The position numbers and the translations under genes are program-made. A model generated the notes under the pieces. That model had not been told where the DNA came from. It made no database searches and saw only the letters and a list, made by a program, of their open reading frames with translations. Positions 1 to 64,000 of a stretch of 64,000 nucleotides of DNA are shown here, piece by piece. This DNA comes from Halobacteriovoraceae bacterium (GTDB lineage Bacteria; Bdellovibrionota; Bacteriovoracia; Bacteriovoracales; Bacteriovoracaceae): positions 1 through 64,000 of the forward strand of contig PAMZ01000015.1 of the NCBI GenBank assembly GCA_002707495.1, in the 5' to 3' direction. Every line of letters begins with the position of its first letter. Position 1 is the stretch's first letter.

Positions 1-1
1 A

Positions 2-1783
2 ACATCAACAAACAATTGCATAGAAGGATCAGCCATTGAAGATTTTAAAGCAATGCAATCTTTAACTGGTAATAATTCCTCTCGTGGAGGTAAAGGTGTC
101 AATGTAGCGTTTGAAGTTATCCACAGTTTTAGTCGTGAAGAAAGTAACAACTTAAGCCCTGAGAAAATCAATAGCATGGGTAACGAATTAGCAAATAGAT
201 ACTTTCCCAATCACGACTTTATGGTTGTTACTCATACTGACTCTGCTAAGAATCATAATCATATTTTGGTAAATCCTGTTAATAACAAAACGAAGAAAAG
301 AGATATTCTCGACAAGAAAGAGCATTTATACAATTTGCGAACAATTGCAAACGATATTTCACGAGAAAATGGCCTATCTATAATTCGAGAAACTAAACAA
401 GAAAAAGACAGGAAAGTACCGCAAAAGGTTAAGGAAATTCAACGAAGAGGCGGTCAATCCTACAGGCTCGATCTCTTTCAAAAGGCTGATTTCGCCAGAG
501 CTTATGCTACTAGCTTTGATGAATATGTCGGCATTTTAAGTGAGCTTTCTGTCAATGTTGCAATTACTGATAAAAATATAACGTATTTCTACGTTGGGCA
601 TGACAAAGGAGTCAGAGGCAACAAACTAGGAAAGCACTATGACAAAAAAGGATTAGTACAGAAGTTCAAAGACAACGATTCACTATTCCTTAAACAACCT
701 CAATTAAGGAGCAAAATACGAGATGGAATCACTGATTATCAAAATGGAAAAGGAGATACTTTGGGAGTTTCAAGCTCATTACTTCTGGGTGGAGGAACTA
801 CACAAGGTCTTAAAGGAAAAAATTACGAATCTTACACTAAAAGTAACCGTCGCGGTAATAGGACTCCTATTCCTTCAGACCATGATCTTAGGCACTCTAT
901 TATTCCTATTAGTGAAATAAGAAAAGCATCAAATAGTGACATTTTAGAGTATTGCAAAAAACATAAGATCAAAACAATTACTAATGATAAAGGAAAAACT
1001 GTTTTAAAAGGTCGAGAGCATATTGTTATCAATGAAAAACGCTGGACTAATACAAAAAATAAAACAACAGGTTCACTTATCGAATTTGTCACTGCCCATA
1101 ATAGCACTAGCTACTTGAGAGCAATTTCACAAATTACAGGTAACAAAAATCTGCTATTGCTTGAGCAGTATATGGGCGAAGTAAAAAGACCCTACACATC
1201 TTTTTACATACCAAAGCAAAAACAGGCAAAAGCCGATCTTGCAAAACTAAACGTGAAAAAATTCCTAAAGCATCACGGTATAAGTGAAAAGGTATCTGAA
1301 GACCTTTTCAAATTAAAAAGAGTTCAGGCCGATTCAAAAGGTAGCATCTGGATTTATCCAGAAGGAACAGACAAAGAAGCTATTGAGTTTTCTCGTGAAT
1401 CAAATGGTTACAAATCAAAAAGACATGGAGATAAATCGACTCCTTTTAATAATTCTTACAAGAATGGAAAAGATGTAACCATTTTCACTAACTTTCTCAG
1501 TTTCTTGAAACTGAAAGGAAGTAAGGCCCTTGATCCAAAAAGATCAAAGGGAGAACTTGTTTTAATGGGGCTTGAAGAAAAAGCCTTGCACATTTTTTTA
1601 GCTGCGAATCCTCAAATTAAGGGAATTGATATTGTTGAAGATAAATCTAAGTCTCTACAAAACAATCAATGGAATTTCATAGACAAGCTAAAAAAAGACC
1701 TCAAGCCCTTTGGGATAACTGTCAATCAAGTTTCTTTTGAGCAAGCACTTAAGAAGAAAAGAAGCCTTGATCTTGATTTTTAA
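2..1783 (+). CDS. Mobilisation relaxase with primase-like C-terminus (5' end outside window)
   Basis: Likely nicks the transfer origin of a mobilisable element and stays bound to the 5' DNA end. The frame is open from the window edge, and the residues before the first ATG (position 53) read like relaxase N-terminal sequence, so the gene is truncated by the window. A histidine cluster, KNHNHILVNPVN (about residue 66-77 counted from the ATG at 53), matches the metal-binding HxH motif of MobP/MobA-type relaxases; the nucleophilic Tyr would lie near or before the edge. Residues 300-570 resemble the DUF3991/Toprim region of plasmid primases (ILEYCKKHKIK, a GSLIEF segment, then a Rossmann-like stretch), but the acidic Toprim residues look degenerate. 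Followed 23 bp later by a small gene, then excisionase-like and integrase genes. Relaxase call is firm; the Toprim part is inference. Confidence 0.8.
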   Translation, partial: TSTNNCIEGSAIEDFKAMQSLTGNNSSRGGKGVNVAFEVIHSFSREESNNLSPEKINSMGNELANRYFPNHDFMVVTHTDSAKNHNHILVNPVNNKTKKRDILDKKEHLYNLRTIANDISRENGLSIIRETKQEKDRKVPQKVKEIQRRGGQSYRLDLFQKADFARAYATSFDEYVGILSELSVNVAITDKNITYFYVGHDKGVRGNKLGKHYDKKGLVQKFKDNDSLFLKQPQLRSKIRDGITDYQNGKGDTLGVSSSLLLGGGTTQGLKGKNYESYTKSNRRGNRTPIPSDHDLRHSIIPISEIRKASNSDILEYCKKHKIKTITNDKGKTVLKGREHIVINEKRWTNTKNKTTGSLIEFVTAHNSTSYLRAISQITGNKNLLLLEQYMGEVKRPYTSFYIPKQKQAKADLAKLNVKKFLKHHGISEKVSEDLFKLKRVQADSKGSIWIYPEGTDKEAIEFSRESNGYKSKRHGDKSTPFNNSYKNGKDVTIFTNFLSFLKLKGSKALDPKRSKGELVLMGLEEKALHIFLAANPQIKGIDIVEDKSKSLQNNQWNFIDKLKKDLKPFGITVNQVSFEQALKKKRSLDLDF

Positions 1784-1806
1784 CTTTAATTACGGAGTAA
1801 ATTATT

Positions 1807-2166
1807 ATGGAACAAAATATTGAAAATAAAGCACCTAAAAACACTCAAAAGAAAAACGATTCTACTGCAATTCGTTTTGATAAAGCCTTTATGAGACAAG
1901 TCACAAGACTTGTCGATAAGGCGAACAAAAAGCAGTTTGGAAGAAAAGTTAAACCTAAAACAATTCTTGTAAATTTATTGAGTCTTGCTGATGACAAACT
2001 GATCGAAAAGACCATCAAAAAATCACAAGACGAGTCTCTAACATTAAACGATAGAAAAGAGATGTTTATGAAGGAACATCTAAGCAAATTCAAAGGTTCA
2101 AAAGAGGAATTTGAACAAAAAATGATGGAACTTATGAGCGGATTTTTGTCACAAACTTTAACTTAA
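1807..2166 (+). CDS. Small basic protein, possible relaxosome accessory factor
   Basis: 119 aa, Lys-rich, with no family I recognise with certainty. After a polar N-terminus, residues about 22-60 (IRFDKAFMRQVTRLVDKAN and onward) read like a ribbon-helix-helix DNA-binding unit, and the C-terminal half is a charged helix. It lies 23 bp after the relaxase gene in the same direction, the usual place of MobC-like accessory proteins, so a role in oriT binding or control of the mob genes is a reasonable guess. A spaced AAGGAG-like sequence is weak (TTACGGAG before the ATG). Its stop codon lies within the spacer of a perfect inverted repeat (2143-2179). Could equally be an element-encoded repressor. 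Confidence 0.6.
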   Translation: MEQNIENKAPKNTQKKNDSTAIRFDKAFMRQVTRLVDKANKKQFGRKVKPKTILVNLLSLADDKLIEKTIKKSQDESLTLNDRKEMFMKEHLSKFKGSKEEFEQKMMELMSGFLSQTLT

Positions 2167-2179
2167 TTTGTGACAAAAA
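2143..2179. repeat. Perfect 13-bp inverted repeat with 11-bp spacer
   Basis: TTTTTGTCACAAA (2143-2155) is repeated as its exact reverse complement at 2167-2179. The spacer 2156-2166 includes the stop codon of the preceding gene. Pairing could extend a few bases further with a small bulge. The right arm is followed by A rather than T, so it is not a standard intrinsic terminator on the + strand. An operator, excisionase/integrase arm site or relaxase-related site are options. Confidence 0.75.
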
Positions 2180-2240
2180 AATCGTTGTTTGTAACAGCAA
2201 GTTTCACGCAAAAACCTTGGCCTATAACGGAGAATTTGAT

Positions 2241-2528
2241 ATGATGAAAAACAATAAAAACCAGAATTACAAGAGTGAAAATTCTGGAAAAAGTCAGTCT
2301 GTTAGTCACGAAATGTGCGAGTCTGATTTGCTCTTTGACAATTTAATATGGATGACAGTTAAAGATGCGGCAAGGTATCTGAGAAGAACAGAAAATGCAG
2401 TTAGACTGCTACTTTATAAAGGTGTTTTGAACACATATAAATTAGGCGGTCGTGTATATGTTAAAAAAACTCAAATAAATGACCTTCTTGAAAAATCAAT
2501 TTTGAAAGGAGGAGTTTATGGGAGTTAG
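2241..2528 (+). CDS. Excisionase-like helix-turn-helix protein
   Basis: 95 aa. The C-terminal 50 residues (MTVKDAARYLRRTENAVR, then a short wing with KLGGRVYVKK) match the MerR-like HTH domain of excisionases and of the DNA-binding HTH_17 family. The N-terminus is polar and probably disordered. I chose ATG 2241 because GGAG sits at 2229-2232; a TTG at 2217 is also in frame but has no ribosome site. The gene overlaps the integrase start by 11 bp, the usual xis-int arrangement, so the likely role is directing excision or controlling int. It could instead be a simple regulator of the element. Confidence 0.75.
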   Translation: MMKNNKNQNYKSENSGKSQSVSHEMCESDLLFDNLIWMTVKDAARYLRRTENAVRLLLYKGVLNTYKLGGRVYVKKTQINDLLEKSILKGGVYGS

Positions 2529-3687
2529 ACCATACATCTGTAAAAAAACTGGAAACACTCGTTTTGAGGCCTATGTAAATCTTAGAAGTAAGATTGATAA
2601 GACTATTCGGTGCCAAAAATACAAAAAAGTAGATACCGAAAGAGAGGCAAAAAAATGGGAAAAGAAACTTATCCGAGAAGCTAGTGAGTACATTGCCTCT
2701 CAGGAAGTAAGAGGAAATAGCTGGGGAAGAATTATTGATCTCTTTGAGTATGAAGCTAATAAGTACAATAGAAACCCCGTTTCTCTTAAACAAATGGGAG
2801 ATAAGGCACAAAAAAACGCTCTAAGCATGGTCAGAAATTGGACTGAGGATTGGCTTAATGTTCCAGCTAAAGAACTAACAAGCTTTCATGGCAAAAGTTT
2901 AATTAAACGTGCCATTGATGCTGAACTAACGGAAAACTCTGTAAAGAGAATTAAGGGAACAGTAAATAGCTTTTGGACGTTTGGGGTTCAGGAAGGAATT
3001 ATTCTGGATAATATCAAGAGTCCTGTTTATGGGATTCCTATTGATATGCCAAACGAAGATAAGCTACCTGAGATTCTAACAGTAGATGAAGTTAGGTATC
3101 TTTTAGCTAAAGCAAAAGAAGCTAATCATCCTTGGTATCCAATTTGGGCGGTTGCCCTGATGACAGGCATGAGATCAAGTGAGCTATACGCTTTGAGAAA
3201 AGAGAATGTTCACCTTCAGGAAGGTATCATCAGAATTTGTGAGTCTTGGGATTGGGAAACCTATACATCAAAATCCACAAAGGCTGGTTACTGGCGAACA
3301 GCTCCTATTGCTGACAGCCTACTACCGATTGTTGTTGATCTGATGCAAAGGAAAGACACAGGAGAATTTCTGCTTCCTAGAATTTACGAATGGACTAAGG
3401 GTTATCAAGCATTAGTCCTTAGACAGTTCTGTGAAGAGATAGGAATTAGCTCTGTAAGGTTCCACACGCTTCGAGCTTGCTTTGCAACTCACTTACTTTC
3501 TAGTGGAGTACCAGAGACTACAGTAATGCGAATTGGTGGCTGGAAGAACTTTAAAACCTTCCAGATTTATATTCGTCTTGCTGGTACTAGGGAGAAAGGT
3601 GCAACCAACGAACTTGGTAAAATCTTTATTCCGAATGAAGTTGCGGCCATGCAGCATATTGCCTCGGCATACAATGAGGTGGCTTGA
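2518..3687 (+). CDS. int: Tyrosine recombinase / integrase
   Basis: 389 aa, a standard length for an integrative-element integrase. It has an N-terminal arm-binding-like segment, a core-binding SAM-like domain (about 65-175) and a catalytic domain (about 185-380). Visible catalytic residues are Arg in TGMRSSELYALR (near 219), Lys in the STKAGYWR turn, HTLR (near 316) and the nucleophile Tyr in FQIYIRLAG (near 351). The usual second His/Trp position is Trp in GGWKNF, an accepted variant. A very good ribosome site (AAAGGAGGAG) precedes the ATG inside the end of the excisionase-like gene. It is the last clear gene of the element, so the right attachment site is expected between here and 3935. 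Confidence 0.95.
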   Translation: MGVRPYICKKTGNTRFEAYVNLRSKIDKTIRCQKYKKVDTEREAKKWEKKLIREASEYIASQEVRGNSWGRIIDLFEYEANKYNRNPVSLKQMGDKAQKNALSMVRNWTEDWLNVPAKELTSFHGKSLIKRAIDAELTENSVKRIKGTVNSFWTFGVQEGIILDNIKSPVYGIPIDMPNEDKLPEILTVDEVRYLLAKAKEANHPWYPIWAVALMTGMRSSELYALRKENVHLQEGIIRICESWDWETYTSKSTKAGYWRTAPIADSLLPIVVDLMQRKDTGEFLLPRIYEWTKGYQALVLRQFCEEIGISSVRFHTLRACFATHLLSSGVPETTVMRIGGWKNFKTFQIYIRLAGTREKGATNELGKIFIPNEVAAMQHIASAYNEVA

Positions 3688-3776
3688 TTGAGCGCAATAA
3701 AGTTGGTACATTTGAGGCTAGAAACGGAAACAGCTTTGAGGTTGAAGTTTCAGGATGGGCTACACGGCCCACCTGA
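3684..3776 (+). CDS. Possible 30-aa coupled peptide after integrase
   Basis: A TTG overlapping the integrase stop (TTGA, 3684-3687) opens a 30-codon frame that ends at 3776. The peptide begins LIERNKVGTFEARNGNSF. The overlap would allow translational coupling, and the composition is protein-like. There is no ATG and no independent ribosome site, and the end lies in a terminator-like hairpin. It could be noncoding or a relic of a longer gene. Confidence 0.25.
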   Translation: MIERNKVGTFEARNGNSFEVEVSGWATRPT

Positions 3777-3786
3777 TTTTTCTTTT
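3756..3786 (+). terminator. Probable intrinsic terminator after integrase
   Basis: TGGGC (3756-3760) pairs with GCCCA (3767-3771) around a 6-nt loop, followed after five bases by a T-rich run from 3777. The stem is short, so strength is uncertain. It would end the mobile-element transcript. Confidence 0.5.
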
Positions 3787-3934
3787 GGAAGGGTCAGGAA
3801 ATGTGTAGAAACAAAGAACTTAGTGAAAATTTTGGCTTGTTCAGGCTTGTTTCACTATTAAAAATGAGTAATTTAAGTAGTTTAGGTAGGCTTAAAACCT
3901 CCGCTCCATTTGAATTCAATTCCCTTCAAAAAAA

Positions 3935-4960
3935 CTACCTAGGCACCCTGACTAATCGAAATCCTGTATATCGAGAACGAGTATCTTCAGATATAGTGCT
4001 ACGAACTGCTGTTCGTAAAAGAGGAGGTATATCAGAAAAGCCACCACCGCGAATAACCCTAACTCGACCATCTTCAGGCCCCACAGGATCCATAGTAATT
4101 CCTTGCAATTCTTGGTCTGAAAGACCGTAGTTTCGTTCATAATAGTCAGCAGTTATTTCCCAGACATTACCGTGCATATCATATATCCCATACTGGTTAG
4201 GACGAAGAGTACCCACGGGATTAGGACCACCTAAGGAATTCCATCTGAAGTAAGCATAGTTCTCTAGCCTCGTATGTTCATCACCGAATGAGTATCTTGG
4301 GTAAACGACTCCATAACTATTGACTCGTAAGTTCCCCCCACGTGCAGAGAACTCCCATTGGGCTTCTGTAGGAAGAGAATAAGTGTAATCATCTTGACTA
4401 GCATTCAGTCTTTCTAAAAATCCCCCGTCACCTACAATGTCATTATAGGAAACATTCTCCACGGGGCTATTTTTACAAATAACTATACTCTCAACTTCTC
4501 CATTATGATTGACGACATTATACCTTCCATAATTTCCACTACCGCAATCAGTAGAAAAATCAGAAGGGTTCAACTTATCTGTCCCTTGCATAACCGTCAG
4601 CCACTGAAGTTGAGTTACCTCCGTTTTTTGAATTTCGAAGTTTTGAGAGATCTCAACCAAATGTTGAGTTTCATCGTATCGCTGATATTCCCTAAACCCA
4701 CCATAGAAATCACTTCTTTCTGAACCCATTTTCATTTGATGACAATTGATTCGACCTCTTGTACTTACACTATGGCGAAACCTCATTTCACATTGAGCTA
4801 TCGGATCAACAAACTCCGTAGAAGCCGAGCCTACGATTGATGAGTTAAAAAAACTTTGCACATTAATATCTCTTTCAGCGTGAAGCTCAAAAGTTTGCGT
4901 GGCATGCACTTGGTTTAAACTAAAAATTGATAGACCTACCAAAAATGATTTGTAGTTCAT
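3935..4960 (-). CDS. Exported FGE-sulfatase (SUMF1/EgtB-fold) domain protein
   Basis: 341 aa. The start is set at ATG 4960 because GGAG lies just upstream; an earlier ATG at 4972 would place that GGAG inside the gene. A signal peptide (MNYKSFLVGLSIFSLNQVHA) implies export. The family marks are clear: EVTQLQWLTVM, PVENVSYND, SLPTEAQWEFSARGG, MHGNVWEI, RVIRGGGFSD and the final GFRLVR. Proteins with this fold range from formylglycine-generating enzymes to noncatalytic ligand binders. I do not see the paired catalytic cysteines of true FGE near the C-terminus, so an enzymatic role is not supported. It is the first gene beyond the mobile element, and its 3' end faces the integrase, so it might be the target locus. 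Confidence 0.85.
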   Translation of the reverse strand: MNYKSFLVGLSIFSLNQVHATQTFELHAERDINVQSFFNSSIVGSASTEFVDPIAQCEMRFRHSVSTRGRINCHQMKMGSERSDFYGGFREYQRYDETQHLVEISQNFEIQKTEVTQLQWLTVMQGTDKLNPSDFSTDCGSGNYGRYNVVNHNGEVESIVICKNSPVENVSYNDIVGDGGFLERLNASQDDYTYSLPTEAQWEFSARGGNLRVNSYGVVYPRYSFGDEHTRLENYAYFRWNSLGGPNPVGTLRPNQYGIYDMHGNVWEITADYYERNYGLSDQELQGITMDPVGPEDGRVRVIRGGGFSDIPPLLRTAVRSTISEDTRSRYTGFRLVRVPR

Positions 4961-5097
4961 GTAATTCTCCATATTTAATACTTTATAGTCCTGCGATTAT
5001 CTCATTAAAAAGAAAGTTTTCATTAAACATGCAAATGATTACAGAGGGTGTTAGCTTTTTTTACAGCTCGGAATAATTTAAATGACTTAAGACGACG

Positions 5098-5124
5098 AAA
5101 AAAAAGGGAGGTATAATACCTCCC
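5098..5124 (-). terminator. Intrinsic terminator of the 5150-6094 gene
   Basis: GGGAGGT (5106-5112) and ACCTCCC (5118-5124) form a strong stem. Read on the minus strand it is followed by eight U residues (A-run 5098-5105). It lies 26 bp past the stop of the minus-strand gene. Confidence 0.9.
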
Positions 5125-5149
5125 CTATTTCAGACTATTTAAAATCTTA

Positions 5150-6094
5150 TTAGAACATATTGATATTAGCTGTAAACCCTACGTTAGTATTACTAGCTTG
5201 CGCATTTTCCCATGCAAACTGGATGTTTGGATAAAGAAAGATATCTCTATTTACAGAAATCCCTAGTCCAACAGATTGAGTAACAGGTCTTGAGAAATAC
5301 TTCGTTCTTCTTTCTGCTCTATTGTTTTGATACCAGTTAGATCTTACGATCGTTCTTAGGTTAAAAGTGTCATTGATTACGTATTCCGCTTGTGGAAGAA
5401 ATCCAAAAACTGTTTCATTTTGAGAAGACAAAAGTGCAGCATCATCTTTATCAAAAAGGTTTCTTGTTCCAACGGCTAGCATCCCAATAGATAGTGGAGA
5501 TCCACCGAAGTCGTACATTGTATTGATTGAAACATCTATTGCTTGATCATATCCACCCTTCACAAAGTTCCCTGCTGTGTATTGAGTGAATCCAGCAGCT
5601 AGAATTGTCTGAACACCAAAAAACTTATTCATATAAGAGTAGTTAATAAATGGGTTATTAACATCTAAGTTCCCTTGGTTCTCATCGAATTGTTTTTTTG
5701 CAGAAGCACTATCGGTGTCAATAGTATCGTTGAAAGGTGCTAACATTTGAACGCCAGCTCCAGCACTAAGTCTATTAAGAGCATTTAATCTATAGCTTCC
5801 TCTTAAAGTACCCGCAACACCTGATACGAAGGCTTGATTTCCAGCACCAATAATATTAGGTCTATCCGCTGCAAATGGCTTATCTAGTGAACCACCATTA
5901 TAAGATAAACTAGCGTTTAAACTGAAGTCTGAGAGAGATCCGTTAGACGCTCTAAACCTTCTGTTTGTAATCGCCTGGTCTGCTTTGTCGGTTTTTTTCT
6001 CTTTTTTGATTTTTACATTAGTTTCAGTCTTATTTGCATCTTCTGCATGTGCAGCAAAAGAAAACATCAAAACCGGTAGCAACAATAACTTCAT
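5150..6094 (-). CDS. Putative outer-membrane beta-barrel protein
   Basis: 314 aa. ATG 6094 is preferred over a TTG six bases earlier because AAGGAG is well spaced from it. A signal peptide ending at AAHA is followed by a Lys/Asp-rich linker (about residues 20-45). After that come many alternating hydrophobic/polar strands rich in Asn, Tyr and Gly, with aromatic ends such as NPFINYSYMNKFFG. The protein ends in Phe, the residue usually needed for BAM-dependent outer-membrane insertion. No specific family is recognised; a transporter or adhesin barrel would fit. It is transcribed alone and ends at a strong terminator. Confidence 0.7.
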   Translation of the reverse strand: MKLLLLPVLMFSFAAHAEDANKTETNVKIKKEKKTDKADQAITNRRFRASNGSLSDFSLNASLSYNGGSLDKPFAADRPNIIGAGNQAFVSGVAGTLRGSYRLNALNRLSAGAGVQMLAPFNDTIDTDSASAKKQFDENQGNLDVNNPFINYSYMNKFFGVQTILAAGFTQYTAGNFVKGGYDQAIDVSINTMYDFGGSPLSIGMLAVGTRNLFDKDDAALLSSQNETVFGFLPQAEYVINDTFNLRTIVRSNWYQNNRAERRTKYFSRPVTQSVGLGISVNRDIFLYPNIQFAWENAQASNTNVGFTANINMF

Positions 6095-6300
6095 ATACAA
6101 TCTCCTTATTTGAAGTGCTCACGTTCGTTTCTTATTTATGTGCCAAGCAACGTACATGATCGATTTCAATTTTGCAGTAAGAAATAAAGAATTTTGGTCA
6201 ACTTTATAGGATTTTTCCGGGACTTTATTTTGCGGTTTGTCAGTGGCTAGACAATTTATTTCAAATTTTCAATTACTTAGAGCTATGGTAAGCTAAATAA

Positions 6301-7848
6301 ATGTCATCCAGTAGAAGAGAGTTTTTAAAATTTTTAGGTGTTAGTTCTGTAGGTATTTCGGGATTTAGCTTGATTCAGTCCTGTCAAAACTCAGTAAGTT
6401 CCAGTCCCAGTCCCTTTCCCTCTCGTGTTGATGATGTGGTATTACTTGAAGGGTTAGAGTACTACCCTTTAATTTCCTGGGGAGATAAAATCAATAACCA
6501 ACATGTTTTTGGTTTTAATAATGACTATCTAGAAACCCATTATCTCTCCGATGATGATTTGATTCTTTGGGTGAACCATGAATACACCCATCCATTATTT
6601 GTTTCAGGATGGGATCGAACCAAAGCCAATATTGATACGGAAAGAAGCTTAACTGGCGGAAGTCTCATTCGATTGAAAAAGCAAAACGGACGTTGGAAAT
6701 TTACTCCTAATGATCCTCTCAATAAGGCAATCAGATCTGATACCCCGATGAAGTTCGCTTATGAAGTTAAGATAAGGGGAAGTAATGATGTTGAAGGAAC
6801 CTGCTCCAATTGTGCCGGAGGGAAGACTCCTTGGGGAACCTTTCTCTCTTGTGAAGAGAACTACGACATGAATTACGGAGAATGGGATAGAAAAAAGCAA
6901 CAATACTCCAAACAGCCTGAGCTTGAGTGGAATAAATTCTACCCTAACCCGCCAGAGCATTATGGTTGGGTCGTGGAGATTGATCCACTCTCAGGTCAAG
7001 CATTTAAACACACGACTCTGGGACGTTTTGCCCATGAGTCCGCCACTTGCTCTTTATCTAAATCTGGTAAGGTCATCGTATACTCAGGAGATGATAAAGC
7101 AGATGAACATATCTACAAATTTGTTTCTCACTCATCAGACAGTTTTAAAGAAGGAATTCTTTATGTTGCAAATATCGAAATGGGACGATGGTTGCCATTA
7201 GACATTGAGTTATCCCCGAAACTTAAATCTCACTTCAAAAATCAACTTGAGGTTTTAACCTTTGCAAGAGAGGCCTCAAAAATTTTGGGAGCAACGAAAT
7301 TAAATCGCCCTGAAGATATTGAAATTCATCCCTTCACTGGAGAGATTTTTGTCTCTTTAACCAACAACAAAAAGAAGGGAGATTTTCACGGAAGTATTTT
7401 AAAAATTAGCGAGGATGATCAAGACCATGGATCTCTCACCTTTAGTTCGGAGATTTTTAGTTTAGGCGGAGAGAAATTTTCATGTCCCGATAACCTTGCC
7501 TTTGATACAGCTGGAAACCTATGGTTTGCCTCTGATATGAGTGGAAGCGCCATCGGAGAAGAACCCTACAAAAAATTTGGTAATAATGGACTCTTTGTCA
7601 TTCCAACTCAGGGCGACTATTCCGGCAAGGTGATCCAAGTGGCGTCAGCTCCCAGCGATGCTGAGTTCACAGGGATAAAATTTGATAAAGATGGATCAAC
7701 CCTATTTCTTTCTGTTCAACATCCAGGGGAGACTTCAAAAAGCTTGAACCAATTGACTAGCCATTGGCCTACCGGAAACCTCCCAAAACCTACTGTTATT
7801 GCGATAACAGGTAAGACATTAGGCACAATTAAACAGATGTCTTCTTAA
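6301..7848 (+). CDS. phoX: PhoX-family alkaline phosphatase, Tat-exported
   Basis: 515 aa. PhoX enzymes are Ca/Fe-dependent phosphatases that release phosphate from organic esters outside the inner membrane. The N-terminus carries a twin-arginine motif (SSRREFLKFLG), a hydrophobic stretch and a Cys at IQSC, so it may be a Tat-exported lipoprotein. Family motifs in order are VNHEYT, TPWGTFLSCEENY, GWVVEIDPLSG, GRFAHESA, VYSGDD, RPEDIEIHP and CPDNLAFDTAGNLWFASDMS. Length fits the DUF839 family. No good ribosome site precedes the ATG. The next genes concern polyphosphate, so a phosphate-acquisition role is consistent. I could not find a convincing Pho box. Confidence 0.9.
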   Translation: MSSSRREFLKFLGVSSVGISGFSLIQSCQNSVSSSPSPFPSRVDDVVLLEGLEYYPLISWGDKINNQHVFGFNNDYLETHYLSDDDLILWVNHEYTHPLFVSGWDRTKANIDTERSLTGGSLIRLKKQNGRWKFTPNDPLNKAIRSDTPMKFAYEVKIRGSNDVEGTCSNCAGGKTPWGTFLSCEENYDMNYGEWDRKKQQYSKQPELEWNKFYPNPPEHYGWVVEIDPLSGQAFKHTTLGRFAHESATCSLSKSGKVIVYSGDDKADEHIYKFVSHSSDSFKEGILYVANIEMGRWLPLDIELSPKLKSHFKNQLEVLTFAREASKILGATKLNRPEDIEIHPFTGEIFVSLTNNKKKGDFHGSILKISEDDQDHGSLTFSSEIFSLGGEKFSCPDNLAFDTAGNLWFASDMSGSAIGEEPYKKFGNNGLFVIPTQGDYSGKVIQVASAPSDAEFTGIKFDKDGSTLFLSVQHPGETSKSLNQLTSHWPTGNLPKPTVIAITGKTLGTIKQMSS

Positions 7849-7879
7849 ATAGGGCTTAACTTTTAACTCCTTATCCCCT

Positions 7880-7885
7880 TATAAT
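7880..7885 (+). promoter_or_regulatory. -10 box abutting the ATG at 7892 (likely leaderless)
   Basis: Perfect TATAAT ends 6 nt before the ATG at 7892, so transcription should start at or next to the A of the start codon. No ribosome-binding sequence lies between. The -35 region is poor (CTTAAC around 7855-7860). Confidence 0.55.
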
Positions 7886-7891
7886 ACGGCT

Positions 7892-9178
7892 ATGTCTAAG
7901 AAAATGAGTAAGACTTACTGCCCTCTGGCATGGAACCATAGCTTTATCAATCAAGACGGCTCATTCCAAGTTTGCTGCACGAGTGAGGAATTCGACAATA
8001 ATATTCGCAATGAAAACGGTGAAAAGATTTTTATTTCAGATGATGTCTCACCTGAAGTTGTAATGAACTCTGAGTTTATGAAAAATATTAGAAAACAGAT
8101 GCTTGACGGCGAGTGGCCGGAGCTTTGTAAGCGCTGTGAAATCACTGAAAAACATGGTGGCGCTTCGAGAAGAGTCATTGAAATGATGAACTATGAAAAC
8201 CAAGAACAGAATCAAATCAATCTAGAACTAACCAGTGATGATGGTACGACGAGCGCTCCGATTACATCTGCGGACTATAGACTAGGAAATCTTTGTAATT
8301 TGCAATGTAGAACCTGTAATCCTCGATCTGCTCAAATGTGGATTAGAGAATGGAACAATATAAAACCTGAAGAAGAACAATTCTCTAAAGAAGTTATGGA
8401 GTCTTATAAAAACTATAATTGGATTGATTCAGAAGTTCTCGTAAAAGACTTTAAGTTTAAAGCTCCTACCTTAAATCATATTCACTTCGCAGGAGGAGAG
8501 CCTTTAATCGTTCCCCAGATGAGGAAAGTCTTGGAAATATGTATTGAATCAGGAAACGCTAAAAATATTGTTCTAACCTACAACACCAATATGACCGTCC
8601 TCCCTGATAATATTATTAATCTCTGGAAGGAATTCAAGCATGTAAAAATCTTGGCCAGTGTTGATGCCGTCGGAGAATTGAATTCTTACATACGCTATCC
8701 CTCGAAGTGGGATAAGATACATACAAATTTACAAAAAATAGATGAGTATCACAAAGAATTTAATGTATCCGAATGTTTGCTAAGTACTACAGTACAAGCT
8801 TTGAATATTATGAAGCTTAGAGATATTGTTGAATATCTGAAACAGTTTAATTTTATCGTTCCGGTTCCTAACCTCATTAATCTTCATGTGCCTTATTATT
8901 TTTCATCTCCGATTTTACCAAAATCACTAAAGAAACTGGTCACTCTAGACCTTTTAAGTCTTAAAGATGAAAGTGAAGAAAGACTACCAGAGCACTATCG
9001 CTTTTTAAGTGAAAATATAGGCCAGATTGTAAATTTCATGAACTCAACCGACCTTTATTCAGAGGGAGCTTTTAGTAAATTCTTAGAAATGCAAAAGAAA
9101 TATGATCAAAATAAAAATATGGACCTCTATCAGTTTTATCCACAATTTAAAGACCTGGCAGTTAAATGCACGAACTAG
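7892..9178 (+). CDS. Twitch-domain radical SAM protein
   Basis: 428 aa. The CNLQCRTC cluster (Cys near 135, 139 and 142) is the CxxxCxxC motif that holds the [4Fe-4S] cluster used to cleave S-adenosylmethionine; FAGGEP is the usual GGEP motif. The N-terminus begins with a CPLAWNHSF motif and CC/CKRC cysteines, typical of proteins carrying an extra SPASM/twitch-like unit before the core. The substrate is unknown. Relatives often act on peptides or envelope polymers. The start is ATG 7892, with an in-frame ATG at 7904 as alternative. Its end overlaps the ppx start by 13 bp, so the two are probably co-translated. Confidence 0.85.
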   Translation: MSKKMSKTYCPLAWNHSFINQDGSFQVCCTSEEFDNNIRNENGEKIFISDDVSPEVVMNSEFMKNIRKQMLDGEWPELCKRCEITEKHGGASRRVIEMMNYENQEQNQINLELTSDDGTTSAPITSADYRLGNLCNLQCRTCNPRSAQMWIREWNNIKPEEEQFSKEVMESYKNYNWIDSEVLVKDFKFKAPTLNHIHFAGGEPLIVPQMRKVLEICIESGNAKNIVLTYNTNMTVLPDNIINLWKEFKHVKILASVDAVGELNSYIRYPSKWDKIHTNLQKIDEYHKEFNVSECLLSTTVQALNIMKLRDIVEYLKQFNFIVPVPNLINLHVPYYFSSPILPKSLKKLVTLDLLSLKDESEERLPEHYRFLSENIGQIVNFMNSTDLYSEGAFSKFLEMQKKYDQNKNMDLYQFYPQFKDLAVKCTN

Positions 9179-10110
9179 TCCTCTCACCATCTGAAGAAAC
9201 GATTTTAGCAGTAGATATAGGGTCCAATGCAATGAGGGCCTCCATGGCCTGTCTGGACCAGTTCAATGACTTGGAAATTCTGTCAACACTCAGGTTTCCC
9301 CTACGACTGGGGGAAGATGTTTTTCCAAATCGTAAAATCAGTAAAAAGAAAATGCAAAAAACAATTGAAGCCTTTCAAGACTTGGAGAACCTAAAAAAGA
9401 AATTCGATTTTAAGCATATTAAAATTGTGGCCACAAGTGCCATAAGAAATGCGGAGAATGGCAAAATTTTGGTGGAAAAAATCAAAAAGGAAACTGGCTT
9501 TCAAATCGAAGTCATCAACGGACGAAAAGAGGCAGAACTTATTAAGAGAGCTGTGTCTGAAGTCATGAAACTCAATAAATCAAGAACTCTTTTAGTAGAT
9601 ATTGGTGGAGGCTCAACTGAGATTACTCTCTGTGAGGGAGAGGAAATTATTTTCACTAAAAGTTATAGCTGTGGAACGGTGAGGCTGATAGAAAGTGGAC
9701 AGTATAAAAAACAAAAAGAAATGATCAAAGAGTTTATTCAAGAAGCTAAAAAAGATCTTTCTAGCCACTTAAAAAGAAAGTCTATAAAAGTCTGCGTAGG
9801 AACAGGCGGAAACCTAAGAAGAATGGGTAAACTAAGAAAAATTTTCTTTAAGCGTTCTAATCTCAAAGTGACCTACGAAGAGTTGACTGCCATTTTAGAT
9901 GAGATAAAAACTTTTTCGATAGAACAGCGAATGGATTACCTAGATATGCGTGAAGATCGAGCAGATGTCATTATCCCCGCTTCTAAAATTATTGAAGAGT
10001 TACTTTTTCAATTTAATTTACCAGAAATACAGCTGCCAAAAGTAGGACTCAAAGAAGGGCTGATCATTTCGACGCTTAAAAATCCGCCCAGAAATATTTT
10101 CTTTAGTTAA
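9166..10110 (+). CDS. ppx: Exopolyphosphatase / pppGpp phosphohydrolase family (Ppx/GppA)
   Basis: 314 aa, the short single-unit form of the family with the two actin-like ASKHA domains and no C-terminal HD-like extension. Phosphate-binding motifs are VDIGSNAMR (near residue 17), the VATSAIRNA segment, LLVDIGGGSTEIT and CVGTGGNLRRMG. It would hydrolyse terminal phosphates of polyphosphate and/or pppGpp in the cytoplasm; sequence alone does not separate the two activities. It converges on ppk, sharing a TTAA stop sequence, which places synthesis and breakdown of polyphosphate side by side. Confidence 0.9.
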   Translation: MHELVLSPSEETILAVDIGSNAMRASMACLDQFNDLEILSTLRFPLRLGEDVFPNRKISKKKMQKTIEAFQDLENLKKKFDFKHIKIVATSAIRNAENGKILVEKIKKETGFQIEVINGRKEAELIKRAVSEVMKLNKSRTLLVDIGGGSTEITLCEGEEIIFTKSYSCGTVRLIESGQYKKQKEMIKEFIQEAKKDLSSHLKRKSIKVCVGTGGNLRRMGKLRKIFFKRSNLKVTYEELTAILDEIKTFSIEQRMDYLDMREDRADVIIPASKIIEELLFQFNLPEIQLPKVGLKEGLIISTLKNPPRNIFFS

Positions 10111-12236
10111 GTTCCAAGATCCGACTTCTCTAGCTCTTCAAGAGTTTTCTTCATCATGACCAAATGAGTACCGGACTTTTCACCACCTTTACGTTGCAGA
10201 TAGTTTCCTGAACTATCAAGCTCCCAGGCACTTCTTTTGTCACTAAGTAAAACTTTAAGAAAAACCGAAATTTTTTCTTTTATTGAGCTTAAGAGAATTG
10301 GGGCCATAACCTCCACTCTTGCATGCATATTTCGATGCATCCAATCAGCAGATCCGATATAGTAGTCTCCCTCCCACTCAGACCCTGGAGAGCTAAAAAA
10401 GAATACACGGCTGTGTTCTAAAAAACGCCCTATAATTGATATTACACGAATATTTTCACTCAAACCTTTCACTCCAGGTTTTAGACAGCAAAATCCTCGC
10501 ACGATGAGGTCTATTTGCACTCCTGCTTGAGAAGCAGCATACAGGGCTTCAGTAATAACCGCATCTTCAAGTGAATTCATCTTTGCTACAATCCTTACCT
10601 TTTCGCCTTGGCTTGCAAGCTTTGCTTGCTTCTCAATAAGTCGAATAAAAGATGATTTAGCATTAATAGGAGAAACAAGAAGAGTTTGGTAATCAACCTT
10701 TAGAGACGTTCCCGTGAGATAATTAAAAACCTCATTTACTTCAGAAGTAATCCCTTTATCGATAGTAAAGATTCCCATATCGGTATACAACTTCGCTGTC
10801 TTTGAATTATAATTCCCTGTTCCAATATGCACATAGCGAAGCAGCTGTCCTTTAGATTCTTTTCTCACCACCATGGCTATCTTAGTATGGGTTTTAAGAC
10901 CAACTATTCCGTAAACCACATGGACTCCAGCATCCTCCATCTTTCTCGCCCAATGAATATTTCTCTTTTCATCAAAGCGAGCCTTGAGCTCAATTAAGCA
11001 GACGACTTGCTTTCCATTTTCGGCAGCTTCTATTAAGGATCTTATAAACTGAGAGTTATCACCGGTTCTATAGAGAGTCATTTTAATTGAAAGTACATTC
11101 GGATCCTCACTTGCCTCAACAATGAACCTCTCTGCACTTGTGACAAAATTTTCGTAAGGGTGGTGAACAAAAAGGTCACGTTCTCTAATTCGTTCAAATA
11201 TATTTCCCTTCTGAAAGGGCATGTGAGTGAGAGGTCTCCATCCAGGATAACTGAGTTCTGGAATATCAAGGTCGGCAATTGAATTCGAAGATAAATAGTC
11301 TAGAGCCGACTCGTAAAAATATATATCAGTATCTTTCAGTTGCAACTCATCCTTTAAATATTTGAGCATTTCTTTATTACAATTATTCAAGCATTCCAAT
11401 CTAATAGGCTCTTGCAATCTTCTAAAATTTACTGCTTCTTCGACCAGCTCTAAGAGGTCTTCGGTATCCTCATCCGCATGCTCCCAATCGGCATTCCGAG
11501 TGACTCTGAACGGCATCACATCCACTATCTCTAAACCGTGATACAGAGTTGAAAGGTTGGCCTTAATGATTTGAGATGTGTTGATAAGCCTTCTTTCTTG
11601 GTCTTTCTCCAAAGGGAGTTCTAACCATTTATGAACATTTTCTGGTAACTTAACTCTGGAAAATGAAACCTCTTGGGTCAAAGGATTCTTTAAATACAGA
11701 CCAAAGGAATAAGAAAGGTTAGAAATAAAGGGAAACGGTTTTCCAGAATCAACACTGAGTGGGGTGAGAATAGGAAAAATTTTTGTTAAAAAATGTTCAT
11801 TGCAAAAATCTCTTTCACTCGAACTTAATTGCTCCCACTTTATCAATTCAATTTTGTTTTTTCTCAGTTCATCTTTTAACAACTCAAATGTTTTTTCTTG
11901 AAGTTTATTATCAACTAAAAGTTTTTCTCTAATTTTTAGAAGTTGCTCTTGTGGACTCAGACCATCGATAGATTTATAAGAGAAGTCTGATTCGAGTTGA
12001 CCCTTAAGCCCTCCCACTCTTTTCATAACAAACTCATCAAGATTCGAGGCGTAAATTGACAGGAATCGAAATCTCTCGAGAAGTGGTGTCCGCTCGTCAA
12101 CGGCTTCGTTTAGAACTCTTGAATTAAACTCAAGCCAAGAGAGCTCTCGATTAAAAAACTCATCGGGATTAAACTTACCCGTGGGACTAAAAAGTTGTTT
12201 TTTCTTTTTCCCTTTAAGGGTCTTATTTTTCTTCAC
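10107..12236 (-). CDS. ppk: Polyphosphate kinase 1
   Basis: 709 aa, full length. It transfers the gamma-phosphate of ATP to polyphosphate. The N-terminal domain begins FFNRELSWLEFNSRVL, the hallmark of Ppk1. The middle part holds SIKMTLYRTG. The autophosphorylated His lies in GLKTHTKIAMVV (near residue 449), equivalent to the IHAKL motif of the E. coli enzyme. The C-terminal domain has YVHIGTGNYN and GSADWMHRNM. The start is a GTG with GGAG 7 nt upstream, overlapping the nhaC end by 14 bp, so the two genes form a minus-strand operon. The stop shares TTAA with ppx on the other strand. Confidence 0.97.
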   Translation of the reverse strand: MKKNKTLKGKKKKQLFSPTGKFNPDEFFNRELSWLEFNSRVLNEAVDERTPLLERFRFLSIYASNLDEFVMKRVGGLKGQLESDFSYKSIDGLSPQEQLLKIREKLLVDNKLQEKTFELLKDELRKNKIELIKWEQLSSSERDFCNEHFLTKIFPILTPLSVDSGKPFPFISNLSYSFGLYLKNPLTQEVSFSRVKLPENVHKWLELPLEKDQERRLINTSQIIKANLSTLYHGLEIVDVMPFRVTRNADWEHADEDTEDLLELVEEAVNFRRLQEPIRLECLNNCNKEMLKYLKDELQLKDTDIYFYESALDYLSSNSIADLDIPELSYPGWRPLTHMPFQKGNIFERIRERDLFVHHPYENFVTSAERFIVEASEDPNVLSIKMTLYRTGDNSQFIRSLIEAAENGKQVVCLIELKARFDEKRNIHWARKMEDAGVHVVYGIVGLKTHTKIAMVVRKESKGQLLRYVHIGTGNYNSKTAKLYTDMGIFTIDKGITSEVNEVFNYLTGTSLKVDYQTLLVSPINAKSSFIRLIEKQAKLASQGEKVRIVAKMNSLEDAVITEALYAASQAGVQIDLIVRGFCCLKPGVKGLSENIRVISIIGRFLEHSRVFFFSSPGSEWEGDYYIGSADWMHRNMHARVEVMAPILLSSIKEKISVFLKVLLSDKRSAWELDSSGNYLQRKGGEKSGTHLVMMKKTLEELEKSDLGT

Positions 12237-13653
12237 TCAACTTCTCCATAGTTTTACCAGAGGCTGCAATTGCAATAGAGATCAACGGACTAAGTAAGTT
12301 AAAAAATGCAAAGGGAAGATAAGTCAAAGTAGCCACTCCCATTGTTGAAGCAAAAAAGGCACCACAGGTATTCCAAGGAACAAGAACTGAAGTCACCGTC
12401 GCTCCATCTTCCACTGCTCGAGAGAGGTTTTTTGGATGTAAATTAAAGTCTTTGTAGGCTCCTTTAAATATTCGCCCCGACAGAACAATGGCAATATACT
12501 GATCAGAAGTAGTGATATTGAGAAATATGGAGGTTCCAATAGTCGCTGCGACCAGATTAGATACTTTTGAGATACTCTTTAGTATCCAAGCAGCTATCGA
12601 TTGCAACATCCCAGTTGCTTCAAGCATTCCACCATAGATCATGGCCATGATAATAAGCCAGACAGTATTTAACATTCCAGACATACCACCTCGACTAAAA
12701 AGCTTATCAATGACTTTATTGCCTGTACTCGACTCAAATCCGCCATAAGTAGTTTTAACAACTAGTTTATAGACGCTATTAAAATCAACAGTCCCTCCGC
12801 AGAGTCTTTCAATTAATGCCCCTTGAAAAACTAAAGCATAGACTATGCCCAAAAGGGTTCCCGCAATTAATGCAGGAACGGCTGGGACTTTCTTGTTAAC
12901 TAAAACAAATACGATAAGAGGTAGTGTGAAAAGCCATAAAGAAACGTTAAAATTCTTCTCTATAAGAGTCAGAGTCTCATTAATTTCAGAGGTTGTTGCT
13001 GTTTCGGCGCTATTAAAAAAGCCTAGAGCTATAAAAAGAATCAAAGAAATTAAAATTGCTGGGCCTGACGTGTATACCATGTGGCGAATATGAGTAAAAA
13101 GTTCTGTCCCTGCCATGGCCGGTGCTAAATTAGTTGTGTCAGAGAGTGGAGACATCTTATCCCCAAAATAAGCTCCAGAAACAATTGCCCCGGCAACCAT
13201 TCCTTCTGAAATCCCGAGAGTTTGTCCAATGCCAATTAAAGCAATACCTACAGTACCAACAGTTGACCAAGAACTTCCTGTGGCTAGAGAGACGATACTA
13301 CAAATGACCAAACTAACAGGAAGAAAAATACTAGGATGAATAAGATCCAAACCAAAGTAGATCATGGTAGGGACAACGCCATTTAAAATCCACACCCCAA
13401 TCAATGCCCCCACAATTAAAAGTATTAGGACTGCTTGCAGTGAAACTGTTATTGAGTCGATAACCTTTTTTTCCAGCTCTTTATAACTTAGCTTTAAATG
13501 GAAGACTCCAATTCCAGCAGCTACCATCGCTGAAAAAAGTAGGGCCAGTTGGTTGGGTCCATAAGAGGAATCATCAGCAAAAATATAGACATTGTAACTA
13601 AGTAAAGCGATGAGAAATACGACAGGGATAAGTGATATACGTAAGCTGGGCAT
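12223..13653 (-). CDS. nhaC: Na+/H+ antiporter, NhaC family
   Basis: 476 aa with about 11-12 hydrophobic membrane segments. NhaC proteins exchange cytoplasmic Na+ for external H+. Typical sequences are the ATGSSWSTVGT segment, GAYFGDKMSPLSDTTNLAPA and the late NTCGAF motif. AAGGAG precedes the ATG. It is first in a two-gene unit with ppk. Na+ handling would suit a marine or brackish life but does not prove it. Confidence 0.93.
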   Translation of the reverse strand: MPSLRISLIPVVFLIALLSYNVYIFADDSSYGPNQLALLFSAMVAAGIGVFHLKLSYKELEKKVIDSITVSLQAVLILLIVGALIGVWILNGVVPTMIYFGLDLIHPSIFLPVSLVICSIVSLATGSSWSTVGTVGIALIGIGQTLGISEGMVAGAIVSGAYFGDKMSPLSDTTNLAPAMAGTELFTHIRHMVYTSGPAILISLILFIALGFFNSAETATTSEINETLTLIEKNFNVSLWLFTLPLIVFVLVNKKVPAVPALIAGTLLGIVYALVFQGALIERLCGGTVDFNSVYKLVVKTTYGGFESSTGNKVIDKLFSRGGMSGMLNTVWLIIMAMIYGGMLEATGMLQSIAAWILKSISKVSNLVAATIGTSIFLNITTSDQYIAIVLSGRIFKGAYKDFNLHPKNLSRAVEDGATVTSVLVPWNTCGAFFASTMGVATLTYLPFAFFNLLSPLISIAIAASGKTMEKLSEEK

Positions 13654-13695
13654 GAGACTCCTTTTCTAAAACGCTACCATAATAATTTTAATAAG

Positions 13696-13724
13696 TTGAC
13701 ACATTAAATCGACTCTTATATCTT
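13696..13724 (+). promoter_or_regulatory. Sigma-70-type promoter for the 13756 peptide gene
   Basis: TTGACA (13696-13701), a 17-bp spacer, and TATCTT (13719-13724). Transcription would start near 13731, about 25 nt before the ATG, which has AAGG at a good distance. Confidence 0.6.
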
Positions 13725-13755
13725 GTCGTTGATTTCATAATTAATAAGGTATCAA

Positions 13756-13935
13756 ATGACCAAGTTTATCATAGGCTTAGTTTTACTCTTTGCTTTTAAG
13801 GCATTCTCTGCTGAAGAGGTTGTAAATGAAATTGAGCCAACTCCAGCTACTTCCGCTGAGCTATCTTCAAAGCAGCTCAAAACGATAAAAAAATCACTAG
13901 AAAAAGCAAAATTGCTTGCTGAGGAATCTGTTTAA
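13756..13935 (+). CDS. Small exported peptide, function unknown
   Basis: 59 aa. MTKFIIGLVLLFAFKAFSA is a clear signal peptide. The mature part of about 40 residues is a Glu/Lys-rich, likely helical stretch (EEVVNEIEP, then KTIKKSLEKAKLLAEES). It has its own promoter with TTGACA and an AAGG ribosome site. It lies just upstream of the sigma-54-driven Glu-rich protein gene and shares that protein's composition. No family is recognised. Confidence 0.65.
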   Translation: MTKFIIGLVLLFAFKAFSAEEVVNEIEPTPATSAELSSKQLKTIKKSLEKAKLLAEESV

Positions 13936-14047
13936 AATTTAGACGATCCGTTTTTTCCGTATAAATCTTTACCACTAAGTTTTTGATCTTTTATTAGAGT
14001 TAACGTCTAAGTATATGAAATTACAGGGCAATAAAACTAATGCAGCT

Positions 14048-14063
14048 TGGCACGAAACCTGCA
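14048..14063 (+). promoter_or_regulatory. Sigma-54 promoter for the Glu-rich repeat protein
   Basis: TGGCAC (14048-14053), five bases, then CTGCA (14059-14063). The invariant GG and GC are exactly 10 bp apart, as sigma-54 (RpoN) requires. The predicted start is near 14075, about 29 nt before the ATG. A 7-bp inverted pair (13939-13945 and 14004-14010) upstream could be an activator site, but may be chance. Confidence 0.8.
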
Positions 14064-14103
14064 CCTCTTACAGTAAGTCTATTAATGTGTAGAGGAGAGA
14101 GAA

Positions 14104-15885
14104 ATGAAACTTACCAAGCTATTTGCTTTGTCGGCAGTATTAGCACCCTTAATGTTGGCAGCAACATTATCGCCTGACGCTATTGCTAATGCCGAACAAA
14201 CAGAAGAATCCCCAGAGATCTCATCACGAAGTGAACAGGCACAGGAACTTGAAGAAATTCGTCTAGAGATGGAGCGAAACACTGAATTAGGTATTCAGCT
14301 TCAAAGAGAAATGCATGAGAGGTTGAGAGAAGAAAGACGTGCAGATGAACAGAGATTTCGTGAGGAAACAGCCGCGGCCCTAAAGGAGTCCCAGGAAAAC
14401 TTCGTTCTAGAAGTTCCTGAATTTGATATTACGCCAGAAATAGATATCGTGGCTCCGCAAATTCCGTTTAGGAGTATGGCAGTAGATTCAGATACTGAAG
14501 AACGTGAACTTGCAGATGCCGAAACTTCTAACAAAGAAACAATTGAGAGTTCATCAAACGAGTCAACAGAAGAGTTAAGAAGTATCGCTCTGCAAGTGGC
14601 ACTTGGTGATAATGAAGCTGCTGAAGAAAGTTTAGCCGAGCTAAATGCAGAGACTGAGGAAGTCGTTACCGAACAAGAAGTAGTTGCTGAGCAAGAAGTA
14701 GTTGCCGAACAAGAAGTAGTTACTGAGCAAGAAGTAGTTGCCGAACAAGAAGTAGTTGCTGAACAAGAAGTAATTGCTGAGCAAGAAATAATCGCTGAAG
14801 AAGAAATATCAAATATTATTTTTGAAACAGAAGAAGTGATTGCTGAAGAAGAAGTAATTGCAGAGGAAGAAGTCATAGCTGAAGAGGATCTTGAAGCAAG
14901 AGTTGAGAGTATAGCAAATGAAGCCTCTGAAATCTTAGCTGAAGCCAGTGAGGCAGAGCTTTCAGATGAAGAGAAAGCAGAACTTCAAGTGGCAATAGAA
15001 GATAATGAGGTCGTCATCGAAGAGACAACTGAGTCTGTAGAAGATGCTGAAGTGGCCGAAGAAACTGAGAGTGAGTTGAATAGTGAACTTGCGACGGCAA
15101 CACAAGAGCTCGAAGAAGCAAGATCCCTTATTTCTCAAAGAGATGAGGCTATCGAAGAGCTAGTCGCAGAAAAAAGATCGTTAACAAACGCCTATTGCGA
15201 GCAAAAATCAACCCTATCTGATTTGACTCAAAGAATGGAAGAGTTTGAAACTGAATCATTAGGTGGACTTAACAATAACTTTAATATGTTAGCACAATTA
15301 ATGATGATGAATATGCTTGCTCAACAAGGTGCTCAACAACCACAATTTAGTATGAACTACGGTCATACAGCTTTTGATCCAAGAATTGCATACTACGGAT
15401 TAGAAAATGGAATTAGACTTGCTACTTTAAATGATTTTTTTAGAGGTAGACAGTCTGGTCCAATGGGAATGATGGGCGGACCAACTAATATTTATAATGT
15501 TACAGGTGACTACTATGCAGTTGCATATAGTCCAGTCCAAGGCTCTTATTATGCTGGTGCATATAGTCCAGTCCAAGGCTCTAATTATGCAGGTGACTAT
15601 ACCTACAGTGGACCGGGAAGCCAGAACGGGCTAAGGTTTCCATCGGTAAACGCACCAAGCGGACAATTTAGCTTCGATTTTAATGCGGCTTCGGCCATGC
15701 AGAATGGACCTCGATATTCGGTTGCACCCTCAACGGTTACTGCACCAATGATCGAGCGAAATGTAGAAACGATGAATAACGGTGGGATGATATTTCAAAA
15801 TCGAATCCCATCCCACGAGCAATCGCACTCAACATCTGATGCGACAGCAACTCCAATTGCACCAAGTGAAAATGTAATCAGATAA
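14104..15885 (+). CDS. Exported Glu-rich coiled-coil/repeat protein
   Basis: 593 aa with no recognised family. A signal peptide ends near DAIANA. Residues about 30-75 are a charged coiled coil. About 186-260 consist of hexapeptide repeats of the EVVAEQ and EVIAEE type. A second coiled coil runs to about 380. The C-terminal third is quite different: Met/Gln-rich (MMMNMLAQQG), then Tyr/Gly-rich with a 12-residue repeat (AYSPVQGS) and a low-complexity tail. This looks like a surface or periplasmic filament or spacer protein. AGGAGAG precedes the ATG. It is a single-gene unit with a sigma-54 promoter and a strong terminator. Confidence 0.85.
   Translation: MKLTKLFALSAVLAPLMLAATLSPDAIANAEQTEESPEISSRSEQAQELEEIRLEMERNTELGIQLQREMHERLREERRADEQRFREETAAALKESQENFVLEVPEFDITPEIDIVAPQIPFRSMAVDSDTEERELADAETSNKETIESSSNESTEELRSIALQVALGDNEAAEESLAELNAETEEVVTEQEVVAEQEVVAEQEVVTEQEVVAEQEVVAEQEVIAEQEIIAEEEISNIIFETEEVIAEEEVIAEEEVIAEEDLEARVESIANEASEILAEASEAELSDEEKAELQVAIEDNEVVIEETTESVEDAEVAEETESELNSELATATQELEEARSLISQRDEAIEELVAEKRSLTNAYCEQKSTLSDLTQRMEEFETESLGGLNNNFNMLAQLMMMNMLAQQGAQQPQFSMNYGHTAFDPRIAYYGLENGIRLATLNDFFRGRQSGPMGMMGGPTNIYNVTGDYYAVAYSPVQGSYYAGAYSPVQGSNYAGDYTYSGPGSQNGLRFPSVNAPSGQFSFDFNAASAMQNGPRYSVAPSTVTAPMIERNVETMNNGGMIFQNRIPSHEQSHSTSDATATPIAPSENVIR
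14659..14802 (+). repeat. Eight tandem 18-bp units in coding sequence
   Basis: Units of 18 bp encode EVVTEQ/EVVAEQ/EVIAEQ/EIIAEE in tandem (8 copies). After a short break, three more EVIAEE units follow to about 14884. Copy number is likely to vary between strains. Confidence 0.85.
15523..15582 (+). repeat. 36-bp period direct repeat in coding sequence
   Basis: A 24-bp sequence encoding AYSPVQGS occurs identically at 15523-15546 and 15559-15582, giving a 36-bp (12-residue) period. A recent duplication is likely because synonymous positions match. Confidence 0.8.
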
Positions 15886-15890
15886 TAATT

Positions 15891-15918
15891 AAGGCCCCAA
15901 TCGGGGCCTTTTTCTTTT
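15891..15918 (+). terminator. Intrinsic terminator
   Basis: AAGGCCCC (15891-15898) pairs with GGGGCCTT (15903-15910) around AATC, followed by a T-rich tail. It ends the Glu-rich protein transcript. Confidence 0.92.
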
Positions 15919-16018
15919 AGTACCCGATCCATCTACTCAGACAAAAACCTAAGCCGGCAATTTTTTCCTAAGGAATTCCAGTCTATTTACGAAAAGTAAT
16001 TAGATGATGGGGGTAAGC

Positions 16019-16255
16019 ATGAAAGATCTAAATAAATCTTTAAATCTAAAGCTTATAATTAAAAAATGTTATGTATGTGGCGAAATGTCTGAAACAACAA
16101 AAGAGCCGGAGCGCTGCACTACTTGTGGCAAATCTTTTCTCCCTTTAAATTATTTTACGAAAATCCATGATCATGGCGAGTTTAAACACCTATTCTGCGA
16201 TACCAATGATTTAGGCGAAGAGGATTTAATCAAAGGCATCTACGTAATTTGGTAA
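16019..16255 (+). CDS. Small zinc-ribbon protein
   Basis: 78 aa. Two CxxC pairs (CYVCGE and CTTCGK, about 16 residues apart) make a likely zinc ribbon in the first half; the second half is short and contains HDHGEFKHLFC. ATG 16019 is chosen because a GGGGG stretch lies just upstream; earlier ATGs at 16004 and 16007 have no such site. Function unknown. It sits 32 bp before recJ in the same direction. Confidence 0.65.
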   Translation: MKDLNKSLNLKLIIKKCYVCGEMSETTKEPERCTTCGKSFLPLNYFTKIHDHGEFKHLFCDTNDLGEEDLIKGIYVIW

Positions 16256-16266
16256 ACAAACAATAC

Positions 16267-16278
16267 CTAGCATGCTAG
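16267..16278. promoter_or_regulatory. Perfect 12-bp palindrome before recJ
   Basis: CTAGCATGCTAG is its own reverse complement and ends 9 bp before the recJ ATG, where a ribosome site is expected but absent. A related half (TCTAGCAGCATG) follows directly. A repressor operator or an mRNA hairpin hiding the start are both possible. Confidence 0.4.
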
Positions 16279-16287
16279 TCTAGCAGC

Positions 16288-18003
16288 ATGCAAACATCTA
16301 TAGAGTCAGAAAGTACATTACTACCGGTACTCAGAAAAGTTCTTGCCAAGCGTGGCTTTGAAAGTCCTGATCAAATCAACCAATTCCTCTCGTGGAATCT
16401 AAGAGATCTAACTCCCCTAACCAAACTAAAAGACCTAGATCGAGCTGCGACTCGAATCATTCAGGCTTTCGATAACAATGAAAAAGTTGGAGTATATGGC
16501 GACTACGATGTGGATGGGACAACTTCTTGTGCACTTCTCTACCAATTCTTTCAAATGTTGGGCAAAGAAGTCTTTCTTTATCAACCTTCCAGATTTGTTG
16601 AAGGCTACGGAATTCATCCCTCTAGCATAGAAAAAGCTATCGAAGATGGCGTCAAAGTTCTTATTACCGTTGACTGTGGAATAAGTAACAATGAAACAGC
16701 CGATTACGCACTTCAAAGGGATATCGATCTTATCATCACCGACCATCATAAAGATGCAAAACCGCAAATGCCAAAGGCATACGCCATCGTAAATCCCAAT
16801 AGAAGAGATGAAGATCATGATTGCGAGCTTACATCCCTGGCAGGCGTTGGGGTTGGGTTTGCACTAGCTTTAGAAATTAAAAACCAACTTGATCAAAGAG
16901 GTGATAAGACTTCTAGTATTTACCCTCTCCTACAATATGTCGCTATTGGCACTATCTGCGATTTAGCAAAACTTACACCTACAAATCTTAAATTAGTAAG
17001 ACATGGATTAAAACAAATAGTTCAGACAGACTACCCTGGAATAGAGTGTTTTTTTAATGATGAAGATAGAACAGGTCCATTTATTTTATCCGAAAAAATT
17101 TCTTTTTATGTAGGTCCACTTATCAACTCCAAGGGAAGGCTAGACCATCCAGAAAAGGCACTTAAGCTTTTAATTGCAAAGGATCATAAAGATGCGTTCC
17201 AAAATTATGCTCAGCTAGAGACTAGCAATAAAGAAAGAAAATTTATTCAAAACGAAGTTTATACTAAAGCTAGAGATATGGTGGTAAAAAAGATCACGAC
17301 TGAAGATCAGGCTATTAGTATTGTTTATTCCCCTGATTTTCATGAAGGAGTTATTGGGATTGTTGCCAGCAAACTAGTTGAAACATTTATGGTTCCTGCG
17401 ATTGTTTTTACTGACGCGGAAGAAAAAGGAATTATAAAGGCAAGTGCCAGAAGTGCTGGGGAGTTAAATTTATTCGATGCTCTTAAATCCTGTGAAGACC
17501 TTTTTCTAAAATTCGGAGGTCATAAAGCAGCCGCTGGTCTCTCTATGCCAGCTGAAAACTTAGAAGAGTTTAAAAGAAGAATAAACGAATACTTATCTCA
17601 AATTCCTGCGATTGAACGAACTGTTCAAGAGTTTTATGACACAGAGATTAGCTTCGATGATATAACTGCAGATTTAGCAAAAGGTCTTGAGCGGTTAGAA
17701 CCATTCGGAATGGGGAATGAACGTCCTAAATTCATGATGAGAGATGCACAAATTGAATCTTTTCAAATTTTGAAAGACGTTCATGTAAAATGGACATTTA
17801 CTCAGAAAAACAATCCGACTAGAAAAGTTCAAGGTATCAGCTTTAATTATATTGGAAAGTGGGGTCGCCCTCACCCCGAAGAGCTTTTTGATGCTCAGAC
17901 AAACGACAACCTTAAGATATATTTTCAAGTAGGCGTCAATCGCTTTAGAGGTAATGAAATTTTACAATTAATGGTGGATAGGATTGATCCTACAGGTGCA
18001 TGA
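16288..18003 (+). CDS. recJ: Single-stranded-DNA exonuclease RecJ
   Basis: 571 aa, usual for RecJ. It degrades ssDNA 5' to 3' in recombination and mismatch repair. DHH-family motifs in order are VYGDYDVDGTTS (near residue 68), VDCGIS, TDHHK (near 151) and a DHHA1 domain with GGHKAAAGLSM. The C-terminal OB-like domain is present. No canonical ribosome site precedes the ATG; a perfect palindrome sits there instead. It overlaps truA by ATGA. Confidence 0.95.
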   Translation: MQTSIESESTLLPVLRKVLAKRGFESPDQINQFLSWNLRDLTPLTKLKDLDRAATRIIQAFDNNEKVGVYGDYDVDGTTSCALLYQFFQMLGKEVFLYQPSRFVEGYGIHPSSIEKAIEDGVKVLITVDCGISNNETADYALQRDIDLIITDHHKDAKPQMPKAYAIVNPNRRDEDHDCELTSLAGVGVGFALALEIKNQLDQRGDKTSSIYPLLQYVAIGTICDLAKLTPTNLKLVRHGLKQIVQTDYPGIECFFNDEDRTGPFILSEKISFYVGPLINSKGRLDHPEKALKLLIAKDHKDAFQNYAQLETSNKERKFIQNEVYTKARDMVVKKITTEDQAISIVYSPDFHEGVIGIVASKLVETFMVPAIVFTDAEEKGIIKASARSAGELNLFDALKSCEDLFLKFGGHKAAAGLSMPAENLEEFKRRINEYLSQIPAIERTVQEFYDTEISFDDITADLAKGLERLEPFGMGNERPKFMMRDAQIESFQILKDVHVKWTFTQKNNPTRKVQGISFNYIGKWGRPHPEELFDAQTNDNLKIYFQVGVNRFRGNEILQLMVDRIDPTGA

Positions 18004-18779
18004 AAAAATTTTTCTATCTCTTTGAGACAGCTTACTTAGGCTATCGTTATCACGGTTGGCAGAAACAAACAGAGGATGTGAAAACGATCCAACAACAGAT
18101 CGACAGACAGCTGAACTATCTACTCCCAGAAAATAAATTCAAAACTCTCCCAGCCTCAAGAACTGATAAAATGGTTTCTGCGAAAAGGCATTTCTTTCAA
18201 CTTTACACAGAAAAGCCTGTAGAAAATGAGCTGGATAAGAAGCTAAATTATTTTCTTCCTGACGATATTCAAATTTTAAAAATGACTGAAGTGGATCGAG
18301 ATTTTCAAATCATCGGTCACACAAGCTCTAAAGAGTATCATTATTACTTTGCAGCTACGCAGGAGAAGTATCCTTACGCCTCACCGTTTATGACATTTTT
18401 CAAAGACCCACTAAATCTGGAAGATATGCAAAAAGCCTGTTCCTTGTTTGTAGGAGAGCATAATTTCAAATCCTACTGTTACAAGCCTCATTCAGATAAA
18501 CAATTTATGAGAGTTGTTGATGAATGCGAAATAATAGAAAACAATTATTTAAAAGCTAATTTTTTTCCACCTAAGTCCTATGTCTTGAGAGTCAAAGGAA
18601 AAGGATTTTTTCGCCACCAAATTCGCTTAATGATGGGAACACTTGAAAAGCTTGGGAGAGGAGAATTAACTTATTCCGAAATAGAGACCTCTTTGAAAGG
18701 AGATCAAGGAATCATTGGTTATGTAGCTCCCCCACATGGACTCCAATTATATGACTGCAGACTCACTCGAGAGGAATAA
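18000..18779 (+). CDS. truA: tRNA pseudouridine synthase, TruA family
   Basis: 259 aa. TruA makes pseudouridine at positions 38-40 of the tRNA anticodon arm. The catalytic Asp lies in ASRTDKMVSA (near residue 56), a diverged version of the usual GRTDxGVHA; a Met and Ser replace part of the motif. YHGWQKQ and the late FRHQIR are typical. The start overlaps the recJ stop (ATGA), and the 3' end overlaps the opposite-strand gene by 17 bp. The divergent active-site neighbourhood means a related specificity is possible. Confidence 0.85.
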   Translation: MKKFFYLFETAYLGYRYHGWQKQTEDVKTIQQQIDRQLNYLLPENKFKTLPASRTDKMVSAKRHFFQLYTEKPVENELDKKLNYFLPDDIQILKMTEVDRDFQIIGHTSSKEYHYYFAATQEKYPYASPFMTFFKDPLNLEDMQKACSLFVGEHNFKSYCYKPHSDKQFMRVVDECEIIENNYLKANFFPPKSYVLRVKGKGFFRHQIRLMMGTLEKLGRGELTYSEIETSLKGDQGIIGYVAPPHGLQLYDCRLTREE

Positions 18780-19530
18780 ATTTATAATCTCCTAAAAGTG
18801 CGTCAAAAGATGTTTTTCCAAAGACTGAAATCTCTTTTCCAGGGAGGAACTTTTGAAGATTAATAGTAAATCTGTACTTAGGAATGATGTCTTCACCATA
18901 GATACTAAACATGTCAGCACTTAAGTATTTAACACCCAACTCATCAAGGTTTAAACTCCTCGCAAATTCCTCTAGCTCATATGATGTTAAGCAATGACTT
19001 AGGAGAATGGGATGGCCTTGAAGCACTCTTTCACTTCTTATGATTTGTATGAGTTTTTTCTTGTCTCCTAAATAGGGATCTATCCAGACAACACTAACTT
19101 TTTTAAATTTTGGCTCAATGAAATCAAAGCTTCCCCCAAGAACCTGTTGATAAACATTATAAAAAACATAACTTTCATCCTTAAGAGGAATTTCGTCTTG
19201 AGTCGCAGAAGTTTTATAAGCATAAAGCTTTCTATTAAACATGTTTTGCAAATGTATAAGGTCCTGATAGCCCAAGTCATAACTGTTTTTTAAATTTTCA
19301 AAATGAAGGTATCGGATATTTGTTTTTCTTTGGCATTGTCCAGCACTTGAAAAATTGGCCCAATGAGGAAGATCAACATGAAAGAATTTTTCTATACCGC
19401 TTGAAATATAGGCACGATCAAGCGTTCCTGAACTGACAAGTTGGGGTTCTGTATTTGCACAAGAACCCAAAAATAATAGAATGAACGTCAAGTGCCACAT
19501 GAAGCTTAATCTTAATCTAAGCCATCTCAT
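18763..19530 (-). CDS. Lipoprotein of unknown function
   Basis: About 255 aa from ATG 19530; a TTG at 19551 and an ATG at 19500 are alternatives. The N-terminus has Arg residues, a hydrophobic stretch and a lipobox, LFLGSC, so it should be lipidated. The mature part has no motif I recognise; HCLTSYELEEFARSLNLDEL suggests a mixed alpha/beta fold. It lies 23 bp after the PilZ protein gene in the same direction and converges on truA with a 17-bp overlap. Confidence 0.7.
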   Translation of the reverse strand: MRWLRLRLSFMWHLTFILLFLGSCANTEPQLVSSGTLDRAYISSGIEKFFHVDLPHWANFSSAGQCQRKTNIRYLHFENLKNSYDLGYQDLIHLQNMFNRKLYAYKTSATQDEIPLKDESYVFYNVYQQVLGGSFDFIEPKFKKVSVVWIDPYLGDKKKLIQIIRSERVLQGHPILLSHCLTSYELEEFARSLNLDELGVKYLSADMFSIYGEDIIPKYRFTINLQKFLPGKEISVFGKTSFDALLGDYKFIPLE

Positions 19531-19553
19531 TGCAATAGGCGTCCCGCACAATC

Positions 19554-20009
19554 TTAGAGAAAATAAACTTTAGACTCACCTTTATCAACACAGGAGAATT
19601 CTGCGAATTTATAAATAAATTCAATAAAAGGTTTAAATGCCTGAAAGCTTGGAAGAGATTGGTCAAACTCTCCACCCAATCTCAAAAACGCATTACCTCT
19701 TTGGTCGATATATTCTGCCATATGCTTGATATCCACAGAAAGTGGAAGAAAATCATCTTTAGTAAAATAAACTCTCACAGTAACATTTTGAGTTTGTGAG
19801 AAGTGGTCTCTTGCTTGCTCCGAAAAAGGAACTTGAAAGAGGCAACCTTCCCTCGAAATATCTATTAACCCAACATTGAACTTGGTACCATTCTCATCTA
19901 TTTCGGCATAAGATCCCAGAAACTCAGAAAATAAAACCCTCTCAAAGGATCTTTTTCTTTTCTCTATTGATTCGTCTCTTTTGGCCTGAAAATCGATTAC
20001 ATTGGACAT
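19554..20009 (-). CDS. PilZ-domain protein (possible c-di-GMP receptor)
   Basis: 151 aa. Arg-rich RKRSFERV (near residue 18) followed by DISREGCLFQVP (near 50) corresponds to the RxxxR and (D/N)xSxxG motifs that bind cyclic-di-GMP, and RLGGEFD closes the barrel. The start at 20009 is supported by AAGGAG five bases upstream. Such proteins transmit c-di-GMP levels to motility, adhesion or predation functions. A lipoprotein gene follows in the same unit. Confidence 0.85.
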   Translation of the reverse strand: MSNVIDFQAKRDESIEKRKRSFERVLFSEFLGSYAEIDENGTKFNVGLIDISREGCLFQVPFSEQARDHFSQTQNVTVRVYFTKDDFLPLSVDIKHMAEYIDQRGNAFLRLGGEFDQSLPSFQAFKPFIEFIYKFAEFSCVDKGESKVYFL

Positions 20010-20139
20010 GCTAACTCCTTGCATAATAAGTCTAGCATGTTTATCGGCATGACATTTTGCGGGATTAAAATTTTCCTAGGGCTGGCCTGATCATGAGCTG
20101 TTCGGCATAATATTCCGGACTATTACAATCAGGTGCTGT

Positions 20140-21021
20140 ATGAAATCTAAAGACCAATTCCTTAATGAAGTTGATACCTACCTCACAGGACTACCAGCAG
20201 AGACAAAGATTAATCTTATGTCTCGAGCCCTTGTGGATATTGATGAGAATCCAGCCCTTTTAAGTGAGGACTCAAGAACTTACGCAGACAAGGTCAGATC
20301 AAGACATAATTATCCTCCTTTTAAGCCAGAGAAGAAGTTTAGCTTCTTCAAGCTTATTTTTAGTTTGTTTGCCATGTTTTGGGTTTTTGTATTTCTAGGA
20401 CTTGGTTTACTCTATTGGAAATTTACCCCTATTTTTAAAGCTGACGAGGAAAATCAAAGAGTGATTATTCTGGGAGGCTTAATTGATATCGATGGCAAGT
20501 CAGGTAAAGTGAAAATCTTTGACCAGGTTCAATTTGCTGACTCAGACAATTTAAAAGACTCTTTTCAGATGAATATGGCATTAGGCTCTGAAATTGACGA
20601 AGTAGATCTCAATTTTAAAAGTGGTCAATTTACGCTTAAAAATTCATTAAATAACGAATTAAAATTCAACTGCAAACTTTCAGGACCTTTCGAACAAGAA
20701 ATGGTTGAACAAAGACCAGAGCTATTAAAAGTAAATTTTGCGAAACTCGATGGAGTTACTTGTGAGCTCTCCATTCCTGAAGGAAAGAGAATTCTTCTAG
20801 AGGGCGTAGATAGTGCTATTAATATCGATAGACCAGAGTTCAACACCTATATAGAAGTAGAAAATGGTCATGTCGCTATTCTTCCCGCTCCTGAGCGAGA
20901 TTACCTTTTTAATCTAGAGGTCGAACAGGGTTATATTGGTGAGTTCAATTCCGTTAAGGACAACCCTGAAGCCACAGAAATTCAAGTTCGTCTTCAAAAC
21001 GGATCTATTGTAACGAAGTAA
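20140..21021 (+). CDS. Membrane-anchored protein with HAAS-like N-terminus
   Basis: 293 aa. The first 60 residues (FLNEVDTYLTGLPAETKINL and following) resemble the helical HAAS/DUF1700 domain of anti-sigma-like membrane proteins. One transmembrane helix (about 70-95, LIFSLFAMFWVFVFLGLGLL) follows. The outside part, about 190 residues, is beta-rich with repeating strands (e.g. GQFTLKNSL, DSAINIDRP) like the DUF4097/adhesin beta-helix that often accompanies HAAS. Function unknown. AGGTG precedes the ATG. Next is pdxH, 7 bp away. Confidence 0.6.
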   Translation: MKSKDQFLNEVDTYLTGLPAETKINLMSRALVDIDENPALLSEDSRTYADKVRSRHNYPPFKPEKKFSFFKLIFSLFAMFWVFVFLGLGLLYWKFTPIFKADEENQRVIILGGLIDIDGKSGKVKIFDQVQFADSDNLKDSFQMNMALGSEIDEVDLNFKSGQFTLKNSLNNELKFNCKLSGPFEQEMVEQRPELLKVNFAKLDGVTCELSIPEGKRILLEGVDSAINIDRPEFNTYIEVENGHVAILPAPERDYLFNLEVEQGYIGEFNSVKDNPEATEIQVRLQNGSIVTK

Positions 21022-21028
21022 TGAATAT

Positions 21029-21661
21029 ATGAGAGATCTAAAGAGCATCCAACTGGAATACCATCAAAAACCTCTTGAGCAAGATCAACTTAATCCCACA
21101 CCCTGGGGACAATTGTCTCAATGGTTTGATGACCTAGAAAAAGAAGATGTTTCCTATCCAAATGCAGCCGTATTAAGTACGACTAATAACGAGAATTTTC
21201 CCTCATCTAGAGTCATATTAGTTAAGGAGTTTGATGAATCAGGGCTAGTCTTCTTTACCGATTACGAATCTAGAAAGGGACAAGAAATTTTGTTAAATCC
21301 TCAGGTAAGTTTGCTCTTTTTTTGGAAGGAGTTAGATCGCCAGGTAAGAATTCAAGGGAAAATTGAAAAAATCTCTCGAAAAAAATCTGAGGCCTACTTT
21401 AACTCAAGGCCATTTGGCTCTCAAGTAAGTGCCTACTCTTCATATCAGTCAAAGCAAGTTTCAAAAGAAGAACTTGAATCCAAGGTTCAAGAGAATTCAC
21501 AAGCTTTTAAAGATCAAGTTCCCTGCCCAGAAAGATGGGGTGGATATTTAATAAGTTTTGAAAATGCTGAGTTTTGGCAAGGAAGACCATCTAGACTACA
21601 TGATCGTTTTTTCTATGAACGAGAGGGAGAGATCTGGAAGATCTCTCGCCTATCGCCTTAA
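21029..21661 (+). CDS. pdxH: Pyridoxamine 5'-phosphate oxidase
   Basis: 210 aa, standard length. This FMN enzyme makes pyridoxal 5'-phosphate from the pyridoxamine and pyridoxine phosphates. Motifs: SSRVILVKEF, FTDYESRKGQ, LDRQVRIQGKIEK, SRPFGSQVSAYSS, CPERWGGY, EFWQGRPSRLHDR and the C-terminal RLSP that completes the active site. The stop lies 2 bp from the stop of the convergent FKBP gene. Confidence 0.97.
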   Translation: MRDLKSIQLEYHQKPLEQDQLNPTPWGQLSQWFDDLEKEDVSYPNAAVLSTTNNENFPSSRVILVKEFDESGLVFFTDYESRKGQEILLNPQVSLLFFWKELDRQVRIQGKIEKISRKKSEAYFNSRPFGSQVSAYSSYQSKQVSKEELESKVQENSQAFKDQVPCPERWGGYLISFENAEFWQGRPSRLHDRFFYEREGEIWKISRLSP

Positions 21662-21663
21662 GT

Positions 21664-22371
21664 TTATTTTTTTGCTTCTTCTTTTTCAGGATTTATTTTA
21701 AAGAGTTCAACTTCAAATTGAAGAGTTGCGCCACCTGGAATTTTAGGAGGTGCACCAGCATCACCATAAGCAAGATCAGCAGGAATGATAAGTCTTACTT
21801 TTCCACCTTCTTTAACTAGTTGAAGACCTTCAGTCCACCCCTTGATAACTCTATTTAACGGGAAAGTAATTGTCTTACCTCTGTCTACGGAAGAATCAAA
21901 AACTGTTCCATCCGTTAATTGACCATGATAATGAACTTCAACTGAGTCTTCAGCTTTTGGCATCGCCCCGGTTCCCTCTTTAAGAATATGGTAGACAAGA
22001 CCTGAGTCTGTTTTTTTAGCCTCTGGATTTTTCTTCATATAATCAGTGATGAATTTTTCTCCACCCTGTTTTTGATTCTTAGAAGCCATTTCCATTCTTG
22101 CTTTGAACATTTCTTGAATTTTAGGTTGGTAAGCTGCCATTTCAACTGCCGCTTCGCTTCCTTTTGCTGAATCTACGATCCCTGTGTAAAGTGCTCCCAG
22201 CTCTTGATCATTGAGGTTAAGCCTTTGCAAATTAGCTCCCAACATAAACCCCATAGCATAAAAAGTTTTATCTTCTTCTGATTTTAGGTCTACCTTTTTG
22301 GCCTTACCGCCACCCTCATTACAGGCTACGATCACCATGGTGCAGACTAATAATAAACTTAGTAATTTCAT
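21664..22371 (-). CDS. fkpA: FKBP-type peptidyl-prolyl isomerase, lipoprotein (Mip/FkpA-like)
   Basis: 235 aa. A lipobox (VIVAC, near residue 17) indicates a lipid anchor. The N-terminal 80 residues form the helical dimerisation region of Mip/FkpA (YAMGFMLGANLQR). The FKBP domain (about 125-228) has VEVHYHGQLTDGTVFDSS, VIKGWTEGLQL, LIIPADLAYG and GGATLQFEVEL. It should help fold envelope proteins. AAGGA precedes the ATG; it is a single gene on the minus strand. Confidence 0.92.
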   Translation of the reverse strand: MKLLSLLLVCTMVIVACNEGGGKAKKVDLKSEEDKTFYAMGFMLGANLQRLNLNDQELGALYTGIVDSAKGSEAAVEMAAYQPKIQEMFKARMEMASKNQKQGGEKFITDYMKKNPEAKKTDSGLVYHILKEGTGAMPKAEDSVEVHYHGQLTDGTVFDSSVDRGKTITFPLNRVIKGWTEGLQLVKEGGKVRLIIPADLAYGDAGAPPKIPGGATLQFEVELFKINPEKEEAKK

Positions 22372-22445
22372 GTAAATCCTTTTGCATTCATTTAAAATTT
22401 AAACACTTATAAAACGATAAACGCACACCCGCGATTTGCCAAGTG

Positions 22446-23315
22446 CTAGCCTCGGACAATATTCATTTTAAAAGAAAGAAGAATGAGACTAAGAGCACCG
22501 ATAACGCTAGATATCATTCCGACTGGAAGCTCCGCTCCGTAGAATATAAAATTGTAGCAGCCTAAATCCACAACAGCGATGACAGCTCCTCCGATCCAAG
22601 GTCCCCATAAAATTTCATTTCGCATATTAATCTTAAAAATTCCAAAACTTCTCAAGATATGGGGCAACACTAAACCGAGAAATGAAAACACACCGAAAAA
22701 ACTAATAATCGCTCCCGTTATAAAAAGGGCCAGAAGAAGGTTAATTTTTTGAAAGCGTTCAACATTTACCCCCATTCCCTGGGCCATATGAACACCTAAA
22801 TTAATAAAATTAAATTTCTCGCTATGGCGAAAGCAATAAATCCAAATAAAAGAAAAACTTAGACCCAATACAATTAGACCTGTGCTCCCTGCATGTTTGA
22901 AATGTCCAAACCAAAGAGAGGTTGGAAAATCATAATTTAATGCCATAAACATAAATTGTAACACTGAAAAAATAGCTCCCATCATTAAGTTGAAAGCTAA
23001 TCCGAGAAGGATGATTTGTTTTAAGTTTAAAAATTGCCATAGTCTTTTTGATCTCATTTTTAAAAGAAAAAATGCCATAATAGTAAAAAGGAAAAAAAAT
23101 AACCCAAGACTCGTAAGTTCTATTCCCCAACTAAAACCAAAACTTGTGATAAATGTTTGGGCCAAAATTAAACACCCCACTCCAATTCCATCCATCCCTA
23201 GAGTTGATGGCGAAGCTAGAGAATTATTGGTTGTTAACTGACAAAGAGATCCACTTAGGGTCAAGCCAAATCCACAAAAGAACGCACAGAGAATACGTAT
23301 AAGATCAATCTCCAT
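22446..23315 (-). CDS. ABC transporter permease, FecCD (iron/cobalamin) family
   Basis: 289 aa with about 8 membrane helices. Family signs are the N-terminal AFFCGFGLTLSGSLCQLTTNNSLA region (equivalent to GxxLQxxxRNPLA) followed by SPSTLGMDGIG, and the late FLGLVLPHILR coupling helix (equivalent to GLVxPHxxR). Substrates of this family are ferric siderophores, heme or vitamin B12. AAGGAG precedes the ATG, and the start overlaps the ATPase end by 11 bp. No binding-protein gene is adjacent; a candidate lies at 25006-25848. Confidence 0.88.
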   Translation of the reverse strand: MEIDLIRILCAFFCGFGLTLSGSLCQLTTNNSLASPSTLGMDGIGVGCLILAQTFITSFGFSWGIELTSLGLFFFLFTIMAFFLLKMRSKRLWQFLNLKQIILLGLAFNLMMGAIFSVLQFMFMALNYDFPTSLWFGHFKHAGSTGLIVLGLSFSFIWIYCFRHSEKFNFINLGVHMAQGMGVNVERFQKINLLLALFITGAIISFFGVFSFLGLVLPHILRSFGIFKINMRNEILWGPWIGGAVIAVVDLGCYNFIFYGAELPVGMISSVIGALSLILLSFKMNIVRG

Positions 23316-23934
23316 GAGACTCCTTGATTTTTATTATGCTTCCCTCTCTTTGCATACCATAAGACTTTTGACAAAGAGACTTAATCAAACCCGATTGATG
23401 TTCAATAATTACGCAAGCCTTATTTGCACCTTTCAATCCTTCTAAGCAACATGAAAAATTTTTAATATTTGTGTCATCCAAGCTTTGAGAGGGCTCATCG
23501 AAAAAATAAATATCGCCACCTAAAAAAATCCCAATCAAAATCTTACACATTTGATTTTGTCCTCCACTTAAATCCTTTAAGGGTTTGGAGGCATAATCTT
23601 CAACAATGGGATAAAACTCTTGAAAGAGTTTTTGAGTCGGATCCCTCCTACTTGAGAGTTGAGAAATCACATCATTTAAACTGATATCGTTTAAAGGATT
23701 TAGCCTGGGTTGATCGACAAAGCGCAAAACTCGATGAGTAAAAAGACTTTTATGATTAAGCTTAAAATACTGGAGTAAACTGGATTTCCCCACACCATTG
23801 GGGCCATGGATCAAAATAGCATTGCCTGCATCAATCTTAATATCTCCCTCAAAACTCCAGCCGGGAAGAAATTCTGAAATGCTTAAACTAATTTCCATAT
23901 GTAAGTTTACAATTAATTGAGCACCATTGGCCAT
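23305..23934 (-). CDS. ABC transporter ATP-binding protein
   Basis: About 209 aa, short for the class. Walker A is HGPNGVGKSS, the signature is LSGGQNQ, Walker B is GDIYFFDEPS, and the switch His is in VIIEHQSG. Start uncertain: ATG 23934 has GGAG only 2 bases upstream, and ATG 23898 has no ribosome site. With the overlapping permease it forms an iron/B12-type importer unit. It precedes the permease gene in transcription. Confidence 0.88.
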   Translation of the reverse strand: MANGAQLIVNLHMEISLSISEFLPGWSFEGDIKIDAGNAILIHGPNGVGKSSLLQYFKLNHKSLFTHRVLRFVDQPRLNPLNDISLNDVISQLSSRRDPTQKLFQEFYPIVEDYASKPLKDLSGGQNQMCKILIGIFLGGDIYFFDEPSQSLDDTNIKNFSCCLEGLKGANKACVIIEHQSGLIKSLCQKSYGMQREGSIIKIKESHGD

Positions 23935-24011
23935 TACTCCAGATCAAATGAGTTTAAAGTAGATTGAAAAGTTTAAGAAGCTTGCTAAAATATCTTTAAA
24001 TAGAGGTACAA

Positions 24012-25034
24012 ATGAAGACAAATGAAATCATCATCAAACTTGAGCTAGAACTCGCAAAATTAAATTCAACAGCTTACGGTAGAAGAACGCTTTTAGCTGC
24101 TATGCCTTTTTTATTGGCAAGTTGTGCAACAGGAAAGAAGAGTCGCTACCGAGAAGGATCTAATAAAGGTCAAAAAACTAAAATGACTGTCAAAGACGAA
24201 AAGAAGATGACAGCAGAGTACCTTCCAAAAATGCTTAAAGATTATCCTCCTTATAAGAGTTCCTACTTAGATGGTTATATCAATCATGTGGGAAAACATA
24301 TTGCTAAAGCCAACGGTTTAGAGGGACAGCCGTATATTTATAATTTTAGAGTTGTTCAATCTCAGACTGTAAATGCTTTTGCACTTCCGGCAGGAGAGGT
24401 CTTTGTCACAGGTCCCCTACTTGCAATGGCCGAAAGTGAGGCGGAGTTGGCAGGAGTTATTGGACATGAAATTGGCCATGTAAAAGCTAGACATTCAGCT
24501 GAAAGGATTGAAGCCGCCAAAAAAGAGGAAGGAAATTCTATTCTTTACGGCTTGGGTGGAGCTCTCGCTGGAGGTGCACTTGGATACGGAATAGGAAAGG
24601 CCACTTGTGGATCGAGAAAGAAAAACAAAAGAAAATATCAAGAATGTGTCGAGCGAGCGGCAAAATACGGAGCAGCAGCAGGCGCAGCCGGAGGTCTTTT
24701 AATCCAAAAGTACGGCTTCATGGCGAACAGTAGAGAAGATGAAATGGAAGCCGATAGAGTTGGATTTAGAACTAGTGTACAAGCAGGTTATAACAAAGAC
24801 TATGTTGGCAAGTTTTACGAAAAACTCAATCGCATGGAAAAACAGGCGAAAAAATCGCAAAATGGAATGTTAGCTTCACTCTCAGATGCAATGAGCACTC
24901 ACCCACCAAGTGATGCAAGAGTAAAACAAATGAAGGAGCTATCACGCAAACAACCGCCCATAAATGGCTCTACAATTACAACAAGAAGTTTTGGTGAGGC
25001 TCAGTCTATTGTTCGTCGCTTGATGAAAGTATAA
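24012..25034 (+). CDS. M48-family zinc metallopeptidase, lipoprotein
   Basis: 340 aa. HEIGH (near residue 152) and the third zinc ligand Glu in EMEADRVG (near 244) define an M48 (Ste24/BepA/LoiP-like) peptidase acting in the envelope. The N-terminal YGRRTLLAAMPFLLASC combines a twin Arg with a lipobox, so Tat-type lipoprotein export is possible; the first about 22 residues before it are an unusual cytosolic-looking extension. A Gly/Ala-rich hairpin (about 175-240) sits between the motifs. AGAGG precedes the ATG. It likely takes part in outer-membrane quality control. The 3' end overlaps the convergent gene by 29 bp. Confidence 0.9.
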   Translation: MKTNEIIIKLELELAKLNSTAYGRRTLLAAMPFLLASCATGKKSRYREGSNKGQKTKMTVKDEKKMTAEYLPKMLKDYPPYKSSYLDGYINHVGKHIAKANGLEGQPYIYNFRVVQSQTVNAFALPAGEVFVTGPLLAMAESEAELAGVIGHEIGHVKARHSAERIEAAKKEEGNSILYGLGGALAGGALGYGIGKATCGSRKKNKRKYQECVERAAKYGAAAGAAGGLLIQKYGFMANSREDEMEADRVGFRTSVQAGYNKDYVGKFYEKLNRMEKQAKKSQNGMLASLSDAMSTHPPSDARVKQMKELSRKQPPINGSTITTRSFGEAQSIVRRLMKV

Positions 25035-25848
25035 ATGGCTCAAGAAAAGCTTTAAGAAAATAAGCCTGCCTGATCCCTGGAGTCATAATTCCGCGAAAGG
25101 CCAGATCATAATGTCCGTCTTCTCGCTCTATACGAGTTAGCACCTCATGTTGAGCTTCAATGAGGCCGATTTTTCTATAGTCTTTAAGTTCTTTCATTAT
25201 TTTTGATGACCATGTGACATAAGCAAGATCCGACGGATAAGTTTTAAAATTATCAAATTTCTTTAAAAAGAGAACAAAGCCATCATGACTTATAATAGTC
25301 TCTGGCAATTTTCTTTTCTGGTCTCCCAGAAAAAATAAAGCCTTCAAATTTAACTTTGCTTTTAAAAGATTTTCTCGAAGATTTTGAAACTTTTTTTCAA
25401 GAGATTTCAATTCATCTCTACAGCCTTTAAGCACAGGTCTAATCCTAAGCACGAGAATATTAATCACTTCAAAAGGATCTTGATCTCGAGAATCTATCTC
25501 GATGTAATCTTTATGCTCAGTTTTTTTTAAAAGGTATTCAAACTCTCTACTCTTATCAAAGATGATGAGAGAGTCTTTATAATCTCTAAAGACATGAGGA
25601 GATAAAAAAAGTCCTCCCGCCAAGACCTTTTTTTTAAAAGGCTTCTCCAGAGGATGAAATTTTGAAATAGCTTTAAGCTTTGGATCATCTAATAAGTTCA
25701 TCTCTTCTATAAGATGTGTCATCGGACCTGAAAGAGATACAACCTCTTTATCTAGACGACATTTTGCAAAGACTTGCTGCCCTTGAAAGCCTAAAAAAAG
25801 AAGACCGATTAAAAAATGCCTAGCCCTCATGATCATCCATGCACTCAT
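25006..25848 (-). CDS. Exported protein, candidate TroA/BtuF-like binding protein
   Basis: 280 aa with a signal peptide ending at VFA. The mature part begins VVSLSGPMTHLIEEMNLLDDPKLKAIS, a pattern like the first strand and helix of BtuF/FhuD-type binding proteins (RVVSLSP...). A long backbone-like helix (about 145-165) follows, then a second alpha/beta half and a GIRQAYFLKAFLEPF ending. So it may be the missing binding protein for the FecCD-type permease/ATPase 1.1 kb away. Similarity is by eye only. The start is one of three close ATGs (25848, 25836, 25830) within the rnhA end. Confidence 0.55.
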   Translation of the reverse strand: MSAWMIMRARHFLIGLLFLGFQGQQVFAKCRLDKEVVSLSGPMTHLIEEMNLLDDPKLKAISKFHPLEKPFKKKVLAGGLFLSPHVFRDYKDSLIIFDKSREFEYLLKKTEHKDYIEIDSRDQDPFEVINILVLRIRPVLKGCRDELKSLEKKFQNLRENLLKAKLNLKALFFLGDQKRKLPETIISHDGFVLFLKKFDNFKTYPSDLAYVTWSSKIMKELKDYRKIGLIEAQHEVLTRIEREDGHYDLAFRGIMTPGIRQAYFLKAFLEPFILSSSDEQ

Positions 25849-26446
25849 TAGCTAGTTGATCGGCTCTTTCATTTTGAGGGTGACCTGCATGTCCCTTAAC
25901 CCATAAAAACTTGGCTTTAGTTTTTAAGGCCAGCTCATCCAGTTTCTGCCAATACTCTAAATTCTCGGGAGCCTTTTTATCCGCTTTTCTCCAGCCTCGA
26001 CTCTTCCAGCCGGACACCCAAGAGTTAATTCCATCAACCACATACTTAGAGTCTGTATAAACAAAAATTTCCTGTTCACTAGCACTCGATAGGGCAAACT
26101 CTAATGCGCTTATTGCACCTTGAAGCTCCATTCGATTATTGGTGGTATGTTCAAAAAACTCAGCTTGCTCAAAAACGATATCTCCGCTTGCATTTTGTAC
26201 CAAAAATCCATAGGCTCCTGGACCGGGATTCCCTCTACAGCCACCGTCACTAAAAAGTGCGATTGCTTTAGAGTTTCGTTCAAGCTCCTTTGGAATGGGA
26301 AACCTATCAGTTGATTCCTCACTCAATTTTGGTTCTTGATAATTATCTAATTCTTTTTTTAATATCTTAATGGCGTTTTGAGCCGCATCAGAGGTTAAAA
26401 ACTTCGATACATCCTTGAGCCTAGACTTCAAAAGTGATTTTTTCAT
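25820..26446 (-). CDS. rnhA: Ribonuclease HI with N-terminal extension
   Basis: 208 aa from ATG 26446 (a TTG at 26455 is less likely). The catalytic core from about residue 60 has SDGGCRGNPG (Asp), NRMELQGA (Glu), YTDSKYV (Asp) and NERADQLA (Asp), plus the VKGHAGHPQNE loop; it cleaves RNA in RNA:DNA hybrids. The first 55-60 residues are Lys-rich helices with no HBD-type motif that I can see, making the protein longer than the usual 150. The 3' end overlaps the next minus-strand gene by 29 bp. Confidence 0.93.
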   Translation of the reverse strand: MKKSLLKSRLKDVSKFLTSDAAQNAIKILKKELDNYQEPKLSEESTDRFPIPKELERNSKAIALFSDGGCRGNPGPGAYGFLVQNASGDIVFEQAEFFEHTTNNRMELQGAISALEFALSSASEQEIFVYTDSKYVVDGINSWVSGWKSRGWRKADKKAPENLEYWQKLDELALKTKAKFLWVKGHAGHPQNERADQLANECMDDHEG

Positions 26447-26594
26447 ACTTAGCAAAGTATCGCTTTTTCAAATACTTGTGAAGTGAGTTCTCGAGGCTCT
26501 CTGCACTGCAACAAAACAGAGAGAAAGAGCTTTTCAAAATTCCTAATTTTTTATAAAGTCGCTGCTAATCAAACCATTGAAATCAGAGGTTATA

Positions 26595-27092
26595 TTGGAC
26601 TTAAACTATTCAATCAAGGTTTATAAGCAATATTTTAATTTTGCTTCTTCTCACTTTCTCATTTTTGAAGATGGGACAAGGGAGCCTCTTCACGGACATA
26701 ATTATCGTGTGATGTTAAAAGGTGAAGTCAGTGAACTAAAATCTGATATGGTTTTTGATTTTCTTGATATCAAACCCATAGTTCGAGAGGTCTGTGATTC
26801 ACTTGATCACAAACTCCTACTTCCAAAGCAAAACCCTCGACTCAAAATATTTGAAGAAGAAAATAACTTTGTCATCATCCCTCCTTGTGAGTCTAAATTT
26901 AGTATTCCAAAGCAGGATGTTTTACTACTACCCATTTTAAATACAAGTGCTGAGAGATTGGCTGTTTATCTCTGTGATGAGATTCGAAGACTTACATATG
27001 AGCGTTTCCAATTTAAATTTCAACATTTAGAAATTGAAGTTGAAGAAACTCCCGGTCAGTCGGCTATTTATGTACATAAGGAAGAACTATGA
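26595..27092 (+). CDS. 6-pyruvoyl-tetrahydropterin synthase / QueD family protein
   Basis: About 165 aa. Zinc-binding histidines are in SSHFL and HGHNY, with LDHKLL and TSAERLAVYL and a final EETPGQSAIY, all typical of the PTPS/QueD fold. The product may be a queuosine or folate-type pterin precursor. No ATG lies near the start: TTG 26577 lacks a ribosome site, while TTG 26595 has AGAGG five bases upstream and is preferred. It overlaps the M14 gene by ATGA. Confidence 0.85.
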   Translation: MDLNYSIKVYKQYFNFASSHFLIFEDGTREPLHGHNYRVMLKGEVSELKSDMVFDFLDIKPIVREVCDSLDHKLLLPKQNPRLKIFEEENNFVIIPPCESKFSIPKQDVLLLPILNTSAERLAVYLCDEIRRLTYERFQFKFQHLEIEVEETPGQSAIYVHKEEL

Positions 27093-27775
27093 TTTTCTCT
27101 GAACTCCCAAGTGGTAAAAGCGTTGAAGGGAATGAAATAGAAGTATTTAAGTCTGATGTTTCAGGAGATAAGTATGTCTACCTCATGGCCGGAACTCATG
27201 GAGACGAAGTCGAGGGCGTTTTTGTCCTTCAGAAATTATTTGAATGGCTCAAAGAGGACCACTCACTTAAAGATATTCCCTTAATTGTTCTTCCCATCCT
27301 TAATCCAGATGGATACAGGATGGCATCAAGAGTCAATAGCCAAGGTGTTGATCTAAACAGAAACTATCCAACAGAAGATTGGTCAGGAGAATATACACAA
27401 GACAAATATAATCCTGGCTCAGGTCCCTTAAGTGAACCTGAAAATGTTTTTCTGGATAAACTCTTTCACAAGTACAATCCCGGTGTAATCCTCTCCTTTC
27501 ACTCCTGGAAACCCATATTAAACTTTAATGGAGATGCCCAAGATATTGCGGATTATCTCTCAAGCTATAATCAATACCCAGTAGCTGGAAATATAGGTTA
27601 CCCGACCCCAGGTAGCTTAGGCACCTACGCTCCTGAGAAATACGGAAGCCCCGTCCTTACTTTTGAATGTCCAGTCTTGAAAGATGACCTCACTCTTCAA
27701 AATATCTGGGATGCAAATGAAAAAGGACTCAAAAGCTTAATGCAATCTGATCTCTTACTTAAAAAACTATCATGA
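27089..27775 (+). CDS. M14-family zinc carboxypeptidase (MpaA-like)
   Basis: 228 aa, no signal peptide, hence cytoplasmic. Zinc ligands are His and Glu of THGDEVEG (near residue 37) and His of SFHSW (near 137). Substrate-binding NPDGYRMASRVNSQGVDLNRNYP is typical, and the catalytic Glu is in LTFECP (near 191). Size and motifs resemble MpaA, which trims murein peptides, though the substrate is not proven. The start overlaps the QueD-like stop, and its stop overlaps the plsC start, both by ATGA. Confidence 0.88.
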   Translation: MIFSELPSGKSVEGNEIEVFKSDVSGDKYVYLMAGTHGDEVEGVFVLQKLFEWLKEDHSLKDIPLIVLPILNPDGYRMASRVNSQGVDLNRNYPTEDWSGEYTQDKYNPGSGPLSEPENVFLDKLFHKYNPGVILSFHSWKPILNFNGDAQDIADYLSSYNQYPVAGNIGYPTPGSLGTYAPEKYGSPVLTFECPVLKDDLTLQNIWDANEKGLKSLMQSDLLLKKLS

Positions 27776-28536
27776 AGCTTTTTCACTACTTATTTCAACC
27801 ATTTGTTTATATTTGGTTTGCCACACTCATTATATTTTTTGCCTTACCAGTCGTCATTTTTGTCCTTCCCTTTGGAACAGAAACAAGATTTAAAGTCACT
27901 TCACAAATGTGGGTTAGATTCTATCGAATAATGCTTAAGACTGTGTTTTTTACCAATTTACTGACGATTGACCGAAGAGACGAAGAAAGTAAAAAGAAAA
28001 TCTCTCCTCCTGGTCTTTATATCGCTAACCATCAAAGCTTTGGAGATATTCCGATTATTTTTTCCAAAATTATCATGGCACCTATTATGAAAAAACAGGT
28101 TTTATATGTTCCTATCCTTGGGCTTCTCGCCTATGCATCAGGGGCCATTGTTGTCGATCGAAAAAGTAAGGACTCTCGTAAAAAAGTTTTTGAAATTTCT
28201 AAGAAAGAACTCACCAGTAATAGACGACAATTGCAGTACTACCCAGAGGGAACAAGAAGAAAGGATGGTGGTATAGGCCCTAAGCCATTTGATCAAATAA
28301 AAACAGCTTTAATTGATATAGCTTTTGAATACAACGTGCCTGTATATCCTGTCAGTATTTATGGAACTCCGGAAGTTGTAAATGGAGGACTCGTCATTCC
28401 TGGAAGAAAAACAGGAATTATTTTACATGAAGCGATTCTTGCTCATGAGTTTGCAGACCAAAACAGCTTCGCCAAAGCAGCTTGGGATAAAGTAACTGAA
28501 GGTTATTTTGAACTAGATCGGAAAATTAATTCTTGA
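27772..28536 (+). CDS. plsC: 1-acyl-sn-glycerol-3-phosphate acyltransferase
   Basis: 254 aa. It adds the second acyl chain to make phosphatidic acid. The N-terminal membrane helix (about 12-35) anchors it to the inner membrane. The catalytic HX4D is NHQSFGD (near 86), and the substrate motif is PEGTRRKDGG. It is third in an ATGA-coupled set. The end overlaps truB (opposite strand) by 24 bp. Confidence 0.92.
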   Translation: MKLFHYLFQPFVYIWFATLIIFFALPVVIFVLPFGTETRFKVTSQMWVRFYRIMLKTVFFTNLLTIDRRDEESKKKISPPGLYIANHQSFGDIPIIFSKIIMAPIMKKQVLYVPILGLLAYASGAIVVDRKSKDSRKKVFEISKKELTSNRRQLQYYPEGTRRKDGGIGPKPFDQIKTALIDIAFEYNVPVYPVSIYGTPEVVNGGLVIPGRKTGIILHEAILAHEFADQNSFAKAAWDKVTEGYFELDRKINS

Positions 28537-29439
28537 AATAAGTTTATCATCTTTCATTTCTGCCAATCCGATTATTCTTTCAGATTTTTGTCTCACCCAA
28601 AAAGGTTTAGAAAAGATTTTTTCCCCTTCACCTTCTAGTTGATCTTTTCTCAATTGAACACCATTTAAAAACAGTTTTGATTTTTCGTCATTAAGGTATA
28701 GAGAATTAAAACTTAGTACCTCATCAATTTCTAGGCGTAAAAAATCACCACTCGGCTCAGACTCCATGGCATTTGAAAGATTACTTCCTCCCACTTTCTC
28801 TCGGGTCAACCCCTCAAGCATGCCAATTGTTCCGAGCTCTATTGCACAATCTCGAAAAAGAGTTCGAATATACGTTCCTGAGCTTACTTGATAGCGAATC
28901 CAAAGGTTGGGAAAGTCATACTTAACAACTTCGAGAGAGTGGACTTCACGCCTCACATCAACTTTTTTGATTTCAACTCCCTCTCTCGCCCATTGATGCA
29001 GTGGTTTTCCTTGAAATTTAGCCGCAGAAAACTTGTGAGGGGCCTGCCAATACTCACCAAGAAATTTGGCTTCTAGCTTTTCTTGGATAAAAGGTATTTC
29101 AAATTTTGAAATAACTTCACTGAGGTAGGGTGCCTCATCTTTCTGAGTTACTTCTCCGTCAGGGTCTCCCGTGTCTGTCTCAACTCCTAAAACACCTTTT
29201 GCAAGATAAGTCTTAGGAAGATATTCATGTATATAGTCATTAAGCCTTTGGGCCCCGGCCACACCTAACATCAAAACTCCATCTGCAAACGGATCTAATG
29301 TGCCAAAGTGTCCTACTTTGCCACAGCTTTTTAAGACTGGCTTCCACTTACGAATTATATCGTAAGACGTAATACCAGCAGGCTTGTTAATATTGATAAT
29401 AAATGGTCTAGGCGTCTTCTTCGTCTGACTCACCAGCAA
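28513..29439 (-). CDS. truB: tRNA pseudouridine-55 synthase
   Basis: 308 aa. The catalytic Asp lies in the HFGTLDPFADGVL motif, which starts near residue 41, preceded by NKPAGITSYD. The KTYLAKGVLGVETDTGD and SGTYIRTLFRD segments are also standard. It modifies U55 in the T-loop of tRNAs. The start is TTG 29439 or GTG 29433; GAGGAG lies 4-10 bases upstream, within the rbfA end. It is last in the rimP-nusA-infB-rbfA-truB unit and converges on plsC. Confidence 0.96.
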   Translation of the reverse strand: MLVSQTKKTPRPFIININKPAGITSYDIIRKWKPVLKSCGKVGHFGTLDPFADGVLMLGVAGAQRLNDYIHEYLPKTYLAKGVLGVETDTGDPDGEVTQKDEAPYLSEVISKFEIPFIQEKLEAKFLGEYWQAPHKFSAAKFQGKPLHQWAREGVEIKKVDVRREVHSLEVVKYDFPNLWIRYQVSSGTYIRTLFRDCAIELGTIGMLEGLTREKVGGSNLSNAMESEPSGDFLRLEIDEVLSFNSLYLNDEKSKLFLNGVQLRKDQLEGEGEKIFSKPFWVRQKSERIIGLAEMKDDKLISRINFPI

Positions 29440-29767
29440 GAATCTCCTCTATTTTTCTCTCATCTTCAAATTGAGAGTCATAAAATAAAGCCAATTCAGG
29501 TGTGTGACGGACATTAAGTTCTTTGGCCAGGATGGATCTCAAAGCAGAGCTTACTCCTTCCATAGCTTTTTTTACGTCACCTCTTTTATTAGCATCAAAG
29601 GTGTCCCAGTAAACTTTTGCTTGAGAATAATCAGCCGTAAGTTCGACTCGCGTAATACTTGCCATAACAAGTCTTGGATCAGCTAAATCCCTTCTTAAAG
29701 AGAGATTAAGCTGATCCTTTATTTTGTCTTCAAAAATAGTTTTGTTGAAATTTTTCTTTCGTGCCAT
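29408..29767 (-). CDS. rbfA: Ribosome-binding factor A
   Basis: 119 aa. A single KH-like domain with RDLADPRLVMASITRVELT and AKVYWDTF; helps late maturation of the 30S subunit. The ATG directly follows the infB stop, so translation is coupled. An acidic tail (ESDEEDA) ends in the truB start region. Confidence 0.95.
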   Translation of the reverse strand: MARKKNFNKTIFEDKIKDQLNLSLRRDLADPRLVMASITRVELTADYSQAKVYWDTFDANKRGDVKKAMEGVSSALRSILAKELNVRHTPELALFYDSQFEDERKIEEILAGESDEEDA

Positions 29768-32383
29768 CTATAATGTAGCTTCAGGTGCATCCAACTTTCT
29801 TTGTTTCTCTTCTAGAAGATAAGCTTCAATCAGATCTGCACTTTTTATATCGTTATAACCTTCTAAGGCCATACCACATTCATAACCACTAGAGACTTCT
29901 TTAACTTCATCTTTAAATCTCTTTAAAGTTGAAAGTTTACCATCGTACATGATCTTCCCATCACGCAGAAGTCTGATATTGCATCCTCTCTCAATCTTCC
30001 CGTCGATAACACCACATCCAGCGATAGTTCCAACCTTTGGAATATTGAATGTCTCTTTAACTTCCGCACGTCCGATATATTTCTCAACGGCTTCAGGAGA
30101 TAACATCCCTTCAAGGGCCTTAGTCACATCGTCAATTAACTCATAGATAATACTATAAGTTCTAATTTCAATTCCTTTCTCTTCAGAAAGTTTACGAGCA
30201 GAAGTTACCGGACGCATATTAAAGCCAATAATATATCCATTAGCGTTGGCTGCCATCACAACATCATTATCAGTTATGGCACCTACTCCACCAGATATAA
30301 CATCTACTCCGACTTCATTATTTCCAAGCGGCTCAATGGCCTCTTTTATGGCTTCATAAGACCCCTGAACATCCGCCCTGATAACAAGATTAAGAATTTT
30401 CTTTTCTCCAGACTGAACATCAGCATTGGCAAAGAAATCTTCAAGACTTGCAACTTTTGGAGCTTCAACATTTTGAAGTGCTTTTCTTTCTGAAGCACGA
30501 TTTTCAACTATCTTTTTAGCCTCACGCTCATTTTTTACCACATTAAGGATATCACCTGGGTTTGGTGGATCATTAAGTCCAAGTATCTGAACAGGAATCG
30601 ATGGACCCGCGGACTTTACGTCTTTACCTGTAGTAGACATAAGTGATCTGGCTCTACCATATTTCTCACCACAAACGACGGCATCACCTTTTGAAAGTGT
30701 TCCCTTTTGAACCAAAACCGTAGCGACAGGTCCACGACCAACCTCAATTTTAGATTCGATGATCACACCTTCAGCTTTTCCTTTTGGAGATTCATGTAGA
30801 TCCATAATCTCAGCTTGAAGCTTTACTGTTTCAAGTAGATCATCGATCCCATCGCCATTAAGTGCTGATACTTCAGCAAATAATGTCGTTCCTCCCCATT
30901 CTTCAGGGATAAGCTCAAACTCGGTAAGTTCCTGCTTTATTCTCTCTGGATTTGCGCCTTCTTTATCCATCTTGTTAATAGCAACTATAATGGGACATTC
31001 AGCATTTTTAGCATATTTAATAGACTCTTTGGTCTGAGGCATAACTCCATCATCCGCAGCGACAACTAAGATCACAATATCAGTGACATTAGCTCCACGT
31101 TGGCGCATAGATCCAAAAGCCGCGTGCCCAGGAGTATCAAGAAAAGTTAGAGTCGCATCATCGACTTGTACAGAATAAGCACCAATGTGCTGAGTAATTC
31201 CCCCAGCTTCTCCGTCAGTCACTTTCGTATTTCGAATATGGTCTAGAAGCGTTGTTTTACCGTGATCAACATGCCCCATGACGGTGATTATTGGGTTTCT
31301 AAGAGGAAGACTTGCTTTATCTTTTTTAGCTTTTTCATCTCTTAAGAACTCTTCTTCATTGAATGCCTTATTTTCAACTCTATAATCATAAAGTGCGGCA
31401 ATCTCGGTTGCTAACTGAACACCGATATAATCATCTTTTTTAACCAACAATCCTAAATCAAGACATTCATTTTGAAATTTTTCAAACTTCTGGCTTAATT
31501 TTTGAGCTAGATCGGCAGCTGTGACAACATCATATATATTTACCACTCTTTTAGAGTCTTTTACCTCTGTAATTTCAGTCTGCTTCGTGGCTCCGGTGTA
31601 AACTTTCTTTCTTCGAATAGGAGTATAAATAGACCTTCCCACTAAAGTTGAAGCTAGTTTCATTTCCTCTTCAGCTCTAACTTGAGTGATATCTTTAGTC
31701 TTAGCTGCACCTTTTTTAGAAACAATTGCTGCAAGGTCTCCCATCCGTTTTTTATTGGCACCGGCTCTGTCGTCAGAGCTTTGACTTGGATCAGGAACTG
31801 AGGCTCTAGCATCATCGGCCGGCCCTTTCTTAGCTTCTTTTTTCTCTTTAGGTGGTTGGTCAGGAACTGAAATAGGAGTAAAAGAATGCATTTTCTCTCG
31901 ATACACATCACTAGAATCTTTATCTGATTCTGAAGTCTTCTCTTCTTTTTTTCCTTCCGCACGACGTTTGACGACAACTTTCTTTTTAGGAGCTTCCTCA
32001 ACGATCTCTAAACCTCTAACCGCTGGCTCTTCGTCAAGAGTGACTTCTTCCACTTGAGGAGCTGCCGCGATTTCTTCAACCGGTTTGGCCTCTTCAACTT
32101 CCTCAGTTTTTTCGTCTTCAGCCTTCTTCTTGACGACTTTTTTCTTCACAACTTTTTTCTTCACAACTTTTTTCTTAGTTGCCTTTTTAGCTGTCTTCTT
32201 CTTGGTGACTTTCTTTTTAGTAGGCTTTTCTTCGTCTGGAGCAAAAGCCTGTTTTGCTTGAGCTACTTCTTCATCGCTGAGCTTTACCATATGGTTACGA
32301 ACATTTAGTCCCATACCTTTGAGCTTCTCAACCAGATCAATGGCTCCAATATCGAGTTCTTTTGCTAATTCAAAAACTTTCAT
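29768..32383 (-). CDS. infB: Translation initiation factor IF-2
   Basis: 871 aa. The N-terminal IF2_N helix ([18 protein letters not shown]) is followed by a long Lys/Glu-rich linker (about 50-260), then the GTPase: GHVDHGKTT (near 367), DTPGHAAF (near 413), NKMD (near 467). Domains II-IV follow with SYEAIKEA and the C-terminal fMet-tRNA-binding barrel ending near GKIMYDGKL. It brings initiator tRNA to the 30S subunit. Middle of the classic operon, directly abutting rbfA. Confidence 0.98.
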
Positions 32384-32424
32384 AGGTTCACTTTACTCCA
32401 GGTTTTTCCTATTTTTAATAATCT

Positions 32425-33843
32425 TTACTTCAATTTGAAGGCTGCCAATTCCTCACGCAGTCTTCTCTCAGCATCTGAAAATTTCTCACCGTCATCCTCA
32501 GATTTACCTGACTGGCTATCATCTGCAATCATACCTTGACGTGCAGATGGAACCGCAGAGGCAGAAATAATCTCATCTTCTTCCTCTGGTTCATTTTGAA
32601 TATCAGGATTTTCAATAGCAGCCGCAGCCGCAGCGATCATTGTTTGAGCCGCCTCATTTTCAATTTCCATAATCTTCGCAATATCTCCAACTTCACTTGC
32701 GCTTAGATCGACAACAGACATAATACCGGACTGAACGAGAACTTGAGCCGTCGCTTCGTTAACTTCGGGAAGCTGAGCAAGGTTTTCAACTGCAAGTTTA
32801 ACTTTTTCTTGAAGCTTAGACTTGGAAATAATATTTACTTTCCATCCGCTCAGCATCGCTGCAAGTCTTACGTTTTGACCTCTTCGTCCAATAGCCAATG
32901 AGAGTTGATCTTCTTCGACTATAACATCCAAGATATGTTCTTCAGAGTTCATATTAATTGATGTGATCTCACTAGGAGCAAGTGCATTTCTAACAAACAC
33001 TTCCACATCATCGTGCCACTTAACAATGTCGATTTTCTCTCCTTGAAGTTCGTTTACAATATTTTGAACTCTAGAGCCCTTCATCCCAACACAAGCTCCA
33101 ACAGGATCAATATCTCTATCAACAGTAAAGACAGCAATTTTAGCTCTATGACCTGGCTCTCTTGCAGCAGCTTTTATCTCGATAGTTCCATCTTGAATCT
33201 CAGGAACTTCGGTTTCAAAAAGCTTAACCAAAAACATAGGGGATGTTCTCGTCAAACGGATTTCAGGACCTCTATTTGTCATAACAACTTCAGACAAATA
33301 AGCTTGAACTCTATCGCCCGGCTTAAAAGTCTCCCCATAAATGATTTCTCTTCGAGTAAGAATCGCATCCGCTTTTCCTAGATCGATGATAACATTTCCT
33401 CTCTCATAACGACGAACAAGTCCTGTTACCAACTCACCTTCTCTATGTTTGAAGTCAGCGAAAAGAATTTCTCTTTCTGCATCTCTTACTTTTTGAAAAA
33501 TAATTTGCTTGGCTGTTTGAATATCAACTCTTGAGAACCTTGGGTCCTCAATTTTTATCCCTAATTGATCTCCAACGACAGCTTCTTCGTCTAGTTCTTG
33601 AGCTTGGTTAAAGTCAATTTCAACAATTGGATCCTTAACTCCATCAACGACATTTTTATATTGAAATATTTCAATCTCACCATCATCTTCATTGTATTTT
33701 GCTTCATACTCCCCCTGGATACCAAACTTTTTTCGTGCAGTGACTAAGAAGGCTTGCTCGATAGCACCAATAACAACTTCTCTTTTGATCCCACGATCTT
33801 TTCCAAGCTGCTCGATTACTTTTCCAATTTCAGAAAAATTCAC
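32425..33843 (-). CDS. nusA: Transcription termination/antitermination factor NusA
   Basis: 472 aa. N-terminal RNAP-binding domain, S1 domain (about 135-200; GLVRRYERGNVIIDLGKADA), and two KH domains (DPVGACVGMKGSRVQNI; AIGRRGQNVRLAA). Then one helix-hairpin-like repeat and an acidic tail, shorter than the two AR repeats of E. coli. The start is GTG with AAGGAG 6-7 bases upstream, 3 bp after rimP. NusA acts on pausing and intrinsic termination, which makes the terminator in this operon's leader notable. Confidence 0.97.
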   Translation of the reverse strand: MNFSEIGKVIEQLGKDRGIKREVVIGAIEQAFLVTARKKFGIQGEYEAKYNEDDGEIEIFQYKNVVDGVKDPIVEIDFNQAQELDEEAVVGDQLGIKIEDPRFSRVDIQTAKQIIFQKVRDAEREILFADFKHREGELVTGLVRRYERGNVIIDLGKADAILTRREIIYGETFKPGDRVQAYLSEVVMTNRGPEIRLTRTSPMFLVKLFETEVPEIQDGTIEIKAAAREPGHRAKIAVFTVDRDIDPVGACVGMKGSRVQNIVNELQGEKIDIVKWHDDVEVFVRNALAPSEITSINMNSEEHILDVIVEEDQLSLAIGRRGQNVRLAAMLSGWKVNIISKSKLQEKVKLAVENLAQLPEVNEATAQVLVQSGIMSVVDLSASEVGDIAKIMEIENEAAQTMIAAAAAAIENPDIQNEPEEEDEIISASAVPSARQGMIADDSQSGKSEDDGEKFSDAERRLREELAAFKLK

Positions 33844-33846
33844 ACT

Positions 33847-34380
33847 CTACTCCTTATATGGATCCACATCCGGATCTAAATTTGCTTTTTTTATCACTTC
33901 AAAAGGAATCTCTAGATCCTCTGAATCAACTTCTAGCTTTACAGCGGAAGGTAAAATACCACTAACTTTAGCTCTAAGAGAAAGTGAAGTTAATGCTCCC
34001 ATCTCTTTAAGTCTTTCTCGTAACTCACCTTCAAGTTTATGAGGGTCTAGCTTTACCAGCACTAGCTCCCCTTGGGCCCATTCAAAATGTTGAATTGACT
34101 TTAGCTCGCGATACATACCTGGAGAAGAAACCTCTAAGACAAAATCTTCCGGTATCCATGCCTCAGTCTCACAATAAGGAGTAAAGCCTCGGTCAACTTT
34201 CACACAGTCTTCTATAACTGCAGTCTTCGTTTTATCATCCATGATGAAAACTCTTAGAGTTGAAGAACCACTGACATATTCCATGTCATAGAGTTTATAA
34301 CCGCATTCCAATTCGACAATCTTCTTTGTAAGATCGAAAAATTGTTGTTCGGTACCTGTTCTTTTTCTTGAAACCTCCAA
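33847..34380 (-). CDS. rimP: Ribosome maturation factor RimP
   Basis: 177 aa, a little longer than usual. YKLYDMEYVSGSSTLRVFIMDD and EVSSPGMYRELKS are the standard N-terminal domain motifs, and an Sm-like C-terminal domain follows. It is needed for 30S maturation. No ATG is available; TTG 34380 with GGGGT upstream is the best start. First gene of the operon, preceded by a terminator hairpin. Confidence 0.93.
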   Translation of the reverse strand: MEVSRKRTGTEQQFFDLTKKIVELECGYKLYDMEYVSGSSTLRVFIMDDKTKTAVIEDCVKVDRGFTPYCETEAWIPEDFVLEVSSPGMYRELKSIQHFEWAQGELVLVKLDPHKLEGELRERLKEMGALTSLSLRAKVSGILPSAVKLEVDSEDLEIPFEVIKKANLDPDVDPYKE

Positions 34381-34394
34381 GAATTGACCCCAAT

Positions 34395-34423
34395 AAAAAA
34401 AAAGGGCCGGAAAATTCCCACCC
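34395..34423 (-). terminator. Intrinsic terminator in the rimP-nusA leader (candidate attenuator)
   Basis: On the minus strand GGGTGGGAA (34423-34415) pairs with TTCCGGCCC (34412-34404), with one mismatch and one wobble. Nine U residues follow (A-run 34403-34395). It ends only 14 bp before the rimP start, so any transcript reaching rimP must read through it. Confidence 0.8.
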
Positions 34424-34452
34424 TAAAGATAACAACTTAATAACAGGTGTCT

Positions 34453-34481
34453 TATATAACAATCTGTTTGTCATTTGACAA
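34453..34481 (-). promoter_or_regulatory. Promoter for the rimP-nusA-infB operon, with palindrome
   Basis: Minus-strand -35 TTGTCA (34481-34476), 17-bp spacer, -10 TATATA (34458-34453); start expected near 34446. The -35 lies in an inverted repeat TTGTCA-TT-TGACAA (34468-34481), which could be an operator. Confidence 0.65.
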
Positions 34482-34483
34482 GT

Positions 34484-34921
34484 TTAATCGCATTTAAGAA
34501 GCATTGCGAAAGCATCGCTCCCATCTGAATAAAATGAATCTTTCTTTAGAAGTTTCTCAAAACCTAAGCTCTCATACAGAGCAATCGCAGCAATATTATT
34601 AACAGCAACTTCAAGATAAATTTGCTTTAATTCGAATTTTTTAATTGAGTATTTAATCATATCAGAAGCCAGACCCTTTTTGCGCGAGTCCTGGACTACA
34701 TAAATTTTCAATAAATGATAGGATTCTACTCCTTGAGATGTGTTAAATAGACTAAATCCGCACAGTTTATCCTGATCATATGCTGCAATCAAGGCATGGT
34801 AGTCGTAGACCAAACTATTCCAATGGGATTCTCTCCAAGGAAAGGGGAAAAATTTTTGATCCCATTCAGCCAGAATAGGTCTTAAATTTGACCACTCACT
34901 CGAATCAATCAGGCCTACCAA
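34484..34921 (-). CDS. GNAT N-acetyltransferase (RimI-like)
   Basis: 145 aa. The acetyl-CoA-binding loop is in VVQDSRKKGLASDMI, and LEVAVNNIAAIALYESLGFE is the typical C-terminal GNAT strand-helix, close to RimI (alanine acetylation of ribosomal protein S18). The start is TTG with GGAGG five bases upstream, overlapping the previous gene's end, which suggests coupling. The true substrate is unknown. Confidence 0.85.
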   Translation of the reverse strand: MVGLIDSSEWSNLRPILAEWDQKFFPFPWRESHWNSLVYDYHALIAAYDQDKLCGFSLFNTSQGVESYHLLKIYVVQDSRKKGLASDMIKYSIKKFELKQIYLEVAVNNIAAIALYESLGFEKLLKKDSFYSDGSDAFAMLLKCD

Positions 34922-35559
34922 TAGGCCTCCTCATCAATCTGCTGGTCAATGGAAGTAATGAGGTTTCTCGCTCCGATAACTGCTTTTTCAACATCACTCA
35001 CACTACTCTTTCCCTGCGACTCAGAGGGTAAAAACCTTGATCTTACAAAAACTTCAAGTCTTACTATGGGTTCAAAAGACTTAATAAATTCTTTTTCATC
35101 AAAAAGAGACAAATCACATTTTTTTTGAGTCGCTGATAGTCGAAAATACTTCGGAAGGGAAGGTTGAATGCTCACATCGTGAGACTTTGAATAGGCAAGC
35201 AATTTGAAAAAGGGAATTAATTTCTCAAAATACTTCACATCTTTTTGGTTAAATTCAGTCCCCACTTTTAATTCATTTAATCTTCCTCCAGAGAAATCTT
35301 GAGAGAAAATCTTATGAACCAATGACTCTGGGTACATACATTTTAAATCTTCTATGTTTTTTTTGGTTCGCTTTAAATCTTTAAGAGAGAGGACCTCATT
35401 AGCAATTTTAAATACAAATTTATCTTGAAGAATAATTTCATCGCTATCGGCACTGGCAATAGGTAGTACTAATGCCGACGCCAATATAATTTTGAAGTAA
35501 AACTTAAACAGGTGCGTTGATATCCACGTTACCGATGAAACGTTTTTGAACAGCATCAT
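34915..35559 (-). CDS. Exported protein of unknown function
   Basis: About 214 aa. A hydrophobic segment ending at PIASA follows about 20 basic/aromatic residues and looks like a long signal peptide. The mature part is helical and charged, with two Cys (KCMYP, KKCDL) about 90 residues apart that could form a disulfide. GGAAG lies just before ATG 35559/35556. The first 56 bp overlap the end of the TPR-regulator gene, unusually long. Confidence 0.6.
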   Translation of the reverse strand: MMLFKNVSSVTWISTHLFKFYFKIILASALVLPIASADSDEIILQDKFVFKIANEVLSLKDLKRTKKNIEDLKCMYPESLVHKIFSQDFSGGRLNELKVGTEFNQKDVKYFEKLIPFFKLLAYSKSHDVSIQPSLPKYFRLSATQKKCDLSLFDEKEFIKSFEPIVRLEVFVRSRFLPSESQGKSSVSDVEKAVIGARNLITSIDQQIDEEAYW

Positions 35560-36772
35560 CTTCCTTATGAAACCTTGCGTTTACTCTAGGGTTAAAGGTA
35601 TATCCATCTTTTCCACGCAGAATATACTTTCTATTATTTCCTTTGGGCTCAATAAGTTTTCTCAGACGAGATATAGACGTGTAAATCAATTTATCATGAA
35701 TTAATGGGTTATATTCATCTTTCCATATTGATTTTGCCAAGTCTTCCTTATTATAAGAATTTCCAGGGTTTCTAGCCAAAAGAAATAAGATTTCTAGTAG
35801 AACGAAACGATGTTTAAAATCAATAGGTCCAATATTTTTCTCATGAATCATTCTGTTGTGTCGGTCTAGATAGAGATCAACACTTGAATCATTTACGTCT
35901 TCAACTTGATCTTTAATCAAGCCATTTAATCTTTGATATTGAGAATTTATAGAGTGCGAAGCTATTCCAAACAGCATGAGGGCTTGATTGTACTCTCCAG
36001 AGCGTTTTGCCACGATTCCTTTTCCAAGCAAGATATAACCAAATAAATTCCAGCAATTCTTTTCTTGTAACAGGTTCATAGCTAAGTCGTAATTTTCATT
36101 AGCTAACTTAAACTCACCAAGTTCGCGATAAATATTTCCGTAAAGCTGGTGCATCGATCCTTTAAGATAACCTTTTTTAAGAATCGCTAGTAGTTCTTTT
36201 AATTGATTGAGGTATTGAAGTGCTTCGGTGTATTTGGCGAGGTTGAACGAAGCATTTGCCATGGCATAAAGACCTTTAGCAATAAGCTCTGGCTCATTTT
36301 CTGTTTGTGCTTTCTTATAGGAGAGAGAAAAGTTCTCAAGTGCTTTTTCAAACTCTCCTTTGTATGTCGCCACCATACCCACGTTATAAAAATAATGACT
36401 ACTTAAAGAGCCCATAGTTTGCTGAAACTTATCAACCAAGTTTTCGGCTTTAATAATGAGTTCTTTGGCTGCTTCTTCTTGTTCTTTCTCAGAATAAATT
36501 CTAATCAGGAATCCATAGCATTTGAACATAGCAAATGCATCTCGAGGGTAAATCGTCTTTTCTAAAGCCTTGATAAAAAATTCTTCAGCAGAACTTAAAT
36601 CAGCTTTGTCATAATAGATCTTAGCAAGTCGGTAATAGCCTTCACCTATGACTTTATCTTCGTCTGCATCAGAACCGAGCTGCATTCCGTTCTTAAAAGA
36701 CTCCGCTTTAGCCATGTAAAACTCATGAGGCTTTTGAGTGTTTGTTTGATTTTCAAGATTAGTTGTATCCAT
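35504..36772 (-). CDS. TPR protein with C-terminal OmpR-type winged helix
   Basis: 422 aa. Residues about 35-290 are tetratricopeptide repeats (e.g. AEEFFIKALEK, EALQYLNQLKEL, KLANENYDLAMNLL). Residues about 300-395 are a winged helix of the OmpR/PhoB kind: FVLLEILFLLARNPG, then KEDLAKSIWKD, the recognition-helix SISRLRKLIEP and the wing YILRGKDGYTF. No receiver domain. Order is TPR then DNA-binding, opposite to SARP regulators. It is likely a transcription regulator sensing partners through TPRs. Heads a minus-strand unit. Confidence 0.85.
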   Translation of the reverse strand: MDTTNLENQTNTQKPHEFYMAKAESFKNGMQLGSDADEDKVIGEGYYRLAKIYYDKADLSSAEEFFIKALEKTIYPRDAFAMFKCYGFLIRIYSEKEQEEAAKELIIKAENLVDKFQQTMGSLSSHYFYNVGMVATYKGEFEKALENFSLSYKKAQTENEPELIAKGLYAMANASFNLAKYTEALQYLNQLKELLAILKKGYLKGSMHQLYGNIYRELGEFKLANENYDLAMNLLQEKNCWNLFGYILLGKGIVAKRSGEYNQALMLFGIASHSINSQYQRLNGLIKDQVEDVNDSSVDLYLDRHNRMIHEKNIGPIDFKHRFVLLEILFLLARNPGNSYNKEDLAKSIWKDEYNPLIHDKLIYTSISRLRKLIEPKGNNRKYILRGKDGYTFNPRVNARFHKEDDAVQKRFIGNVDINAPV

Positions 36773-37019
36773 AGTTATCAGTTCCCCAATGACTCCCCTT
36801 TGCCGCTAAAACTTACATTAAAGCCAATCGTATGTAAAATGGATAAGGTTTTGAAATAACAGGGTTACTCAATTTTTATTATTTTCCATCTTACAATAAG
36901 CCCAAGACTTATATCTCTAGTCCTAACTCTTCTTAAGTCTAGCCAACTATCTATACCGTCAGAATCCATAATCAGTAATGCAAATGTAAATCTTACAAGT
37001 TGGGGGCTAATCTAAGTCG

Positions 37020-37048
37020 TTGTTAAATGGTAAAAATATTGCTAAATT
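37020..37048 (+). promoter_or_regulatory. Putative thrS promoter in the 36773-37081 intergenic region
   Basis: TTGTTA (37020-37025), 17-bp spacer, TAAATT (37043-37048), giving a leader of about 27 nt. The rest of this 309-bp gap between divergent genes shows no ORF or strong hairpin, and there is no T-box-like structure. Confidence 0.5.
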
Positions 37049-37081
37049 GGGCACTTATTTCATGAGAATTTAGAGGAAAAC

Positions 37082-38836
37082 ATGGCGGATTACGACTTAG
37101 AAACAATTAGACATTCTACTGCACACGTTATGGCCCAGGCCATTCAAGAGTTGTATCCAACCGAAACCGTGAAACTTGGAATCGGACCAACAATAGAAAA
37201 CGGCTTTTATTACGATATCGATATGCAATCCAGAATTCTGGATGAAGATCTCAAAAACATAGAAAAGAAAATGAAAGAGATCATCAAAAGAGGAGATGAG
37301 ATTGTAAGATTCGAGGTCCCTCGAGATGAGGCACTTAAAATTTTTGCTGAGCGCGGACAAGAGTATAAATTAGAACTTATTCGTGATCTTCCTGACAGTG
37401 AGGTTATATCTTACTACACTCAAGGAAATCATTTTATCGATCTCTGTCGAGGACCGCATGTTGAAACGACAAAAGCCCTCCCCTATAATTTTAAACTTCT
37501 GCACACAGCTGGAGCCTATTGGAGGGGGGACGAGAAACGTCCCATGCTTCAAAGAATTTATGCTGCCTGTTTTGAAACCAAAGAAGAGCTTAAGGCACAC
37601 CTTACTTTTTTAGAGGAAGCAAAGAAAAGAGATCATAGGAAACTTGGAAAAGAACTTAATCTTTTTCAATTTGATCCCGTGGCTCCTGGTTCTCCTTTTT
37701 TTGAGCCTAAAGGTGCCATCATTTATAATGAGCTCGTCGATTTTATGCGAAGAATATATCGCGTCTATGGATACAATGAAGTCATTACTCCACAAGTTTT
37801 AGATGTTCAACTATGGAAGACATCAGGGCATTACGATAATTATGCGGAAGATATGTTTTTTACCCAAGACGATCATCGAGAGATGGCGGTAAAACCAATG
37901 AACTGTCCCTGTCATATGCTCATGTTTAAAAATCGTCAGTATTCTTATCGAGATCTTCCGCTTCGTTACGCAGACTTTGGAAGGCTTCATCGAAATGAGA
38001 GAAGTGGAACGCTTGCGGGTCTCACACGAGTCAGGACTTTTTGCCAAGATGATGCTCATATCTTTCTAGAATCGAAGGATATTCAAGCTGAGATTGCAAG
38101 CCTTTTAGATATGTTCAACAAATGCTACGACCATTTTGGATTTAAAAATATCAAAATTGGACTTTCTACTAGACCCGAGAAAAAAGTGGGAACAGATGAA
38201 ATGTGGGATCAAGCTGAAGCAGCCCTCAAAGCGGCACTTGATTCCTCCGAGCATGACTATGTTATCAATGAAGGAGATGGAGCTTTTTACGGTCCCAAAA
38301 TCGACGTTCAAATGGCAGATGCACTTGGACGATACTTTCAACTTGGAACGGTTCAATTAGATTTCACTCTTCCTGAACGCTTTGATCTAAAATTCAAAAA
38401 TAAAGATGGTGTTGATGAAAGACCAGTGGTCATACATCGTGCCCTGCTAGGATCTCTTGAACGCTTTATTGGAGTTTATATTGAACACGTGGCAGGAGTA
38501 TTTCCTTTTTGGTTAGCACCTGAGCAAGTCGTTATCGTTCCAGTTAATACTGAAAATCATGCCGAAGCGGCACTGGCCTTAAATAAAGAACTACAAGTTC
38601 TAGGGGTGCGCTCTCGAGTTGATCTTAGTAATGAAACACTTGGGAAGAAGACACGAACAATCCAAAAATCAAAATGCCCTTATATGATCGTAATGGGAGA
38701 TGCTGAAATCGAAGCCAATAGCATTGCACTTCGAGCTCATGGCTCAAGAGACACGACTAATATGAGCAAAGAAGATTTCTTCTCCCATATGAAAGAGTTA
38801 TTAGCAGAAAAAATGCCCAAAAGCCTAAGAGAATAG
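37082..38836 (+). CDS. thrS: Threonyl-tRNA synthetase lacking the TGS domain
   Basis: 584 aa, about 60 shorter than E. coli ThrRS. It starts directly in the editing (N2) domain: RHSTAHVMAQA and DLCRGPH carry the His/Cys editing site. The class II core follows: RTF-containing motif 2 (near 318), NCPCHML (zinc Cys), and VIHRALLGSLERFIG (motif 3). The C-terminal anticodon domain ends in KSLRE. A stop codon in frame at 37043 shows that no TGS region was missed. AGAGGA precedes the ATG. ddl follows 3 bp later. Confidence 0.96.
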   Translation: MADYDLETIRHSTAHVMAQAIQELYPTETVKLGIGPTIENGFYYDIDMQSRILDEDLKNIEKKMKEIIKRGDEIVRFEVPRDEALKIFAERGQEYKLELIRDLPDSEVISYYTQGNHFIDLCRGPHVETTKALPYNFKLLHTAGAYWRGDEKRPMLQRIYAACFETKEELKAHLTFLEEAKKRDHRKLGKELNLFQFDPVAPGSPFFEPKGAIIYNELVDFMRRIYRVYGYNEVITPQVLDVQLWKTSGHYDNYAEDMFFTQDDHREMAVKPMNCPCHMLMFKNRQYSYRDLPLRYADFGRLHRNERSGTLAGLTRVRTFCQDDAHIFLESKDIQAEIASLLDMFNKCYDHFGFKNIKIGLSTRPEKKVGTDEMWDQAEAALKAALDSSEHDYVINEGDGAFYGPKIDVQMADALGRYFQLGTVQLDFTLPERFDLKFKNKDGVDERPVVIHRALLGSLERFIGVYIEHVAGVFPFWLAPEQVVIVPVNTENHAEAALALNKELQVLGVRSRVDLSNETLGKKTRTIQKSKCPYMIVMGDAEIEANSIALRAHGSRDTTNMSKEDFFSHMKELLAEKMPKSLRE

Positions 38837-38839
38837 AAT

Positions 38840-39811
38840 ATGAAGAAAAATATTGTATTGATCAAAGGTGGCGGAGGAACTGAGCATGATATCTCTCTTA
38901 TCTCTGCAGAATATATCGCATCGAAAATTGATCGAGACAAATTTAATCTTCACGAAGTACTTATTGATAAAAAAGGAAAGTGGACATCTCAAGGACTTCC
39001 CATTGATTTCAGTTTAAATGGCGAGATGATTTCGGGTTCTGAAAAGTTTAAAGTGGATGGAGCTATTCCTTGTATTCACGGACCACCTGGTGAAACAGGA
39101 GAGATTCAGTCTTATTTAAACATGAATAAGATTCCTTATATCGGGTGCGGACCAGAGGCAAGCACATTGTGCTTCAATAAACTCGCGACCAAATTGATTT
39201 TAGAAAATGCTGGAATCAAAACAGCTCCTTTTATTCAGGTGAGAAAAAATGAAAATGAACAGGCGCTTACGGATTTCTTTAAAAAGCACCAAGACATTTT
39301 TCTCAAGGCTACCAATCAAGGAAGCTCAGTCGGTTGCTATCATATAACGAAACTGGAAGAGTTAACTTTTCATTTAAAGGAGGCGTTTAGCTTATCTCCC
39401 TATGTTATAGCCGAAAAGACTATTAAAGGTAGAGAATTAGAATTAGCTGTCTATCAGGATGAGTCGGGCTGGCATGCAACTCTTCCTGGTGAAATCTATT
39501 GTCCAAATGAGTTTTATACTTACGAAGAGAAATACTCTCAGAATAGTCAGACAAAAACATTAGTCGTAGCGCCCGAGATTTCGGAACAAACATCCACTAA
39601 AATGAAGCAGATTGCTTTGGAAATAGTAGAAGTGATCAAGCTTCGCCATCTAGCAAGAATTGACTTTTTCCTTTCCGAAGACGGAGAAGTCTATATAAAC
39701 GAAATAAATACTTTTCCTGGGCACACCCCTATCTCTATGTTTCCTATGATGATGGAGAATGCTGGACTAAAGTACTTTAACTTTTTGAATTACCACCTCT
39801 CCCAATTCTAG
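38840..39811 (+). CDS. ddl: D-alanine-D-alanine ligase
   Basis: 323 aa. It makes the D-Ala-D-Ala dipeptide for peptidoglycan. ATP-grasp motifs: KGGGGTEHDISL (N-terminus), HGPPGETGEIQ, NQGSSVGCY (ATP loop), ARIDFFL and NEINTFPGHTPISMFP (metal ligands). Read with thrS (3-bp gap). Confidence 0.96.
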   Translation: MKKNIVLIKGGGGTEHDISLISAEYIASKIDRDKFNLHEVLIDKKGKWTSQGLPIDFSLNGEMISGSEKFKVDGAIPCIHGPPGETGEIQSYLNMNKIPYIGCGPEASTLCFNKLATKLILENAGIKTAPFIQVRKNENEQALTDFFKKHQDIFLKATNQGSSVGCYHITKLEELTFHLKEAFSLSPYVIAEKTIKGRELELAVYQDESGWHATLPGEIYCPNEFYTYEEKYSQNSQTKTLVVAPEISEQTSTKMKQIALEIVEVIKLRHLARIDFFLSEDGEVYINEINTFPGHTPISMFPMMMENAGLKYFNFLNYHLSQF

Positions 39812-39870
39812 CCTAAGCCTACTTTTTGTCCTCCACTGCCTTTAAAGGCTAAATTGGGTTAAAATAAACC

Positions 39871-40883
39871 ATGGCAAACCAAGTACAAAACTTTGTTCAT
39901 CAACACAATCTTATCCTCTCACTGAGGCCTGTTTTTATCGGACAGTTAATACTCTTGGAGAGCCTAGACAACCCAGCCTACGGTTTTTACGATGGTGAGT
40001 TCGTAGCGGTCATCGATGAGGATGAGCCCATAAGTTCTGGGTTAGTTTCGGAATATGCGAAAAAATATGGAAAAGAAATCTTTATCCATCAAAGAGATTT
40101 TTCTAGAATTGAAGAGCAAACCAGAAGTGAGCTAACGAAACTTTCAAGGTCCCTATCAGTGGGTCCCATAAAAAAGAATGCGCTTAAGCAAACCAACCTT
40201 TTATCGATGCAAATGGAAAATCTCTATCGAAATCCTTTTGATGACAATATTCTTACCACCCAATTTCAAAGTTCAAAAAATCTTAGTGGACTATTACTCA
40301 ATAATCGAGAGCTGCCAAGAGATCTCTTTCATAATTTAAGCCAATCCAGCTATCACTACACGATCGCTCAACCTCTACTTTCTTCTATCATTTATTTAAG
40401 TTTTATCCAGAGCCTAGGAGGCTTTAACGAAAAAGAAATCCAGAACCTCTTTTTAACGAGCTATTTTAAAGATATTGGTATGAGCTTGATTCCAAAAGAG
40501 CTCTTTGAAAAGAGATATTAACTGAGGCTGAAAAAAAGCTCTTTTCAAATCACGCTAATAGTTCGCAAGAAATACTCGACCAAAGAATTCCCCTAAGTGA
40601 GGCTTATTTAAATATGATCAAAAACCATCATCATTTAAATGAAAAAGTTTTTAGCCTTCTTCAAAAAGAACTCCCTTCAAATAGTAGTGAGTTTATGACG
40701 GGTATAGAATCTACTCTGATGAGTAGCTTAGATATTCTCGTGGCCATGACACACGAGAGGCCGTACAGAAAAGCCGTGAGCCCTTTTGAGGCTTTGGAGC
40801 TATTGAAGAAATTATTATCTGACGAATATCCACAAGAGTTTAAAGCCTTAGTCATTTTTCTTAAAAAGTTTTACTCCTTATAA
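39871..40883 (+). pseudogene. HD-GYP-like protein gene interrupted by a one-base frameshift
   Basis: Two frames belong to one gene. The first (39871-40521) ends FKDIGMSLIPKELFEKR followed by Y and a stop. The second, read from about 40515, continues ILTEAEKKLFSNHANSS and later MIKNHHHLN and ends at 40883. Together they give about 336 aa with the spacing of an HD-GYP domain (HDIG...IP, then KLT, H, and HHE). A missing A near 40513-40516 would explain the break. Catalytic residues are degenerate, with no HD or GYP, so it may be a c-di-GMP-binding relic. It could be a real mutation, a phase switch, or an assembly error. A TAAAAT box lies 5 nt before the ATG. Confidence 0.75.
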
Positions 40884-40973
40884 CTTTTTTCTTCCCAATC
40901 GGTTGTAAATATTGAAAAATTTAAGAGCAAAGGAATGCAAATCACCTAGCTATTTATTCTAAGGAGGGAATAC

Positions 40974-41198
40974 ATGGCACTACCAGTAGAAGTAAGTCCA
41001 TTAACAGGAATTATCGCAGAAGAAGCAGTTGTTATCGATTTTGGTGAGCACGAAGGAAAATCAGTGCTGGAAATCAATGACACCTGCCCAGACTTTTACA
41101 GTTATCTCGTAGACCAAAGAGAAACTGGAAACTTTTCTATTCGAAGGATGAAAAACAAAGAGTATAGACTTTATGTTCATACTACAACGCTGAACTAA
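40974..41198 (+). CDS. Small DUF3820-like protein
   Basis: 74 aa. VIDFGEHEGKSVLEI followed by CPDFYSYLVDQ resembles the 'FGKHKG...P.YL.WL' core of DUF3820 and exonuclease-associated small domains. Function unknown. AAGGAGG precedes the ATG at ideal spacing, implying strong translation. The stop overlaps the crcB start by one base. Confidence 0.7.
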   Translation: MALPVEVSPLTGIIAEEAVVIDFGEHEGKSVLEINDTCPDFYSYLVDQRETGNFSIRRMKNKEYRLYVHTTTLN

Positions 41199-41572
41199 TG
41201 AAATTATTGAGTATCGCTATCTTTGGAGTTGCCGGAGTTCTTACTCGACACTTTATTGATTCGAAATTCTCAGATAGTTCAACCACAGTTCCTCTCACAA
41301 CATTTTGGATAAATGTGTTAGGTTGTATGTTTGCAGGCAGCCTAGCATATTTTCTTTTAAACAGAGGGGCCACCGTTTTAACGACAGGTCTTTTAGTAGG
41401 TTTTTGTGGTGGCCTTACCACTTTCTCGGGCTATACCTTACAGACATTAAACCTCCAGCAAAATGGTCAGTTACTTAAGGCTTTTGCTTACGTTACACTC
41501 AGCCCTATAGCTGGATTAATCTTTGCATACTTAAGTTTCCACTTAACGGCTTTTCTCACTTCCCAGCAGTAA
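41198..41572 (+). CDS. crcB: Fluoride ion channel CrcB/FluC
   Basis: 124 aa with four membrane helices. GVLTRHFI, TFWINVLGCMFAG and GFCGGLTTFSGYTLQ are the conserved fluoride-pore motifs. Fluc dimers export fluoride to protect the cell. Coupled to the preceding gene; I do not see a fluoride riboswitch upstream. Confidence 0.93.
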   Translation: MKLLSIAIFGVAGVLTRHFIDSKFSDSSTTVPLTTFWINVLGCMFAGSLAYFLLNRGATVLTTGLLVGFCGGLTTFSGYTLQTLNLQQNGQLLKAFAYVTLSPIAGLIFAYLSFHLTAFLTSQQ

Positions 41573-41663
41573 GCTTTTCAATATTTTAATAATAATCCTT
41601 ACATTTAGGAGTAATGTTTTTCATAACAAAATTCTTTTCTTATAATTTCTCTAAGGAGTATTT

Positions 41664-42641
41664 ATGAAAAAAGGATTTTTTCTAGCTTGTCTATTTGCTG
41701 CACCGGCATTTTCTCAAAATTATCAAATTCATGTGCTTGAAGAGGGAGAGACTCTCTCCGAAGTTTTATATGAAAAAGGATACAAACCACTCTATGGTGA
41801 AGGTCAATGGGTTGAGAAAACACTCAAGATGAATCACCTTACTTCAGTCCAAGATAAAGAATTAAAAAAAGGATTTCCTATCATTCTTCCCGCTCTCAAA
41901 GGGGAAAATGATATTGCGAAGGAAAAAATAGTCGAGAAAACTATCTTTGAAGAAAAAGTCGTCTACCAAGCTGAAAAGCGAACAGGACTATTAGCAGGAT
42001 TTATTTCAAAACACCAAAACGTCTATCTCAATTTTGGGCATAGTCAATCTCAAAGCTCTCTTCCATCCACAACCTTTTCACAGGCAGAGAGATTCAATCT
42101 TGGAATAGATGTCGAGGGAAAAAATAGACATCGAATTGGCCGCCTTATTTACGATATCAATGCAGGAATTCAAGTTGGTTCACAAGGAAATGGTACATTT
42201 GAAGGTGACTCCACAAGAACAGCAGCTCTTGATCCTCGTATGAATATTTACACCGAGATGCAAATCAATTCTCCCGGTCTCGCTTTTGATTTTGGTCCCA
42301 GATTTAGTTTAGAAGAAAGGTCTCGCGTCACCGAAAGTCAGTCTCAAGATTATGATATTCGCAGGGATCGCATTGTCTGGGCTGGTTTTATGACGAAAAA
42401 AGAATTTCAAACATTAGGTTCAAAACTTATAGGTGGTCTAGATTTTCAAACAAGTTTTCTTCAAAACTCTGTAGACGGAAACCCAGTGAACTTCTCAGCC
42501 TCACAAGTGAACGGATATGCTAATATTCAGGTTGCCAATGAATACTACGTTGGACTCGGGTTCAATCAAACACAATATAACGATATTAACTTAAATAGTG
42601 AACAAAGTTTAAGTTTCAATTTTAGATACGAACTTAAGTAG
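41664..42641 (+). CDS. Exported protein with LysM-like N-terminus and barrel-like C-terminus
   Basis: 325 aa. Signal peptide ends at PAFS. Residues about 20-85 resemble a LysM-type start (YQIHVLEEGETLSEVLYEKGYKPLYG, KGFPIILP). The remaining 200 residues are beta-strand-rich with aromatic turns and end FNFRYELK, suggesting an outer-membrane barrel, though without a terminal Phe. AAGGAG precedes the ATG. It is followed 7 bp later by a lipoprotein gene, so the two may form an envelope complex. Confidence 0.65.
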   Translation: MKKGFFLACLFAAPAFSQNYQIHVLEEGETLSEVLYEKGYKPLYGEGQWVEKTLKMNHLTSVQDKELKKGFPIILPALKGENDIAKEKIVEKTIFEEKVVYQAEKRTGLLAGFISKHQNVYLNFGHSQSQSSLPSTTFSQAERFNLGIDVEGKNRHRIGRLIYDINAGIQVGSQGNGTFEGDSTRTAALDPRMNIYTEMQINSPGLAFDFGPRFSLEERSRVTESQSQDYDIRRDRIVWAGFMTKKEFQTLGSKLIGGLDFQTSFLQNSVDGNPVNFSASQVNGYANIQVANEYYVGLGFNQTQYNDINLNSEQSLSFNFRYELK

Positions 42642-42648
42642 GTACAAT

Positions 42649-43737
42649 ATGAAAGTCATCCTTCCCTTATTACTTTTTTTAGTTATTGGCTGTGAGGACA
42701 AGATCACTGAGTCTGAAACTCAAATCGTAGATCGTCCAACAGCATGTCCTAGCCCCAACCCTGAGTTAGAGCAATCTGAATTTAATTTTGCTGGAGTGAC
42801 TGAAGTATCAGATATCAACCGAACCTCTGCAGTCATTTCATGGGAAGAAAATTCAAACTTTCATCAATTTTTTGTGGTTTCAGTAGGACAAGCGCAACGT
42901 GAAATCCTAGGTACGGCTGAGCAAGGTAGTTCATCTTTCACTATAAAAGGCTTAACTCCCAATACAAATTATAAAATTTTAGTAAGGGCAATAGATCAAA
43001 AAGGTTTTTTAGAGCCAAATGATAAAACACTAAGCTTTACAACACTACCCTGGCCTAATTTCTCAAATTTGAAATCCCTTAGGTTCAATAGCTCGCAAGC
43101 CGTACAATTAGGGGAAAGTAGCAAGTTTGACCTCGGGAGCGCTTTTACGATTTCTACTTGGGTCAAGCAAAATGAAACTCCTCAAGAAGACCAGAGAATC
43201 TTCTCTTTTCACAGAAAGAGTAAATCAAGTTCAGCGCTCAGTTTAGGCGTAAAAGGCAATGGTGCTATCCATCTCGTCTATCAAAACCAAGATGATACTC
43301 AGATGACTTTCTCCTTTGATGCTGACTTTGCTGATAGTAAATGGCATCAGTTTGTCTTAGTTAATGATCTCGAATTCCTGAGGCTTTATGTGGACGGCAA
43401 TTTACTATTTAAACTTAAAGACAATTTACAGGGAGTAACGGGAACTCATCAAGCTCATATTGGCTCTTTAACAGGTATCCAAAAAGGCTTCAAAGGTCAG
43501 ATTGATGAATTCGCATTTTTTCAAAAAGCACTTGATGATAATGATGTCATAGAAATCTACAATGGCGGAAGTGCCTATGACCTAAGAGGACATAATGGAG
43601 CTCCTACATTAAAGCATTGGTATCGATTTGGTGATAGCTCTCAAGACAGTCCTTCAGTTATCGAGGATGTCGTGGGGAATAGAAACGCAATCCCATTTAA
43701 TATAGTAGAGTCTGATTTTACCACTGACTCTCCATAA
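42649..43737 (+). CDS. Lipoprotein with FN3 and LamG/concanavalin-like domains
   Basis: 362 aa. Lipobox LVIGC (near 15). Residues about 45-130 form a fibronectin type III domain (SAVISWEEN, LTPNTNYKILVRAID). Residues about 150-315 form a laminin-G/pentraxin-like jellyroll (FTISTWVKQ, WHQFVLVND, LRLYVDGNL, GQIDEFAFF). Such proteins bind glycans or other surfaces; a role in prey or surface attachment is inference. Operon with the preceding barrel-like protein. Confidence 0.85.
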   Translation: MKVILPLLLFLVIGCEDKITESETQIVDRPTACPSPNPELEQSEFNFAGVTEVSDINRTSAVISWEENSNFHQFFVVSVGQAQREILGTAEQGSSSFTIKGLTPNTNYKILVRAIDQKGFLEPNDKTLSFTTLPWPNFSNLKSLRFNSSQAVQLGESSKFDLGSAFTISTWVKQNETPQEDQRIFSFHRKSKSSSALSLGVKGNGAIHLVYQNQDDTQMTFSFDADFADSKWHQFVLVNDLEFLRLYVDGNLLFKLKDNLQGVTGTHQAHIGSLTGIQKGFKGQIDEFAFFQKALDDNDVIEIYNGGSAYDLRGHNGAPTLKHWYRFGDSSQDSPSVIEDVVGNRNAIPFNIVESDFTTDSP

Positions 43738-43769
43738 GCATTTGATATTATAAGGTATTAAATGCCGTG

Positions 43770-43798
43770 TTGTTAAAAACGAACGTTCGTGCTAAAAT
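43770..43798 (+). promoter_or_regulatory. tetR promoter overlapping a palindromic operator
   Basis: TTGTTA (43770-43775), 17-bp spacer, TAAAAT (43793-43798). The spacer contains the perfect 12-bp palindrome ACGAACGTTCGT (43779-43790), a typical TetR-family operator. The start should fall at or next to the ATG (43805), so the mRNA is probably leaderless. Confidence 0.8.
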
Positions 43799-43804
43799 AT
43801 CCCT

Positions 43805-44383
43805 ATGAGTAAGGGATTAGAAACAAAAGAAAACATCCTTAAATCAGCACTGGAACTCACAAGCAAATTTGGGCTTGAGAGTTTATCCATAGGTGGCCTG
43901 GCAAAGTCCGTTGGAATGAGTAAGAGCGGGCTTTTCAGCCACTTTAAATCTAAAGAGGCCCTCCAAGTTAAGGTCATGGATTATGCAGCTTTCAAGTTCA
44001 CCTCCAAGGTCATTAAGCCAGCTATTAAAGAAGAAAGAGGAATCCCTCGCTTGGAAAAAATGATGGAGCTTTGGATCGAGTGGTCCGAGAATTATATGGC
44101 AGGAGGATGTCCCTTTGTCTCCTCCTTCGTTGAATATGATGACCGACCCGGTGTTGTGAGAGATCATATTATGCATCTCCAAAAGACAATGATTGGCTCT
44201 TTTGAGAGGGCGATACAGATTGCAATAGACGAGAAACAGTTAAAAACAAGTGAATCAGTTCAATACCTAGCATATAAAGTTTATTCAAATATGCTCGGCT
44301 ATCATATCTACAGTCATCTTTTATCTAAAGAGCAGGCCAGAAAAAACTTCACCAAGCAATTTAGAGAAATCATTCAGACCTAA
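43805..44383 (+). CDS. TetR-family transcriptional repressor
   Basis: 192 aa. N-terminal HTH: ALELTSKFGLESLSIGGLAK followed by VGMSKSGLFSHFKSKEAL. The rest is the helical ligand/dimer domain, with a GGCPFVSSF segment. The operator in its own promoter implies autorepression. Ligand unknown. A small gene follows 19 bp downstream. Confidence 0.92.
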   Translation: MSKGLETKENILKSALELTSKFGLESLSIGGLAKSVGMSKSGLFSHFKSKEALQVKVMDYAAFKFTSKVIKPAIKEERGIPRLEKMMELWIEWSENYMAGGCPFVSSFVEYDDRPGVVRDHIMHLQKTMIGSFERAIQIAIDEKQLKTSESVQYLAYKVYSNMLGYHIYSHLLSKEQARKNFTKQFREIIQT

Positions 44384-44402
44384 AAATCTGATAGGAGGAT
44401 TT

Positions 44403-44618
44403 ATGAGTATTACATTAAGAGTCGTGAATTTTATTGATCGCTTACATTTACAAAATTACTTCATGGAAAAAGAAGACACTCTCATGTTTGCCCCGATTAG
44501 AATTTCTCTCAATGAAAAATTTTTGGAGAGAAAAATCGATCAACTTTTTAAGCTTAAAGGAAAGCCCTACGCCATTAATGAGTTTGAAAAGAATTGCTTA
44601 AAAGAGCTCGATTTTTAA
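44403..44618 (+). CDS. Small protein of unknown function
   Basis: 71 aa with no recognisable family; hydrophobic/charged pattern with helices (FLERKIDQLFKLKG). AGGAGG at ideal distance from the ATG supports translation. Co-directional with tetR. Its stop shares TTAA with the convergent gene's stop. Confidence 0.6.
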   Translation: MSITLRVVNFIDRLHLQNYFMEKEDTLMFAPIRISLNEKFLERKIDQLFKLKGKPYAINEFEKNCLKELDF

Positions 44619-45928
44619 GATATTCTTCCTTCCTGCTCTAGTTTCGTGAGATGAGCCTTGATGTTCGCTAGAGCGTACGGGTGAAGATGTCTTGGAATAT
44701 CGAAGTAAATCGTTTTGAGAATATATTCCAGGTCAGGATTTTTCTCATAAAGATCTAAAATTTGATTTTCCCTGTATTGTCGATGTTCCAGTGTTTTCTC
44801 CAGGATATCGACTCCCCCTAAAGGAATTCCGTGAGATGGAATCACACATTGAGGATTTAAATCGATCACTTTTTTAAGGCTTTTAAAATATAGTTTCATA
44901 TCTCCTTCCTCACCCCCAACAACAACAGTTCCAATTCCTTGAAAAAGATCCCCCACAATAAACCAATTTAGCTTTTCAGGAGCAAGCCCAATATGACCTT
45001 GATCATGTCCTGGAATTTCAAAAACATTTACATCCTGACCAATCCATTTTCCAACAGAATCACCTTCTTTTAGTTCAATGACTTCACAATCAGCTAAATA
45101 ATTTTCACCAAAGACTTCTAATAGTCTTTTTCTCGTATATTTTGACATATACAGTGGAAGTTCAAAATGCTTTGCAAGATCTGGTGCATATTTATGGTGG
45201 TCCCCATGGTGATGGGTAATGATAATTTTAAGTAATGTGTACTGATTGAGGCTCGCCAATAGTTTGCGATATTCATTTGTATCCTTCGGCGAAGGATCTA
45301 CGATAAACTTTGTCTGATCACCGATGACAAAACAATTTGTTCTCTGAGCCGGAGGTAGTGTTTCCGACAAAGGCATGACTTGAAGTAAGTTTTTTATACT
45401 TTCGACTTGGGGGATACCTTCCTTAGGTTCTAAATCAAAATCAATAAATTCATTGATAGATTTAGGCTCACTTAATAGTTCAAATATTTTACGCACTGGT
45501 GGTACAAGTAAACATTCTCCTGAGTTAAATTTACGAACAATTTCATAGGGTGAAATCCATGCTGATTCTGAAAACTCCTCCTCATCGCTCTTTAGTCTCA
45601 TCTTCTTTTTTGACTCAATAAGAAAGAAGTGAGTCTCGAAACGATAGGGATTAAAATCTGGAGTTGTTGCCAGCGCTATTTTTTTGGGTGTACTTAAACT
45701 TCCCTGTCTAATTAAGTTTGGTATATCTATTCCTAATTCTTCCTTGGCCTCTCTAATGACTGCTGCCAGTAACTCGTCATCAGTTTGTTCATCAATCTTC
45801 TCTACCTTTCCCCCAGGGAAAGCAATATATCCCGGGAAATGGCGCAGAAAATTGTTTCTCTTAATATAATAAACAAGATTTTTATGCCTCAAAACGATGG
45901 ATACGGCTTTTTTGATTTGGTTACTCAT
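44615..45928 (-). CDS. NUDIX hydrolase fused to a metallo-beta-lactamase domain
   Basis: 437 aa. Residues about 5-160 are a NUDIX domain (FPGGKVEKID, then REAKEELGI), with the longer spacing of CoA-type NUDIX enzymes. Residues about 200-420 are a metallo-beta-lactamase fold of the LACTB2/glyoxalase II kind: THHHGDHH (near 240), GHDQGH, IVGDLF, IPSHG. The two hydrolases may act on the same nucleotide or thioester. A TATACT box ends 6 nt before the ATG, with no ribosome site, suggesting leaderless mRNA. Confidence 0.88.
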   Translation of the reverse strand: MSNQIKKAVSIVLRHKNLVYYIKRNNFLRHFPGYIAFPGGKVEKIDEQTDDELLAAVIREAKEELGIDIPNLIRQGSLSTPKKIALATTPDFNPYRFETHFFLIESKKKMRLKSDEEEFSESAWISPYEIVRKFNSGECLLVPPVRKIFELLSEPKSINEFIDFDLEPKEGIPQVESIKNLLQVMPLSETLPPAQRTNCFVIGDQTKFIVDPSPKDTNEYRKLLASLNQYTLLKIIITHHHGDHHKYAPDLAKHFELPLYMSKYTRKRLLEVFGENYLADCEVIELKEGDSVGKWIGQDVNVFEIPGHDQGHIGLAPEKLNWFIVGDLFQGIGTVVVGGEEGDMKLYFKSLKKVIDLNPQCVIPSHGIPLGGVDILEKTLEHRQYRENQILDLYEKNPDLEYILKTIYFDIPRHLHPYALANIKAHLTKLEQEGRIS

Positions 45929-45956
45929 TTGATTAGTATATCAAAAAAAGAATTGG

Positions 45957-47249
45957 TTAATAGCATCCATTGCGCGTAATTCCAGGAAAATGGGAATAAT
46001 ATTTTATACACCGAAGTGGATCAATTCTCACTTCTTGCTTAGCTACCTCATAAAACTCATCAACGGCTAGTTTTAAAACTAGTTTCGGGTCAGTTTCATC
46101 ATTTACTTTAGAAAGAAACTGCTCAAGCCAATCAATAAGGATTTCTAGCTTTTTCTGGTCAGAAACTCTCTGAAATTCAAAAACTTTGAAAATGGCTCGT
46201 CCCAGAACCGCTCCAATGATATGAGTGTCTTGATAGTTGGTCATCTCATTACAACCTGTGTACTCTTTCTGAGCGGAGGAGAGAAAAATTTCTATTTGCT
46301 CCTTGTGAAGAATTTTAATGTCTCCATTATTAAAAGTTCTAGACTCAACATCGCGAGATTTTTCCATACAGCCCATTCCGTCTAATCCGCGGCTTCCAGG
46401 TTCACCAAAATAAGCAAAGATATCTGCAAAGGCTTCATTTACAGCGATCAAGGCTAGATTGACTGAGACATTCCGGGATTGAGCAGAGCTTTGAACTTTA
46501 TGATAGTGATGGGAGTTATCGAAACAGAGTCCTAAGGGTGGAAGACTCGATTTTTGATCAGAATATTTTCTTAGTAGTTCTACGAAAATATGATGACCAT
46601 ACTCATGTAAGGCGACCATGGGAAATTTCCAAAGAGGTCTGCCTCCCATTGGCAGGTCTAAATCTTCTTTAGAGTCATATCCTTGTGGGAGAAATGTGAT
46701 TTCTCTTGTTCCACTATAATAAAAAGCGTTATTGATGAGGTATTGATCGCCTTGTCGAAGAAGTGGTGCTACTCTAATTTTTATCTGAGGTAAGCTAAGG
46801 CCATTAATTAATTTTGGATAACGATTTTCAAAAGACTTTATGGGGGTCAAGATACTTAAGGCTGCATCTTGGTAAGAGTTCGATTCGTACTCTCCTGCGA
46901 TATCACAGACTTCAAAAATTTTAGAAGGGTTTTCGATTTCAGGTGAATTCAAAAGGCTAAATTGATCTCTTCCCCTAAATGAGCCTGCAAACTCAGTGGT
47001 TTCAACGGCTTGAATCTCGCTTGAAAAGTCTGTTCGAAATGGCCTTTCTCGTCCTCTTCTATAAAGGTCAATTTCTAAGGGATTAAGAATACTTCCTGAA
47101 AGACATGCTTTTTGAGATACCATCAAAGGAACAGGTACTCCCAAGCTCCTCCCACCATAGACATCCGTTGCATTCTTCTTTTTTGAAGTCTTGGTTCCAC
47201 AACCTATCAAAAGAAATGAGGCTGCTCCCAAATAGATCCATTTTTTCAC
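45957..47249 (-). CDS. Lipoprotein with gluzincin-type zinc-protease motifs
   Basis: 430 aa. Lipobox LLIGC (near 17). HEYGHH (near residue 212) is an HExxH zinc site, and NEAFADIFAY about 60 residues later supplies the third ligand Glu and Asp in the manner of thermolysin-like (M4/M36) peptidases. Cys residues flank the core and may form disulfides. Likely a cell-surface or periplasmic protease. Specific family not identified. Gene stands alone on the minus strand. Confidence 0.8.
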   Translation of the reverse strand: MKKWIYLGAASFLLIGCGTKTSKKKNATDVYGGRSLGVPVPLMVSQKACLSGSILNPLEIDLYRRGRERPFRTDFSSEIQAVETTEFAGSFRGRDQFSLLNSPEIENPSKIFEVCDIAGEYESNSYQDAALSILTPIKSFENRYPKLINGLSLPQIKIRVAPLLRQGDQYLINNAFYYSGTREITFLPQGYDSKEDLDLPMGGRPLWKFPMVALHEYGHHIFVELLRKYSDQKSSLPPLGLCFDNSHHYHKVQSSAQSRNVSVNLALIAVNEAFADIFAYFGEPGSRGLDGMGCMEKSRDVESRTFNNGDIKILHKEQIEIFLSSAQKEYTGCNEMTNYQDTHIIGAVLGRAIFKVFEFQRVSDQKKLEILIDWLEQFLSKVNDETDPKLVLKLAVDEFYEVAKQEVRIDPLRCIKYYSHFPGITRNGCY

Positions 47250-47304
47250 CTAAGCATACTATACTGCTCCAGGCTGTGATCACAGTAAGTTGAATTTTTT
47301 ACAT

Positions 47305-47329
47305 AAAAAATCCCCCTATTCAGGGGGAT
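47305..47329 (-). terminator. Intrinsic terminator of flagellin 1
   Basis: ATCCCCCT (47310-47317) pairs with AGGGGGAT (47322-47329), then six U on the minus strand (A-run 47305-47310). It lies 32 bp past the flagellin stop. Confidence 0.9.
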
Positions 47330-47360
47330 ATTTAACTTTTTAAATTGTTGAAATTATTGA

Positions 47361-48194
47361 TTATCCAATAAGTCTCAGTGCATTTTGCCCTTGAGCATTA
47401 GCTTGAGCAAGTACTGAAGTACCAGCTTGTCTCAAGATATTGTTTTTTGCATTGTCAGCAGAAACCTGTGCATAATCTACGTCTCTAATTCTTGAATTAG
47501 CAGCGCTTAAGTTCTCATTAGTAATTTGCAAGTTATTACTAGTTGAGATTAACCTATTCTGAATCGCTCCCAAAGAAGCTCTTTGGCCAGAAACTTTCTC
47601 AATCGCAGAGTCAATAGTCTCAAGAGAAGTTTGCGCACCCTCTTTGTTTTCCACTGTAATGTCTGAAAGACCTAGACTATCCAGTTTTGCGTTTTGTAGA
47701 GAAGTATCGTAAGAAATTCTATCTTGGAACTCGTCATTATTGACACCAATTTGAAAATCAAGAGATCCCCCCTCACCTGCTAGTAGCTTTGTTCCATTGA
47801 ACTCAGTTACTTGTGCAATTCTTTCAACTTCTTGCTTCAGGTTTTGATATTCCATGTTTGTAAAGCCTCTTTCAGTATCACCTACTGTGTCTGAAGCGGC
47901 TTGAATGGAAAGTTCTCTTAGTCTTGTTAAGATATTTGATACCTCATCAAGACCACCCTCAGCAGTTTGAACCATTGAAATACCATCATTCGCATTTCGA
48001 TTCGCTTGGTTGGTTGACTTCATTCTTGCGACTAACTTTTCTGAAATTGCTAATCCTGCAGCGTCATCAGAAGATTTTGTAATTCTACTTCCTGAAGACA
48101 TTTTTGCTAATGTGTTTTCTTGCTCCCTTCCATTTCTAGATAAAGATCTTTGAGCCGAAAGTGAAGGAACGTTTGTGTTAATACGGAAACCCAT
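47361..48194 (-). CDS. fliC: Flagellin 1
   Basis: 277 aa, a short flagellin with only the conserved D0/D1 parts. The N-terminus is MGFRINTNVPSLSAQRSL, with ANDGISMVQTAEGGLDE and LRELSIQAASDT. The C-terminus has SRIRDVDYA and ANAQGQNALRLIG. These helices form the filament core; the outer D2/D3 domains are absent. GGGAGG lies before the ATG. It has its own sigma-28-like promoter, leader hairpins and terminator, so it is monocistronic. One of three paralogues of identical length; the middle 60 residues differ most. Confidence 0.97.
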   Translation of the reverse strand: MGFRINTNVPSLSAQRSLSRNGREQENTLAKMSSGSRITKSSDDAAGLAISEKLVARMKSTNQANRNANDGISMVQTAEGGLDEVSNILTRLRELSIQAASDTVGDTERGFTNMEYQNLKQEVERIAQVTEFNGTKLLAGEGGSLDFQIGVNNDEFQDRISYDTSLQNAKLDSLGLSDITVENKEGAQTSLETIDSAIEKVSGQRASLGAIQNRLISTSNNLQITNENLSAANSRIRDVDYAQVSADNAKNNILRQAGTSVLAQANAQGQNALRLIG

Positions 48195-48232
48195 ACTACC
48201 TCCCTGTTTAACCGTTCTCTCATTCCTTGAAC

Positions 48233-48271
48233 TCTACTTCTTTTCCTCTGAGGTAGATGAGCATACTGCTC
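48233..48271 (-). promoter_or_regulatory. Two leader hairpins of flagellin 1
   Basis: Minus-strand hairpins: TCTAC/GTAGA (48233-48237 with 48253-48257) with a 15-nt loop containing GAGGA, and GAGCA/TGCTC (48259-48263 with 48267-48271). They correspond in place to the better hairpins in the other two flagellin leaders. Confidence 0.5.
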
Positions 48272-48323
48272 TAATTAGGTTGATTGATTTAAAATGGTCC
48301 ATGCTAGACCAAACTTATTTACT

Positions 48324-48350
48324 GTATCGGGATAGGTAAAATTTTCTTTA
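48324..48350 (-). promoter_or_regulatory. Sigma-28 (FliA)-like promoter of flagellin 1
   Basis: Minus strand TAAAGAAA (48350-48343), 11-bp spacer, CCCGATAC (48331-48324), close to the flagellar consensus TAAAGTTT-N11-GCCGATAA. The expected leader is about 123 nt. Confidence 0.8.
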
Positions 48351-48415
48351 TAAATAATTTAGATTTTTAGGCAATATTTTCTATTTCATTAACCGAGTAA
48401 AACAGTGTGCTGCAT

Positions 48416-48721
48416 TCAGTGACCTTGTGTTCGGTGCTGTAGACGGTAACAGTGTCCTCCTACGGAGTTTGCTAATTCTTCTAGATCAGCAATATTCTCG
48501 AGTTTTAGGACTAGCTGAACTTCGCATTGTGAAGCATAAGCAATATTAAAGAAACGTCGACGTTCTTTTTGGGTTAACTTTGCATTACCTTCTTGAAGAT
48601 TTAAACATACGCTTAAGGCTGCTCTTTCGATTTGTGATCTGATTTCTCCTTTAAGTTTTAATTTTTTTATCGCTTGGTACTGCTCTATTGATAAATCTAA
48701 AGTTCTAAATTTTTTGCTCAT
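48416..48721 (-). CDS. Four-helix-bundle protein (S23/IVS family) A
   Basis: 101 aa. The pattern RSQIERAALSVCLNLQEGNAK, then FFNIAYASQCEVQ, is the hallmark of the four-helix-bundle family (also called 23S-intervening-sequence or S23 proteins). Members form oligomers; some belong to diversity-generating retroelements (Avd), most have no known role. Divergent from a paralogue 14 bp away and lodged between two flagellin genes. Confidence 0.85.
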   Translation of the reverse strand: MSKKFRTLDLSIEQYQAIKKLKLKGEIRSQIERAALSVCLNLQEGNAKLTQKERRRFFNIAYASQCEVQLVLKLENIADLEELANSVGGHCYRLQHRTQGH

Positions 48722-48735
48722 CTTGTCTCCTTTGT

Positions 48736-49044
48736 TTGAGTATGAAAAGCTTTAGAACTTATGAATTAGCCAAGGATTTCTACAAGGAATGCCAAGAGGT
48801 AAATCTGAAAGGAGCAATGAAGAATCAATTTGAGAGAGCCTCGTTAAGCGTGGTTTTGAATCTATCTGAAGGAAGTGCAAAACCAACGAAAAAAGATAGA
48901 GCTAAGTTTTATTTCATCGCTTATGGAAGTTTAAGAGAAACGAGAGCTCTTCTCGATTTAGCAGGAAATTCGAATCTTAATTCAAAGGCAGATAAATTAG
49001 GAGCTCATATTTGGAAGCTGGCTCATAATCCGGGTGGAAGTTAA
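48736..49044 (+). CDS. Four-helix-bundle protein (S23/IVS family) B
   Basis: 102 aa. KNQFERASLSVVLNLSEGSAKPT and FYFIAYGSLRETRALLDLA match the same family as its divergent neighbour, with which it shares about a third or more of its core residues by eye. The start may be the first or second of two close ATGs; no good ribosome site, so the short shared intergenic region must hold both signals. A heptamer repeat tract follows its stop. Confidence 0.85.
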   Translation: MSMKSFRTYELAKDFYKECQEVNLKGAMKNQFERASLSVVLNLSEGSAKPTKKDRAKFYFIAYGSLRETRALLDLAGNSNLNSKADKLGAHIWKLAHNPGGS

Positions 49045-49050
49045 TTCTAT

Positions 49051-49082
49051 CCCATCACCTACAGCCTATTTCCTATCACCTA
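49051..49082 (+). repeat. Heptamer CCTANNN tract after the four-helix gene
   Basis: CCCATCA, CCTACAG, CCTATTT, CCTATCA, CCTA: a 7-base period over about 32 bp directly after gene B. Similar CCTA-rich tracts are, from memory, common at the 3' side of S23-family genes. Confidence 0.55.
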
Positions 49083-49130
49083 AAATTCTTCAGTGAGCAG
49101 TGTGCCGTCAACTGTATCCGGTTTATAGTT

Positions 49131-49162
49131 AAGAAAAAAGCGAAGCAGGGAACGCTTCGCCT
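49131..49162 (-). terminator. Intrinsic terminator of flagellin 2
   Basis: GCGAAGC (49140-49146) pairs with GCTTCGC (49154-49160). On the minus strand a U-rich tract follows (A-run 49134-49139). Confidence 0.85.
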
Positions 49163-49177
49163 TCTTACTCTTAGTTA

Positions 49178-49210
49178 TACAGGGCCTGGGTGGATCGCCC
49201 AGACCCCGTA
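49178..49210 (-). repeat. Long GC-rich hairpin just after flagellin 2
   Basis: CTGGG/CCCAG (49186-49190 with 49198-49202) sits inside TACAGGG/CCCCGTA (49178-49184 with 49204-49210). It lies 8 bp past the stop and before the real terminator. A 3'-end mRNA stabiliser is possible. Confidence 0.65.
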
Positions 49211-49218
49211 TAAATTAA

Positions 49219-50052
49219 CTAAGAGAGAAGACGTAATGCATTTTGCCCTTGCGCATTCGCTTGAGCTAATACAGACGTTCCTGCTTGTGTAAGTATATTG
49301 TTTCTTGCATTTTCAGCAGCCACTTGAGCGTAATCAACATCTCTAATTCGTGAATTAGCAGCTGATAAGTTCTCGTTCGTGATCTGCAAGTTATTGCTTG
49401 TAGAGATCAATCTGTTTTGAATCGCCCCTAGTGAAGCTCTTTGCCCAGATACTCTCTCAATGGCTTGATCAATTGCAGCTAATGATTCTTGAGCACCTTC
49501 TTTATTAGAAACACCAATATCAGTTATTCCTAATCCTTCAAGTCTCGCATTCTGAGCAGCTGAATCATAAGTGATTCTGTCCTGAAATTGATCATTGTTA
49601 ACACCAATTTGAAAATCAAGAATTCGACCTTCTCCAGATAATAACTTTGTTCCATTGAACTCTGTCACCTGAGAAATTCTTTCGATTTCTTGTTTCAAGG
49701 CTTGGTATTCCTTGTTTGTAAATTGTCTTTCTGTATCACCGACTGTGTCAGAAGCGGCTTGGATAGAAAGTTCTCTTAGACGCGTTAGCATGTTTGAGAT
49801 TTCGTCTAATCCACCTTCAGCAGTTTGAACCATAGAGATACCATCGTTAGCATTTCGATCAGCTTGAGCCGTTGATCTAATTCTTGCTTTCAACTTCTCA
49901 CTGATCGCCAAGCCAGCAGCATCATCTGCAGCTCTTGTGATACGTGTCCCTGAAGACATTTTGTTTAAGTTGTTTTGGCTCTCTCGGTTGTTAATACCTA
50001 GGGATCTTTGAGCCGAAATTGAAGCAACGTTGGTGTTGATTCTGAAACCCAT
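49219..50052 (-). CDS. fliC: Flagellin 2
   Basis: 277 aa. Same D0/D1 architecture as flagellin 1, starting MGFRINTNVASISAQRSL and ending ANAQGQNALRLLS. It differs from the other two in using more Arg (e.g. AAENARNN). GGAGG precedes the ATG. Independent promoter, hairpin-rich leader and terminator. Multiple flagellins in one filament are usual in Bdellovibrio-like bacteria. Confidence 0.97.
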   Translation of the reverse strand: MGFRINTNVASISAQRSLGINNRESQNNLNKMSSGTRITRAADDAAGLAISEKLKARIRSTAQADRNANDGISMVQTAEGGLDEISNMLTRLRELSIQAASDTVGDTERQFTNKEYQALKQEIERISQVTEFNGTKLLSGEGRILDFQIGVNNDQFQDRITYDSAAQNARLEGLGITDIGVSNKEGAQESLAAIDQAIERVSGQRASLGAIQNRLISTSNNLQITNENLSAANSRIRDVDYAQVAAENARNNILTQAGTSVLAQANAQGQNALRLLS

Positions 50053-50075
50053 CTTCTCCTCCTTGACCTAAAAGT

Positions 50076-50128
50076 CGTATCTATCCTGATACGTCTCCCA
50101 TCCATTTGGAGAGATAAGCGTCCTGCTT
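50076..50128 (-). promoter_or_regulatory. Flagellin 2 leader: two hairpins with GGA in the loops
   Basis: Minus-strand CGTATC-AGGATA-GATACG (50093-50076) and AAGC-AGGAC-GCTT (50128-50116). Both present AGGA in a 5-6-nt loop, the arrangement CsrA/RsmA binds. The first lies about 25-40 nt before the start codon. Confidence 0.65.
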
Positions 50129-50186
50129 GAATTCAGTCTGTCTTAGTTAGTTAATTTATTCTCAGTAGTGTTACCTACTAAGACCT

Positions 50187-50213
50187 GTATCGACGGAGCT
50201 GGGAAAGAGTTTT
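50187..50213 (-). promoter_or_regulatory. Sigma-28-like promoter of flagellin 2
   Basis: Minus strand AAAACTCT (50213-50206), 11-bp spacer, GTCGATAC (50194-50187). The -10 is good, the -35 weaker than in flagellin 1. Predicted leader about 128 nt. Confidence 0.6.
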
Positions 50214-50259
50214 GAAAAAAGTTAAAATATTTATCAATAGGAATTATTTGCCGGTTTTC

Positions 50260-50289
50260 AAAAAAAAAGGCCCTAGATTCCTAGGGCCC
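50260..50289 (-). terminator. Intrinsic terminator of flagellin 3
   Basis: GGCCCTAG (50269-50276) pairs with CTAGGGCC (50281-50288), then nine U on the minus strand (A-run 50260-50268). Confidence 0.93.
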
Positions 50290-50317
50290 TTATATGCATA
50301 ACCTGTATTGCTAATAC

Positions 50318-51151
50318 TTAGCCAATCAGTCTCAGGGCATTCTGTCCTTGAGCATTTGCTTGAGCAAGTACTGAAGTACCAGCTTGACTCAAGATGTTGT
50401 TTTTCGCGTTCTCCGCTGAAACCTGTGCATAATCTACGTCTCTGATCCGTGAGTTCGCTGCACTTAAGTTTTCATTGGTAATCTGCAAGTTATTGCTTGT
50501 AGATATTAGTCTGTTTTGGATAGCACCTAACCCAGCTCTCTGACCAGAAACAGTTTCAATCGCTTTATCAATTGTTGATAATGCAGTTTGAGCACCTTCT
50601 TTATTAGATACACTAATATCTGAAATTCCTAAACTGTCAGTAGAAGCATTTGTGTTGGCCACATCATATGAAATCCTGTCTTGGAAATCATCATTATTAA
50701 CACCGATTTGAAAATCAAGCTTATCACCCTGACCTGCTAGTAGCTTCGTTCCGTTGAACTCAGTTACCTGAGAAATTCTTTGAATTTCTTGCTTTAGGTT
50801 TTGATACTCCATATCTGTAAAGCTTCTTTCTGTGTCACCTACTGTGTCTGAAGCCGCTTGGATAGAGAGCTCTCTTAGTCGCGTCAGCATATTCGAGATC
50901 TCGTCTAGACCACCTTCTGCCGTTTGAACCATTGAAATACCGTCGTTGGCGTTTCTGTTTGCTTGTTGATTTGAACGAATACCCGCCTCTAATTTCTCAC
51001 TAATAGCTAAACCTGCTGCATCGTCGGCTGCTTTCGTGATCCTCGATCCAGAAGACATCTTTGAAAGTGTTGATTCAGCGCTGCGGTTTGTTTTACTCAA
51101 TGAGTTTTGAGCTGCAATTGAGGGTACATTCGTGTTGATACGAAATCCCAT
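50318..51151 (-). CDS. fliC: Flagellin 3
   Basis: 277 aa. MGFRINTNVPSIAAQNSL at the N-terminus and ANAQGQNALRLIG at the C-terminus, closest to flagellin 1 at the ends. Middle part carries its own sequence (VANTNASTDSLG). GGGAGG precedes the ATG. It lies upstream of flagellin 2 on the minus strand but has its own terminator, so it is not in an operon with it. Confidence 0.97.
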   Translation of the reverse strand: MGFRINTNVPSIAAQNSLSKTNRSAESTLSKMSSGSRITKAADDAAGLAISEKLEAGIRSNQQANRNANDGISMVQTAEGGLDEISNMLTRLRELSIQAASDTVGDTERSFTDMEYQNLKQEIQRISQVTEFNGTKLLAGQGDKLDFQIGVNNDDFQDRISYDVANTNASTDSLGISDISVSNKEGAQTALSTIDKAIETVSGQRAGLGAIQNRLISTSNNLQITNENLSAANSRIRDVDYAQVSAENAKNNILSQAGTSVLAQANAQGQNALRLIG

Positions 51152-51175
51152 AGTGTTCCTCCCTTGGAATCTAAG

Positions 51176-51231
51176 GTATCCTCCCGATACTCCAATTTTT
51201 CATAACCTTGATAATTGGTAAGCGTCCTGCT
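51176..51231 (-). promoter_or_regulatory. Flagellin 3 leader: two hairpins with GGA in the loops
   Basis: Minus-strand GTATC-GGGAG-GATAC (51190-51176) and AGC-AGGAC-GCT (51231-51221). The AGCAGGACGCT core is identical to flagellin 2, and the GTATC/GATAC stem is shared while the loop differs but keeps GGA. Confidence 0.65.
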
Positions 51232-51277
51232 CGATTTTTGTTAATTTATAATGTCCCCGATGGTGGAGACAGAGAAC

Positions 51278-51304
51278 CTTTCGGGCGCGGCAAAATTTTC
51301 TTAA
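51278..51304 (-). promoter_or_regulatory. Sigma-28-like promoter of flagellin 3
   Basis: Minus strand TTAAGAAA (51304-51297), 11-bp spacer, CCCGAAAG (51285-51278). It aligns base for base with the flagellin 1 promoter through AGAAAATTTT, with a weaker -10. Leader about 120 nt. Confidence 0.6.
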
Positions 51305-51395
51305 GGAAAAAATCACCGCCCAGGTAAAAAAATTTATAATAAAACAAAACTTGTTTTAAATTAAAACACTTTCTATTGAAATATTAAGATTTGGT

Positions 51396-52547
51396 TTATT
51401 GAAAAGGCTCGAAAGGCAGATCAGACTTAGGACTCCAACGATTCAAAGCAACCTTCACCTTGCTTCGAAAATCCTCTGATAGATTATCAGATTCAAATAT
51501 CTCAACCTTAGCATAACTAAGAGGAGTGTCATTCATATCATGGGAAAGATCAAGGTTGACCATTCTCGTCCAAGTTCCCGTGTTCACAAAAGTAGTTCCA
51601 TCAGCATATTCTCGATAAATAGGTTCATGTGTATGACCGACAATCAAAACTTTTGATCCCGGTTTTTGCTGAAAAAATTCTCGCGTGAGAGACTCATAAT
51701 CCTGAAACAATGTCAGTTCACTAATGATGTCTCTTATGATTCTCCCCCAACCGAGTTTCAAGCGGTAATACCTAAGAAATCGGATCATGGTATAAAAATA
51801 AGCTGTAGCGATCATAAATCGCAAAATAAAGAATGTATCAAAAATAATTCCATGAATAAGAAACATTCGAATCGGTCTTACGGCATTGACGTGATCTCTT
51901 TCCACTTTGTACTTATTCATCACATGAGTCACAAAATAAGAGCCCCAAGGTGGAATAAAGTATTTCTCTCCTTTAGTGGATTCAACTATCGAGCTGGCTT
52001 CATCAAAGTGATGAAGAGATTCATACTCATGACCATGCTGAACATAAACTCCCTCTACAGGTTGATAGAGCGTTAAGTCATTGCGAAGCGTGATCTTTTC
52101 TTGGGACTCTGGTGGAAACTCTGCCCTAAATCTCTGTTTTAGAGAATCAAAGAGAAGTTCTGCATCATGATTTCCAATGATATAAACCAAAGTCTTATTT
52201 TTAGCTTTTAGAAATTTCACCAATGCTTGCATGACTTCAGGGTGAGCTTTTAAGATGATATCAAGTTTCTCCAGAGAAGCTTTTTCACTCCAATATTCAT
52301 CATCAAAATAGTTCACGTAAGGAACATTCAGTGGGTCAAGAAAATCCCCGTTAATTATGAGCTCCACTTCTTTAGTGAGGTACTCTCCGCTGGAATAATA
52401 GTTTAAGAATTCTACGAGCTCTTGATCAGAGTGAAAATCTTCTAAATGGTTTCGACGACCAAGGTATTCATCCCCTGCACTTAAGTGTAAATCACTTATG
52501 ACGAGAATGACTTTTTTAGCTTTTTTATTTCTTCTCAGGAACTTCAT
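51396..52547 (-). CDS. Membrane-associated metallophosphoesterase
   Basis: 383 aa. Calcineurin-like motifs: ISDLHLS (near 17), NGDFLDP, IGNHD (near 123), HGHEY and GHTHEP (near 312). Two hydrophobic stretches between residues about 225 and 265 (GIIFDTFFILRFMIATAYFY) would tie it to the inner membrane, unusual for this fold. The layout recalls lipid A UDP-diacylglucosamine hydrolases, but the substrate is open. AGGAGG before the ATG lies within the upstream gene's end. Confidence 0.85.
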   Translation of the reverse strand: MKFLRRNKKAKKVILVISDLHLSAGDEYLGRRNHLEDFHSDQELVEFLNYYSSGEYLTKEVELIINGDFLDPLNVPYVNYFDDEYWSEKASLEKLDIILKAHPEVMQALVKFLKAKNKTLVYIIGNHDAELLFDSLKQRFRAEFPPESQEKITLRNDLTLYQPVEGVYVQHGHEYESLHHFDEASSIVESTKGEKYFIPPWGSYFVTHVMNKYKVERDHVNAVRPIRMFLIHGIIFDTFFILRFMIATAYFYTMIRFLRYYRLKLGWGRIIRDIISELTLFQDYESLTREFFQQKPGSKVLIVGHTHEPIYREYADGTTFVNTGTWTRMVNLDLSHDMNDTPLSYAKVEIFESDNLSEDFRSKVKVALNRWSPKSDLPFEPFQ

Positions 52548-52890
52548 AGTCCTCCTGAGAAAATCTCAACTCTACTGCTTCACCTGGAGGTGCATAGGGT
52601 ACAAAAAAAAGTTGATTCACTTTTCGCATATCAACTTGAATGACCTCTTTACTCTCAGGGTTGAGAGTGACTCTCGAGATAACCTTATTATCTGCTGTCT
52701 TTAGCTGTCCTATAATTTTATCTAAGGTCTCATTATCTAAGATAATACTGACCACATCATGTTTCTCTTTTGGTGAACTGACTTTCGTCACCCTGTCCCC
52801 AATTTTGACAATAAAAGATTTTGTGAACTTTCCCTGAGCGAAAGCAAATGGCATTAATGTGAAAACAAAAACCAAAGCCAATCGCTTCAT
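52525..52890 (-). CDS. Small exported protein
   Basis: 121 aa. Signal peptide ends at AFA. The mature part is beta-rich ([21 protein letters not shown]) without a recognised domain. It begins in the uvrB stop (ATGA) and overlaps the phosphoesterase by 23 bp, so all three genes are one transcript. No function can be assigned. Confidence 0.65.
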
Positions 52891-54881
52891 ATGATCATCC
52901 TCACTTGGGTCAGCTCTTTAATCTCATCTCGATACTGAGCTGCCTGCTCGAAATCAAGCTCTTGGCTTGCTGCTTTCATTTTAGCTTTAAGCTCCTTTAT
53001 TCTCTGATCAATTTGCTCTACTGTCATATTAAGTTCAACTTGTTCTTTTGCTTTCTGGCCGCGTGATTTCTTTTTATTCTTTCCTCGCAGCACCTCAATC
53101 ACTCCTCCAGAAATTGATTTTCTGATTGTTTGAGGAGTTTGGTTATTATCTATATTATACTGATTTTGGCGTTTTCTTCTATTTTCGGTGGTGGTGATAG
53201 CTTTTTCCATACTTGGCGTCACTTTATAACTGTACAAAATGACTCGACCTTCAGAGTTTCGAGCTGCCCGCCCAATCGTTTGTATTAACGAGCGCTCAGA
53301 ACGAAGAAAGCCTTCTTTATCCGCATCTAGGATGGCCACTAATGAGACCTCTGGAATATCCAGCCCCTCGCGAAGAAGGTTGATACCGACTAAAACATCA
53401 AACTCACCTTCTCTTAACTCTTTTAAAATTTTCATTCGTTCAATTGTATCTATATCAGAGTGAAGATATTTGATTTTTAATCCTGCAGACTTGTAATACG
53501 AAGTGAGCTCCTCTGCTAGTTTTTTGGTTAAAGTCGTAACGAGAACTCGATCCCCTTTTTTAATCGTATTTTTACATTCAATCAAAAGATCATCGACTTG
53601 GGTTGAGGCATCTTTAACTGAAATCTTTGGATCAAGAAGCCCTGTGGGTCTAATGATTTGTTCTACAAACTCCCCTTGCGTTTTTTCCATCTCATAATCA
53701 CCTGGAGTGGCTGAAACAAACATAACTTTTGAATACTTTGATTCAAACTCTTCGAATTTTAATGGTCTATTATCAAGTGCACTGGGAAGTCTAAATCCGT
53801 ATTCAACGAGATTCATTTTTCTGGCCCGATCTCCCCGATACATTCCCCCAACCTGAGGAACGGTGACATGGGACTCGTCAATGATAAGAAGAAAATCATC
53901 GCCAAAATAATCGATTAAAGTTGGAGGGGGATCACCTGGTTTTGCACCTGTTAAATGACGAGAATAGTTTTCAATCCCCGAGCAAAATCCCATCTCATCC
54001 AGCATTTCAATATCCAGCATAGTTCGCTGCTCAAGTCTTTGATATTCAACTAAACGGTTTTCACCTTTGAGCTCTTGTAATCTTTCTCGCAATTCTACTT
54101 GTATCGTTTGAAGAGCAGACTTTAGTTTGTCTTCTCCTACAACATAGTGACTAGAGGGGTAAATGACAGCTTTACTGAGTTTATTGATGATCCTCCCTCG
54201 CAAAGGATCTACAATATGAATACTATCAATTTCATCATCAAAAAATTCGATTCTGACAACATTTGAATCCTCATAGGCGGGAAAGACCTCAACCGTATCC
54301 CCTCTCACTCTAAACGTTCCTCTAGAGAAATCGAAATCATTTCTTTGATATTGAATTGAAACTAGGTTTCTTAGAAGTTGATCTCTCTCAATCGTATCTC
54401 CTACAAAAAGTGTTATCTTTTTTCCCAAATATTCCTCAGGTGACCCAATCCCATAAATACAACTTACAGAGGCCACGACGATGGTGTCAGGTCTTTCTAA
54501 TAAACTTCTCGTCGCAGAGTGACGGAGCTTGTCTATTTCATCATTTATGGAGGAATCTTTTTCTATATAGGTATCAGATCCCACCACATAAGCTTCAGGC
54601 TGATAATAATCATAATAAGAGACGAAATACTCAACCGCATTTTCGGGAAAAAACTCCCTAAATTCAGAAAACAGTTGAGCCGCTAGAGTTTTATTAGGGG
54701 CCAATATCAAGGTTTTTTTTTGCAAATTTTGTATGATATTTGCCATGGTGAATGTCTTTCCAGAACCGGTGACCCCGAGCAATGTTTGGAAAGGAGAATT
54801 TTTCTCAAAAGCCTTTGTTATAGAAGCAATCGCCTGGGGCTGATCGCCAGTGGGTTGAAAATTGGAATGTAATTTAAACAA
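52887..54881 (-). CDS. uvrB: Excinuclease ABC subunit B
   Basis: 664 aa. Helicase-like damage-verification subunit of nucleotide excision repair. Walker [10 protein letters not shown] (near 39), the beta-hairpin region [20 protein letters not shown] (Walker B), then [10 protein letters not shown] and QTIGRAARN (motifs V and VI). The C-terminal UVR motif ends [13 protein letters not shown]. The start is TTG with AAGGAAG five bases upstream. Confidence 0.97.
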
Positions 54882-55071
54882 TTTTTCTTCCTTAGAAATT
54901 AGTGCTTGCCAATCTCCACTATTTTAAGCAATCTAGTACCGATTGACACTTTTAGAATGAGACAAATGAGACACACAACGCACCACACATCTCTCATACC
55001 TCGATCAGCACGCGCTATACCGCATCCTATTCTCAATATTCAATTTAGCCCTAAAGCTCAGGAGATTTTTT

Positions 55072-55974
55072 ATCAGGCATTTAACCAGTATTAATTCGTT
55101 ATCCCCTAATGATATTCTTTCTATACTGGAAAGGGCCTTTTATTTTTCTCAACTCAAATCAAGAAAGTCCTATTACCCAAGAATTTTAGAAGGAAAAATC
55201 ATAGCAAATCTCTTTTTTGAGAATTCCACGCGAACCAGGTTTTCCTTTGAAGTCGCCGCTAAACGACTTGGAGCTGAAGTTTTAAATTTTAATAGCGAAG
55301 CCTCTTCTTTGGCAAAAGGTGAGACCTTATATGACACGCTTCGAACATTTGAAGCCCTTGGAATTGATGTCGGAATTATTCGCCACTCTGATGATCATTA
55401 TATTGATGGCCTGAGAGAAAAACACGGCTTTCACATCATAAATGCAGGGGCCGGAAAATTTGAACATCCAAGCCAATCACTTTTAGATCTTTTCACTATC
55501 AAAGAAGAATTTGGAAGCTTGGAAAACTTAACTATTACAATTTGCGGAGACGTCGCAAACTCAAGAGTCGCAAAATCTAATATCAATGCACTCAATAAAT
55601 TTAAAAATAATAAGATCTATCTTTGTGGACCTTCTGAATTGATGCCCGCGACAAATGATCTTCTTGAGAATTGTGAAATTTCCGATCTTGATGATGCTCT
55701 TCCTAAAACAGATGTGGCCATGTTTTTAAGAGTTCAACACGAAAGACATCACCTATTCGAACTAGACACAACACAATATAATGAACAATTTGGTCTCAAC
55801 CCCAAGAGAAAAGACCTTTTAAAAAAGAGTGCCATTATCATGCACCCAGGTCCATTTAATAGAGACGTTGAAATTAGTTCTTCATTGGTTGAGGATGTCC
55901 AATCAAGAATATTTAAACAAAAAGAAAATGGTGTTTATACCAGGATGGCAATATTGGAGTGGTTATTAGTATGA
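55072..55974 (+). CDS. pyrB: Aspartate carbamoyltransferase with apparent AUC start
   Basis: 300 aa if begun at ATC 55072, matching the family length. First committed step of pyrimidine synthesis. Carbamoyl-phosphate-binding STRTRFSFE lies near 52 as expected, with SSLAKGET near 78 and MHPGPFNRDVE near the end. No ATG, GTG or TTG is in frame between the stop at 54967 and 55309, which lies inside the core. ATC 55072 is 7 bases after AGGAG and begins RHLTSINSLSP, the normal N-terminus of the enzyme. TTG 55309 would delete the active site. First gene of the pyr operon. Confidence 0.85.
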   Translation: MRHLTSINSLSPNDILSILERAFYFSQLKSRKSYYPRILEGKIIANLFFENSTRTRFSFEVAAKRLGAEVLNFNSEASSLAKGETLYDTLRTFEALGIDVGIIRHSDDHYIDGLREKHGFHIINAGAGKFEHPSQSLLDLFTIKEEFGSLENLTITICGDVANSRVAKSNINALNKFKNNKIYLCGPSELMPATNDLLENCEISDLDDALPKTDVAMFLRVQHERHHLFELDTTQYNEQFGLNPKRKDLLKKSAIIMHPGPFNRDVEISSSLVEDVQSRIFKQKENGVYTRMAILEWLLV

Positions 55975-57062
55975 GTAAACTTTATCTTTACCTGGAAAAT
56001 GGCGATTACTACCGTGGAGAATCTTTTGGACATAAGCCTGAGAGCCCTCGTCTTTCTGAATTAGTCTTTAATACTTCTATGTATGGCTACCAAGAGATTA
56101 TTTCTGATCCTTCTTACTGTGACCAGGCCATCGTCATGACCTATCCACTCATTGGAAACTATGGGGTTAATCAAGACGATAGTGAGTCCATCACGCCTCA
56201 TCTAAATGCCTTTATAACCAGAGAGTATTGTGATCATCCTTCAAACTTCCGTTCAAGACAGAATCTCTCTCAATATCTTGAAACACATAAGATAATCGGA
56301 ATCCATCAAATTGATACAAGAAAGCTAACAAAAATTATAAGGACCCAGGGAACTTTGAAATGTGTCATCTCCTCAAATGAAATGACCGAGTCAGAGTTGT
56401 CCGATTTTTTCTCCACTCCCTATGAAACAAACCAAATCGAAAAGGTAAGTATCAAGACAATCTCCCACTTCCCCGCATTAGGAGGAAAAAGAATTGTTCT
56501 CGTGGATTTTGGATATAAGAAAAATATTTTAGAATCACTTTTAAAGCGAGGCTGCGACGTTATCGTGGTTCCCTTTGATACGAGCTTTGAAAAGATAGCA
56601 GAGTTTAACCCAAAAGGCATTGTTCTATCCAATGGCCCTGGCGACCCTAAGAGTATCGAAAAAGTCCTTCCGACGATTAGAAAACTTCAAGAGAGCTTTC
56701 CTATGTTTTCTATTTGTATGGGACATCAGATTTTTGCGCTAGCTAATGGAGCTGACACAATAAAAATGAAATTTGGACATCGTGGAGGAAATCATCCTGT
56801 GCATGACCTAGAACGAGATAAGGTCTTTATTACGGCACAAAACCACGGTTATTGTGTAAGAGAAGATTCGCTAGGAGCAACAGACTTAGAAGTGACTCAA
56901 GTCAATCTCAACGATAAAACGATAGAAGGACTTAAGCATAAAACTCTTCCTGCCTACTCAGTTCAATATCATCCAGAGGCCAGTCCAGGCCCCAACGATA
57001 CAAAATACCTATTTGACCAATTCATTGAAAGTTTAAGTGAGGATCAGTATGCCCAAAGATAA
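55971..57062 (+). CDS. carA: Carbamoyl-phosphate synthase small subunit
   Basis: 363 aa. Glutaminase subunit that feeds ammonia to CarB. Class I amidotransferase triad: Cys in SICMGHQIF (near 250), His and Glu in YHPEASPGP (near 332). N-terminal CPSase_sm domain has [19 protein letters not shown] 55971 overlaps the pyrB stop as ATGA. Confidence 0.97.
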
Positions 57063-60000
57063 TAGTCTTAAAAAAGTTTTAGTCATTGGCTCAGGTCCGA
57101 TCATCATTGGGCAGGCGGCTGAGTTTGATTACTCTGGCTCCCAAGCGCTAAGAGCTCTTAGAGAGGAAGGGATTGAAACAGTACTGATAAATTCAAATCC
57201 TGCCACAATTATGACTGATAAAGAGATGGCGGATAAAGTTTATTTAGAGCCTTTGACTGTCGAGTTCGTAAAAAAGATCATCGTAAAAGAGAGACCAGAT
57301 GCAGTACTTCCTACTCTAGGAGGACAGACTGGTCTCAATTTAGCTCTTCAAATAGAGCGAGAAGGTTTTTTAACTCAGCAAGGAGTTAAACTTCTCGGAG
57401 TCAATCTCAATACGATCGAACAGGCAGAAGACCGTCAGATGTTTAAAGAACTCATGATTGAACTTGGAGAACCTGTTCCAGAGAGTAAAACTGTTAGTAA
57501 TCTCAAGTCTGCCTTAGATTTTAAAGAAGAAGTAGGGCTTCCCTTGATTATTAGACCCGCTTTCACCTTGGGAGGTACCGGTGGAGGTATCGCTCACACA
57601 GAAGAGGAGTTTGAAAGAATTGTAAAAAGCGGTTTGGACAACTCTCCTATCACTCAATGTCTGATTGAGAAAAGTATTGCTGGTTTTAAGGAAGTTGAAT
57701 ATGAAATCATAAGAGATGCAAAAGATAATTGTATCGTGGTTTGTAATATGGAGAATCTTGATCCAGTAGGTGTTCATACTGGAGATAGTATTGTAGTGGC
57801 ACCTTCTCAAACTCTAAGTGATAAAGACCACCAAATGCTTAGGGACTGCTCTTTAAAAATTATTAGGGCCCTAAAAATTCAAGGGGGATGTAATGTTCAA
57901 CTCGCCCTTGATCCTCATTCTTTTCAATACTATGTCATAGAAGTCAATCCGAGAGTCTCTCGTTCATCTGCTCTAGCGTCAAAAGCGACAGGATATCCCA
58001 TTGCGCAAATTGCGACCAAAATAGCCATTGGCTACAGCATGGACGAAATCATGAACCCCATAACAAAAAATACTTATGCTTGTTTCGAGCCGACACTTGA
58101 TTATGTCGTGACGAAGATTCCTCGCTGGCCTTTTGATAAATTTCATTCTGCCGATCGATCTCTCGGAACTCAAATGAAGGCCACTGGTGAGGTGATGGGA
58201 ATTGGTAGAACTTTTGAGGATTCTCTACTTAAATGTGTGCGAGGACTTGAAATTAAACGTTGTCATTTAGAGCTTGAGCCCAATAAGAATTTTTCAACAG
58301 AAGAACTTTTAGAAAAAATCATTCACCCTACTGATGAGAGGATATTTGAGGTCTCTGAATTAATTAGAAGAGATATTAGTATCCACGATATTTATGATCG
58401 AACTAAAATTGATTTATGGTTCCTTCAAAAAATTAAAAATATTATTGATTTAGAAAAACAAATAAGCACCAGTAAATTAACCGCAGAATTTGTTCAAAGA
58501 CTAAAGATCATGGGATTTTCAGATGAGTATCTCTCCAAAAAACTTGATCTCACGGAGATTGAATGGAGAGATAAAAGAAATCAACTAGGAGTCCATGCCA
58601 AATTTAAAATGGTTGATACATGTGCCGCAGAGTTTGAGTCTCATACTCCTTATTATTACTCCACTTTTGAAGATGAAAACGAACTCGAAAAGCCGGAACA
58701 GGAGACAGTTCTCGTCTTAGGTTCAGGCCCGATAAGAATCGGACAAGGTGTCGAGTTTGACTATGCGACTGTGCATGCCATTAAAGCCATTAAAGAGCTT
58801 GGAATGCGCGCCATAGTTATCAATAATAATCCCGAAACAGTATCTACCGACTTTAATACATCTGATGCTCTTTATTTTGAAGCTGTCACATTCGAAGATG
58901 TGATGAATATTATCGACTACGAGAAACCAAAAGGTGTTATTTGTCAGTTTGGAGGACAAACGGCCATTAATTTAATTGATATTTTGGACAAGGCTGGAGT
59001 CAATATTATTGGAACAGGTTATGAATCTACCGACAAAGCCGAAAATCGTGATCGATTTGAAAAGGCATTAAAAGATCTTGAGATTGCCCAACCCATTGGG
59101 ACTACAGTGTCCTCTCTAGAAGAAGCTGTAAAAGTCGCCACTGAACTCAATTATCCCCTCATGCTTAGACCTTCTTATGTTATTGGAGGTCAAGCGATGC
59201 AAATCGTTTACGAGCAAAGTGAACTTGAAGAATATATAAATTTTGCCATGGAAGTATGGCCAGGTCAGCCCGTTCTCATGGATCGCTATATGATCGGTCT
59301 TGAAGTGGAAGTCGATGCTATATGTGATGGTGAGGATGTCTTTATACCAGGAATTATGGAGCATATTGAGAGATCGGGAATTCATTCGGGAGACTCGTTT
59401 GCAGTTTATCCTCCTCAAACAGTTTCAGAAAAAGTAAAAGAGGATTTAGTTAAAACGACCATTAAAATTGCGCGAGATTTTAAAGTCAAAGGCTTGATCA
59501 ATATTCAATTCATTATCAAAAAAGAGAAAGTCTATGTCCTCGAAGTCAATCCAAGATCTTCCAGAACCGTTCCCTTTTTAAGCAAGGTCACTGAAATTCC
59601 AATGGCAAAGATTGCAACCAAGGCTATTCTTGGGAAAAGTCTTAAAAGCCAAGGCTACCCCACAGGAATCCAAGCTGAAGGAAAGTTGATCTCTATTAAA
59701 GCCCCTGTCTTTAGTTTCTCAAAACTTAGGAATGTAGACTCTGCGCTTGGTCCTGAAATGAAATCGACCGGGGAAGCAATGGGTCGGGACACTTCGATGC
59801 AAAAGGCTCTTAATAAAGCTTTCAAAGCGGCTGGAATAGACTTTCCAAGATATGGAACAATTCTTGCCACTATTGCAGACAAGCATAAAGACGAAACCTT
59901 AGAAATGATAAAGCGTTTTCATGAATGCGGCTTTAATTTTATGGCCACTAAGGGAACAGCTAAATTACTGAGAGAAAATAGTATTCCCGTCAAGGAAGTT

Positions 60001-60225
60001 GAAAAGATAGGAAGGTCAAATCGAGACCTCTTGGACGAAATTAAAGATGGAAATGTGAATATCATCATCAATACAATCTCCAGAGGTAAAAACGTTGAAA
60101 GTGACGGCTTTAAAATCAGACGAGCTGCAGTTGAAAACGGCGTTGTTTGTATGACAAGTTTAGATACAACTTGGGCCTTATTAAAAGCGATCGAAATCAA
60201 TTCTTTAGGAACAATTGCTTTATGA
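57049..60225 (+). CDS. carB: Carbamoyl-phosphate synthase large subunit
   Basis: 1058 aa from ATG 57049 (a GTG at 57037 also in frame). Two ATP-grasp halves, each beginning with a SGPI motif ([19 protein letters not shown] and [18 protein letters not shown]), and a C-terminal MGS-like regulatory domain ([13 protein letters not shown]). It makes carbamoyl phosphate for pyrimidines and arginine. Overlaps carA by 14 bp. Confidence 0.98.
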
Positions 60226-60926
60226 CCAACACCTCACTCTCTCAAGTTATTGTAGCTCTTGATTTTCCTAGTGAAAAAGAGGCTCTCCATTTTTTAGATA
60301 AAGTTGAGGGTAAATTGACTTATGTAAAAGTGGGAATGCAGCTTTACTATTCCCAAGGGCCAGAATTGATTGAAAAAATCAAAGCCAAAGACTTAAAGAT
60401 TTTTCTTGATCTTAAGTTACACGATATTCCCGCCACTGTGGCCAAGGCTTCGCAGGTATTAGCAAAGCTTAAAATCGATATGGTTAATGTCCATGCAGCA
60501 GGCGGATTTGAGATGATGAAAAAAGCTAATCAAGCTTACAAAGAAATTCATCCCGAAGGAAAAATGATTGCTGTCACTCAATTGACCAGTACGTCACAGG
60601 AAGTTTTAAATCAAGAAATTGGCATTTCAGGCAAGCTTTCAGACAATGTACTTCACTATGCAAAAATGGCCAAAGAGGCTGGACTTGATGGAGTCGTATG
60701 TTCTGCTTGGGAAGCCGAATTTATTAAAGAAAAAATGGGAGAGACTTTTCTTTGTGTCACTCCCGGGATTAGACTTAATCTCGAAAATGCCCATGATCAA
60801 AAGAGAGTCAAAACTCCAGCTCAGGCTATAAAAGCCGGCGCAGATTTTCTCGTCATGGGACGAGAGATTACTAAAGCTTCCAACCCAAAAGAAATAGTGA
60901 ATTCAATTGAAAAGGATCTTATATGA
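60222..60926 (+). CDS. pyrF: Orotidine 5'-phosphate decarboxylase
   Basis: 234 aa. [12 protein letters not shown] at the N-terminus, the catalytic DLKLHDIP (Asp-Lys-Asp, near 60), VNVHAAGG and TPGIRL. Final step to UMP. ATG 60222 overlaps the carB stop (ATGA); an upstream in-frame start would run inside carB. Confidence 0.97.
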
Positions 60927-61543
60927 GTAATATTAATAAAGTCGCCCATGCCCTTTTAGAATCGAGATCAGTTTTTATCCAACCTGATCCTGAAAAATAC
61001 TTTACTTGGACTTCAGGGGTTAAATCTCCCATTTATTGTGATAATCGTCAGTTAATTTCCTACCCCACTTATCGTCAGGAAATTATTAAAAAGTTCTCTC
61101 ATCATATTCAAAATCACTATCCTCAAATTGAGGCCATTGCTGGAACTGCAACCGCGGGAATTCCCTGGGCCGCTTGGATTGCTCATGAGCTCGATCTTCC
61201 GATGCTCTACATAAGGTCAAAGCCAAAAGATCACGGCACCAATTCAACGATTGAAGGGAAAGTCACCCATAAGCAAAACATATTAATCATTGAAGATTTA
61301 ATTTCAACTGGCAAGAGCTCTATCAATGCTTATCAAAACGCGATTGATGAAGGGCTAAGTGTGGAAGCCGTTCTTAGTATTTTTACCTATGATTTCAAAA
61401 TAGCTAATGAAAAGTTTAAAGAGCAGAAAATTGATTTATTTTGTCTTTGCACTCTTGATGATTTATTAGACTACGCAGGTGAAACAAAATTATTAAACGA
61501 ATCAGAAATCAGCACAGTGAGAGCTTGGAAAGATAATTTCTAA
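60923..61543 (+). CDS. pyrE: Orotate phosphoribosyltransferase
   Basis: 206 aa. PRPP-binding ILIIEDLISTGKSS (near 120) and YIRSKPKDHGT. Converts orotate to OMP. Last gene of pyrB-carA-carB-pyrF-pyrE; pyrC and pyrD are not in this window. Coupled to pyrF by ATGA. The stop overlaps that of the opposite gene. Confidence 0.95.
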   Translation: MSNINKVAHALLESRSVFIQPDPEKYFTWTSGVKSPIYCDNRQLISYPTYRQEIIKKFSHHIQNHYPQIEAIAGTATAGIPWAAWIAHELDLPMLYIRSKPKDHGTNSTIEGKVTHKQNILIIEDLISTGKSSINAYQNAIDEGLSVEAVLSIFTYDFKIANEKFKEQKIDLFCLCTLDDLLDYAGETKLLNESEISTVRAWKDNF

Positions 61544-62181
61544 GAAAGAAGCTTAGTTAGTTCAACTTTATACTCGTCAACTAGCTTATGCTTAGCATTC
61601 TCTAAGGTGATAAAACTTCCACTATTTCCTCGTAAAGTCAGTTGATCAAATTCTCTTTTGGCCTCATCGTATTCCACAACCAAATCATGAGGAGCATGAA
61701 TCTGGTGAAGCGTGACGTCTTGGCGGTATTCAAAGCGGCTATTTCGAAAGCAGCAGGCCATGCCTATAACGGTGTCCACGTCAGATACGATTTCTGCAAT
61801 TTTTGGGGCGATATAACCTCCCTGAGAGTAACCAATTAATGTCACAGGTAGATCAAAAGGCCAGATTCTTTGCAATAAACTTCGCATAAAATACGCTGCC
61901 GGCTCATAGTTGATATAATAAACTTTTTTATGGGGTTCAAAAAAATACCAAGCATAGCGCGGTGTAAATTGATTGTCTTTTTTCACAGGAACCGGAAAGG
62001 GAGCATTAGGGGCCACCACGAGTCCATCCTCAGGAATACAATCCAAAAGTTTTTTATACATGAACTCCCCATCTAAAAGGTATCCGTGCAAAAGCACATA
62101 TATTCTTTTAGGTTTCTCAGGAACTCGAATGAAATAATCGTGATCAAATATTAAAGGAGTATTTTCCAGAGTCTTTTTCAT
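61540..62181 (-). CDS. Alpha/beta hydrolase, esterase/phospholipase type
   Basis: 213 aa, no signal peptide. Nucleophile Ser in GYSQGGYI (near 117), Asp in APHDLVV (near 171) and His in NAKHKL (near 200) form the triad; LLHGYLLDGE gives the oxyanion region. Closest in shape to carboxylesterase/phospholipase enzymes. Substrate unknown. Upstream fxsA ends 9 bp away, so they may be co-transcribed. Confidence 0.85.
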   Translation of the reverse strand: MKKTLENTPLIFDHDYFIRVPEKPKRIYVLLHGYLLDGEFMYKKLLDCIPEDGLVVAPNAPFPVPVKKDNQFTPRYAWYFFEPHKKVYYINYEPAAYFMRSLLQRIWPFDLPVTLIGYSQGGYIAPKIAEIVSDVDTVIGMACCFRNSRFEYRQDVTLHQIHAPHDLVVEYDEAKREFDQLTLRGNSGSFITLENAKHKLVDEYKVELTKLLS

Positions 62182-62190
62182 GCTTTAATA

Positions 62191-62679
62191 CTAATCTTTT
62201 TCGGTATATTCCGCTTCAAAAACTCCTGGTTGAATGGGTTTTTCTCTAGGCGCTTCAAAGTCAGAACTTTGAGTAGAATAGCTATGACTTGCATATTGAA
62301 ATTGAAAGTTACCATTTTTAATAGATTGCTCAAGTCCTTGTTTCACAAAGATCATTAAAATATGTCGAGTTCCAGGCAGAACTAATGAAAAACCTAAAAT
62401 ATCCGTCATAATTCCCGGTGTTAAAAGAAGTAATCCACCTGCAAAAACCATCAACCCTTGTACGATTTGATCCGCGGGAACCTGGCCTTGATTGAGTTGC
62501 TGTTGAATTTTTGCCAATATACTAAGTCCTTGAGTCTTTGCAAGAGCTGCTCCTATAATTCCAGTGGCTATAATTAAGAGGATTGTATTAAATCCTCCAA
62601 TAGTTCCCCCTACTTTGAAAAGTAGGTAAAGCTCCAAAGCTGGAACGACAGTAAAGAGTAGAAATAAGGGGGCAAACAT
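62191..62679 (-). CDS. fxsA: FxsA-family membrane protein
   Basis: 162 aa with three to four membrane segments. VVPALELYLLFKVG, TGIIGAALAKTQGL and LLLLTPGIMTDILGFSLVLP are the family marks. FxsA of E. coli relieves phage T7 exclusion by F plasmid; the general role is unknown. The soluble C-terminal tail (about 120-162) is polar and ends FEAEYTEKD. Confidence 0.93.
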   Translation of the reverse strand: MFAPLFLLFTVVPALELYLLFKVGGTIGGFNTILLIIATGIIGAALAKTQGLSILAKIQQQLNQGQVPADQIVQGLMVFAGGLLLLTPGIMTDILGFSLVLPGTRHILMIFVKQGLEQSIKNGNFQFQYASHSYSTQSSDFEAPREKPIQPGVFEAEYTEKD

Positions 62680-62783
62680 AAAGATCCTTTGTTAATAGAT
62701 AAGATGGTATCGAACAGTTGGATGTCAAGGGATGAGAAAGGGGCCAGATTTTGACCCCTTCAATGAAAGATATTTAATAGTAA

Positions 62784-63686
62784 TTAGCGAAAAATCCAGT
62801 TAGCAGATGCTTCAGTTTTAATCTCTCCTCGATTCAGCACTTTATTGATATCAATATTATACTTAGTATCGAGAATCACTCGCATTTTTGAGGGAAGTGA
62901 AATTCCAAGCTCGCTCAGATCGATTGAAATAGCAGAAGCATTATTAGTTTGTTGGATATCCGCCTCATTAGATGCAAGATTTCTATCCAGTAATAACGTA
63001 TCTGAACCTAGTCTTCTATTTTTATAAATTCTAATTTGTTGGGTGAAATCATTTAAATTAAAACCAGCTCCTAAAGAAAAAGTAAGAACTCCACTAGTTA
63101 GTCTCACATTTTGGATGCCACTATCTAATACGTTTTTAGCTGCTTCAGCAGAAACAAGTCTTACCTTATACGTAAGATCAACATACTTCACCCCTGACTC
63201 TCTTCTTTCCACTCTATTTTGAGCATCTAGAACAAGAAAAAAGTTTTTCGAACTATTCACTGAAAGTTGAGCTCTTTCACCCACCATTTTTAAGGTCATT
63301 TCCTCACGAACTGCGCTTAAGTCTTGGGGTAGTGCAAAGTCAAAGCTTGCGGTAGTCTCTACTATATAGTCTAGAACTTCATATGATTGTCTGACTGATC
63401 TCATACATCTATAAGGAATCCTTTGAGTCACAGGTCTACATCTATTAATAGTGCGACAATTTCCTCTATTGTCACATTGCCTTACCGGTCTACAAACGCG
63501 TCTTGTAACTGTCCGATAACAGGTAGAAGGGATATTTACCCAACGGTACTCTGTTCTTGTTTTTTCCGTTGAAAGGTTCAAACTTACTGAATTTGTGTCT
63601 CCAGAGAGGAGAAATGTACGCATGTCCGTGGTGTCCGCGCTCACTGAAAAGCTAAGAACCATTAAAATTGTGGTGATTAATTTCAT
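62784..63686 (-). CDS. Exported Cys-rich protein, function unknown
   Basis: 300 aa. Signal peptide ends at SVSA. Residues about 55-95 form a Cys/Arg-rich insert (CYRTVTRRVCRPVRQC, then NRCRPVTQR and YRC): six Cys that may form three disulfides. The rest is beta-rich with a Ser/Asn-rich late part. Clustered cysteines in an otherwise plain periplasmic protein suggest a binding knob. No family recognised. Confidence 0.7.
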   Translation of the reverse strand: MKLITTILMVLSFSVSADTTDMRTFLLSGDTNSVSLNLSTEKTRTEYRWVNIPSTCYRTVTRRVCRPVRQCDNRGNCRTINRCRPVTQRIPYRCMRSVRQSYEVLDYIVETTASFDFALPQDLSAVREEMTLKMVGERAQLSVNSSKNFFLVLDAQNRVERRESGVKYVDLTYKVRLVSAEAAKNVLDSGIQNVRLTSGVLTFSLGAGFNLNDFTQQIRIYKNRRLGSDTLLLDRNLASNEADIQQTNNASAISIDLSELGISLPSKMRVILDTKYNIDINKVLNRGEIKTEASANWIFR

Positions 63687-63838
63687 ATTGCCTCCGTTTT
63701 ATAAGTCTATGGTATGTAACCGGAAAACGGATTGACTAGGATTGATCGCTCTATCTGAAGGTTTTTTAATATAATTTTAGTCATTTAAGTTTTTTCACCC
63801 AGAAATAGTGTAAAATTTACAAAGAAAACCCCTTGTCT

Positions 63839-63867
63839 TTGAAAGAATTTACGCAGAGCGTTATTAT
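63839..63867 (+). promoter_or_regulatory. Promoter of the 63901 gene
   Basis: TTGAAA (63839-63844), 17-bp spacer, TATTAT (63862-63867), then a leader of about 27 nt with AGGAG (63888-63892) before the ATG. Confidence 0.65.
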
Positions 63868-63900
63868 TGAGGCAATAGTTTTAAAACAGGAGTAGATTTT

Positions 63901-64000
63901 ATGATGAACAAAAGCACAGTATTTGCTTTGCCCGTATTGGCCTCGGCCTTCGTTGCACTCTCCCCGCAAGCCCAGGCACAAACACGACATACGAATATTT
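63901..64000 (+). CDS. Exported protein, 3' end outside window
   Basis: Only the first 33 codons are visible. MMNKSTVFALPVLASAFVAL followed by SPQAQA is a clear signal peptide. AGGAG at 63888-63892 precedes two adjacent ATGs (63901, 63904). The mature protein starts QTRHTNI; function cannot be judged. Confidence 0.75.
   Translation, partial: MMNKSTVFALPVLASAFVALSPQAQAQTRHTNI

Follow-up and report, generated by a model that had tools for sequence, protein, structure and literature searches.

A conserved terminator hairpin ahead of rimP-nusA-infB in Bacteriovoracaceae as a probable lineage-specific form of the rimP-leader attenuator

Attenuation in the leader of the nusA operon is an idea already published for bacteria other than the one considered here. 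Naville and Gautheret (2010; PMC2965389) describe the rimP-leader as the most ubiquitous attenuator, present in Firmicutes, Gammaproteobacteria and "the majority of species", and name NusA as the best candidate; their main text makes no mention of Bdellovibrio or Deltaproteobacteria. A 2025 review (PMC12288461, citing Mondal et al. 2016) states that in B. subtilis NusA controls its own expression by stimulating termination in the leader; RNA-seq in S. agalactiae (PMC4448216) placed termination 31 nt past the start site, with NusA feedback proposed; and in E. coli (PMC6511841) terminators lie upstream of rimP and NusA participates in regulating the operon, autoregulation by NusA having been proposed there too. 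A literature search for a start-site map of Bdellovibrio nusA found no paper.

The locus described here comes from the Bacteriovoracaceae group of the Bdellovibrionota, a lineage that is kin to predatory bacteria. The window (the whole 64-kb stretch of DNA that was analysed) carries on its minus strand, as identified by Pfam domains, the gene order rimP, nusA, infB, rbfA, truB, and the original prediction, namely that a terminator between the promoter and rimP attenuates this operon in a NusA-linked manner, is right in outline. The features concerned are as follows.

34484..34921, minus strand: gene for a rimI-like GNAT acetyltransferase, upstream of rimP on the same strand (Pfam Acetyltransf_1)
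34453..34481, minus strand: promoter; -35 TTGTCA at 34481-34476, 17-nt spacer, extended -10 TGT-TATATA (TGTTATATA), -10 at 34458-34453
34468..34481, no strand assigned: palindrome TTGTCAAATGACAA (TTGTCA-AA-TGACAA) overlying the -35, right half not conserved
34444..34448, minus strand: probable transcription start, 5-9 nt past the -10, placed from the position of the -10
34403..34424, minus strand: rimP-leader hairpin AGGGUGGGAAUUUUCCGGCCCU, from its fold, family-wide conservation and covariation
34395..34403, minus strand: U9 tract of the intrinsic terminator, read from the sequence, its first U also closing the stem (U6-9 in relatives)
33847..34380, minus strand: rimP, TTG start (Pfam RimP_N, 2.5e-10)
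32425..33843, minus strand: nusA (Pfam NusA_N, S1, KH_5)
29768..32383, minus strand: infB (Pfam IF-2, GTP_EFTU)
29408..29767, minus strand: rbfA (Pfam RBFA)
28513..29439, minus strand: truB (Pfam TruB_N)

In alignment the TTG at 34380 falls on the ATG with which rimP begins in the nearest relative, and the roughly 100 nt that separate it from the stop codon of the rimI-like gene (34484) contain both the promoter and the hairpin. Upstream of rimI, in the window (35504-36772) as in most family members, lies a gene for a TPR-repeat protein whose last, C-terminal domain is a DNA-binding domain of the OmpR type.

The promoter that had been claimed upstream of the hairpin is present: its score is equalled by none of 60 dinucleotide shuffles, and the 7 closest relatives retain it in the same register, with the consensus TTGTCA-17-TGnTAtnAA (one relative has TTGCCT) and with the -10 beginning 31-36 nt ahead of the hairpin. 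In more distant family members the promoter calls mostly lack individual significance in the shuffle test. The operator-like palindrome that had been proposed over the -35 exists as a sequence; its right half is not kept in the 7 relatives, so that the common part, TTGTCAA, is in effect the -35 itself, and judging from this comparison TTGTCAAATGACAA is probably a chance occurrence. Just past the -10 of the closest relatives, about 20-25 nt before the hairpin, the leaders have CTGTTAY-AGTTG in common (as in L148 and L095), and in some of them this region contains a perfect small inverted repeat, AACTG-TTA-CAGTT.

The hairpin with nine U was likewise found as described, on the minus strand between 34424 and 34395, with a folding energy of -13.2 kcal/mol (z -2.74, equalled by 2 of 200 shuffles), and the distance from the end of the T-tract to the rimP TTG is the 14 nt that had been given; the coordinates in the original prediction are all correct. 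Calling it a strong terminator is slightly generous: the hairpin and the T9 run are real, but the stem contains one G.G mismatch and is only of average strength among relatives (-12.7 against a median of -12.65). A mechanical feature scanner reported neither promoter nor terminator, because its rules are strict as to the last T of the -10 and an uninterrupted stem.

A comparison of leaders from related species, which had been suggested along with the original prediction, bears the hairpin out. Collecting the rimP leaders of 49 other Bacteriovoracaceae genomes together with that of the window gave sufficient sequence in 48, and in 46 of these 48 a hairpin plus T-run, above a cut-off that about 6% of shuffled leaders also reach, lies directly ahead of rimP, with the consensus GGGYGG...CCRCCC followed by T6-9. 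In an alignment of 43 hairpins 91.8% of the cells are paired, and six of eight pairs have changes on both sides; double-changed cells number 33 against 6.9 in shuffles, a value that none of 500 shuffles attained and that is, if anything, slightly lowered by one row (of the L020/L021 type) that MAFFT misaligns. This excess of compensatory change indicates that the hairpin is selected for pairing, its stem sequence being conserved too. The hairpin is absent from four related genomes, namely G036 (L063), G025 (L064, on the same contig as L141), L139 and L144, and is therefore not indispensable; in L141 and L144 a CCCAA..TTGGG hairpin occurs farther upstream instead.

The spacing from T-tract to start codon is 0-60 nt across the family and mostly too short for a promoter. 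Among the T-tracts, lengths of 6 and of 8-9 predominate, and 9 forms a sharp ceiling (as in the window, 34395-34403; there is one case of 10). In L012, L013, L115 and L118 the rimP ATG directly follows T9 with no visible Shine-Dalgarno sequence; none fits there, so the read-through mRNA would be translated without a normal one.

Outside the family an equivalent hairpin precedes rimP in the Bdellovibrionales (GCGGG..CCCGC; L149-L159) and, as AAGTGGG..CCCGCTT, in a further group that includes Candidatus Acididesulfobacter (L163-L174). A phylum-level sample contains one in nearly all of 30 loci, often AATGGGCCC..GGCCCATT, the weakest or most divergent being those of L202, L203 and L205. The corresponding E. 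coli hairpin is CTGGGCTTTAGGCCCTTTTTTT (L175), and the canonical GGGC..GCCC stem is shared by E. coli and other members of the phylum outside the family.

We consider it very probable that the window element is a rimP-leader attenuator. RNA polymerase engaging the promoter at 34453-34481 would start near 34446 and reach the intrinsic terminator after about 50 nt, where some polymerases would release a short RNA, predicted to be of about 50 nt; only the fraction that reads through would then transcribe rimP-nusA-infB-rbfA-truB, and NusA, which stimulates hairpin termination, would set that fraction and thereby exert negative feedback on its own operon. That termination takes place at this leader in the cell is what we infer from these features. 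The further claim that the operon relies on read-through is strongly supported by the conservation, covariation and position of the hairpin and by those relatives whose upstream gene is divergent; it has to be softened in that transcripts reading through from rimI could feed the operon as well, so that transcription need not come from the promoter at 34453-34481 alone. Since only about 20 nt of RNA precede the hairpin and no antiterminator is seen, a factor acting on polymerase and hairpin is a more likely means of control than an alternative fold, and this factor, which would decide how much transcription reads through, is probably a protein. By analogy with the systems described above, NusA is the likely effector and best candidate, and its feedback on the operon through this leader seems to us reasonably probable; the explanation as a whole, attenuator and NusA feedback together, we regard as likely.

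Most of the alternatives ascribe another role to the hairpin. That it merely terminates the upstream rimI operon, rimP being expressed by leakage or from an unseen promoter, would fit the position of rimI, 60-150 nt upstream of rimP and on the same strand in nearly all family members, and the fact that similar hairpins end other genes: GGGYGG..CCRCCC hairpins double as ordinary gene-end terminators in the family genomes, and the stem sequence alone is thus no mark of a special regulator. Yet a conserved promoter sits between rimI and the hairpin, the T-tract ends only 14 nt from rimP, and the hairpin is kept in distant groups with other neighbours and beside divergent genes, where it cannot terminate an upstream transcript: an inverted rimI homologue in L125, a gene with a signal-peptide-like start in L099, and one encoding a metalloprotease-like HELGH motif in L160, where the hairpin is weaker. 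We therefore hold this role to be very unlikely, and judge equally improbable that the hairpin chiefly controls rimP translation from within or beside the ribosome footprint; in many genomes the T-tract and the start codon are indeed separated by 0-20 nt, and the four loci whose ATG abuts T9 speak for such a role, whereas the unbroken U6-9 is a terminator hallmark that a translational hairpin would not need, and the distance from hairpin to start codon ranges from 0 to 60 nt. Least probable of all is a riboswitch-like antiterminator fold competing with the hairpin: although the upstream bases of L130, L138 and L143 pair with the 5' arm better than in shuffles, only 3 leaders reach p 0.05, the mean z over 44 family leaders is -0.23, no antiterminator or larger conserved aptamer was found in these leaders as compared with shuffles, and the stretch of RNA ahead of the hairpin is short.

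An attenuator that responds through the same hairpin to a signal other than NusA, for example RimP, NusG, the state of translation or cold, is unlikely in our estimation, if distinctly less so than the foregoing. RimP was also raised by Naville and Gautheret (PMC2965389), in E. coli cold induces the operon, which contains several terminators (PMC6511841), and the U9 tract is strong; against this, NusA autoregulation is the sole mechanism at this leader for which we found reported experimental support (PMC12288461). Two points weigh against NusA as effector here: in B. subtilis, NusA-dependent terminators are reportedly weak as a rule, and a U9 terminator may be independent of NusA. Returning to NusA feedback, a speculative and rather doubtful version of it is that a terminator about 50 nt from the start gauges free NusA as NusA loads and sigma leaves the polymerase; if true, such a sensor would need no specific RNA recognition and could be shared across bacterial phyla, and the related genomes without the hairpin would serve as knock-outs made by nature.

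The possibility that such hairpins form a regulon, standing in front of other genes too, was considered and rejected: a search of 59 genomes for the exact GGGYGG..CCRCCC-T5 pattern gave 38 matches, of which 20 lie at rimP, and most of the others look like ordinary gene-end terminators or fall within reading frames. The element at rimP, in turn, is near-universal in the sampled Bdellovibrionota, which adds weight to the view that the nusA operon is subject to an ancient and widely shared feedback circuit based on premature termination; compensatory changes and divergent neighbours identify the element as a genuine leader attenuator, and leaders of about 50 nt are compact and easily tested in vitro.

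These features can be set against the described systems. Rfam gave no match for the window at gathering score; L20_leader and DapZ, which scored weakly and below gathering, were set aside as apparent generic terminator similarity. The gammaproteobacterial rimP leader (RF01770) concerns the same gene and the same final hairpin, but has a second, upstream terminator/antiterminator, and its covariance model found no match in the window or its relatives while scoring 102 bits on the E. coli positive control. The leader of S. agalactiae gbs0413-gbs0418 (PMC4448216) likewise places a terminator ahead of rimP-nusA-infB, with RNA evidence there where the window is known from sequence alone. In B. subtilis (Mondal et al. 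2016, as cited by PMC12288461) NusA stimulates an intrinsic terminator in the leader of the nusA operon, and this termination gates transcription into the genes, a NusA effect that we extend to the window by analogy; the leader there measures about 180 nt (PMC2965389) against about 50 nt here. The closest correspondence is with the general rimP-leader as PMC2965389 defines it, a short intrinsic terminator directly ahead of rimP in the rimP-nusA-infB operon with a GGG..CCC stem, 4-130 nt from the gene, with no antiterminator and with NusA proposed: in the window the intrinsic terminator lies in the rimP 5' UTR, 14 nt from the gene, rimP is the first gene of rimP-nusA-infB, and the family leaders contain no larger conserved aptamer or antiterminator. 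The published stem motif, GGGc(...)gCCC, recurs here in a different form, as GGGYGG..CCRCCC in the family and as GGGU..GCCC in the window, where c has become U and pairing is kept as a U.G pair. As judged by these shared features, the window element is the known rimP-leader, its sequence taking a lineage-specific form that escapes RF01770.
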